From Phycisphaerae bacterium (GTDB lineage: Bacteria > Planctomycetota > Phycisphaerae > Sedimentisphaerales > Anaerohalosphaeraceae), in the NCBI GenBank assembly GCA_012729675.1, contig JAAYCR010000082.1, positions 1 to 37,349 on the forward strand: a DNA stretch of 37,349 nucleotides, given 5' to 3'. This document shows, piece by piece, positions 1-37,349 of this stretch. The position numbers were made by a program, and so were the translations under genes. The notes below the pieces were generated by a model. It did not search any database and was not told the origin of the DNA. It saw only the letters and a list, made by a program, of their open reading frames with translations. Within the stretch, counting starts at the first letter, position 1, and every line of letters starts with the position of its first letter.

Positions 1-4
1 ATTA

Positions 5-56
5 GAAAGCAAACGGGGGAAGCAGACTTAAAACACCTGTTTCCCCATTTGCTTTC
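5..56. repeat. Imperfect inverted repeat
   Basis: The left arm at 5-21 reads GAAAGCAAACGGGGGAA. The right arm at 40-56 is its near-perfect reverse complement, with one base change and a one-base shift in the G run. The loop is about 18 nt. There is no T tract on either side, so it is not a typical intrinsic terminator. It may belong to whatever lies upstream of the window. Confidence 0.5.
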
Positions 57-224
57 CAGCGATTCCTCTCGCCCCACCCGCACAATCGCCTCCCTCGCCT
101 TTTGCTGTTCGAGTTCGGCATAGACCTTGTTGACGGCAGTGGAAAACCGCAGGGCAGAACAGACACTCTGGAGTCGAAAATAGGACAAACAACAGAAAAT
201 TTAATAATTCAGTACAAATACCGA

Positions 225-253
225 TTGACACACTGTCGATTACGTACTAAGAT
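225..253 (+). promoter_or_regulatory. Sigma-70-type promoter for the dockerin cluster
   Basis: A perfect TTGACA at 225-230 is followed after 17 bases by TAAGAT at 248-253 (4 of 6 matches to TATAAT). It would start transcription near 260 and give a leader of about 280 nt before the first gene at 540. The call rests on hexamers and spacing alone. Confidence 0.45.
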
Positions 254-401
254 GATAACTGGCTGTGGGATGTAAAACTGTCATGAGGGGATATTCTGCC
301 ATGGAATGTGCCGAGTCATTTCGGTTGGCTTTTCACGGGGGCGGCAAAAAAATTCCCTACTCTGTCCGGAGGTATGAACCCTTGCTCTTGTTCTCATAGA
401 T

Positions 402-441
402 CAGCCGTCAGTCTGCGCATCCTGCGCCCGACGGCTGTTTT
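402..441 (+). terminator. Terminator-like hairpin in the leader
   Basis: CAGCCGTC at 402-409 pairs with GACGGCTG at 430-437, and TTTT follows. The loop contains two GCGC motifs. It lies between the promoter at 225-253 and the start codon at 540. It could therefore end transcripts from upstream or act as an attenuator for the cluster; the sequence does not decide between these. Confidence 0.4.
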
Positions 442-539
442 CATGTCTACGTTATCATCAGCGCGGCAGTGTTGTACGCGTAAGATTTTGCATTGATGTA
501 GTCTACGGCTAGAAAAACTTTTGCATTGGGAGAAGACAG

Positions 540-3278
540 ATGAAGACACAGATGCACACATTTTGTCGAGCATTGCTTGTTGGGGCAATGTACATGATCG
601 TATCCACCATTTCTTCAGGCGTTACCTATTATGTTGACGCGGCCAAGCCGGCCGGGGGCAACGGGTTGTCCTGGGCGACGGCCTTTAACACCCTTCAGGC
701 GGCGGTCAATGCGGCCAATCCTGTTTGGATGCAGTGCTATGCGCCGCTGGACACTATCTATGTCAAACAGGGGACTTATGTGTTGACCTCGACGCTGACC
801 CTGGGCAGCGGGGACGAGCTTTACGGCGGATTTCCGTCCTCGATCGCCAATCCCGTTTGGGCGGATCGCGACTGGAAAACGTATCCGACCGTCATTGACG
901 GGAATAACAGCGTTCGGTGCGTTACGATGAATCATTATTCGATGCTTGACGGGTTTACCATTCAGAACGGCAGCGCCAGTACGGGGGCGGGGATTTCCGT
1001 AGGCGCAACCCCGATAGACTGCGGCTTTTTGGGGTATATGTCGCCGATCGTTCAGAATTGCCGGATCCGGAACAACACGTCCAGCGGCAGCGCCGGGGGC
1101 CTTTTTGACGACGGGGCGGATGTACATATCCTGGACTGTGAGTTTTCGGGCAATTCGGCGGGAGGCAGCGGCGGGGCGATCTATTATAACAACAGCGGAA
1201 CCGAGATTTTGCGGTGCACCTTCTACAACAACGAAACGACCCCTCCGGGTTCGCTTGGCGGGGGTGCAACAGCCGGATTCGGACATAACGGTACGACCGG
1301 GGAATATGTAACCATCACCAACTGTCTGTTTTATGCAAACGTCTCAAACAGCTGGGGCGGCGCCATCTCAGGCAATCAGGTGTATCCGACGATCACCAAC
1401 TGTACGTTTGCCGACAATGAAGCATCCATAAACGGAGGAGCGTTTCACGGAAATGTGAATTCCGAAGCGCCGCGCATCCGCAACAGCATCTGCTGGGGCA
1501 ACAGCCCGGACGAACTGAATATCGTTACGGCCAGCACCTATCTGGACGTCAGCTACTGCGATATCCAGGGCGGCTGGACGGGAGCGGGATCCAACAACAT
1601 CAATCAAAACCCGCTGTTCAAAGGCGGTACGAACTATCGCCTGCAGATGGGCAGCCCGTGCATCGATACCGGCAGCGACGCCTACGCTCCCGACGACGAC
1701 CTGGACGGACAATCGCGTCCGCAGGACGGCAACAACGACGGAACCCCCCGCGCCGATATGGGGGCGTATGAGGCGGAATATACCAATGTCGATCTAAGCG
1801 TCCTAGCGATTACAAAGACGCCGTATTATCCGCGTGCGGGAGAATCGATGTCGGTGACGGTGTCGGTACGCAACTCGGGGACGACAGAGGCATCGTCGTT
1901 CTATCTTGACTGGTATGCGAATCGGGCTTCTGCGCCGGGGGTGAATCAATACGGCGATCAGTTTCAGAAGTTTTCCTCTCTGGCGGGGGGGACGACAACG
2001 TCCATGACCAAAAACTATACCTATTCGGCGCCGGGGGTGTATTCGATGTATGCTCAGGCGGATACGGACCAGCAGGTTGAAGAGACCAACGAGGGGAACA
2101 ATGTCCTGGGGCCGCAGAGCGTCAAGGTTATTGACGGCGATCTGTTGGATTTTGACTTGCGGGAAGAGTCGCACAACGCATCCCACTGGTTTGGCGGCGA
2201 CAACCGCCCCGCTTCCTCGCCGCGCAATGTGGGCGTCGGACAAAGCATCATTTTGGCACGCGAGGCCTGGGTTCAATCGGCTGGGTTTTATTTCGGAAAC
2301 CGGTTTGATTATATGAACAATCCTGACGGCGTCGGCCATGCAGTGCGTTTGTATCTGAATGTTCGAAACAGTTCCGGAACGATTTTGCGTACGGTCTATC
2401 GGGATTTGCCCGCTTCCTTTGAAGGCGGCTGGGTTATGTTTCCGTTCGGATCCAACCATCTCTGGCTGAATGCCGAACAAGAGTACATCTTCACGTGTTA
2501 TCTTTACAAAGGAGAAATCGTTGAACTGAAATCTTCCGCATATGGACGGACCGATGATCCCTGGCCGCTGAGCAGCGGTTATACATGTACCGTTGACAGC
2601 AGCCCGGCAGACATGACGAGCTGGGCGAACTGGGGAGCAAGTGCCTGGGACTTTAATTTCCGGATCACGGGTCAGTATGTCGAGCCGTACCCGGGCGATT
2701 TGAACAGCGACTGGACGGTCGGCATCAATGACGCGGCGATTCTGGCCGGCAACTGGCTGCGGGACGACTGCCTGATGCTCGACTGGTGCGACGGATGCGA
2801 TATGAACTGGAGCAAAAAAGTCGAATTGACAGACTTTGCGGTGCTGTCGGCCTACTGGAAAAAGAGTTTTTCGCCGCCGGCCTACAGTACTCTGGACAGG
2901 GATATCATCGCCAAAATTTACCAGTATGGACACTTGAGCAGCACCAGCATCGACGCCTCGGACGGCAGCGAATTCAAGCCGGGAACCTATTGTGTCTATC
3001 GCACTTCACAGGGACGACTGGGCAAGTTCATCGTGGAAAACTGGGAACCGGCCATGAGTTACCGGCTGACCATCGCCTGGGTAACCTACAACGCAAACGG
3101 GACGGTCTATTCTTCGGGATCGGGGCTTGTCATTAAGGGTTCGTATCATTGTGATCTGGATACAGGCGCAGAAACGCCAACCGGCGCCGATTTCCAGTGG
3201 AATACCCAAACAAGCTCAACTCGCTATTTGGTTCCGAAAAACAGCGCACTGTTCAAGTTGATTTATCGTGAACCATGA
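540..3278 (+). CDS. Secreted beta-helix protein with CARDB and internal dockerin
   Basis: A 912-aa exported protein. The ATG at 540 is preceded by GGGAG at 528-532, and the first ~28 residues form a signal peptide. Residues ~25-415 are a right-handed parallel beta-helix region with repeated 'NC.F..N....GGAI' rungs. It ends in a choice-of-anchor-Q-like stretch (SPCIDTG...GRADMGAYE type). Residues ~417-530 are a CARDB-like beta-sandwich. Residues ~534-715 are an unnamed domain shared with the next gene. Residues ~719-775 are two dockerin-like calcium-binding repeats, and ~804-912 form a C-terminal module also shared with the next gene. Beta-helix proteins of this kind often bind or cleave polysaccharides, but I see no catalytic motif, so adhesion or carbohydrate binding is inference. 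It is the first gene of a six-gene run. The dockerin is internal rather than terminal, which is unusual. Confidence 0.85.
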   Translation: MKTQMHTFCRALLVGAMYMIVSTISSGVTYYVDAAKPAGGNGLSWATAFNTLQAAVNAANPVWMQCYAPLDTIYVKQGTYVLTSTLTLGSGDELYGGFPSSIANPVWADRDWKTYPTVIDGNNSVRCVTMNHYSMLDGFTIQNGSASTGAGISVGATPIDCGFLGYMSPIVQNCRIRNNTSSGSAGGLFDDGADVHILDCEFSGNSAGGSGGAIYYNNSGTEILRCTFYNNETTPPGSLGGGATAGFGHNGTTGEYVTITNCLFYANVSNSWGGAISGNQVYPTITNCTFADNEASINGGAFHGNVNSEAPRIRNSICWGNSPDELNIVTASTYLDVSYCDIQGGWTGAGSNNINQNPLFKGGTNYRLQMGSPCIDTGSDAYAPDDDLDGQSRPQDGNNDGTPRADMGAYEAEYTNVDLSVLAITKTPYYPRAGESMSVTVSVRNSGTTEASSFYLDWYANRASAPGVNQYGDQFQKFSSLAGGTTTSMTKNYTYSAPGVYSMYAQADTDQQVEETNEGNNVLGPQSVKVIDGDLLDFDLREESHNASHWFGGDNRPASSPRNVGVGQSIILAREAWVQSAGFYFGNRFDYMNNPDGVGHAVRLYLNVRNSSGTILRTVYRDLPASFEGGWVMFPFGSNHLWLNAEQEYIFTCYLYKGEIVELKSSAYGRTDDPWPLSSGYTCTVDSSPADMTSWANWGASAWDFNFRITGQYVEPYPGDLNSDWTVGINDAAILAGNWLRDDCLMLDWCDGCDMNWSKKVELTDFAVLSAYWKKSFSPPAYSTLDRDIIAKIYQYGHLSSTSIDASDGSEFKPGTYCVYRTSQGRLGKFIVENWEPAMSYRLTIAWVTYNANGTVYSSGSGLVIKGSYHCDLDTGAETPTGADFQWNTQTSSTRYLVPKNSALFKLIYREP

Positions 3279-3364
3279 GTTTTTGGTGCTTCAAAAATAT
3301 TCACCTTGTCTTACACCAAGACGTATTGAAATTGTTGTGATGTTTCGAGTGAAGGGAGTTGAAA

Positions 3365-6300
3365 ATGAACGCAATACTATTTCAAAGAAAAGCGTTTTGT
3401 TTGATTGCGCTGACAGTTGCCTGCGGGGTCTTTGCCGCCGAAGGCGACAAGCTGTGGGACGAAGACGGCCTGCGCATCACGCATATGGGAACCTCGACTA
3501 CCGCCTTTGAGCAGGTCTCCGACGGTCTGGGCGGGATGTTCTTCATATGGGAGTACGGTCTGGGCTATGACGTCCGGCTCCAGCGGGTGGACACCTCAGG
3601 CCAGTACACCGGCGGGATGTTCCCTGTCCCCGGGCCGGCGTGGACGGATGCGGTGATTCTTTCCGGCGGCCTGTCCGCCGGCAACCCTAATCTGACCACC
3701 GACGGCGTCAACGGCGTCATTGCGGCCTGGGTGGAAAAAACAGGCACGACGTCATGGGTGTACAAGGCCCAGCGCGTCGCTTATGACGGCACGACGCTCT
3801 GGTCGCCGGCGGTAACGCTGACGGCCGCGCAGAGCACTGCCCTGCCCAGGCCCGTCCTCGTGTCCGACGGCCTCGGCGGAGCGTTTGTCGCTCTTCAACT
3901 CGGCGGCGTGTGCCATGTGACCCACGTCAACAGCGCCGGGGTTCAGACCGGCGGACTGAACGGTATCGGCATGCCCTTTGCGCTGGGCGCCGCGGCCGCC
4001 GACGGCGCAGGCGGCGTCATCGCGGCCGGGCCGGACCTGGCGGGCGTGTCGCTGGAAGTCCGCGCTCAGCGCGTCCTCCGAAGCGGCTCGACGCTGACAG
4101 CCCAATGGGGCGCCAATGGGGCATACCTCGGCTACAAACCCAATCGACCCTGTCAGTACAATGCGGCCTATGACCGGGTTGACGGGATCGTCGTCTGCTG
4201 GGATACGATCAATACCGGCGACAATCCGTTTGTGCGTGCCCAGCGGGTCAGCGGCAGCGGAACGCCGCTGTGGGAGCCCGACGGAGTCAATCTGGTCGGC
4301 GGTGTCGGCGGAAGCTGGCTGTACAGCGCCGCGGATATCTGCTCCGACCAACTGGGCGGCGCGTTCGTGGTCTGGACGGACTGGCGAAACGCCCCGGCCG
4401 GCAAAAGCTGCGATGTGTACGCCCAGCGCGTGGATGCTGACGGGGATATCGTGTGGACAGCCAACGGCGTCAAGCTCAGCACGCTGGACGCGGGCGCTCA
4501 GCGGTATCCCAAAATCTGCTCCGACCGAGTCGGCGGCGCGATCGCAACGTGGCAGGACTTTTGGGGATTCAGCGAGAACATCCGCGCCTGTCGCATCAAC
4601 GCCGCCGACGGCTCGCTGCGATGGAGCGCATGGGTGATCATGGACGATTACAATCCGCCCACACCCGGCCAGCAGCAGCTCCATCCGAAAATCCTGTTTG
4701 CCGGCGACGGCCCGATCCCGCGCGGCGCGATTATTTCCTGGAACGACGAGCGGGTCACCTATGGCAACTACTGCCAGAAACTGGTCGTTGATATGGCCTT
4801 TCCGCCCGTTGAGCCAACAAATCTTCAGGCGGCCATCCTCCCGCCGCAGATTCATCTGACCTGGCGCGACAACGCCGATAACGAGACGGGCTACAAGGTG
4901 CAATACAAACGATGGTATCGCTATGACATCACGGGTGAGCCGACGACGTGGACGGACGGACCGACGCTGGGAGTCAACTGCACTTCCTATCAGCACGATT
5001 CAGCGACAACCAATTATTATTACAAGTTCCGCGTCTGCGCGACCAACAGCTATGGCGATTCGGCCTGGTCCAACGAGGTATCGCTGTTGGTTTTGATGAT
5101 GCTGTATTGGATTGACATCGGCTATCCCAACGGCAGCGAAGTATTGCAGGTTGGGAACACTTATGAAATCACTTGGTCGACCGGTATGGGCATCTCAAAT
5201 GTTACAATTGATTATTCCACCGACGGCGGCAGCACATGGCGCACGTCCCCGATTGCGGCAAGTACGCCCAACGACGGCTCGTACCTCTGGACGGTTCCCA
5301 ATACGCTCAGCGACAACTGCATCCTGCGCATCCGCGATGCCGCCGCCGGCAGCCCGTACGATTTAAGCGACTATCCGTTTCGCATCGTGCCGCCCGGCCC
5401 GGATTTGACCATTCTGTCTCTGACCTGCGACCAGCCGAGTACCGCTGTTCAGGATACGCCGCTGAATGTCCACTGTACCGTCAAGAACATCGGCTCGCTC
5501 GCCGCGGACACGTTCTGGCTGAACTTCTTCCCGAACCAGGAGCAGCCGCCGCAACCCGGTGAATTCGGACACCCGTACACCCTGATTTCCGACGGGCTGG
5601 CGCCGGGGGCGTCGTACACCTGGGATTTTGCCCATACCTACGCAACACCCGGCCCCGTCACAGCTTACGCCAAGGCCGACACCAATGATATGATTACCGA
5701 GGCCGATGAGACCAACAACATCGCCGGCCCGCTGGCGATGCAGATTCACGAATTCGAATACATCGAAGACACCCACACCCACTCGCATTGGTTCGGCGGC
5801 GATGACGGAACGTTGACCCGAAACGTCGGGATCGGGCAAAGCTTCACGCTGCCGCGCAGCGCATACGCGGCCTATGCCGGGTTTAAATTCGGCCAAAGAT
5901 TCGATTATCACGACAATCCAACCGGATTCGGTCATGCCGTCACGCTGGTGCTGAATATCCGCGCCGCCAACGGCGCGATCCTCAAGACCGTCTCGACGGA
6001 TGTTCCGGCCGCGTTTTCGGGCGGCTGGGTGTGCTTTAATATCAATATGGATATGTGGGCTAAACAGACCTATATCTTCACCTGTTATCTGCAAAATGGC
6101 CAGATCAACGAGCTGCATAATTCGGCCCTGGCCCGAAACGACAACCCCTGGCCGGACAGTCAGGGCTTCCGGGCGCTGGTCAACGCCGCTCCGTATGATA
6201 TGGAAAACTGGAGCAACTGGCAGACCTACACCGGGGACTTGAATGTCCGGCTGGCCGGCAGCTACCACGACCGCAGTCAGGCGGACTTTGTCCAGAATGA

Positions 6301-6847
6301 TGTCATCGACCTGGACGATTTTGCCTTTTTCGCCGCGCAATGGCTGCGAACCGATTGCGCCCTGCCCGGCTGGTGCGGCGGGACGGATATGGATTACAGC
6401 GGCGCGGTGGGACCCGGTGACCTGCTGGCCTTTTCGGCCGATTGGCTGCTGACTGGCTACGGCGGACTCAGCCGCACGGAGATCGCCGCCCTCGACGGCG
6501 AGCTGGCCGCCGCCAACATTAACGGCTCGGACGGACAGGAATTTATGCCCGGTACATGGTTTGTTTATAAAACCAGCAACGGCCGCTACGGGAAATTCAT
6601 CGTCGAAAAATGGGAACCGGCGGCCTCGAACCGGTTGACCATCGGCTGGACGACCTACAGCGCCAACGGGTTGATTTACTCAACCGGCGCCGGTTTGGCG
6701 ATTCGCGGCACCTTTTCCTGCGACCTGGACGAAGGCGCCGAAACCACAACCGACGCCGACTGGGAGTGGGTGCAGAAAAGCGGTTCGATTCGCTACCTGC
6801 ATCCGCGAAACGGCGCACTGTTCAAATTGATTCATCATGCACCCTGA
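3365..6847 (+). CDS. Large secreted propeller-like/FN3/CARDB/dockerin protein
   Basis: About 1160 aa. I place the start at the ATG at 3365 because GAAGGGAG lies 6 nt upstream; a TTG at 3359 in the same frame is too close to it. A signal peptide ends near residue 24. Residues ~25-470 contain repeats of the form 'DGxGGxxxxW...VxAQRVxxxGxxxW', probably beta-propeller-like. They are followed by a fibronectin type III domain (~478-575), an Ig-like 'PNGSEVLQVGNTYEITWS' domain (~580-677), CARDB (~678-795), a domain shared with the preceding gene (~800-967), two dockerin-like repeats (~972-1032) and the shared C-terminal module (~1052-1160). No enzymatic site is visible. Its C-terminal ~480 residues are colinear with those of the gene at 540, so the two share an origin by domain or gene duplication. 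Surface attachment or substrate binding is the likely role. Confidence 0.85.
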   Translation: MNAILFQRKAFCLIALTVACGVFAAEGDKLWDEDGLRITHMGTSTTAFEQVSDGLGGMFFIWEYGLGYDVRLQRVDTSGQYTGGMFPVPGPAWTDAVILSGGLSAGNPNLTTDGVNGVIAAWVEKTGTTSWVYKAQRVAYDGTTLWSPAVTLTAAQSTALPRPVLVSDGLGGAFVALQLGGVCHVTHVNSAGVQTGGLNGIGMPFALGAAAADGAGGVIAAGPDLAGVSLEVRAQRVLRSGSTLTAQWGANGAYLGYKPNRPCQYNAAYDRVDGIVVCWDTINTGDNPFVRAQRVSGSGTPLWEPDGVNLVGGVGGSWLYSAADICSDQLGGAFVVWTDWRNAPAGKSCDVYAQRVDADGDIVWTANGVKLSTLDAGAQRYPKICSDRVGGAIATWQDFWGFSENIRACRINAADGSLRWSAWVIMDDYNPPTPGQQQLHPKILFAGDGPIPRGAIISWNDERVTYGNYCQKLVVDMAFPPVEPTNLQAAILPPQIHLTWRDNADNETGYKVQYKRWYRYDITGEPTTWTDGPTLGVNCTSYQHDSATTNYYYKFRVCATNSYGDSAWSNEVSLLVLMMLYWIDIGYPNGSEVLQVGNTYEITWSTGMGISNVTIDYSTDGGSTWRTSPIAASTPNDGSYLWTVPNTLSDNCILRIRDAAAGSPYDLSDYPFRIVPPGPDLTILSLTCDQPSTAVQDTPLNVHCTVKNIGSLAADTFWLNFFPNQEQPPQPGEFGHPYTLISDGLAPGASYTWDFAHTYATPGPVTAYAKADTNDMITEADETNNIAGPLAMQIHEFEYIEDTHTHSHWFGGDDGTLTRNVGIGQSFTLPRSAYAAYAGFKFGQRFDYHDNPTGFGHAVTLVLNIRAANGAILKTVSTDVPAAFSGGWVCFNINMDMWAKQTYIFTCYLQNGQINELHNSALARNDNPWPDSQGFRALVNAAPYDMENWSNWQTYTGDLNVRLAGSYHDRSQADFVQNDVIDLDDFAFFAAQWLRTDCALPGWCGGTDMDYSGAVGPGDLLAFSADWLLTGYGGLSRTEIAALDGELAAANINGSDGQEFMPGTWFVYKTSNGRYGKFIVEKWEPAASNRLTIGWTTYSANGLIYSTGAGLAIRGTFSCDLDEGAETTTDADWEWVQKSGSIRYLHPRNGALFKLIHHAP

Positions 6848-6865
6848 TGATAAGGAGTCATGAAA

Positions 6866-7663
6866 ATGAATACAGTCAAGTGGATGTGTCTTTCAAGCTG
6901 GCTGGTATGCGCTGCGGCGCTGCCGGCCGAACGGATTCCCGCCGACGGCGACGCCTGGAGCGACTACAGCACAGCCGCCGCGGCCATCGCCGACGGCTGG
7001 ACGCGCACCTGCGCACAGAGTCAGCAGATCATGGTCTATACGGAGTCCAATACAGGCGATTTCAGCGTCGGCTGTCAGGCCATCCAGTCGCGCTGGGACA
7101 AGCCGTTTTCGCTGGTCAAGTCCGCACCGCTGACTGCGGTGACCCAACTGCGATTTGCCCATAAAGAGTCGTGGGCGAACAGGACGGTCTATCCGCGGAT
7201 TTATATGACGCCGACCCCCGAAGAGGCAGCGGCGGGAATCGTGGCCAAACGCATTGACCTGACCCATTACACGACTGCCCTGGAATGGACCGATTATGTC
7301 GGCGTGCTGGCGGACGGCACGTGGCGATGGGAAGACAGCCAGTTGGGATGGATCACCTACGGACCCGGCAATACGATACTGACGACGCTGACCGGGATCG
7401 AGTGGTTTGCCAACTATATTGTGTTTGTTCTCCCGACCGAAATCGGCGATTCGATGCGTATCGACGGGCTGAATTTAATCACTTCGGCGACGGCATGCGT
7501 GGGTATCGAGCAGTTGCATCTTCTGGCCGCGTGGTGGATGTCCGCCCTTTGCGGTATTGAAAACGCCTATTGTCAGGGAACGGATTGTGACCTGGACGGC
7601 GACGTCGATTTGGATGATTTCGCGGCGCTGTCCGAACGCTGGCTGGCCGGCTGTTACGAGTAA
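6866..7663 (+). CDS. Secreted dockerin-repeat protein, unknown function
   Basis: About 265 aa. AAGGAG at 6852-6857 favours the ATG at 6866 over the in-frame ATG at 6860, which would leave only 2 nt of spacing. The N-terminus is a signal peptide ending after 'CAAALPAE'. The body has no family I recognise; its Trp-rich beta pattern suggests a carbohydrate-binding-like sandwich. The C-terminus has a degenerate first dockerin repeat (GIEQLHLLAAWW) and a good second one (DCDLDGDVDLDDFAALSERW). Eighteen bases separate it from the preceding gene, so the two are probably cotranscribed. Confidence 0.75.
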   Translation: MNTVKWMCLSSWLVCAAALPAERIPADGDAWSDYSTAAAAIADGWTRTCAQSQQIMVYTESNTGDFSVGCQAIQSRWDKPFSLVKSAPLTAVTQLRFAHKESWANRTVYPRIYMTPTPEEAAAGIVAKRIDLTHYTTALEWTDYVGVLADGTWRWEDSQLGWITYGPGNTILTTLTGIEWFANYIVFVLPTEIGDSMRIDGLNLITSATACVGIEQLHLLAAWWMSALCGIENAYCQGTDCDLDGDVDLDDFAALSERWLAGCYE

Positions 7664-7725
7664 ATGCAAACGTGTATGACGGATAACGTTTGTTGAAGAA
7701 TACATTATTTTTTCGGAGGTGTCGT

Positions 7726-8601
7726 ATGACGCGGTGTTTGGCAGTAATGAGTGTGGTGGTGTTTCAGTTTTGTTGTGTCCATGCAGAGGTGTCGGTTTTT
7801 TATGCGACCGACTTCGATGAACTGGCGCCGGGGCCGACGCAGCACCATCCCGGCGACGAGGCCCAGGACGGCTGGTATTACGGCGACCGCTCCGACCATG
7901 ATGAAATTCAGGACGCTATCGTCGTTGACGGCCGGGCGCTGCGATTATCCATCAGCCTCGATGACAACGACGGCGATCAAACCAGCGTCAAGCGGGAACT
8001 GACGCCGCCGGACTTGTCGCAAACGCCGATGGTGACGCTGGAAGCTGATTTTTACGCGGTCACCAGCGACCAGGAGGCCGTCAACGAATACGCCGCCCAT
8101 TTGGACATCTTCGGCGGGCCGCATCCCGGCTTCCTGATTACCGGATTTTCTCTTTCCAGCGGCAACGGAATACCCAAAAACATCCGCAAGGTCAATGTCG
8201 GCCTTGCCTGCTTCAATGGCATTGACAACAACGTCCCCGTTCCGCTGTCCGTCGGGCAGGGACTGGACTGGGAGACGTGGCATCACGTCAAACTGGTCAT
8301 CGACCAGCGGGCGGACCGCTATGTGTCTCTGATGGTCAACGGAGAAACGCAGCCGCTCGGCAATTACGCCCTGCCGCGCTCTCCGGACGAAGGCGTCTGG
8401 AAACGCGGCCAACTGATTGAGCAAATCCAGACGCTTATTGCCGCACGACATTGGGACACTGAAAAAACCGCCGATGCCATCTATTGGGATAATATCGCAC
8501 TCTATGGCCGGTGCCCCCTCAAGGCGGACTTATCCGGCGACTGTAAAGTCGATATGGAAGATTTGGCGATATTTGCCGCCGAGTGGCTGATGGGAACATG
8601 A
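7726..8601 (+). CDS. Secreted protein with one dockerin repeat
   Basis: About 291 aa. The start is set by GGAGG at 7715-7719 in front of the ATG at 7726; an in-frame upstream codon at 7690 has no such site. A signal peptide (cleavage near 'CCVHAEV') is followed by 'VFYATDFDEL.PG'. Openings of this type are typical of LamG/concanavalin-like beta-sandwich domains in planctomycete secreted proteins. The domain runs to about residue 255, with an ending ('YWDNIALYG') typical of such sandwiches. The last ~27 residues are a single dockerin half (ADLSGDCKVDMEDLAIFAAE). Glycan binding is a family-based guess. Confidence 0.75.
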   Translation: MTRCLAVMSVVVFQFCCVHAEVSVFYATDFDELAPGPTQHHPGDEAQDGWYYGDRSDHDEIQDAIVVDGRALRLSISLDDNDGDQTSVKRELTPPDLSQTPMVTLEADFYAVTSDQEAVNEYAAHLDIFGGPHPGFLITGFSLSSGNGIPKNIRKVNVGLACFNGIDNNVPVPLSVGQGLDWETWHHVKLVIDQRADRYVSLMVNGETQPLGNYALPRSPDEGVWKRGQLIEQIQTLIAARHWDTEKTADAIYWDNIALYGRCPLKADLSGDCKVDMEDLAIFAAEWLMGT

Positions 8602-8656
8602 CAGAATTGATATGCGTTTTAAAAAGTAAAGAGAAAATTTTGATGTGAGGTGGTTT

Positions 8657-9391
8657 ATGAAAAACTGGCAGGGTTGGGTTTGTGTATGTTTCATGTTTGG
8701 TCTTTGGATTGCGGGTCGAGCCGGCGCCGAGGTGTTCTTTCAAAATCACTATCAGACCGTCAGCGTAAAAATCGTCGGCGACGGCGAGGTGCTGGAGCAG
8801 AACGCTCAGAACAATGACACCGGCCTGGATACTGATGTCTACGCGGAAGCGGATTATTGGGGGTACGCCTGGGCAAACAGTCGCCTCAAGACCGCCTACG
8901 CGACCGACCGGCTGACCGTGGACGGGCGTCTGTGGATGAATATCTACCCGGCGTGGGAGATTGAGGAGTTATCTGTTGAGGCAGAAGTGTATTACCAGAC
9001 CGTGATAACCGTCACCGACCAGCCGGCATGGCTCAAGATCAGCGGCTACCTGACGACCGAGCCGGAGCATCAGGCCGACGATCACTTTCTGGTTGGCGCG
9101 CCGATCTGGTTCTGGGACGTGGATTATCATCCCGGCCAGAAGGTCTGGATGTTCGATACGGCGCTGTTCGACGTGGGCGAGCACTATCTCTATGGCGGGG
9201 TGCGCTACACCCTTGCCACTACCTCGACAGGCTTGGACGATACGCTCTATGCCGATTACTATTTCGCCGTCGAGGTCGTTGACGAACCCGAATTCGACCC
9301 GTCGGATGCCGATTTAAACCATGATGGCAAGGTCAATCTCGAAGACTTGGCCCTGTTCGCATCCGTCTGGATGTGGGGGGGTAACGGATGA
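8657..9391 (+). CDS. Secreted protein with one dockerin repeat
   Basis: About 244 aa. GAGGTGG lies just before the ATG at 8657, which starts a clear signal peptide (KNWQGWVCVCFMFGLWIAGR, cleaved near 'RAGA'). The body (~26-210) is rich in Tyr, Trp and Asp and beta-like, with no family I can name. Residues ~217-241 are one dockerin half (ADLNHDGKVNLEDLALFASV) followed by a short Gly-rich tail. It is fifth in the co-directional run. Its companions suggest an extracellular, calcium-stabilised assembly or attachment role. Confidence 0.72.
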   Translation: MKNWQGWVCVCFMFGLWIAGRAGAEVFFQNHYQTVSVKIVGDGEVLEQNAQNNDTGLDTDVYAEADYWGYAWANSRLKTAYATDRLTVDGRLWMNIYPAWEIEELSVEAEVYYQTVITVTDQPAWLKISGYLTTEPEHQADDHFLVGAPIWFWDVDYHPGQKVWMFDTALFDVGEHYLYGGVRYTLATTSTGLDDTLYADYYFAVEVVDEPEFDPSDADLNHDGKVNLEDLALFASVWMWGGNG

Positions 9392-9460
9392 TGAAAAAAC
9401 TGTGCATCGCTGCGGCGATGTGAAACATATAAACGTGTAACCTTTTTTGGGAGAAATATT

Positions 9461-11872
9461 ATGAAAAAAATAATGTACAGTCTGTTGCTGCTGCTCATTG
9501 TCAGCGGCGCGCCGCTGTGGGCGGGTTACAGCTACACGGTCAGCGGCAAAGTGCTTCATCAACTGACGGGATTACCGGTCAAAGGCGCAGTTGTCACCCA
9601 TTCGATCTACTGGCCGGCGGGCACGTCGTCCGGCAGCAAGATTTCGGCGGCCGACGGATCATTCAGCTTTGCGCTGACATCCGATTCGTGGGACTTCAAA
9701 GGGGTCAACATGAACCTGAAGGCGTCGACCTTTGCGTGTTCCGGCGGAACAACGTGGACGTGTCAATCCTATGCGGAAACGGTTGACGTGTATGTGTCCT
9801 GTATGATTGAGATCAATCCCGACCTTCACGTGGCGCTGGTGCCCGGCCTGACTCCTTCGCCGGGCGCGGGGTTGTCATTGACAGCGGTTGGATTCATGGA
9901 CAATCCGCCGCCCCCGAAGCCGGTAGTTGTCCAGCAATTCCAAATTATCCTGCGATTTGACCCCGGCAAACTGATCTTCGCAGGGCTTCAATCCACGCCG
10001 GGATCAAGGTTCGTGATTGAACCGGCGTTCAGCGATCCGGCGGCGGGCGAAATCGTCGTCCTCGGACATGCGCCCGAGCCGGTGGAATTGCCGGTCGGTC
10101 AATGGGGGCCGGATTCATTCTTTGATGTGTTCTTTGAACTGCCGGAAGGAATGGAACCGTCCTTTACCGCGCTGATGATTTCGGAAGAATCCGAGTTGCT
10201 CAATCCCGTGGGAATCCCGCCGCATATCCAGCATCCCTATCCGCATCAGACCCTGCTTTTGCTCGGCGAGCCGGAACCCTGCCAGACGGCGTTTTTGATT
10301 GACAGCCTTGACGACTGGATGGTGGCGCTGGAAGGGGGGCGTCCCGGCCCCAATATCCGCCCGACACCGATGACGGCCTGGGAGGCGTATATGGCCGGCT
10401 GGAAAAACCCGGACAACCAAGTAGAAGGCGAGCCTTACCCGGAAACAACGTTCATACCGGCATGCAAGTTGGAAGAAGAGCCGGGCGGCATGCTGTATGT
10501 CTGGCCCGAAATCCACGGACAGGAGGACCCCGGCCTGGTGATGGCATGGGGCGACTTCGGCCCGGATTCGCAACTGCCGGAAGGCAACTACGCCTCGGCG
10601 TGGCGATGGGATTACGGCCTGGACCCCGATTTGTCCAATTCGACGATTCAGGTGACGGTTACGCCGCCGATGGGCGTCAATATCACCGCCGTCTCGTTTG
10701 CCATTGTCGATGTCAATGGGTTGGTACGGTCGTGGTGGTGGGCGGTGCCGGCGGCCATTCCGTCCGGCGTGGCGACCACTGTGACGATCAACACCGCACT
10801 GGCCGGCCCCGGCGCAACAATGCCGCCGGCTACTGGCTATTTGAACACCGCCGGGTTTGACATTACCCAAGCGCAGTTCTTTGACGTGGATGAAAACTTC
10901 CAGTACATCTTCGGCCAGCAGCCCGTCCCCCCGCCCGGCCAGACGCAGTTTATGGCGTGGAATTACTGGCACAACCTGATTGTCACCAAGAACACCAAGG
11001 CGTACAAAGGCACATACGTCAAATGGTCGCAGCCGCCGGTAGTCCTCGACGAGGCATCCGACATGCCGCATATCCAGGGCTGGGACGAAAGGTCGCTGTA
11101 TCATCCGCAGTACCGGCCTATCGTGGCCGACGACTGGCAATGCACCGATGAGCGACCGATCACCGATATCCATTGGTGGGGGTCGTTTATCGGCTGGACA
11201 CAGCCGTACTTGCCGCCGGTCTTGCCGAGGGCGTTTCATCTGGGGATTTGGACGAATGTACCGGCCGTCGCCGGCGATCCGCTCAGCTTCAGTCATCCCG
11301 GGCAAATGATCTGGGAACATGTCTGCGACAAGTGGGTCTGGAATTTTGCCGGCTACGACATCGATCCGCGATGCGAGTATCCGGAATTGCCGTGCGAAAA
11401 AAACGAAGCCTGCTTCCAGTTCAACCAACTGTTGAGTGAAAACGAGTGGTTCTATCAGAAGCCGGACCCGGACGGCCAGGGCGGGATCTACTGGCTCAGC
11501 ATCGCCGCCATCTATGACGCGGATGTGCAGGAAATCCGCTACCCCTGGGGCTGGAAGACGCGGCCGCATTTCTTCGAAGATGACGCCGTCAGAATCCAGG
11601 TCATCTCCGACCCGACAGGCCTGAACGTCTGGCCGCCCAAACTCGGAGCAATATGGAGCCAGGGCGAACCGATTGCGCTGCCGCCCTATCCGAATCCAAA
11701 CGCGGTCAGTTGGGACTTGGCGTTTGAATTGACCACCAACAAGCCGACCTATGCGGATAACCCCATACCCGGCGATATCGGCCGCGAAGGCGGCGTGCTG
11801 ATACCCGACGGCAAGGTCAATCTGCACGACTTGTTGATTATGGCGTCGAATTGGCTGGCGGGCACGCCGTGA
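9461..11872 (+). CDS. Secreted protein with cohesin-like domain and terminal dockerin half
   Basis: An 803-aa protein with a good signal peptide (MKKIMYSLLLLLIVSGAPLW). Residues ~25-95 resemble a carboxypeptidase-regulatory-like domain (SGKVLHQLTGLPVKGAVVTH). Residues ~135-250 read like a cohesin: 'VVQQFQIILRFDPGKLIFAG' matches the cohesin strand pattern, followed by a 'GEIVVLGHA' strand and hydrophobic strands around 220. Residues ~490-740 match a Trp-rich domain I associate with planctomycete exported proteins (ADDWQCTDERPITDIHWWGS...). The last ~20 residues form one dockerin half (DGKVNLHDLLIMASNWL). It closes the six-gene cluster and is followed by a strong terminator. If the cohesin assignment holds, it could dock the other dockerin proteins; this is inference. 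Confidence 0.75.
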   Translation: MKKIMYSLLLLLIVSGAPLWAGYSYTVSGKVLHQLTGLPVKGAVVTHSIYWPAGTSSGSKISAADGSFSFALTSDSWDFKGVNMNLKASTFACSGGTTWTCQSYAETVDVYVSCMIEINPDLHVALVPGLTPSPGAGLSLTAVGFMDNPPPPKPVVVQQFQIILRFDPGKLIFAGLQSTPGSRFVIEPAFSDPAAGEIVVLGHAPEPVELPVGQWGPDSFFDVFFELPEGMEPSFTALMISEESELLNPVGIPPHIQHPYPHQTLLLLGEPEPCQTAFLIDSLDDWMVALEGGRPGPNIRPTPMTAWEAYMAGWKNPDNQVEGEPYPETTFIPACKLEEEPGGMLYVWPEIHGQEDPGLVMAWGDFGPDSQLPEGNYASAWRWDYGLDPDLSNSTIQVTVTPPMGVNITAVSFAIVDVNGLVRSWWWAVPAAIPSGVATTVTINTALAGPGATMPPATGYLNTAGFDITQAQFFDVDENFQYIFGQQPVPPPGQTQFMAWNYWHNLIVTKNTKAYKGTYVKWSQPPVVLDEASDMPHIQGWDERSLYHPQYRPIVADDWQCTDERPITDIHWWGSFIGWTQPYLPPVLPRAFHLGIWTNVPAVAGDPLSFSHPGQMIWEHVCDKWVWNFAGYDIDPRCEYPELPCEKNEACFQFNQLLSENEWFYQKPDPDGQGGIYWLSIAAIYDADVQEIRYPWGWKTRPHFFEDDAVRIQVISDPTGLNVWPPKLGAIWSQGEPIALPPYPNPNAVSWDLAFELTTNKPTYADNPIPGDIGREGGVLIPDGKVNLHDLLIMASNWLAGTP

Positions 11873-11891
11873 TCTGCATAACAAAGATTCA

Positions 11892-11924
11892 GGGATGGGG
11901 TTGAGCATCAGCCCCATCCCTTTT
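11892..11924 (+). terminator. Intrinsic terminator of the dockerin cluster
   Basis: A 13-bp stem with one G-T wobble: 11892-11904 pairs with 11908-11920 around a GCA loop, with TTTT at 11921-11924. It lies 20 bases after the stop of the last dockerin gene. Confidence 0.85.
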
Positions 11925-12061
11925 CCTCGTGGGAAAAGCACTTTTACTTAAGCCAAGGGAGAAACACGGTGAATACAACAAGAACTGTAATTTAATATTC
12001 AGCTCTGGCTGGATACGACACAGATATTGGAATACATCGACACGAGCAGTCCCTATGTTCC

Positions 12062-12802
12062 TTACATTTTCTCCGCCGTATCGCCGGTTGTTTTCAAAAC
12101 GACGGTATTGCCTGTTCCCTCGCTGACCGCTTGAATAAGTCGCAAGTTCAATAGGCTGGGGTTGTTATCCATCATCTTGGCGGCGTTGGCCAAATGTCGC
12201 AGGCTGGCGCTCTGGCCTCTGGCTCTTTCAAGATCAGCCTGTGCCTGTTTTTGAGCCTTCAGTACTTGTGCAAAAATATCTTTCAGAGACCCGGGGAACA
12301 TAATATCTTTGATGCTCAGGGAATGAATTTCAAGCCCGATGATCCGCGCCTTCTCTTGGGCCGACTCAAAAACAGTTCGGGAGATTTCATCTCGCTTTTC
12401 AAGCAGTTCTTCTGCCTTTAGATTTCCAATGACCGTTCGCGAACAGGTCTGAATGTCATAGTAGAAGGCATTATAATAATTCTCATATTGGTGGATCGCC
12501 TTTTCCAAGTCTGCGAAGGTATATTCGGTCACAAAACTCAGCTTAATCGTAATCCCATCCGAGGTCATCACTTCCTGACCGGCAATTGAGATATTCTTTT
12601 TTCGATAATCATATTTTTGTATTCGTGTAATCCATCCCCAATGCCAATAGACGCCGGGTTCCAGCATTTTGAGAAATTTGCCGCGTTTATAACACAACCC
12701 TTTTTCGTATTCACAGAGTGTCGTGCGTTTGAAAAGCCGGATGCGCAACAGAAGAAAACATACCAGCAACGCAATTAACAGTATCCCGACTGCTTCCGCC
12801 AT
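12062..12802 (-). CDS. SPFH/band-7 (slipin-type) membrane protein
   Basis: 246 aa. The ATG at 12802 is chosen because GAAAGGAG lies just upstream; the longer frame to 13015 would run through an unrelated structured element. Residues ~3-22 are one membrane segment (VGILLIALLVCFLLLRIRLF). Residues ~28-190 match the SPFH/stomatin fold: 'GLCYKRGKFLKMLEPGVYW' is the family's 'G...R.G....L.PG..' entry, followed by 'VMTSDGITIKLSFVTEYTF' and the 'AQEKARIIGLEIHSLSIKDI' helix region. Residues ~185-215 are the Ala/Gln/Arg-rich coiled coil that drives oligomerisation. No NfeD-like partner is next to it. Slipins form membrane microdomain scaffolds; the exact role here is open. Its base composition is more AT-rich than that of the neighbouring methyltransferase. 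Confidence 0.88.
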   Translation of the reverse strand: MAEAVGILLIALLVCFLLLRIRLFKRTTLCEYEKGLCYKRGKFLKMLEPGVYWHWGWITRIQKYDYRKKNISIAGQEVMTSDGITIKLSFVTEYTFADLEKAIHQYENYYNAFYYDIQTCSRTVIGNLKAEELLEKRDEISRTVFESAQEKARIIGLEIHSLSIKDIMFPGSLKDIFAQVLKAQKQAQADLERARGQSASLRHLANAAKMMDNNPSLLNLRLIQAVSEGTGNTVVLKTTGDTAEKM

Positions 12803-12824
12803 TTTTTCTCCTTTCAAAAGTGAT

Positions 12825-12917
12825 GTTCTATCTGAAAGACTCGCAGCTCCCGGGCGGAGGCCTGAACCTGCAAGGCCCGCTGACTGCTGTGCAAGCACAG
12901 AGCCTTTCAGATAGAAC
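12825..12917 (-). ncRNA. Candidate structured RNA upstream of the SPFH gene
   Basis: A perfect 14-bp inverted repeat (GTTCTATCTGAAAG at 12825-12838, its complement at 12904-12917) closes an inner region with two further hairpins. One is CTGTG-CAAG-CACAG, 12887-12900. The other is a CGGGC...GCCCG stem around 12850-12879, with an inner GCCT/AGGC stem. The three-way-junction layout suggests a folded RNA. Read on the minus strand it ends 22 nt before the SPFH start codon, with the ribosome-binding site in between, so it could be a 5' regulatory leader. A mobile palindromic element is the alternative. I know no matching family. Confidence 0.45.
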
Positions 12918-12979
12918 GTGCTGGGAGTCGAACCCAATGCCCATAAGGCTACCATGGAGATGTGCTTTACGCAAAGTTC
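12914..12979 (-). other. tRNA-like sequence, degenerate
   Basis: On the minus strand, 12937-12921 forms a T arm (TTGGG-TTCGACT-CCCAG) with a canonical TTCRANY loop. It is preceded by a 5-bp stem with a 7-base loop at 12957-12941 (CCATG-GTAGCCT-TATGG), where T33 is present and the anticodon would be AGC. GAAC/GTTC pairs at the ends, but the acceptor has two mismatches, the variable loop is only 3 nt, the D arm is stunted and no CCA is encoded. It overlaps the right arm of the neighbouring inverted repeat by 4 nt. A tRNA pseudogene, or part of a larger structured RNA, is more likely than a working tRNA. Confidence 0.3.
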
Positions 12980-13086
12980 TTGCCGCGATGCTGCAAAAAC
13001 CGCCTGCCACATCACACGACGTTGTATCGCAATGACCCCGTCAAGTCAATCGAAAATCTTCCTTTATTGTGGTGGATGAGGACGAC

Positions 13087-14292
13087 TTAGTCCGTACTAT
13101 CCGGAGTGTCTTTGGTTTCTTTTTGTTTCCGTGTGCCGGCGTACATTTCGTATTTCAGCAGGCGGCATTCGATGCTGCCGTTGAAGAACGGGATGCGGCG
13201 GCTGGTGCGGAGGCCGACTTTTTTGGCCAGTTCGTAATTTCCGGTAAAGACATAGCCGATATAGCCGGCGCATTTTTGCTTGAAAAAGTCGCCGATGCGG
13301 GCGTAGAGAACCTTCAGTTCGTCCAGTTCGCCCAGCCGCATCCCGTATTCGGGGTTCATCACGATGATGCCGCCGCCGTCAGGGATCTCGGTGTCGGCAA
13401 AGTCGCAAGCCGCAAACTCAATCAGGTGTTCGACGCCGGCGGTCATCGCGTTGCGCCGGGCCGCCTCGACCGCGGTTGGGTCCAGGTCCGTGGCGATAAT
13501 TCGCGACGGGCGATACTCGGCCTTGCCGCGTTTTTTGTGCTGCTTGCCCGCCTCGGTGCGCATCTGCTGCCACAGGTCGGCATCATACAACTTGGTGTGC
13601 ATAAAGGAAAAGTTGTCCCGCATCAGCCCCGGCGCGCGGCGGCTGGCGATCAGGGCCGCCTCGATGGCCAGCGTCCCACTGCCGCACATCGGGCAGACCA
13701 ACGGCTGCGAGCCGTCATAGCCCGTCGTGAGTATAATGGCCGCGGCCAGCGACTCACGCAGCGGGGCGGCGACGGGCAGCTTGCGGTAGTTGCGGTCGGA
13801 AACCTTTTGACCAGAGGTATTTAGATATATCCAGCACCGGTCGCCCTTCCAATAGGCTTGCACCACGACGTGCGTGCGTTCCTTGCCGGAATCCGGGCGG
13901 GCGCCGGTTTTTTTCAATATCCGGTCAACGATGGCGTCCTTGATCTTGAGGTTTGGATACATCGTATTGTCGATAGACGGCGTATCGATCCGCCCCACGA
14001 CGCAGAGGTATTCGTTCGACGGGATGATGTCCTCCCATGGCAGCTTTGATACTTCGCGATAAAGCTGGTCGGGAGTTCGGCATGGAAACTCCGCCAAGAG
14101 GTACAGCACATTGAAAGCCGTCCGCAGGTGCAGGTTCAGCCGCATTGCGTCGGCCATATCCCCGGCCAGCTCGACACCCGTGTCATGGCTGGCCTGAACC
14201 GTAAACCCCAGCGCCTCGACCTCGGCACGCAGCATCTCGCTTAGCCCGCGCGCACAGGTAATCAGCAGGGTCGTTTTGTCTGTTGTATTCAT
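13087..14292 (-). CDS. THUMP-domain class I RNA methyltransferase
   Basis: About 401 aa from the ATG at 14292, the start of the recognisable domain; an upstream in-frame ATG at 14370 would overlap the neighbouring gene. Residues ~45-155 are a ferredoxin-like plus THUMP RNA-binding region. Residues ~165-385 form the Rossmann methyltransferase, with SAM motif I 'PMCGSGTLAIEAAL' and a motif IV-like 'NPEYGMRLGE'. The family (RlmL/YpsC/TrmN-like) makes N2-methylguanosine in rRNA or tRNA. Two positions are unusual: motif IV is NPEY rather than NPPY, and the residue before PMCGSGT is Cys rather than the common Asp. The target RNA cannot be told from the sequence. The ABC-F gene lies just upstream on the same strand. 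Confidence 0.85.
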   Translation of the reverse strand: MNTTDKTTLLITCARGLSEMLRAEVEALGFTVQASHDTGVELAGDMADAMRLNLHLRTAFNVLYLLAEFPCRTPDQLYREVSKLPWEDIIPSNEYLCVVGRIDTPSIDNTMYPNLKIKDAIVDRILKKTGARPDSGKERTHVVVQAYWKGDRCWIYLNTSGQKVSDRNYRKLPVAAPLRESLAAAIILTTGYDGSQPLVCPMCGSGTLAIEAALIASRRAPGLMRDNFSFMHTKLYDADLWQQMRTEAGKQHKKRGKAEYRPSRIIATDLDPTAVEAARRNAMTAGVEHLIEFAACDFADTEIPDGGGIIVMNPEYGMRLGELDELKVLYARIGDFFKQKCAGYIGYVFTGNYELAKKVGLRTSRRIPFFNGSIECRLLKYEMYAGTRKQKETKDTPDSTD

Positions 14293-14348
14293 CCTGCCAC
14301 TATACCCGCTCTGCGGACAATACGCAATGCTGTGAAACCTGCGAAACA

Positions 14349-16298
14349 CTATCCGAGCCGGAATTCCCACGCTTCGTACCAGCGCGCCAACTCGTGTTTA
14401 TGGGCCGCGAGTTTTTCTTGCAAGGCGTGCAACTGATCGGGGTGTTGATACAGCGTCTCTTCACTGAAGCGGGCGTGCAGCTTCTCCTGCTCGTCTTCGA
14501 GGGCCGCGATGGTGGCTTCAATTTTTTCCACGCTGAATTTGTTGAAAAACTTCAGGTGTTCCGGAGCGGCGGTTTTGGGCTGCTGGGGTTTTCGAGCGGG
14601 CTTGTGTGCGGGAGCCGCTATCGCGGCCTCTGCTTTGCCGGCTTCGATGGATTGAATGTAAGTGCTGTATATACCGTTTGTTCCATCAAAAACACAAGGG
14701 CAGAAATTTACCGCCCCCAATTGCTTTTGTCCGTTCGGCAGCGCACCGATGACCAATAGTTGCTCGGCGATACTGTCCAGAAAGTAGCGGTCATGGCTGA
14801 CGGCGATGATCGTGCCTTCGAAGTTTTGCAGCGCTTCTTCAAGCAGTTCTCGACTGGCAATGTCCAAATGGTTGGTCGGCTCATCCAATATCAGCACATC
14901 CGGCGCGGTCAACACCAGCTTGCAGAGCATCAGCCGACTTTGCTGGCCGCCGCTGAGGTCGCCAACTCGCTTAAAGACATCATCGCCACTGAATAAAAAC
15001 GCCCCCAGCCGCGACCGAATCGCCTCCGGCGTCAGCTCCGGCCGAACCGCGCGGGCCTCGTCAAAAACCGTGTTTTCAACATTGAGAGACTGGGCGAGCT
15101 GATCCAGATAGCCGATTTTAAGCGTATTTCCCAGCCGTATTTCGCCGCAGTCCGGCGACAACTGCCCCAAAATCAGACGCAGCAAGGTCGTCTTTCCCGT
15201 CCCGTTCGGCCCGGTAATCCCCAGCCGCTGCCCGACCGTGATTTCAAGCGAGAAATGATCGAATAAAACAAGCTCTCCAAAGCCCTTACGAACATCGATC
15301 GCCCGCAGGACAAGGTCGCTTTTGGCCTGCGACGGGGCAAACGAAAACCGAATCGTCTTTTGCGCCTCATCTTTTTGGAGAAAACCAGGATTGTTCTTCA
15401 ACAGCCGCTCCAGCCGTGTCTTTCGCCCGCGGGCCGTACCTCGCATCCCTTCCTGGTCTTTGTTGCGGGCGATAAAATCCAGCGTCCGCTCGACCATCTC
15501 GGCTCGTTTTTCATATTCTCTTTGCTGACAGAGACTTACCGCTTCTTTAGTGAGTCGGTATTGAGTGTAATTCCCCTTCCATACGCGGGCGGTCTTTTGC
15601 TCAATCTCCACAATCTTCTCGGCCACCCGGTCCAACAAGTAGCGGTCGTGGCTGATCAGAATCACCGCCCCCTCATACGCCCGAAGAAAGCCTTCCAGCC
15701 ACGAAGTCGCCTGTAAATCGAGATGGTTTGTCGGCTCATCCAGCAGCAGACAATTGGTATTTTGCACGAGTACCTTGGCCAGCCCCAGTCGGGAGACCTG
15801 CCCGCCGCTTAAGGCCGAGGTTTTGGTGTGGTGCAGTTCCGGCCCAAACCCCAGCCCCGCCAGCGTACTTTTGATCTTTGCCTCATACCGATACCCCCCG
15901 CTCATCTCAAAAGCATGACCCAAACGGTCGTACTCTTTCATCACCGGCTTCAGAGCGTCGCCTTCAAACCGTTCCATCTGCTCTGCGAGATAATTCATCC
16001 GCCGCAGCATCCCCAGAACCTCGGCCATCCCGTCGTGCATCTCTTCCAGCACGGTCTTTTGCCCATCAAATGACGGTTCCTGCGGCAGATACCCGATTTT
16101 CAGGTCTGCAGCGCAGGTCAATCGCCCCGCATCCAACGTCTCCGTCCCCAGCATCATCCGGAACAGCGTGGTCTTGCCGCTGCCGTTGGGGCCGATCAGC
16201 CCGACCTTCTGCCCGGAATAAAAATGGAGGTTTAACCCCGAAAAAACCACATCCGGGCCAAACGCCTTTTGAATGTCTTGAAATACTGCAATCGCCAT
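14349..16298 (-). CDS. ABC-F family ATPase, ribosome-associated
   Basis: 649 aa, soluble, with two ABC cassettes and no membrane segments. Cassette 1 has Walker A GPNGSGKTT (~36-44), signature LSGGQ (~163) and LDEPTNHLD (~186-194). Cassette 2 has GPNGTGKTT (~363-371), LSGGQ (~448) and LDEPTNHLD (~471-479); both H-loops read SHDRY. The inter-cassette linker (~240-310) is charged and helical, as in ABC-F translation factors. A C-terminal extension (~525-649) ends in a coiled-coil (EKIEATIAALEDEQEKLHAR), as in Uup/YdiF-type members. These proteins act in the ribosomal E site; I cannot say which subfamily function applies. The ATG at 16298 has AAGG a few bases upstream. Confidence 0.92.
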   Translation of the reverse strand: MAIAVFQDIQKAFGPDVVFSGLNLHFYSGQKVGLIGPNGSGKTTLFRMMLGTETLDAGRLTCAADLKIGYLPQEPSFDGQKTVLEEMHDGMAEVLGMLRRMNYLAEQMERFEGDALKPVMKEYDRLGHAFEMSGGYRYEAKIKSTLAGLGFGPELHHTKTSALSGGQVSRLGLAKVLVQNTNCLLLDEPTNHLDLQATSWLEGFLRAYEGAVILISHDRYLLDRVAEKIVEIEQKTARVWKGNYTQYRLTKEAVSLCQQREYEKRAEMVERTLDFIARNKDQEGMRGTARGRKTRLERLLKNNPGFLQKDEAQKTIRFSFAPSQAKSDLVLRAIDVRKGFGELVLFDHFSLEITVGQRLGITGPNGTGKTTLLRLILGQLSPDCGEIRLGNTLKIGYLDQLAQSLNVENTVFDEARAVRPELTPEAIRSRLGAFLFSGDDVFKRVGDLSGGQQSRLMLCKLVLTAPDVLILDEPTNHLDIASRELLEEALQNFEGTIIAVSHDRYFLDSIAEQLLVIGALPNGQKQLGAVNFCPCVFDGTNGIYSTYIQSIEAGKAEAAIAAPAHKPARKPQQPKTAAPEHLKFFNKFSVEKIEATIAALEDEQEKLHARFSEETLYQHPDQLHALQEKLAAHKHELARWYEAWEFRLG

Positions 16299-16486
16299 TG
16301 TCGCCTTACAGAAGCAATATAACCAACAGAATTAGAAGAGTTTACAAGAAAAACGCTTCGCCATTGAACGCTCCAAAGAATGAACGAGTATAAACTAAAA
16401 AGGCTTCCGCGTCAATCCGGCTCTCGACGAAGCGGCAGAACGGATAAGCTCTTTTCAGAAAAGCAATTGCTATTTCGTTTTTGGGT

Positions 16487-16515
16487 TTGACAGGTCCTTG
16501 GCCGACTGCTAAAAT
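16487..16515 (+). promoter_or_regulatory. Near-consensus promoter for the cdaA-cdaR operon
   Basis: A perfect TTGACA at 16487-16492, a 17-base spacer, then TAAAAT at 16510-16515 (5 of 6). It lies 55 bases before the small lipoprotein gene and is well placed to drive that gene, cdaA and cdaR. It is the best promoter match in the window. Confidence 0.65.
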
Positions 16516-16569
16516 CAATATGCGTCAAAGGCTTTTTGGCATAATCGATAACAGAAAGACGGGATAATT

Positions 16570-16785
16570 ATGAGAAACAACAAGTATTGTTTGCTGGAAC
16601 TGGTGTTGATCATTGCGACCGGGATGTTGTTGACCGGTTGCGCGGCGCCGGGGCGAACCAAAGCCGAAATCCACCGCGACCACATGAACATTTGGAAACA
16701 AGGCATGTTGCAAATTCAGGATGATTTTGACTCGGCCTTGATGCTCGACCGACCGGGTCGGCTAAGCAGATACTACATCCGTTAA
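16570..16785 (+). CDS. Small lipoprotein, unknown function
   Basis: A 71-aa protein. Hydrophobic residues ~8-23 lead to a lipobox LTGC with the lipidated Cys at 24; the mature part is only ~48 residues, charged and probably helical. It sits right behind a strong promoter and 32 bases before cdaA, so it is probably cotranscribed with the c-di-AMP genes. I do not recognise a family. The good lipobox and placement make it a likely real gene despite its size. Confidence 0.65.
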   Translation: MRNNKYCLLELVLIIATGMLLTGCAAPGRTKAEIHRDHMNIWKQGMLQIQDDFDSALMLDRPGRLSRYYIR

Positions 16786-16817
16786 GCAGAGGTGTATTTG
16801 GAACAGGAAGCTGATTC

Positions 16818-17681
16818 GTGAATGCGATCATTGACTATATTCTGCGTATTGGCTTCTATGAGCGCCTGATCGTCCTCGCCGAACTGCTGCTGATCGGGCT
16901 GGCGGTCTACGCCGTCGTTAACTTTCTCGAAGGCACACGCGGCGAACGGCTCTTTCGGGGCATAATTTTCATTTTGGTGGTTGGCTCGCTGATCCTGAAC
17001 CTCATCGTCAAAAAGTTCGGGATGGAACGCGTGGCCTATCTGTACGGGGGCTTTTTAATCGCCATTTTAATCATCGGCGTCACCGCGTTTCAGCCGGAAG
17101 TGCGGCGGGCGCTGATCCGCATCGGCCAGGCACAATGGTTTACGGCCAGCTCGGCGCTTCAGCTCAGCCGCAGCGTCGAACAGATCATCGCCGCCATCAG
17201 CCACATGGCCGCGACGCGCACCGGTGCGATTATCGTCATTCCGCAGCAAGTCCCGCTCGGCGAGTTTATCGAAACCGGCGTCCGGCTCGACGCCCGCGTC
17301 AGTGCCGAATTGATTGAAACGGTGTTCTACGAAGGCACGCCGCTGCACGATATGGCAATGATTATTCAGGGCGACCGGATTGTGGCGGCGCGCGTGCAGC
17401 TTCCGCTGGCCGAAAGCGAAGCGATGCCCGGCCCCAAGCAGCTTGGCTCGCGCCACCGCGCCGCCGTCGGCATCACCGGCAGCTCCGACGCGATCGTCAT
17501 CGTCGTCAGCGAGGAAACCGGCATCGTGTCGTTGGCAATGAACGGCTCGCTGATTCGCAACATCTCCGAGGCTCAGCTTCGTCGCCACTTGACCACCGCG
17601 GTCGTCAAGACGACGCCGATCCTCGAAAAACTCGGACAACTCAGCAAAGATACAGGGCAAGAATCAGCCCCGGAAGCATAA
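16818..17681 (+). CDS. cdaA: Diadenylate cyclase CdaA (DacA)
   Basis: 287 aa. It makes c-di-AMP from two ATP at the inner membrane. Three N-terminal membrane segments (~17-37, 47-65, 72-90) precede the DAC domain (~95-255). The domain shows 'GAIIVIP', 'EGTPLHDMA' (~174-180) and 'GSRHRAAVG' (~210-218, the RHR motif). The usual DGA motif reads DMA at 178-180: the metal-binding Asp is kept, but the Gly is replaced by Met. The length and architecture are those of CdaA rather than DisA. cdaR follows after 4 bases, the conserved cdaA-cdaR pairing. The glmM gene, often third, is absent. Confidence 0.92.
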   Translation: MNAIIDYILRIGFYERLIVLAELLLIGLAVYAVVNFLEGTRGERLFRGIIFILVVGSLILNLIVKKFGMERVAYLYGGFLIAILIIGVTAFQPEVRRALIRIGQAQWFTASSALQLSRSVEQIIAAISHMAATRTGAIIVIPQQVPLGEFIETGVRLDARVSAELIETVFYEGTPLHDMAMIIQGDRIVAARVQLPLAESEAMPGPKQLGSRHRAAVGITGSSDAIVIVVSEETGIVSLAMNGSLIRNISEAQLRRHLTTAVVKTTPILEKLGQLSKDTGQESAPEA

Positions 17682-17685
17682 AACG

Positions 17686-18699
17686 ATGTCGGACAGAATT
17701 AAAAAATTTGCAGCCGTTGTGTTTTTGACCCTGCTGATCTGGGCGTGGGCGTACCTTTCGCTGGAGCGGCAGGTGACGCTGTGGGGCAGCATCGAACTGT
17801 CCCCGGCCGCCGGTCCGGAATTTCTGGTCTCTTTTCCCGGCGGCAATACGTCGTATCCGGTCAAGCTGACCTTTAAAGGTCCGCCCAGTAAAGTCAGCGA
17901 GATCGAACGTCAGTACCGTGCGGCCTTGGGCGATCCGGAACACGGCATGCTGGTCTATTATTATCTGCCGCAGGATTACGATCACACGCAGACCGGCACG
18001 TATATGCTTGATGTGCTGGACTTTGTCCAAAACAGCTCGGCCTATCACGAAATGGCGCTGACGCTGGAGGCCAGTGAACCGGTGCGGGCGGAAGTGTCGA
18101 TAGAGATGCTGACTGAAAAACAACTTGTCGTCCAATGCGTGGATGAAAAAGGCGCCCCCCTGCCGGCCGCCGACCTTATGCCCGGCCAGGTTGCGATGCA
18201 CGTCCTGCCCGACTACACCGGCCCGGCCGTTATTCGCCTGTCTCCCCAACAGATCGCCGCCGCGCGACAAGGCCCCATCCGCCAGCGCCCGTATGTCGAT
18301 TTACGGCCGGCCGGCCCGCGCCGCTTTGCCGACGACGAGGTCAGCATCGCCTTGCCGGCGACCGAACAGCTCAACCCTTACGTCTTTCAGCCGCAGAGCA
18401 TCGGCTTTATCTTCAGCCGCAACACGCAGGGCCGCTTCCGCGTGCAGATCGAAAACGAAGGCGACCTGCGGACGGTTCAGTTGCGTGCGACCGAGGCCGC
18501 CTACGCCGCCTACCAGCGCAGACGCCATCATCTGCTCATCGAAATCCGCGACGAAGACGCCGCCTTAACCGAGATCCCCCCGCGCGAAGTCATCTTCAAC
18601 TTCCCGACCGATTTCGTCCGCGGCGGCCAGATCGAAGCCGCATCCTCCCACACTGCCGTCATCCGCCTGATCCCCATCGCCCCCACCACCAGCCCGTAG
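17686..18699 (+). CDS. cdaR: YbbR-domain protein CdaR, regulator of CdaA
   Basis: 337 aa. One N-terminal membrane segment (~5-25, FAAVVFLTLLIWAWAYLSLE) anchors an extracytoplasmic part with two or three YbbR-like beta domains of ~80-90 residues. Overall similarity to well-studied CdaR proteins is loose, and I call it mainly from topology, size and its place 4 bases after cdaA. In other bacteria CdaR binds CdaA and tunes c-di-AMP synthesis. Its TAG stop (18697-18699) lies inside a REP-like palindrome. Confidence 0.8.
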   Translation: MSDRIKKFAAVVFLTLLIWAWAYLSLERQVTLWGSIELSPAAGPEFLVSFPGGNTSYPVKLTFKGPPSKVSEIERQYRAALGDPEHGMLVYYYLPQDYDHTQTGTYMLDVLDFVQNSSAYHEMALTLEASEPVRAEVSIEMLTEKQLVVQCVDEKGAPLPAADLMPGQVAMHVLPDYTGPAVIRLSPQQIAAARQGPIRQRPYVDLRPAGPRRFADDEVSIALPATEQLNPYVFQPQSIGFIFSRNTQGRFRVQIENEGDLRTVQLRATEAAYAAYQRRRHHLLIEIRDEDAALTEIPPREVIFNFPTDFVRGGQIEAASSHTAVIRLIPIAPTTSP

Positions 18700-18722
18700 G
18701 GACGAACCTGCGTGGTCGCCCA
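18696..18722. repeat. REP-like palindrome at the end of cdaR
   Basis: It reads GTAGGGACGAACCTGCGTGG followed by TCGCCCA. It is an imperfect variant of the copy at 30782-30805, with the same 'CGAACCTGCGTG' core. It contributes the stop codon of cdaR. Confidence 0.5.
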
Positions 18723-18823
18723 TCAAAACAAAAAAATTCCACCCGAATCGGAAATCGAAAATAGGAAATGCCATCACCGCCGCATAAGGCCGTAAATAAT
18801 GTGTTGCCCTCTTCTTTCTCTTG

Positions 18824-18838
18824 GCCCGCGCAGCGGGC
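18824..18838. repeat. GC-rich hairpin beside the transposase remnant
   Basis: GCCCGC (18824-18829), loop GCA, GCGGGC (18833-18838), 10 bases beyond the 3' end of the IS200-like remnant. Elements of this family carry subterminal hairpins recognised by the Y1 transposase, so this may be an old element end. Confidence 0.4.
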
Positions 18839-18847
18839 GGCGTCATC

Positions 18848-19270
18848 TCAATCCAAATAATGCTCCGGGTCATACGCAATACCGTGTTTTTCCAGAAACA
18901 CCTTCAATTCCTCTGCAAAGCTGACCGTTTGATGATGCGCTTGCTGATTTTCAATGTATCGTTTGACAGGCTCGACCGCGGATTCACTTACGGTAAAACT
19001 GGAAAAACCGCTCTGCCATCCAAATCCATACGGCAGGTCAAATCGCTCCTTCATCCAGCGTGAAGAGTTTGATTTCAGATTACCGACAAAATCCGAAACA
19101 GAGAGGGCGGGCTTGATTTTGCAGAGCAGATGCACAGGGTCAATCACGCTGTTGAGGCTTTGGTTTGTACCGTCCAGATTCCGCACAATCCCGCACATAT
19201 AACGATGTAGTTCCTCACGATAGGCATCTGCAATTTAGCCGCAACGGTCTTTTGGGCTTCCTAACGAAAG
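18848..19270 (-). pseudogene. IS200-like/REP-associated Y1 transposase remnant
   Basis: The open part (18848-19198, 116 aa) matches the C-terminal two-thirds of REP-associated tyrosine transposases: 'VHLLCKIKPALSVSDF', 'LKSNSSRWM', 'FGWQSGFSSFTVSES' and 'VKRYIENQQAHH'. The catalytic Tyr is in the YIENQ motif. The reading continues upstream as 'IADAYREELHRY', interrupted by an in-frame TAA at 19235-19237, beyond which 'SLGSPKDRCG' resembles the family's N-terminal 'VFSTKDR' strand. The metal-binding HUH motif is damaged: DHVHLL reads DPVHLL. I see no start codon with a ribosome-binding site. It is therefore a decayed copy. REP-like palindromes nearby and elsewhere in the window are its plausible former substrates. 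Confidence 0.8.
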
Positions 19271-19363
19271 TGCGAAAGAAATCTTGCATTCCCTGTCATC
19301 AATCACGACGAAAGCTATTTTCTACTATTCCTTGTGTTTTTAAGAGGTACTATGTGTATAAAA

Positions 19364-19399
19364 GAAAACATCACGAAACGTGCGTTTCGTGATGTTTTC
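19364..19399 (-). terminator. Perfect 17-bp hairpin, terminator-like on the minus strand
   Basis: GAAAACATCACGAAACG at 19364-19380 and its exact reverse complement at 19383-19399 are separated by only two bases. Read on the minus strand, the stem is followed by TTTTATAC, so it could end transcription coming from the genes at 19681-21780. On the plus strand no T tract follows. Confidence 0.5.
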
Positions 19400-19489
19400 C
19401 GGAGGGGAGAAAACTCTTGCAATTTAAAGTTCGGCTTTTCAGCCAAGAACTCTTTAATAAATTTCAAATATTCTGTCAACACTTATTAA

Positions 19490-19535
19490 TACGGTAAATT
19501 TATCGGACTGTTCGCCACTTTCCGATAAATCCGTA
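19490..19535. repeat. Inverted repeat in AT-rich region
   Basis: TACGG-TAA-ATTTATCGG (19490-19506) faces CCGATAAAT-CCGTA (19522-19535): 14 paired bases with a 3-base bulge and a 15-nt loop. Function unknown; it could be a protein-binding site or a relic of a mobile element. Confidence 0.4.
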
Positions 19536-19680
19536 TAACACAAAAACTTAAAGCATATAATAAATATCAAAGAACCTTACTGAATGTTAGTTTAAGGGAT
19601 TAACGGATTCGATGCAAGTGAAAAAATAGGAAAAATTCAAAAATTTTAGGTATTTTTACTGATATAAAAGGGGTCTAAAA

Positions 19681-19896
19681 TTATTTGTATCTTCTTTTAT
19701 TTAGATTTACCCAGTTTTTTCGCCATAAACGCCGTTTGTCTTCAGGAAAGTACACGCCTATCCGCTGGGTGCTTGTGGTAAAATCAATGTTTTGGGGCGC
19801 AATTTTTTTTGAATTTTTTTTGTTTTTTTGTAACAATACCACAGAAACGCCCGCCAGGAAGCCCAAGATACGTTTTTTTATTGCCAAAAATGACAT
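19681..19896 (-). CDS. Small basic protein, uncertain
   Basis: 71 aa. Its ATG overlaps the TAA stop of the preceding gene in a TAATG arrangement, which suggests translational coupling and is the main reason to list it. The N-terminus (~9-22) is weakly hydrophobic (ILGFLAGVSVVLLQ); the rest is strongly basic, ending 'RRLWRKNWVNLNKRRYK'. I recognise no family. It is AT-rich and may be a chance frame at the edge of the gene-less stretch. Confidence 0.35.
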   Translation of the reverse strand: MSFLAIKKRILGFLAGVSVVLLQKNKKNSKKIAPQNIDFTTSTQRIGVYFPEDKRRLWRKNWVNLNKRRYK

Positions 19897-20477
19897 TATC
19901 GAACCAATGCCTTCCCGGCGGCTTGGCGTAAGGCCTGGCCGTGGAGTGACTCAATGGCTGCCTGAGGCCAAAGCTGTTTTCGATCCAGGATTAGCCAATC
20001 GGCGTCATAATACCGCTGGACAACGTTTGTGCCGCCCTCGACAACCCCTTCGGTGCGATAGCCGCTGTCCAGGAGCCAGCGGCTGACTTCAGCATCATAC
20101 TCGGCCGGATAGATGAGTGCCGTCACGAATCCGCCATTATTATCGGACGAAAAATGAACCTTTGACCGCGCAGGTACCGGTGTTGTCGCTGCCAGGCCGC
20201 AGAGCCGCTCAAAGTCCGCCAGCCCGGCCTGCTGGCTGCGAGCGTAGAAAAACATCCCGGCTTCCAAGCTGAAGACCTCGCGCCGCACGCCCGTCAGCTC
20301 CATCCGTCCGTCTGGATAGGCCTTGTATATCTTATAGACGGTGACGTCGCGATTGGCCTCGCTGTCGAGCAGTTCGGCTACTTCCTCGGCGGTAAAGCCG
20401 ACGGCACTGTGATCGCCGAAATTCACGACATACAGCCTGACGTAGCGATCCGCGTCTTTGACATCCGGTAAGTTCAT
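19896..20477 (-). CDS. Uncharacterised protein downstream of tyrS
   Basis: 193 aa from the ATG at 20477, which has AAGGGA upstream; a longer frame to 20522 would run into an intergenic repeat. It is soluble, with no signal peptide. The N-terminal half is alpha/beta ('YVRLYVVNFGDHSAVGFTAE', 'VTVYKIYKAYPDGRMEL') and the C-terminal half is mixed. I do not recognise the family. 'ADRYVRLYVVNFGDHSAVGF' followed by an EEVAELL helix could be a small ligand- or nucleic-acid-binding fold, but this is a guess. It follows tyrS on the same strand, separated by a palindromic repeat. Confidence 0.65.
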   Translation of the reverse strand: MNLPDVKDADRYVRLYVVNFGDHSAVGFTAEEVAELLDSEANRDVTVYKIYKAYPDGRMELTGVRREVFSLEAGMFFYARSQQAGLADFERLCGLAATTPVPARSKVHFSSDNNGGFVTALIYPAEYDAEVSRWLLDSGYRTEGVVEGGTNVVQRYYDADWLILDRKQLWPQAAIESLHGQALRQAAGKALVR

Positions 20478-20490
20478 GATATCCCTTTTT

Positions 20491-20559
20491 ACCATGAAGC
20501 ACATGAAGTTCATGAAGAACAAATTATAAAACCTTCATGTTCTTCCTGCTCTTCATGGT
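20491..20559. repeat. CATGAAG-rich inverted repeat between genes
   Basis: ACCATGAAG at 20491-20499 is inverted as CTTCATGGT at 20551-20559. Inside, CATGAAG occurs at 20502-20508 and 20511-20517, with CTTCATG at 20533-20539. The whole can fold into a long hairpin between tyrS and the next gene. On the plus strand it is followed by ATTATTTTT. Similar CATGAAG-type intergenic repeats occur in many bacterial genomes. Confidence 0.6.
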
Positions 20560-20568
20560 TCATTATTT

Positions 20569-21777
20569 TTAACTTATTTTCAGTTTTGCGAATTTGCGTT
20601 TTCCGACTTGGACGACCATGCCATCGGCCGGTTTGATCAGGCGGTTGGGGTCGTCGATTTTTTCGTCGTCGATGCGGACGCCGCCCTGCTTGACCATCCG
20701 CTTGGCCTCGCCGCCGGTTTCGACCAGGCCGCACTGGACGAGCAGTTTACTGACCATGACCGGCTCGGCTGCAATCTGCACTTCGGGCATATCATCCGGC
20801 AGTTGATTCTGGGCAAAAACCTTCTCGAATTCAGCGGCGGCGGCTTCGGCGGCGGCATTGTCATAAAATTGCTCGACAATCATCTTGCCCAGCAGCACCT
20901 TGGCCTTCTTGGGATGGGTCTTGGCCGGGTCGGTCAGCTCAGCGATGCGGTCGGCCGGCAGATCGGTCAAGAGCGTAAAGTAGTTTTCCATCAAGGTGTC
21001 GGGGATGCTCATTGTCTTGCCGAACATATCCGAAGGGGCGTCGGTGATGCCGATGTAGTTGCCCTTGGATTTGCTCATCTTCTGGACGCCGTCGAGGCCG
21101 ACGAGGATGGGCATGGTGATGACGATCTGGGCCGGCTGGCCATAGGCGCGCTGGACATCACGGCCGACGAGATTATTAAAGGTCTGATCGGTGCCGCCGA
21201 GTTCCACGTCGCTGCTGATGGCCAGCGAATCATAGCCCTGCATTAGCGGATAGAGAAATTCATGCGTATAAACATCGACATTTTTTTCGAGGCGGAGCTT
21301 GAAGCTGTCGCGCTGGAGCATCTGGGCGACGGTTTTTTTGGCGGCCAGTTGAATCAGCTCCATCAGGCTCAACTTTTCCAGCCACTCGGAGTTGTAACGG
21401 ACTTCGAGGCGGTCGGGAGAGGTATCGAGAATTTTGCCGGCCTGCTCAAAGTAGGTCTGAGCGTTGGCCTTGATCTGTTCGATGGTCAGCATCGGCCGGG
21501 TGGAGTTCTGGCCGGTCGGGTCGCCGATCAGGGCGGTGTAATCGCCGATGATGAGAACTGCCTTGTGACCTAAGTCTTGGAACTGACGCAGCTTGCGAAG
21601 GACGACCGTATGGCCGAGGTGAATGTCCGGGGCAGTCGGGTCCATGCCCAGCTTGGCACGGAGCGGACGGGCGGCCTTGGCGGCCTCGGTCAGCCGCTGG
21701 GCCAGCTCATCTTCGCGGTAAATCTCCACTGCCCCGCGTTTGAGCAGCTTGACCTGTTCGATAATGTCGATTGCCAT
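20569..21777 (-). CDS. tyrS: Tyrosyl-tRNA synthetase
   Basis: 402 aa from the second of two adjacent ATGs (the first is at 21780). It charges tRNA-Tyr in the cytoplasm. It is a class I synthetase with the HIGH-type motif 'HLGH' (~53-56), 'DVELGGTDQTFN' (~190-201) in the tyrosine site, and a KMSKS loop (~233-237). A C-terminal S4 RNA-binding domain (~337-400) contains 'GGEAKRMVKQGGVRIDDEKI'. The sequence around HLGH ('DPTAPDIHLGHTVVLRKLRQ') is of the TyrZ-like type rather than the E. coli TyrS type. A tRNA-Ala gene lies just upstream on the same strand. Confidence 0.96.
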   Translation of the reverse strand: MAIDIIEQVKLLKRGAVEIYREDELAQRLTEAAKAARPLRAKLGMDPTAPDIHLGHTVVLRKLRQFQDLGHKAVLIIGDYTALIGDPTGQNSTRPMLTIEQIKANAQTYFEQAGKILDTSPDRLEVRYNSEWLEKLSLMELIQLAAKKTVAQMLQRDSFKLRLEKNVDVYTHEFLYPLMQGYDSLAISSDVELGGTDQTFNNLVGRDVQRAYGQPAQIVITMPILVGLDGVQKMSKSKGNYIGITDAPSDMFGKTMSIPDTLMENYFTLLTDLPADRIAELTDPAKTHPKKAKVLLGKMIVEQFYDNAAAEAAAAEFEKVFAQNQLPDDMPEVQIAAEPVMVSKLLVQCGLVETGGEAKRMVKQGGVRIDDEKIDDPNRLIKPADGMVVQVGKRKFAKLKIS

Positions 21778-21869
21778 CATTGAGCGTCCACGGCACTCTC
21801 AATAACAGTGCTGTTGTCAGAGAGTTGGGTTAGGGTTGTTGATTTTGGGACAAAACTAAAGATTACTAA

Positions 21870-21940
21870 TGGAGCTGGCGGGAATCGAACCCGCATCTCC
21901 GCGATGCGACCGCGGCGCACTCCCATTATGCGACAGCCCC
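21870..21940 (-). tRNA. tRNA-Ala(CGC)
   Basis: On the minus strand the cloverleaf is complete. The acceptor is GGGGCTG/CAGCTCC, with discriminator A. The D arm is GCAT/GTGC. The anticodon arm is CCGCG-GTCGCAT-CGCGG with anticodon CGC. The T arm is GCGGG-TTCGATT-CCCGC. The variable loop is 4 nt and no CCA is encoded. The CGC anticodon reads GCG codons, which suits the fairly GC-rich genes here. Confidence 0.95.
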
Positions 21941-21968
21941 GTGTTCGGCATGGCCGACAGGAGAACGT

Positions 21969-21996
21969 ATTGTAGCGTCGTTTTTCCGACATTCAA
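21969..21996 (-). promoter_or_regulatory. Promoter of the tRNA-Ala gene
   Basis: On the minus strand TTGAAT (21996-21991), a 16-base spacer and TACAAT (21974-21969) lie 28 bases upstream of the tRNA 5' end. The hexamers match the consensus at 4 and 5 positions. Confidence 0.4.
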
Positions 21997-22058
21997 GCTT
22001 AATTTGTCCCGCCGACGCATTTTCACAAAACTTCGTACCCGCCGCTGTCGGCGGCATC

Positions 22059-22087
22059 TTGCAAATTCAAGCATTTCGGACTATACT
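22059..22087 (+). promoter_or_regulatory. Promoter of obg
   Basis: TTGCAA (22059-22064), a 17-base spacer and TATACT (22082-22087) lie about 53 bases before the obg start codon. The -10 hexamer is good, the -35 moderate. Confidence 0.4.
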
Positions 22088-22140
22088 GTCAGGCTTGTAT
22101 TCAATAGAAGAATGTAAGTGTCGGGAATAAGTCCTCAGCG

Positions 22141-23271
22141 ATGTTTATAGATGAAGCAAAAATTACTGTCAAGGCAGGCAACGGCGGGCCGGGGTGCGTG
22201 AGCTTTCGGCGTGAAAAGTACGAAGCCAAAGGCGGCCCGGACGGCGGGGACGGCGGGCGCGGCGGCAGCGTGTATTTTGTGGTCGATCCGGCCATTGATA
22301 CACTGCTGGACTTTTCCGGGCGGCACAACTGGGAGGCGAGCAACGGCCTGCCGGGCGAAGGGGCCAACCGCCACGGCGCCGATGGGGAGGATTTGTATAT
22401 TCCTGTGCCGCCGGGGACGCTGATCTTTGACCGCGAGTACGACCTGATGCTCAAGGATATGAAGGAGCCGGGGATGACGGTGTGTATCTGTCGGGGCGGG
22501 GTCGGCGGCAAGGGCAACAAACGGTATGCCACGCCGACGCGGCAGACGCCGCGATTTGCGACGCGCGGCAAAGAAGGCCAGCAGCGCGAGCTTCGGCTGG
22601 AACTGAAACTGATCGCCGACGTGGGGCTGGTGGGCATGCCCAACGCCGGCAAGAGCACGCTCATCTCGCGGTGCAGCCAGGCGAGGCCCAAGATCGCCAA
22701 CTATCCATTCACGACGCTGGCGCCGGTCTTGGGCATTGTGGAATTGAGCAACTTTCGGCGGTTTGTCATGGCCGATATTCCCGGCATCATCGAAGGCGCC
22801 CACGCCGGTGCGGGGCTGGGTTACGACTTCCTCAAACACATTGAGCGGACGCGGATTCTGGTGCATCTGGTGGACATCCTGCCGCCGGACGACTCAGACC
22901 CGGTGGAGAACTACCACAAGATCCGCCGCGAGTTGGAACTGCACAGCAAGGCGCTGGCCGACAAGCCCGAACTGGTGGTGCTCAACAAGGCCGACCTGGA
23001 TGCGGACGAGCTGTTTTGCGACGATATCCGCCAGCGGCTGGCACTCGATGAGGTGATGGTCATCTCCGCCGTTACCGGCCAGGGCATTAAGGAACTGACT
23101 GAACGGCTTTGGACGATTGTTCGCAAGCCGCTGCCGAAGCCGGACGCCGAGACGCCGCTGTTTATGTCGCCGCATCATCTGGAGGACGAAGACGAACAAG
23201 ACGATAACGACGATGAAAGCGACTTAATATTCGAAGAAGAGGACTTGACGGATGAATCTGATCGCAATTGA
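22141..23271 (+). CDS. obg: Obg family GTPase
   Basis: 376 aa; a cytoplasmic GTPase that binds the 50S ribosome subunit and supports its assembly. Residues 1-157 are the glycine-rich Obg fold (KAGNGGPGC, GGPDGGDGGRGGSV, GGVGGKGNKRYATPTRQTPR). The G domain follows with G1 GMPNAGKS (165-172), the switch-I TT (~191-192), G3 DIPG (212-215), G4 NKAD (282-285) and G5 SAV (309-311). The tail (~347-376) is highly acidic instead of a full OCT domain. The end of the gene overlaps coaX by 20 bases. A weak ribosome-binding site precedes the ATG. Confidence 0.96.
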   Translation: MFIDEAKITVKAGNGGPGCVSFRREKYEAKGGPDGGDGGRGGSVYFVVDPAIDTLLDFSGRHNWEASNGLPGEGANRHGADGEDLYIPVPPGTLIFDREYDLMLKDMKEPGMTVCICRGGVGGKGNKRYATPTRQTPRFATRGKEGQQRELRLELKLIADVGLVGMPNAGKSTLISRCSQARPKIANYPFTTLAPVLGIVELSNFRRFVMADIPGIIEGAHAGAGLGYDFLKHIERTRILVHLVDILPPDDSDPVENYHKIRRELELHSKALADKPELVVLNKADLDADELFCDDIRQRLALDEVMVISAVTGQGIKELTERLWTIVRKPLPKPDAETPLFMSPHHLEDEDEQDDNDDESDLIFEEEDLTDESDRN

Positions 23272-24067
23272 CATCGGCAACACGAACGTGAAGGTCGCTT
23301 TTTTTCTGGACGACACCGAACAGCAGATAGTGTGTTTCTCGCCCGCCGATGAGGGGTTCCAAGAGCGTCTCGGACGGTTTCTGGAGGACTGCTGGGAGCA
23401 GGTGCCGCTGGTCGCGTCAGCGGCGGAACCGATCCGAAACGGCGTGATCGTCGTCAGCTCGGTCAATCCCGAAACGACCGAGTGGGTGCGCCAGATTTGC
23501 CTGTCCGAATTGGGCGAGAAGATCAAGGTCATCGGTCAGGATGTGCCGCTGCCGATAGAGACCAGTGTCGATAGCCCGTTTGAAGTCGGCACCGACCGGC
23601 TGATTACGGCCGCGGCGGCCTATAGCGTCGTCGAGGACGCGGTGGTCGTGGCCGACTTCGGTACGGCCGTGACCATTGACCTAGTGGACGAGGCCGGCGT
23701 GTTTGTCGGCGGCACGATCAGCCCCGGCTTCGAGATGGCCTTGGGGGCAATGCACGAACACACGGCCAGACTGCCGGCAGTGTCGATGCAGAAGCCGGTG
23801 TCCGTCTATGGTGTCAACACGAGCGAGGCGATGCGGGCGGGCGTCTATTGGGCGGCGGTGGGACTGTTGGAAACCCTGTGCCGCAAATACGCCGAACAAT
23901 TGGGCCGCTGGCCGCACGTAATCCTGACCGGCGGCAACGCAGCGATATTCAAAGATGACTGCGAGTTTGTGGATTCGTATGTGCCCGACCTGGCCGTCCG
24001 CGGCATTATGATCGCCTGGAAAAAATCTCTTTTCGAAGCCGACGACATCGAGCGTCTGGATGATTGA
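23252..24067 (+). CDS. coaX: Type III pantothenate kinase
   Basis: 271 aa. It phosphorylates pantothenate, the first step of coenzyme A synthesis. ASKHA-fold motifs are clear: 'IDIGNTNVKVAFF' (~6-18, phosphate 1), 'GTDRLITAAAAY' (~112-123), 'DFGTAVTIDLVD' (~137-148, phosphate 2), 'GGTISPGFEMALGAMHEHTA' (~153-172) and 'ILTGGNA' (~229-235, adenosine). Type III enzymes need K+ or NH4+. The start overlaps obg by 20 bases in another frame, so the two are probably translated from one mRNA. Confidence 0.95.
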   Translation: MNLIAIDIGNTNVKVAFFLDDTEQQIVCFSPADEGFQERLGRFLEDCWEQVPLVASAAEPIRNGVIVVSSVNPETTEWVRQICLSELGEKIKVIGQDVPLPIETSVDSPFEVGTDRLITAAAAYSVVEDAVVVADFGTAVTIDLVDEAGVFVGGTISPGFEMALGAMHEHTARLPAVSMQKPVSVYGVNTSEAMRAGVYWAAVGLLETLCRKYAEQLGRWPHVILTGGNAAIFKDDCEFVDSYVPDLAVRGIMIAWKKSLFEADDIERLDD

Positions 24068-24145
24068 CGATTGATTATTCGGTGGAATTTTCCTGTTTTA
24101 TACCCCCTCCCCCTTCTGTGTCAACCGATACATAGGTTCGGAGTA

Positions 24146-24166
24146 CTCCCCCTTTTTGAGGGGGAG
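24146..24166. terminator. Bidirectional terminator-like hairpin
   Basis: CTCCCCC (24146-24152), loop TTTTTGA, GGGGGAG (24160-24166), between the convergent coaX and ETF-QO genes. There is no strong T tract on either side, so it may instead be a REP-type palindrome. Confidence 0.35.
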
Positions 24167-24216
24167 ATCTTAAACGCAATGCGAACCGAACAACCGGACG
24201 GCCAACGGCGGTGGGT

Positions 24217-25878
24217 TTACATCGTTTTGTAGCGGGGGCCGCCGGTGGGTTCGGGCGCGGTCCAGCGGATATTGTCGAACGGGCACTTGCGCTGGCAGGT
24301 CTTGCAGTGCAGGCAGTTGGACGGGTTTGCCGCCTTGGGCTGGTCGCCAATTCGCTCATACACCCCGGCCGGGCAGAAAGTTACGCACGGGGCGCCGAAT
24401 TTGCCCACGCATTTTTCCATACAGAGGTTTCCGTCCAGAATGGTCAGGTGGCCGGGCTGTTCCTCGCGGTGTTCGGTGGCCGCGACGGCGGTAAAGGTGT
24501 CTTTGTCAAAGCGCACCGCGGGCCGCAGTCGATAACGGGCGGTGGTCATTGTCTCGTAATCCGGCTCAATCTTATACCGCGGCAGCCAGCCGCCCAGGAC
24601 CGACAGGGGCATGCCCTGCAGCGGGCCGAATTTGGCGACGGTCTGGCGGAAATTCTTGGCCGTTTCGAGTTCTTTGAGCACGCCGGTGCCGTCCAGCAGG
24701 CGAGTATAGACTCCCGCCAAGCCCAGCGGGGCGTCGAGGTTGTCCGCGGCGGCCGTGCCGGCGGCGATGCCCGACTCAATCGCGTTGTGCAGCCCCTTGA
24801 TCTTGAGCATATTGACGAATCCGGCGCTGTCGCCGACGAGCATGACGTTGCCGCGGCCGATGGCGCCGGTTTCCGGGCAGCGCGGCATGGCATAGAGTCC
24901 GCCTTCGGGGATCATCTTGGCCCCGGCCTCCGTCACCGTCCCGCCGTCGATGAACGGCTTGACGAAGGCGTGTTCTTTGAACAGCGTCAGGGCGTCTTGC
25001 GGGTTGAAGTCGCAGTATTTAAAGTCCAGGCCGACGATCATTCCGACGGCGATATGGTTGTCGCCCATCGGGTACATAATGCCGCCGCCGAACATGGCCG
25101 GGCCGATGACCGGCGTCCAGAGCGGCCAGCCCATTGCATGCACCACGCGGCCGGGCGTAAATTTAGCGTATTGTTCATCGCTGACGCGGATCAGCTCTTT
25201 GACGCCGATCGAGTAGAGCTGATTGCCCTGCCGAACCAGGCCGGCCTTTTGGATGAATTTTTCGCTCAGGAGGCCGTCGCAGCCCTCGGCCAGGATCACT
25301 GCGTCGGCGGTGATGGTCTCGCCCGCCTGATAATTGTGTTCCTTGTGGCCTTCTTTGTTCAGGCCCTGATCGACCAGTTTGACGCCGACAGCGCGATGGG
25401 CGGCGCTGTCCCAGAGGATATCCTCGGCGGCAAAGCCGTGCAGGACTTCCACGCCCGCGGCGGCCGCCAGTTTGCACAGCCAGGCCGTCAGCTTGCTGAC
25501 TGAGCAGATGTAGTCGTTTTCGTGAATCATCTGTCCGAAGGCCAGCTTCATCTTGCCGGCCAGCTTCAGCATCGGGAGGATTTTGAACGCCCGTTTCTGT
25601 CCGCAGAAGAACATCACATCGTCTTTATCGACTGTCGCGGTCAGGACGGCCTTGGCGTCGTCGCTGTCGCGCCAGGCGGGGTCTATCGGATCGAGCAGTT
25701 TGGCCAGCGCCTTGGCCTCAAGCACCGCCCCGGACAGATTGTGATTGCCCGGCCCGGCGGCCTTGTCGATGACGCACACCTCGGCGTCGGGGTTGAGCCG
25801 TTTGGCCGTCATGGCCGCTGCCAGTCCCGCCGGCCCCGCTCCCACCACTAAAACCGATACCTTCGTATAGTCCTGCAT
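24217..25878 (-). CDS. Electron-transfer flavoprotein:quinone oxidoreductase
   Basis: 553 aa. A membrane-associated flavoprotein that takes electrons from ETF and reduces the quinone pool. The N-terminal FAD-binding Rossmann motif is 'VVGAGPAGLAAAMTAKR' (~11-27), followed by 'NHNLSGAVLE'. The central part covers the FAD and quinone regions of the FixC/ETF-QO family. The C-terminal ferredoxin-like region has Cys at ~502 (in CPAGVYE) and ~522, 525, 528 and 532 (CLHCKTCQRKC), for one [4Fe-4S] cluster. The tail 'GGPRYKTM' matches the family's ending. FixC and FixX are thus in one chain, as in mitochondrial ETF-QO. The gene lies 76 bases downstream of the etfBA fusion on the same strand, a clear functional pairing. 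Confidence 0.93.
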   Translation of the reverse strand: MQDYTKVSVLVVGAGPAGLAAAMTAKRLNPDAEVCVIDKAAGPGNHNLSGAVLEAKALAKLLDPIDPAWRDSDDAKAVLTATVDKDDVMFFCGQKRAFKILPMLKLAGKMKLAFGQMIHENDYICSVSKLTAWLCKLAAAAGVEVLHGFAAEDILWDSAAHRAVGVKLVDQGLNKEGHKEHNYQAGETITADAVILAEGCDGLLSEKFIQKAGLVRQGNQLYSIGVKELIRVSDEQYAKFTPGRVVHAMGWPLWTPVIGPAMFGGGIMYPMGDNHIAVGMIVGLDFKYCDFNPQDALTLFKEHAFVKPFIDGGTVTEAGAKMIPEGGLYAMPRCPETGAIGRGNVMLVGDSAGFVNMLKIKGLHNAIESGIAAGTAAADNLDAPLGLAGVYTRLLDGTGVLKELETAKNFRQTVAKFGPLQGMPLSVLGGWLPRYKIEPDYETMTTARYRLRPAVRFDKDTFTAVAATEHREEQPGHLTILDGNLCMEKCVGKFGAPCVTFCPAGVYERIGDQPKAANPSNCLHCKTCQRKCPFDNIRWTAPEPTGGPRYKTM

Positions 25879-25954
25879 CCGCGTATCCTTTTGTTGTTAA
25901 ATGAATGACGCTCTGTTTAGTAAATTCGATATTCGTGCTTCGGATTCTATTCAT

Positions 25955-28042
25955 TTATCCTTTAATTGCAGCCGCCAGTTCGGGCACAATCTTCTCGGCG
26001 TTGCCGATGATATAGTAATCGCACTGTTTGAAGATCGGGGCGTGGGGGTCGGAGTTGATCGCTACAATCGTCTCGGTGTTGGCCACGCCGATCATGTGCT
26101 GGATCGCGCCGGAAATGCCGATGGCGATGTAGAGCTTTGGCCTGACGGCGGTGCCGGTCTGGCCGACCTGGTGAATCCGCTCGGCAAACCCCTGTTCGAC
26201 GGCGGTGCGCGTGGCGCCCTTTTCAACGCTGACCCTAAAACGGTCTCGCACCGAGCTGCACAAGCTGTTGAGCAGCCGGTCATAACCGTCGCGGTTTTGC
26301 ATCCCCTTGCCGCCGCTGATGATGACCTCGCTGTCAAACGCGACGCTGCCGTATCCGCGCTCGGTTTGCAGGATGTTCAGGCTCAGATCGGCTTGGGTAA
26401 TCACAACGGGATGCTCAATGACCTGTCCCTTGCGGCTTGGGTCGGCGGGCAGACGTTTCATCACGCCCGGCCGGGCCGTGGCCATCTGGCAGGTGGAGTC
26501 TTTGGTGCAGATGGTCGCCATCACATTGCCGCCCAGCGCCGGGCGGGTCTGCATCAGAACGGCGACCTGTCCCTTGCGGCTGCTGTCGCGGATGTCCAGC
26601 CCGGTGCAGTCGGCGGTCAGGCCGCAGCCGACGCGGTAGGACACCCTCGGGGCCAGCACGCGCCCCTGCGGCGTGGCGCCGTAGAGGACAATCTGCGGCT
26701 TGTATTTTTGGAACACATCGGACACCGCCTTGCAATAGCTTTGCGGGTCGAACTGCTCCAGCAGCGGGTCTTCGATGACATACACCGCATCAGCGCCGGC
26801 GGCGATCAGCTCGGCGGCGTGGGACTTGACGTTGTGCCCGACCAGTACCACGCCGACGTTGACCTCCAGCGAATCGGCCAGCTCGCGGGCCTTGCCGGTC
26901 AGCTCAAACGTCGCCGCATTGATCGTGCCTTCATCATGCTCGGCCATCACCCACACATCGCCGGTGTACGTCGGCTCGGTGTGTTTGCAGCCTTCAAGCA
27001 TATCGTCCAGCGCCTTTTTATGAAACGACACACCCTCGGCGGAAAGAATCTGTTCTTTGACCGCATCGGTGATTTGTGATACGTCGGTAATCTTCAGTTC
27101 GTTGAGCCGCTCGGCCAGCACCCGGAAGTCTTCGCATTCTTTTTCCGTGCCCTCATACGACCGGTCAAAGACCGAGACGCGTTTGGCCGGCAGGATATAG
27201 CGCGGTTTGTCATCCGCCGCTGCCGCATCGGACGTGGATTTGCCCAGATTTTCAATGATACAATCGGCCAGTTCTTTGACGGAGTGGACGTGATGGCATT
27301 TGCGGGTCGTCTTGCCCGGCGGGAACACGCGAATGACGCGCGTCTTGGACCCGGCCACGCTCAGCGCCGTCGCTTTGACATCGGCAGCCCCCCATTGCGT
27401 CAGTTGCGTCCGGTTGGCCCGGCGTGTTTTGGCGAATGAGGCAAACAGCGGATAGTCGTATTTGGCGACGGTGATGACCGCGGGGGTCTTGACCGGCTCA
27501 ACGACCTGGCTGCCGCCGGAGATGATCCGCGTGAACTGAAATCGGCCGTTCTTATAGGCCGTGTCGGTGGCGTAGGCCACACACGGCAAGCCCAGTTCCT
27601 CGGCCGCTTGGGCCGGCACCTGTGCCGTGTCGCCATCGACCGACTGCATCCCCGCCACGACATAGTAGTCGTCCGTGCCGTCCAACTGCTCGGCAATCAG
27701 CTTGCGAATCGCATACGCCAGCGGGTTGGCCGTCGCCCAAGTATCCGCCCCGCCCAGCGCCCGGTCGGTCAGCAGAATCGCTTCATCGGCGCAACGGCTC
27801 AGGCTGTAACGCAAGACCTCCGCGGCCATCGGCGGCCCCATCGACAGGCAGATGACCTTGCCGGCCGTATCGCCGGCCAGCGTCTTCATCCGCCAGGCAA
27901 ACGCCAAAGCCTGAGCGTCCAGCTCGTTAATCACGCTCGGCAGCCGGGTGCGGATCAGGTTGCCCGTGTTCGGGTCGAAGGCATTGTCAGTGATCTGCGA
28001 CACATCCGGTACTTGTTTGACCAATACGATATAATGGCTCAT
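25955..28042 (-). CDS. Fused electron-transfer flavoprotein, EtfB-EtfA in one chain
   Basis: 695 aa. Residues ~1-275 are the EtfB (beta) subunit: 'MSHYIVLVKQVPDVSQI', 'NELDAQALAFAWRMK' and 'GMQSVDGDTAQVPAQAAEEL' (the nucleotide-binding region). Residues ~275-360 form a linker, and ~362-695 are EtfA (alpha), with 'DVWVMAEHDEGTINAATFEL' and 'GATPQGRVLAPRVSYRVGCG'. The FAD signature follows, 'GQTGTAVRPKLYIAIGISGA' (~627-646) and then 'AINSDPHAPIF'. ETF normally consists of two separate subunits; here they are one open frame. The usual 'VGD' after the FAD loop reads 'IGN'. Together with ETF-QO it would carry electrons from acyl-CoA or other flavin dehydrogenases to quinone. No dehydrogenase is adjacent. 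Confidence 0.93.
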   Translation of the reverse strand: MSHYIVLVKQVPDVSQITDNAFDPNTGNLIRTRLPSVINELDAQALAFAWRMKTLAGDTAGKVICLSMGPPMAAEVLRYSLSRCADEAILLTDRALGGADTWATANPLAYAIRKLIAEQLDGTDDYYVVAGMQSVDGDTAQVPAQAAEELGLPCVAYATDTAYKNGRFQFTRIISGGSQVVEPVKTPAVITVAKYDYPLFASFAKTRRANRTQLTQWGAADVKATALSVAGSKTRVIRVFPPGKTTRKCHHVHSVKELADCIIENLGKSTSDAAAADDKPRYILPAKRVSVFDRSYEGTEKECEDFRVLAERLNELKITDVSQITDAVKEQILSAEGVSFHKKALDDMLEGCKHTEPTYTGDVWVMAEHDEGTINAATFELTGKARELADSLEVNVGVVLVGHNVKSHAAELIAAGADAVYVIEDPLLEQFDPQSYCKAVSDVFQKYKPQIVLYGATPQGRVLAPRVSYRVGCGLTADCTGLDIRDSSRKGQVAVLMQTRPALGGNVMATICTKDSTCQMATARPGVMKRLPADPSRKGQVIEHPVVITQADLSLNILQTERGYGSVAFDSEVIISGGKGMQNRDGYDRLLNSLCSSVRDRFRVSVEKGATRTAVEQGFAERIHQVGQTGTAVRPKLYIAIGISGAIQHMIGVANTETIVAINSDPHAPIFKQCDYYIIGNAEKIVPELAAAIKG

Positions 28043-28419
28043 AGGCGTTTTGGACTCCTCGAAAGGTTCCGTTTGCGTTTACCCCGTATCGAGTGTTGTA
28101 CTATAGCGTCTCGTTCCGGGTGTGCTATCGAATTTTGCCACTGGCAAATATTGAACAGGCCCCCGCACAAACCCTGCCCACAAAATAACCGCGACACTAT
28201 ATAGCAGAAGTCTCTGTGGGTTTCAACCGGTTTATGGCCATCCGGCAAGATGGAATCACAGTTTAGCATAATTCGGATATGCTTAAGGGAACCCCCCAAT
28301 GCCGACGGCAAATTACAGTATTAATTCTCGTATTAAGACCTCTTTAAATGGTCTGTCAAACGGACAAATTCCTCTCTCAAATGGTTGCATTATCGCCCTC
28401 GGACGGTTATTATTCCCTG
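28043..28419. other. Divergent intergenic region
   Basis: About 380 bases between the divergent etfBA fusion and the gene at 28420. I see no gene. It holds the 15-base palindrome at 28134-28148 and AT-rich boxes such as CTATATAG near 28200, without a promoter pair I would defend. Confidence 0.5.
28134..28148. promoter_or_regulatory. Palindrome, possible operator
   Basis: TTTGCCACTGGCAAA is a perfect 15-base palindrome with a central C, about 90 bases upstream of the etfBA start codon and about 270 before the gene on the other strand. Its size and symmetry suit a dimeric repressor. No regulator gene is nearby. Confidence 0.35.
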
Positions 28420-29751
28420 ATGGAAACGGACGCCTTAAAACGTTACTCGGTATTAGAGGTTGTGTTGCTGGCGATTTTTGCCTTGGGGCTGGCGTTGTCG
28501 CAGGTGGTAGTCAAGGTGCGCAGCCGGATGGTGTTGGATGAGCCGGTGGAACTGCCGTGGGCGGGGATTGCTGCGCCGCTGCCACTGGGAGGCAGCTGGG
28601 AAACGGCCGGTGGTTGGCGATTCGAGAGATCCGATAATGCATTTGTGCTGCTGGCGCGGCTGCGTGCCCCGCGGCGCGAGATGAACGTCCGTTGGCGGTA
28701 TGCGTTGTGCGATGAGCCAACCGATCCGGAAGCGGCGATGCGCCAACGCGCCGAGGCCGCCGGGGGCCAATTCCTGCCGTTGGGGACGATTTCCGGTGCG
28801 GTGGAGATGTACTTTGGCCGCATCGTTGCCCCGACCGAGTCGGGTGAAGATTTCCTGGTGGGCATTGCTCCGCTGGAGTTGGGGCGGCGACTTGAGCTGC
28901 ATATCACCTATCGCGGCGACCCCGATGTTGCTGAAAATGCCTTTCGGGCGATGACGGCCGCTGTTGCCTATGAACATCCCGAACTCCTTGCCGCCGGCGT
29001 CGAACGGATGCGGCGGTTTGTTGACGAATACATCGGGCGTCCGTTGGCCGAAAACGAACAGACCGAAGCGGCGTTTTTGATCAAAGACGCCGCCAACCGG
29101 CCGCTGGGTTATGCCATCCACCGCGTGTTTGCGTTTGAGGATGGCGACAACGGCGGACACCGCCGCGTGACGAGACGTCAGTTCGAGGCCGCCGGCGGCA
29201 TTTATGCGGAATCGGATTTGTGGCTCGATGGCGCCGAAGGGGGGTTTACCTGGACGACGCAGATCTGGCCGCCGCGCTCGTCTCAGCCGCGCCGTGCAGA
29301 GCTTCGGACGGGCGCTGCAGGCCGCATCGCGGTGCAAGCCAATGCCGAGCGCCCGCGGATGCTGCAGCGTACGCCGATGCTGCTGCCGGATATTTTTTTG
29401 TCGGCGTTGGCCGGCGCGATGGCGGCGGCCGAGGATCCAGAAATTGTTATCGATGTGCTGGAGGGCAGCGGGTATGTGGTGCCTGTGCGGCTGAGTCGGA
29501 TCGATCCTGACACAAGCCCGGTTCAGTCCGAGCAGCCGATGATCATCATTCGTGCCGATTATTTGAGCGGCCCCGATACGTTTATCGACTTTGTGTTTGA
29601 CGCTTCGGCACGGCCGGTAGGCCGGCTTGAACAGCAACCGCGCCGCTCGGTTCGTCTGTGGGAGGCGACCTCACCCCAACGTTTGCAGGTACTCTTCCAG
29701 GACCGCTTTGAACCCCACGGCCGCCAGAACACGCGGTCCGATATTTTATGA
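28420..29751 (+). CDS. Membrane-anchored protein of unknown function
   Basis: About 443 aa from the ATG at 28420 (METDALKRYSVLEVV). In-frame ATGs at 28348 and 28381 are possible, and none has a clear ribosome-binding site. One membrane segment (~10-30, VLEVVLLAIFALGLALSQVV) anchors an extracytoplasmic or periplasmic body with no recognised motif. The body has many beta-type stretches and a 'WTTQIWPPRSSQPR' segment in the middle. Twelve bases separate its stop from trxB, so the two are probably cotranscribed, which could point to a redox link. I cannot assign a function. Confidence 0.72.
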   Translation: METDALKRYSVLEVVLLAIFALGLALSQVVVKVRSRMVLDEPVELPWAGIAAPLPLGGSWETAGGWRFERSDNAFVLLARLRAPRREMNVRWRYALCDEPTDPEAAMRQRAEAAGGQFLPLGTISGAVEMYFGRIVAPTESGEDFLVGIAPLELGRRLELHITYRGDPDVAENAFRAMTAAVAYEHPELLAAGVERMRRFVDEYIGRPLAENEQTEAAFLIKDAANRPLGYAIHRVFAFEDGDNGGHRRVTRRQFEAAGGIYAESDLWLDGAEGGFTWTTQIWPPRSSQPRRAELRTGAAGRIAVQANAERPRMLQRTPMLLPDIFLSALAGAMAAAEDPEIVIDVLEGSGYVVPVRLSRIDPDTSPVQSEQPMIIIRADYLSGPDTFIDFVFDASARPVGRLEQQPRRSVRLWEATSPQRLQVLFQDRFEPHGRQNTRSDIL

Positions 29752-29763
29752 AAGGATTGTCCC

Positions 29764-30762
29764 ATGGCTGACAAAGAATATGATTGTATCATCGTTGGTG
29801 CCGGGCCGGCCGGGCTGGGTGCAGGGCTGTATGCCGCGCGCGATCGCGCTAAGACCATCCTGCTGGAAAAGTTTTACCCCGGCGGCCAGATCAACACCAC
29901 CGACCGCATCGAAAACTATCCCGGCTATGCCAAGATCAGCGGGCCGGACTTGACCAATCTAATGCTCGAACAGGTCAAGAGCTTCGACGGCGAGGTCAAA
30001 ACCAGCGCCGAAGTGACGAAGCTGTCCCGTCGCGAGGATGGACGCATCGAAGTGGCCTGTGACGAGGATGTGTATGTCGGGCGTGTGGTCATTCTGACGC
30101 CGGGCAGCTCGTATCGCAACCTCGGCGTGCCGGGCGAAGACGCCTTTCGCCAGGCCGGGGCGGGCGTGAGCTACTGCGGCACGTGCGATGCGCCGTTCTT
30201 TAAGGATAAGGTCGTCGTCTCCGTCGGCGGCGGCAATACCGCCGTTGAAGAAACCCTGCATTTGGCCAAGTACGCCAAAAAAGTGATTATGGTGCATCGG
30301 CGGCAGGAGTATCGCGCGACACAGGTTTTGGTCGAAGAGCTGATGGGAAAGGTCAACGCCGCCGACTCGAATATCGAACTGCGGCTGGACGCGACAGTGA
30401 CGGCCATCGAAGGAAAAGACCGTGTCGAGCAGGCGGTGATTAAAAATGTCAAGACCGACCAGACTGAAACCGTCGCCTGCGACGGTGTGTTCATCTTTGT
30501 CGGAATGGTGCCCAACACCGGCTTTTTGAAGGGCTTTGTCGAACTGACCGAGGCGGGCTTTATCAAGTGCGACACGGCCTACTTGCGGAGCAATGTGCCC
30601 GGCGTATTCGTCGCCGGCGACTGCCGCATCGGCGCGGCGATGCAGTTGGTCACCGCCGTCGCCGACGGCGTCAACGCAGCCATGTGGATGAAGCAGTACC
30701 TCCGCGACCGCACCTGGTGGGACGCCCCGCTGTCCGACAGCCTCTCCCCCGGCCAGTGGTAA
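29764..30762 (+). CDS. trxB: Thioredoxin reductase (NADPH)
   Basis: 332 aa, the usual length. It reduces thioredoxin with NADPH through FAD and a disulfide. The FAD Rossmann motif is 'IIVGAGPAGLGAGLYAARD' (~9-27), and 'GGQINTTDRIENYPG' is also typical. The redox-active site is C-G-T-C at 138-141 (SYCGTCDAPFF; the common form is CATC). The NADPH site is 'GGGNTAVEE' (~155-163) with 'HRRQEYRA' (~178-185), the basic pair expected for NADPH. The C-terminal FAD motif is 'GVFVAGDCR'. The start has AAAGGA upstream. Confidence 0.95.
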   Translation: MADKEYDCIIVGAGPAGLGAGLYAARDRAKTILLEKFYPGGQINTTDRIENYPGYAKISGPDLTNLMLEQVKSFDGEVKTSAEVTKLSRREDGRIEVACDEDVYVGRVVILTPGSSYRNLGVPGEDAFRQAGAGVSYCGTCDAPFFKDKVVVSVGGGNTAVEETLHLAKYAKKVIMVHRRQEYRATQVLVEELMGKVNAADSNIELRLDATVTAIEGKDRVEQAVIKNVKTDQTETVACDGVFIFVGMVPNTGFLKGFVELTEAGFIKCDTAYLRSNVPGVFVAGDCRIGAAMQLVTAVADGVNAAMWMKQYLRDRTWWDAPLSDSLSPGQW

Positions 30763-30781
30763 TGCGATTTGTGTGAATCGC

Positions 30782-30844
30782 AGGGGCGAACCTGCGTGTT
30801 CGCCCGTGTGTTTTAAAGGGGCAGACACGCAGGCCTGCCCCTAC
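30782..30844. repeat. REP-like pair in inverted arrangement
   Basis: Copy A is GGGCGAA (30784-30790) with TTCGCCC (30799-30805), the loop holding CCTGCGTG. Copy B is GGGGCAG (30818-30824) with CTGCCCC (30835-30841), followed by TAC. B has the opposite orientation to A, as in BIME-type REP pairs. The pair lies between trxB and yifB. Confidence 0.6.
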
Positions 30845-30947
30845 GACAGGGCGTGTGGGAAAAACTCTGGCAATCGTTCCGGTGCGGCGGTACAATGTGC
30901 AAACTGTTTTGGAATCGGAGCTTATAGAGCAGATAAGGAGAACCCTG

Positions 30948-32477
30948 ATGCTGGCACGCTTGTATTCGGTAACCCTGGAGGGGATTGACGGGATTTTGTG
31001 CGAGGTGGAGGTGGATGTCTCGCGCGGCGGGTTTGAAAAGCCGGTCATTGTCGGCCTGCCCGACGCGGCGGTCAAGGAAAGCATTGAGCGCGTCCGCAGC
31101 GCGGTCGTCAACTCCGGCTACAGCTTTCCCAACGTTCAGCCGCTGATCAACCTTGCCCCCGCCGACATCAAAAAGGCCGGCCCTGCCTTCGATTTGCCCA
31201 TCGCACTGGGGATTATGGTCTGCGCCGGCGGGCTGGTCAGCGAAAAAATCCGCGATTACGTCATCGCCGGCGAACTGGCGCTGGACGGCCGGGTGCGTCA
31301 GGTCAACGGCGTATTGAGCATGGCGATGACCGCCGCGACCAACGGCTACAAGGGCGTCATCGTGCCGCTGGACAATGCCGCCGAGGCCGCCGTCGTGGCC
31401 GGGCTGGAGGTCATTGCCGTCGGGTCGCTGGCGCAGGCGGCGGGGTTTCTGGCCGAGGCCATCGAGATCGAGCCGACCACGCTGGATATCGAGGCGCTGT
31501 TTGATCAGGCGGCGACCTACACCGTCGATTTTTCGGATGTCAAGGGGCAGGAAAGCGTCAAACGCGCCCTGACCATCGCCGCCGCGGGCGGGCATAACGT
31601 GATGATGATCGGCCCGCCCGGCGCGGGCAAGACGATGCTGGCCCAGCGGATGGCGACCATCCTGCCATCCCTGTCGCTGGCCGAGTCGCTGGAGACGACG
31701 CGGGTGTATTCCTCCGTCGGCCTTCTGGCCAAGGGGCAGGCGCTGGTCGCTACGCGCCCCGTGCGCACGCCGCACCACACCGCCTCCGGCCCGTCGCTGG
31801 TCGGCGGCGGCACGTACCCGCGCCCCGGCGAGTTGAGCCTGGCCCATCACGGCATCCTGTTTCTCGATGAATTCGCCGAGTTTCAGCGGCACATCCTCGA
31901 AATGATTCGCCAGCCGCTGGAGGAAGGGGCCGTCACCATCTCCCGCGCCAAGGGCACGCTGCGGTTTCCGGCCAATTTTATTATGATCGCGGCGATGAAC
32001 CCCTGCCCGTGCGGCTATTACGGCACGCACATCCGCCGCTGCAAGTGCACGCCCGTCCAGATCGAGCGGTATATGGGCAAGGTCTCCGGCCCGCTGCTGG
32101 ATCGCATCGACATCCACGTCGAGGTGCCGCCGGTGGCCTTCCGCCAGCTCCGCAGCAAAACCAACGGCCACGACTCGGCCCTGCTGCGGCAGATGGTGCA
32201 GTCCGCCCGCGCCCGCCAGGCCGCGCGCTTCGGCGACGGCCGCCTGATGACCAACGCCACGATGACGCATAAGGATGTCGAGGCGTTCTGCCGGCTGGAT
32301 GAGACGGGCGAACAGATGCTCAAGCACGCGATGGCCGAGTTCGCCCTCAGCGCCCGCGCCCACGACAAAATCTGCAAAGTCGCCCGCACCATCGCCGACC
32401 TCGAAGATGCCGACCGCGTCCTGCCCAACCACATCGCCGAAGCCGTCAGCTATCGAAGACTGGACAGAAAAATATAA
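30948..32477 (+). CDS. yifB: YifB/ComM family AAA+ ATPase
   Basis: 509 aa. AAGGAG at 30935-30940 fixes the start at the ATG at 30948 (a frame open from 30855 is too long). Residues ~1-165 are the ChlI-like N-terminal domain ('VGLPDAAVKESIERVRSAV' and 'NLAPADIKKAGPAFDLPIAL'). Residues ~190-395 are the Mg-chelatase-type AAA+ core with Walker A GPPGAGKT (~222-229) and Walker B 'ILFLDEF'. A Cys cluster 'NPCPCGYYG...CKC' likely binds zinc. The C-terminal helical domain ends 'AEAVSYRRLDRKI'. ComM promotes branch migration of recombining DNA during natural transformation. Its last 44 bp are repeated at 36107-36150. Confidence 0.95.
   Translation: MLARLYSVTLEGIDGILCEVEVDVSRGGFEKPVIVGLPDAAVKESIERVRSAVVNSGYSFPNVQPLINLAPADIKKAGPAFDLPIALGIMVCAGGLVSEKIRDYVIAGELALDGRVRQVNGVLSMAMTAATNGYKGVIVPLDNAAEAAVVAGLEVIAVGSLAQAAGFLAEAIEIEPTTLDIEALFDQAATYTVDFSDVKGQESVKRALTIAAAGGHNVMMIGPPGAGKTMLAQRMATILPSLSLAESLETTRVYSSVGLLAKGQALVATRPVRTPHHTASGPSLVGGGTYPRPGELSLAHHGILFLDEFAEFQRHILEMIRQPLEEGAVTISRAKGTLRFPANFIMIAAMNPCPCGYYGTHIRRCKCTPVQIERYMGKVSGPLLDRIDIHVEVPPVAFRQLRSKTNGHDSALLRQMVQSARARQAARFGDGRLMTNATMTHKDVEAFCRLDETGEQMLKHAMAEFALSARAHDKICKVARTIADLEDADRVLPNHIAEAVSYRRLDRKI
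32434..32477 (+). repeat. yifB 3'-end direct repeat, copy 1
   Basis: The last 44 bases of yifB including the stop. Copy 2 at 36107-36150 matches at 41 of 44 positions by my count, in the same orientation. The giant gene at 32546 lies between the two. Confidence 0.9.
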
Positions 32478-32545
32478 CAATGCTTATACCGTTCCGAAAC
32501 CAACGGTCAATGCAGCCGCCGGAGCAAACAGAAAGGGAGATTGCC

Positions 32546-35500
32546 ATGGGAAAGCAGAAAAAAACGATCATTTCTGACAGCGTAACCATGTTAATGGCCG
32601 GCATCCTGATAGTGACGGCCGCCGTTTTCGCTCAAGACGATAATTCAAATACCATTGTCTTTCAGGGGAAAGTGGTCAGCGAGATGGGAACTCCCGTAGT
32701 TGGGGCGCAAATTGATATTTATGACCTTCTGCAGCAAATGCAACATGTGCCCTATCCCATGCAGCATGCCGGAACAGCCACCACCGATGATCAGGGACGG
32801 TATTCCTTTTCACGCAATTCGCAATATTTTGAGGAACACGTTGTTTTTACGGTCGGCATCATACAGGCCAAAGGATATGCGGTGCACCGGTTTTATTATC
32901 CGGACGCGAAAATGAACTCGCCCATTGTTTTGTCTTCCAAGATTGCAGCCATTTCCGGACAGGTGGTTGACAGTCAGGGGCAACCGGTTGCAGATGCAAC
33001 CGTAGCGGCTTTTTTAAGCAGATCAAATAGACTTGCGACGGTGGATATTCCGGCACTTAAACGTCAAACCGATTCCGAGGGACGGTTTACTTTTGATGCC
33101 TTTGAGGTGAACTCCAAAATGGACTTTTTCGTGAAGAAAGAGGGTTATGCCGATTTATATACGTTTCGTACCGACGGCTCATGGCCCGAGGGCACGTTTT
33201 CTGTCGGCCAGCAGGATGTTCGGCTTCAATTGTTGAAGAAAGCGTCTTTGGCTGGAAAAATGATTCGGCGGGATACCGGTCAGGCGATAGCGGGGGAAAC
33301 CCTGTCGATACGTCGCCATCAGGGAACTGGCAACACGTCGCTCTATTCTTACAATATTATCAGCGGGAAAATTACGCCGTTCGGGTCTTATTCTCCTCAT
33401 GATACCCAGACATTCCAGACAGATGCCGAAGGATGCTTTTCTTTGGATTTCCTGACACCGGGAACGTACACACTCTTTCATCATAATTTCTTGAAAGGCC
33501 TCTTCTCCCCACAAATCAATGTAACACTCATAGAAGAGGGGCATCGGGATATTATGTTTGAAGTGGAAGCAGGTGTCAGTGTCACATTAAAGGGAGCAAT
33601 GGAAGACGGCTCACTTCCCGGACAGGATGTTGGGATTAGGCTTAAACGTCAGGCATCTGAGAACGACATCAAGTATTTGGCATTTTGGGATTTAGGGAAT
33701 AGTGAAAAGGCCGATGCGCAGGGGCGATTCCATTTCAGTGTGTTGCCGGGCCGTTATGAGGTATCCGTATCACCAAAGACCATGAAGTTGGCCGAGGATT
33801 ATCCGGTCATTGAAGTGCCGGCCGCGAACTATCCTTCCTTGCTGTTTATGGAAGAAAAAATAGAGCCTCCATTTGCGGGCGTTAAAGGGATATGCATAAA
33901 TCCCGAAGGGCTTCCCGTCGCCAATGCCAAGGTGTATTTACTGTCCGACCCGGAACAGGTTGTCACGACCGACGCTGAAGGGCATTTTGCGCTTGAGACC
34001 CGCCCGGAGAAGTGTAAAGAGCGCGTTATGTGGAAATACATGGAGAACAAAGAAAGATATGAGACAAACCCGTCTTTGTTCGAGTTGCGACTTGCCCAGG
34101 AATTCGGCCCTTCATACCAGAACCCGGATACCGATTGGATGAATATTGCTGCCTACCTTATTGCAGAAAGCTCGGAGGGTGTTGCACTGCATCAGTTTCG
34201 CACCCATCGAATAATTTTAAATCCCGTCGATCCGGTACAGGTCACACTGACGCTTCGGCCTGGATGCAGCATTTCAGGTCGGGCCGTTACCATAGATCAG
34301 CAGCCCGTGGAAGGCGCCAAGGTCGAAGTGATTATGACGGATGAGCACTTTCGGCGTGAAGTACACTACAAACAAACGGTTTCGGACGTCAATGGGGATT
34401 TTACCGTGTCCGGTCTCGCAATGAAAAATAATTACCAGGTGCTGGTTACAACCGGGGAGGGGGCGGTGCATATGAAGCACTTCAGCGCAGCCCTGACGCA
34501 GCATTCCGTTGCCAAAGGCGTCACACATGTGTTTACTCGAGAAACCGGCCTTTCGAATATGGAACATTTCGTTATGGACACAACAACCTATTCAGTATCG
34601 GGCGTTGTGGTCAACCACCTGGGATTACCCATTGAAAACGCGCTTGTGTTGCTCAGTGCCCCGGCGCAAGGCCTCAACAATATATCCTATTATACAGAAA
34701 AGGGTGGACGGTTTGAATTTGAAGGATTGTTAGCCGGCCCCGTTCAACTGGAATGCAAGTCGGGCGGCAGCGGATACCGCACTATTGCAACAAGTGCCGG
34801 CGCCCGGGATATCCGCATTGTTATCGAAAAAGGAGTCGCTGCCGAGGATATCGGCGAAAAGCCGGTCCCCGGGGCGGCCGTTGAAATGACCTTCGTGGAT
34901 GCGGCGACAGGGGAACCGCTCATGTTGCCTGAAGCCTACATCGGGATTAATCAGGAAAATGGAAATTCGTTTACAATGCCCCTCGATGATAAGGGCAGTA
35001 CGCGTTTTATGGTCAATCCCGGCGAGGTTCAATTTGATTTTTATGATTCCAGTGAACACTATGAGTCCTTGAAAAAGAAATTTAATGCGGCCGTGTATGA
35101 GGTATACCGTTTCCGGCACGAGGTCTCCATGACAGACACACAGAAAGCCCGGGTAGAGGCAGGGCCTGTTGTATATCCGGAAGTGCTCTCTGAGACGGAC
35201 AAGGTCTGGAATCTGAAGACATCAAGCGGCTCGTCTACGTCGCATAAATTGCTGGAGATTCTTGTAAAGGACCAGGAGATGAATGCGCCGGTTTGCGGCG
35301 CCGAAGTTTTAATTTCCTTCCGGAACGGCCAAGGGCGTTTTATCGGGACAACCAATGAAAAGGGTAAAATTATGTTTGCGGTATTCGACGATATCATTGA
35401 TTGCGTGATGACATCGATTAGATGCCCGGGGTATATTGAAAGTATTCCAAACCGGAAAATCTCAACTTTTTACTCTGAGCTCACAAAATCTACATTTTAT

Positions 35501-36088
35501 ATCGAGCAAGAAACAACACATATTCAGGTGACCGTGCTTGATAAGGAAGGAAACCCGGCGCCGAAAGTGTGGCTGTATCACGCTTACTTTAACGGCGATA
35601 AATGGGGCGTGTGGCTCAATTCATCCAACCAAGCTACCGATGAAAATGGACAAGTGTCGATGCGATGGATTTATGAGAAAGGACCGAATCCCCAAATAGA
35701 ACATTTCATATCCAGCTACTATATCCATGAGGGATTTATAGCTCAGGTTGTTACCGCAATGCCCGGCAGCGAGATTGTGCTGCATTTAATGCCTGCCGTT
35801 CAGGTTCAGGGCAGGATTGTGGATTCGGATGGAAGGCCGATTGCCCAGCAAAGTATTAATTTTGACTATCGAGTCAACGGCAAGACGATCGGAGGACCCT
35901 ATGCCAAGAGCAGGGATGACGGGACGTTTGGCCCACTCCCGATAGCGCCCGGTTTCGATTATCAAATATGCATCAGCAAAGATCAATGCGGCGTTTTCGG
36001 AGAGAATGAGTATATTTCAATAGATGACAGATATCCTGTCGTTCAGCTTCCGGACAGCATCTTTTATGGTAACAGGCCAAGGAATTAA
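32546..36088 (+). CDS. Giant secreted protein with carboxypeptidase-regulatory-like repeats
   Basis: About 1180 aa. GAAAGGGAG in front of the ATG at 32546 makes this a better start than the codon at 32480. A signal peptide (~8-30) ends near 'VFAQ'. The rest is a chain of at least seven beta-sandwich units of the CarboxypepD_reg type. Each opens with a pattern like 'GKVVSEMGTPVVGAQI', 'GQVVDSQGQPVADATV', 'GICINPEGLPVANAKV', 'GRAVTIDQQPVEGAKV', 'GVVVNHLGLPIENALV' or 'GRIVDSDGRPIAQQSI'. No peptidase motif is present, so it is probably a structural or adhesive surface protein. It is visibly more AT-rich than yifB and is bracketed by two copies of the yifB 3' end, which suggests later acquisition. 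Confidence 0.85.
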   Translation: MGKQKKTIISDSVTMLMAGILIVTAAVFAQDDNSNTIVFQGKVVSEMGTPVVGAQIDIYDLLQQMQHVPYPMQHAGTATTDDQGRYSFSRNSQYFEEHVVFTVGIIQAKGYAVHRFYYPDAKMNSPIVLSSKIAAISGQVVDSQGQPVADATVAAFLSRSNRLATVDIPALKRQTDSEGRFTFDAFEVNSKMDFFVKKEGYADLYTFRTDGSWPEGTFSVGQQDVRLQLLKKASLAGKMIRRDTGQAIAGETLSIRRHQGTGNTSLYSYNIISGKITPFGSYSPHDTQTFQTDAEGCFSLDFLTPGTYTLFHHNFLKGLFSPQINVTLIEEGHRDIMFEVEAGVSVTLKGAMEDGSLPGQDVGIRLKRQASENDIKYLAFWDLGNSEKADAQGRFHFSVLPGRYEVSVSPKTMKLAEDYPVIEVPAANYPSLLFMEEKIEPPFAGVKGICINPEGLPVANAKVYLLSDPEQVVTTDAEGHFALETRPEKCKERVMWKYMENKERYETNPSLFELRLAQEFGPSYQNPDTDWMNIAAYLIAESSEGVALHQFRTHRIILNPVDPVQVTLTLRPGCSISGRAVTIDQQPVEGAKVEVIMTDEHFRREVHYKQTVSDVNGDFTVSGLAMKNNYQVLVTTGEGAVHMKHFSAALTQHSVAKGVTHVFTRETGLSNMEHFVMDTTTYSVSGVVVNHLGLPIENALVLLSAPAQGLNNISYYTEKGGRFEFEGLLAGPVQLECKSGGSGYRTIATSAGARDIRIVIEKGVAAEDIGEKPVPGAAVEMTFVDAATGEPLMLPEAYIGINQENGNSFTMPLDDKGSTRFMVNPGEVQFDFYDSSEHYESLKKKFNAAVYEVYRFRHEVSMTDTQKARVEAGPVVYPEVLSETDKVWNLKTSSGSSTSHKLLEILVKDQEMNAPVCGAEVLISFRNGQGRFIGTTNEKGKIMFAVFDDIIDCVMTSIRCPGYIESIPNRKISTFYSELTKSTFYIEQETTHIQVTVLDKEGNPAPKVWLYHAYFNGDKWGVWLNSSNQATDENGQVSMRWIYEKGPNPQIEHFISSYYIHEGFIAQVVTAMPGSEIVLHLMPAVQVQGRIVDSDGRPIAQQSINFDYRVNGKTIGGPYAKSRDDGTFGPLPIAPGFDYQICISKDQCGVFGENEYISIDDRYPVVQLPDSIFYGNRPRN

Positions 36089-36106
36089 AGAGCAGTAAGA
36101 AAATAT

Positions 36107-36150
36107 TCGCCGAAGCCGTCAGCTACCGAAGACTGGACAGAAAGACATAA
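36107..36150 (+). repeat. yifB 3'-end direct repeat, copy 2
   Basis: It reads as the last codons of a yifB-like gene with its own TAA (AEAVSYRRLDRKT, then stop). Differences from copy 1: TAT to TAC and AAA to AAG (both silent), and ATA to ACA. There is no yifB sequence upstream of it, so it is a detached gene end. Confidence 0.88.
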
Positions 36151-36164
36151 TATGGTGAATGATT

Positions 36165-36192
36165 GTAGAGACGCACGGCCGTGCGTCTCTAC
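36165..36192. repeat. Perfect 28-bp palindrome, REP-like
   Basis: GTAGAGACGCACGG at 36165-36178 is followed directly by its exact reverse complement to 36192. Palindromes opening with GTAGAGACGC are a common class of dispersed bacterial intergenic repeat. It lies 14 bases after the detached yifB end. Confidence 0.75.
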
Positions 36193-36374
36193 GGTGTAAA
36201 TATGCACAATCGACAGCAACACATGTGTTCGGCAGCATCGCACCCACAAGCTCCGCTTGAAGGTGCCACCCGTCGATACGCTGCAGGAGAACAGTATTTG
36301 ATGGAACCGGCGCAAGTTCTTCGGTATCACCAACAAAGATGAATTGATAACAGTCAAAAGAAAAGGAATGCAAA

Positions 36375-36800
36375 ATGTTTGACAGGCCCATGAGCAAATC
36401 TGAATTGCTGCTGGTTGTCTTATTGCAGGGTTTCATTGTATTTAATTGTTACATCGTATTTAAGCCAAGAGAAAACCCTGTTGATCCTGAAATCATTTTC
36501 GAGTATTATTTTGTCCAGCGCATACAACAGATCACACAAGAACATATAGAAAAGGCGGAATTTCTATCACAGAATGGACAGCAGAGGGAAGCAGCGCTGT
36601 TACTGTTTCAAGTCGCGGCAGCCGAAGATATCTTGTATCCAAAACGACAGAGGATATATGAAGGCAAGCCGACGTTAACGGAAAAAAAAGCCCTTCGACA
36701 ATATGAAGCAGGCAGCAAGGAGAAAGAGCAGTATATCCAAGTGCTTAAATGGAAATATCCGGAATGGGACGAACGTGACGGGCGGCTTCTGTTGCAATGA
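36375..36800 (+). CDS. Small membrane-anchored protein, unknown
   Basis: 141 aa. AAAAGG lies ahead of the ATG at 36375. Residues ~8-30 form one membrane segment (ELLLVVLLQGFIVFNCYIVF). The rest (~40-141) is charged and largely helical, with a possible TPR-like stretch 'HIEKAEFLSQNGQQREAALL', where size and spacing suit one helical hairpin. I know no family. It is AT-richer than the core genes and belongs to the accessory tail downstream of the yifB repeat. Confidence 0.6.
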   Translation: MFDRPMSKSELLLVVLLQGFIVFNCYIVFKPRENPVDPEIIFEYYFVQRIQQITQEHIEKAEFLSQNGQQREAALLLFQVAAAEDILYPKRQRIYEGKPTLTEKKALRQYEAGSKEKEQYIQVLKWKYPEWDERDGRLLLQ

Positions 36801-36881
36801 ATAGGATGACAACCGCTGAAAGGGCTTGACGAGGGGCGGCATTTATAAGGCGAAAGTTTGAATGAAATGTAAGGAGAGGCA

Positions 36882-36950
36882 ATGGTAGAGGTTCGGATCA
36901 TGAAATGGATGTTGATGATGACCTGTAGAAGATCATGTGAAACATTCTGA
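36882..36950 (+). CDS. Short ORF with strong ribosome-binding site
   Basis: A 22-codon frame (MVEVRIMKWMLMMTCRRSCE...) has a very good AAGGAGAG at 36871-36878. Its stop lies 21 bases before the lipoprotein start at 36972, which lacks a strong site of its own. It could be a leader peptide or allow coupled translation. It could equally be the remnant of a longer gene. Confidence 0.25.
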   Translation: MVEVRIMKWMLMMTCRRSCETF

Positions 36951-36971
36951 TTAACCATGCGAGAAGAAAAC

Positions 36972-37244
36972 ATGAAGGTTCTGTTAAAGATAATTACAGT
37001 AGTATTAACTATCATCTTAATCGGATGCAAAAGCGAGGAAGAGGGAAATGAAATCATAACGTGGTATATGATGCCGCCGCAAACATACAGGCACGTCGAG
37101 GAGAAACAGACGGATCAAGTGCTTCAGTGGTTGCAGGGCGTCCCTACAACACGGCATTTCTTTTCACTCGCCCAGATCAAAAGTCCCTATACCTTTGATG
37201 AGTGGGCCGAAAAGGGGAAGGATATCACTACTGTCCGGTTATAA
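36972..37244 (+). CDS. Small lipoprotein, unknown
   Basis: 90 aa from the ATG at 36972 (an in-frame ATG at 36957 is possible). A lipoprotein signal (MKVLLKIITVVLTIILIGC) has the lipidated Cys at 19, followed by acidic SEEEG. The mature ~70 residues contain aromatic and charged residues and no motif I know ('YMMPPQTYRHVEEK', 'YTFDEWAEKG'). It is the last gene in the window; the ~105 bases after it show nothing I can name. Confidence 0.6.
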   Translation: MKVLLKIITVVLTIILIGCKSEEEGNEIITWYMMPPQTYRHVEEKQTDQVLQWLQGVPTTRHFFSLAQIKSPYTFDEWAEKGKDITTVRL

Positions 37245-37349
37245 GTTGAATAATAACAATTGGTTATCATAATCGCTCTTTTGTGTTTTGTCGAACTCTT
37301 GTGAAAACGCTTCCGAAATGGGTGTTTTCTCGAAAATCGACACACTGGC

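Follow-up and report, generated by a model that had tools for sequence, protein, structure and literature searches.

Integrase-encoding genomic islands insert at the 3' end of a gene, which the element rebuilds, and carry direct repeats on both sides. AbaR islands are found in comM of Acinetobacter. Mg-chelatase/ATP-dependent-protease genes are the targets of 12.4% of the predicted site-specific large serine recombinases (PMC10083194), and phage WO also targets the Mg-chelatase (yifB/comM) gene (PMC9203015). In 'insertion with long target duplication' (Nobusato et al. 2000), as far as it is described in PMC1643837 and PMC3031569, accessory genes, often those of restriction-modification (R-M) systems, come to lie between long, variable direct repeats without a transposase, the repeats being copies of the host's own target. 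For T6SS effector arrays including Rhs, a displacement of 3' ends with one-sided homology has been proposed (homology-facilitated illegitimate recombination; PMC5361080), in which the incoming DNA is anchored through conserved sequence upstream, its 3' part takes the place of the resident one, and superseded parts stay downstream, sometimes several of them. A literature search found no publication tying yifB to an integration site and a genomic island.

The window considered here is a stretch of 37,349 nucleotides that makes up an entire contig, ending at 37349 where the view stops, from an uncultured member of the Phycisphaerae whose nearest named relatives are the metagenome-assembled genomes SpSt-1223 and CSSed162cmA_150. 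In it, a large secreted protein is encoded by a foreign gene that was inserted exactly at the end of yifB; this end was rebuilt and the old one pushed 3.7 kb downstream. The features of the locus are as follows.

30948..32477, + strand: yifB (comM-like), encoding a Mg-chelatase-like AAA ATPase of 509 aa (TIGR00368, E 5e-176; PF01078, PF13541, PF13335); the host gene, which received the insertion at its 3' end.
32434..32477, + strand: C1, the yifB 3' end now in use, part of the direct repeat, with TAT and AAA against TAC and AAG in congeners; probably incoming with the insert, starting roughly at the crossover block.
32434..32452, + strand: block of 19 nt, TCGCCGAAGCCGTCAGCTA, equal in C1 and C2 (identical run -43 to -25; partner at 36107-36125); likely crossover zone.
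32478..36106, + strand: inserted DNA (cargo) of 3.6 kb, AT-richer than its surroundings, absent behind yifB in the congeners and the other loci fetched, and without a recombinase or transposase gene.
32480..36088, + strand: cargo gene for a large secreted protein with repeated carboxypeptidase-regulatory-like/transthyretin-like domains (PF13620, E 7e-50, three stretches above threshold).
36107..36150, + strand: C2, the displaced, probably native yifB 3' end; a relic 18 nt past the cargo stop codon (41/44 to C1; 38/42 to the congener locus L099).

As the preliminary description had reported, the last 44 nt of yifB including the stop codon (C1) recur in direct orientation 3673 nt further on, with 41 of 44 positions equal and two of the three differences silent (TAT/TAC and AAA/AAG; the third, ATA/ACA, exchanges Ile for Thr). 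It had also considered a short repeat scattered over the genome; the whole 2.8-Mb assembly contains the two copies only, against none of a reversed control pattern, and the sequence is therefore not a dispersed repeat. A chance origin is ruled out since shuffled sequence yields no such repeat (expectation 0). An assembly artefact is unlikely because the longest exact run shared by C1 and C2 is 19 nt and the same design is found in nine other assemblies, some of them with contigs of 91-343 kb.

A single ORF lies between C1 and C2, with 1202 codons from the first ATG and 1180 from the ATG at 32546, the latter being the probable start of the gene as judged from a preceding GGGAG-like site and a signal-peptide-like stretch that follows. 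The insert has a GC content of 48.8% versus 57.4% for the window up to yifB, in agreement with the one AT-richer gene of about 1180 codons described before. The cargo protein has no PADLOC match, no near copy elsewhere in the genome of the window and no relative on the viral contigs, and its homologues in family members reside at other loci (G048, 49%; G016, 35%; G011, 33%). The homologue in G048 is split into two reading frames and is surrounded by a 40-nt direct repeat (L085, 666-705 and 4751-4790); this is a low-copy intergenic repeat beside a run of N, suggestive but set aside. Behind C2 the window holds two short orphan ORFs of 141 aa (36375-36800) and 95 aa (36957-37244, with a lipoprotein-like start) without a family match. 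Their DNA has a GC content of only 43.7%, and they are possibly further accessory DNA of the same hot spot, cut by the contig end.

SpSt-1223 and CSSed162cmA_150, which belong to the same genus, each have a single yifB end followed by other DNA: in one of them a DUF4160 gene, another small ORF and a Y1-transposase-like gene, in the other an intergenic repeat. Neither has the gene order of the window minus the second copy, and the window cargo is absent behind yifB in these congeners as in every other yifB locus fetched. Among 39 family genomes, two copies of the end are found by pattern in the genome of the window only. The common unoccupied arrangement is yifB followed by STAS and rnc; among the 48 yifB loci where STAS or rnc was found, STAS lies within 300 nt of the yifB stop codon in 24 and 0.4-9.4 kb off in the rest.

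The arrangement recurs. Second yifB 3' ends lie downstream in direct orientation in nine further Phycisphaerae genomes (L108, L144, L158, L165, L188, L201, L287, L294 and L302), the last three from other orders of the class, and, as far as they are named, all inserts come from draft or metagenome-derived assemblies. The initial set of 80 yifB loci gave four more second copies and the rest of the order two more. At the level of the order 7 of 137 yifB loci carry a second end, which is a lower bound because many loci have short downstream contigs. The second copies start between -37 and -298 nt (-81, -108, -196 and -298 among them) and end between -4 and about +22 to +30 of the stop codon. The two copies are 70-78% identical in several cases; in L165 they are 95% identical over 303 nt. 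The inserts measure 0.4-7 kb, their cargo is AT-richer than the upstream flank in six of seven, and the last cargo gene of the window, L144, L158 and L188 ends about 20 nt or less from C2, or inside it.

Where they could be read, the cargos are mutually unrelated and have no gene in common. L108 contains three membrane-protein-like paralogues and HTH_34, L144 two M16 peptidases, L158 DUF3795 and L165 DUF1353. L188 contains a complete DraIII-type R-M system, composed of an N6-methylase, a DraIII-type endonuclease and a control protein, while L201 contains an ECF sigma factor, FecR and a carboxypeptidase-regulatory-like protein. L188 and L201 are from two species of one genus and share the native gene behind C2 (897 and 899 aa, 86% identical), preceded by the R-M system in L188 and by the sigma/FecR operon in L201. 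The STAS-rnc pair of L144 sits behind C2. Different cargo between two copies and single-copy sites in close relatives are what an insertion that rebuilt the yifB end had been expected to leave, and the nine further genomes bear out the suggestion that this end is a hot spot for accessory genes.

L287 and L294 contain two relics apiece, some of them fused to a fragment of the P-loop region; L302 contains one. The relics of L287 (6067-6197 and 7333-7451 on the yifB-sense strand) carry the same internal yifB deletion, a P-loop fragment (-863 to -806) being fused directly to the last 37 nt; a similar pair of P-loop and end, 97 nt apart, is found at 3871-4086 in L294. Matches in L229 and L317 were too weak to count, and the match in L282, 10 kb downstream, is an internal yifB piece only. 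No such hot spot is seen at yifB of E. coli, with 5,382 places among 5,375 genomes; MY1-8, the one example with two places that was examined, has an IS256-family element directly behind yifB.

These loci pinpoint one chromosomal address where planctomycetes repeatedly gain accessory genes without breaking the host gene. An R-M system, peptidases, secreted proteins and a sigma-factor operon have been gained there, and every event leaves a readable scar. Since an occupied site is distinguishable from an unoccupied one, how bacteria acquire single genes with no mobile element in view can be put to the test at one locus. The sites are also further evidence that yifB/comM attracts insertions to an unusual degree.

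The question of which end is native is answered most clearly by L158 (genome G160). Its C2 ends in AAATTAGACAGGGCGATGTAA, exactly as in the congener L162, and matches four family members at 35-37 of 42 positions. Its C1 ends in AAGCTTGACAGGAGTCTGTAA and matches two congeners at 30 of 42 positions and a member of another family at 35 of 42. The identity of L158 yifB to its own family is higher upstream and drops to 63-74% in the last 60 nt, against a background of 63-65%, with the drop spanning the last 60-90 nt. L158 thus has a hybrid anchor gene with a native 5' part and a foreign 3' part. C2 is hence the native end and C1 the incoming one: the yifB end was rebuilt by DNA from outside, and the former end was displaced. 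The window gives a hint of the same polarity, as its C2 has TAC and AAG like the congeners and its C1 has TAT and AAA; against L099, C2 scores 38/42 and C1 37/42. These two silent positions weakly suggest that C2 is native and C1 incoming here too.

It is proposed, with a probability of roughly 0.6, that in the Phycisphaerae an insertion hot spot lies behind yifB, at which DNA bearing a yifB end recombined with the resident end and displaced it. The incoming DNA would be made up of a yifB 3' end with accessory genes behind it and would recombine with the resident yifB near its 3' end, the resident end being pushed downstream to decay there as C2. yifB would stay intact because the incoming DNA supplies its new last 40-300 nt. 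The most likely overall mode is an integrase-less, homology-anchored capture, in which recombination would be anchored at the conserved yifB end rather than be site-specific, and may proceed by a single crossover with a circle or by a homologous event on one side and an illegitimate one on the other. This is comparable to insertion with long target duplication and to the displacement described for Rhs/T6SS loci, the latter in the anchoring upstream sequence, the replaced 3' part and the old parts left downstream (two in L287 and L294). It differs from the Rhs/T6SS case in that the host gene encodes a conserved housekeeping ATPase, which the event leaves essentially as it was, and the gain is a separate cargo gene and not a toxin tip.

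The preliminary description had offered two pictures, an integrative element at a gene 3' end and recombination between two yifB-like genes, of which the second comes closer to the best explanation. Of the first, the insertion, the rebuilt end with its direct repeat at both ends and the lack of an integrase stand, whereas a classical element is not borne out: the inserts are of 0.4-7 kb only, they show no integrase gene (Pfam on the main cargo ORFs and motif scan) and the repeat varies in length. Behind 177 yifB loci, over as much as 10 kb, a motif scan found no tyrosine-integrase motif. Of these, the 137 loci of the order were scanned for tyrosine and serine recombinases and the 40 class loci for tyrosine recombinases only; such scans are less sensitive than HMMs, and the main cargo ORFs were also checked by Pfam. 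The single serine-recombinase match in the 137 order loci is the sigma factor of L201, and a recombinase motif match of 161 aa in L289 looked spurious.

The preference for yifB was assessed against the longest ORFs of these loci and 646 kb of stretches from the genome of the window. Among about 2,060 ORFs with downstream sequence, yifB alone has a downstream duplicate of its 3' end other than a tandem paralogue. With the discovery window left out this amounts to 8 of about 165 yifB genes versus 0 of about 1,890 other ORFs (Fisher P about 1e-9), a control that is unmatched for conservation and somewhat smaller than its number since some of its ORFs are certainly no real genes. All other control matches came from in-frame tandem paralogues, except one from a frameshifted repeat protein. 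A 63-nt direct repeat in the window (3216-3278 and 6785-6847) at two successive gene 3' ends is the C-terminus common to two tandem paralogues with CARDB domains (44% identical over 497 aa); tandem paralogy accounts for that repeat and fails for the yifB copies. Within yifB the first 300 nt give no matches and the last 300 nt match in nine loci at E<1e-6. Mid-yifB matches are real in L282, L287 and L294 only; rows at 100% that stem from truncated loci are artefacts of the coordinates.

This preference also counts against homologous capture, under which other conserved genes would be expected as targets; none was seen. Likewise, the crossover zone is nearly common to the window, L144, L188 and L158 at -43 to -19. 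The identity blocks start at -37 in L144, -43 in L158 and -40 in L188, and a repeat start within 6 nt in three of four cases looks more site-specific than random homology. The blocks of 7-19 nt are also short for RecA recombination. A trans-acting site-specific system is possible in view of the yifB preference and the clustered blocks. The inserts could then be non-autonomous site-specific cassettes, each with its own copy of the yifB end as attachment site and served by a recombinase in trans, a reading that is considerably less probable than displacement by homology. It would fit the replacement of the end at the stop codon, the strong preference for yifB, the overlap of the crossover blocks in the best-preserved cases and the compact cargo with its last gene close to or inside C2. 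However, repeats also begin at -81, -108, -196 and -298, several pairs of copies have diverged to 70-78% identity, the cargos share no gene, tyrosine-integrase motifs are missing from the scanned regions and IMG/VR viral contigs contain no yifB end of this pattern. That the Phycisphaerae harbour an unrecognised family of such small integrase-less cassettes, for which the trans-acting recombinase rebuilds the end each time, is doubtful.

A tandem duplication of the yifB end with neighbouring DNA, or an insertion that duplicated the host's own target, with later divergence of the copies, is improbable. The near-identical copies of L165 are as expected from self-duplication, and R-M genes, of which L188 has a complete set, are known to insert with long target duplication (PMC1643837, PMC3031569). 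Long, variable direct repeats without a transposase and a single-copy site in relatives are found here as well. The cargo, however, is unduplicated, with no near copy in the genome of the window, relatives lack the tested cargo genes behind their yifB, and the two ends of L158 come from different lineages. From insertion with long target duplication, whose repeats copy the host's target, the present cases differ in that one gene end recurs as the site, the repeat stops at the stop codon, one copy in L158 is foreign and the cargo is mostly not R-M.

That the second ends are repair scars of large-serine-recombinase insertions, in which yifB was broken at codon ~350 and restored from incoming DNA with the old end left behind, is very improbable, since the displaced ends start at -37 to -298 and the recombinase site lies near -480, and since the inserts lack recombinase genes. 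In its favour, serine-recombinase elements lie next to the halves of a yifB split at the NPCPCG motif in G079, G135 and probably G156 and G157, Mg-chelatase/ATP-dependent-protease genes are a leading target of such recombinases (PMC10083194) and the choice of yifB would be accounted for. Elements of this kind and AbaR favour the same host gene as the displacement proposed here, but they disrupt it internally and encode their own recombinase or transposase, whereas yifB stays whole. The interruptions at codon ~350 occur in other members of the order (L230, 2378-4335; L235, 4479-7014; L233, 1118-2621; L234, 1184-2684) and do not coincide with the 3'-end scars. Large serine recombinase genes with Resolvase and Recombinase domains adjoin the break in L230, which also has a TrwB/HerA-like ATPase beside it, and in L235; at the break of L233 and of L234 lies a reverse-strand ORF, similar in the two. 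A serine recombinase gene of the type seen beside interrupted yifB is absent from the 3'-end sites of the window and its order.

Behind C2, at 36241-36271, the window contains a 31-nt palindromic repeat, CACCCACAAGCTCCGCTTGAAGGTGCCACCC. It has 19 genomic copies, is present in both congeners too, in one of them likewise behind yifB, and, being dispersed, says little about which copy of the yifB end is native. The Y1-transposase-like gene of one congener lies near two copies of this palindrome, and together they look like a REP/RAYT system.
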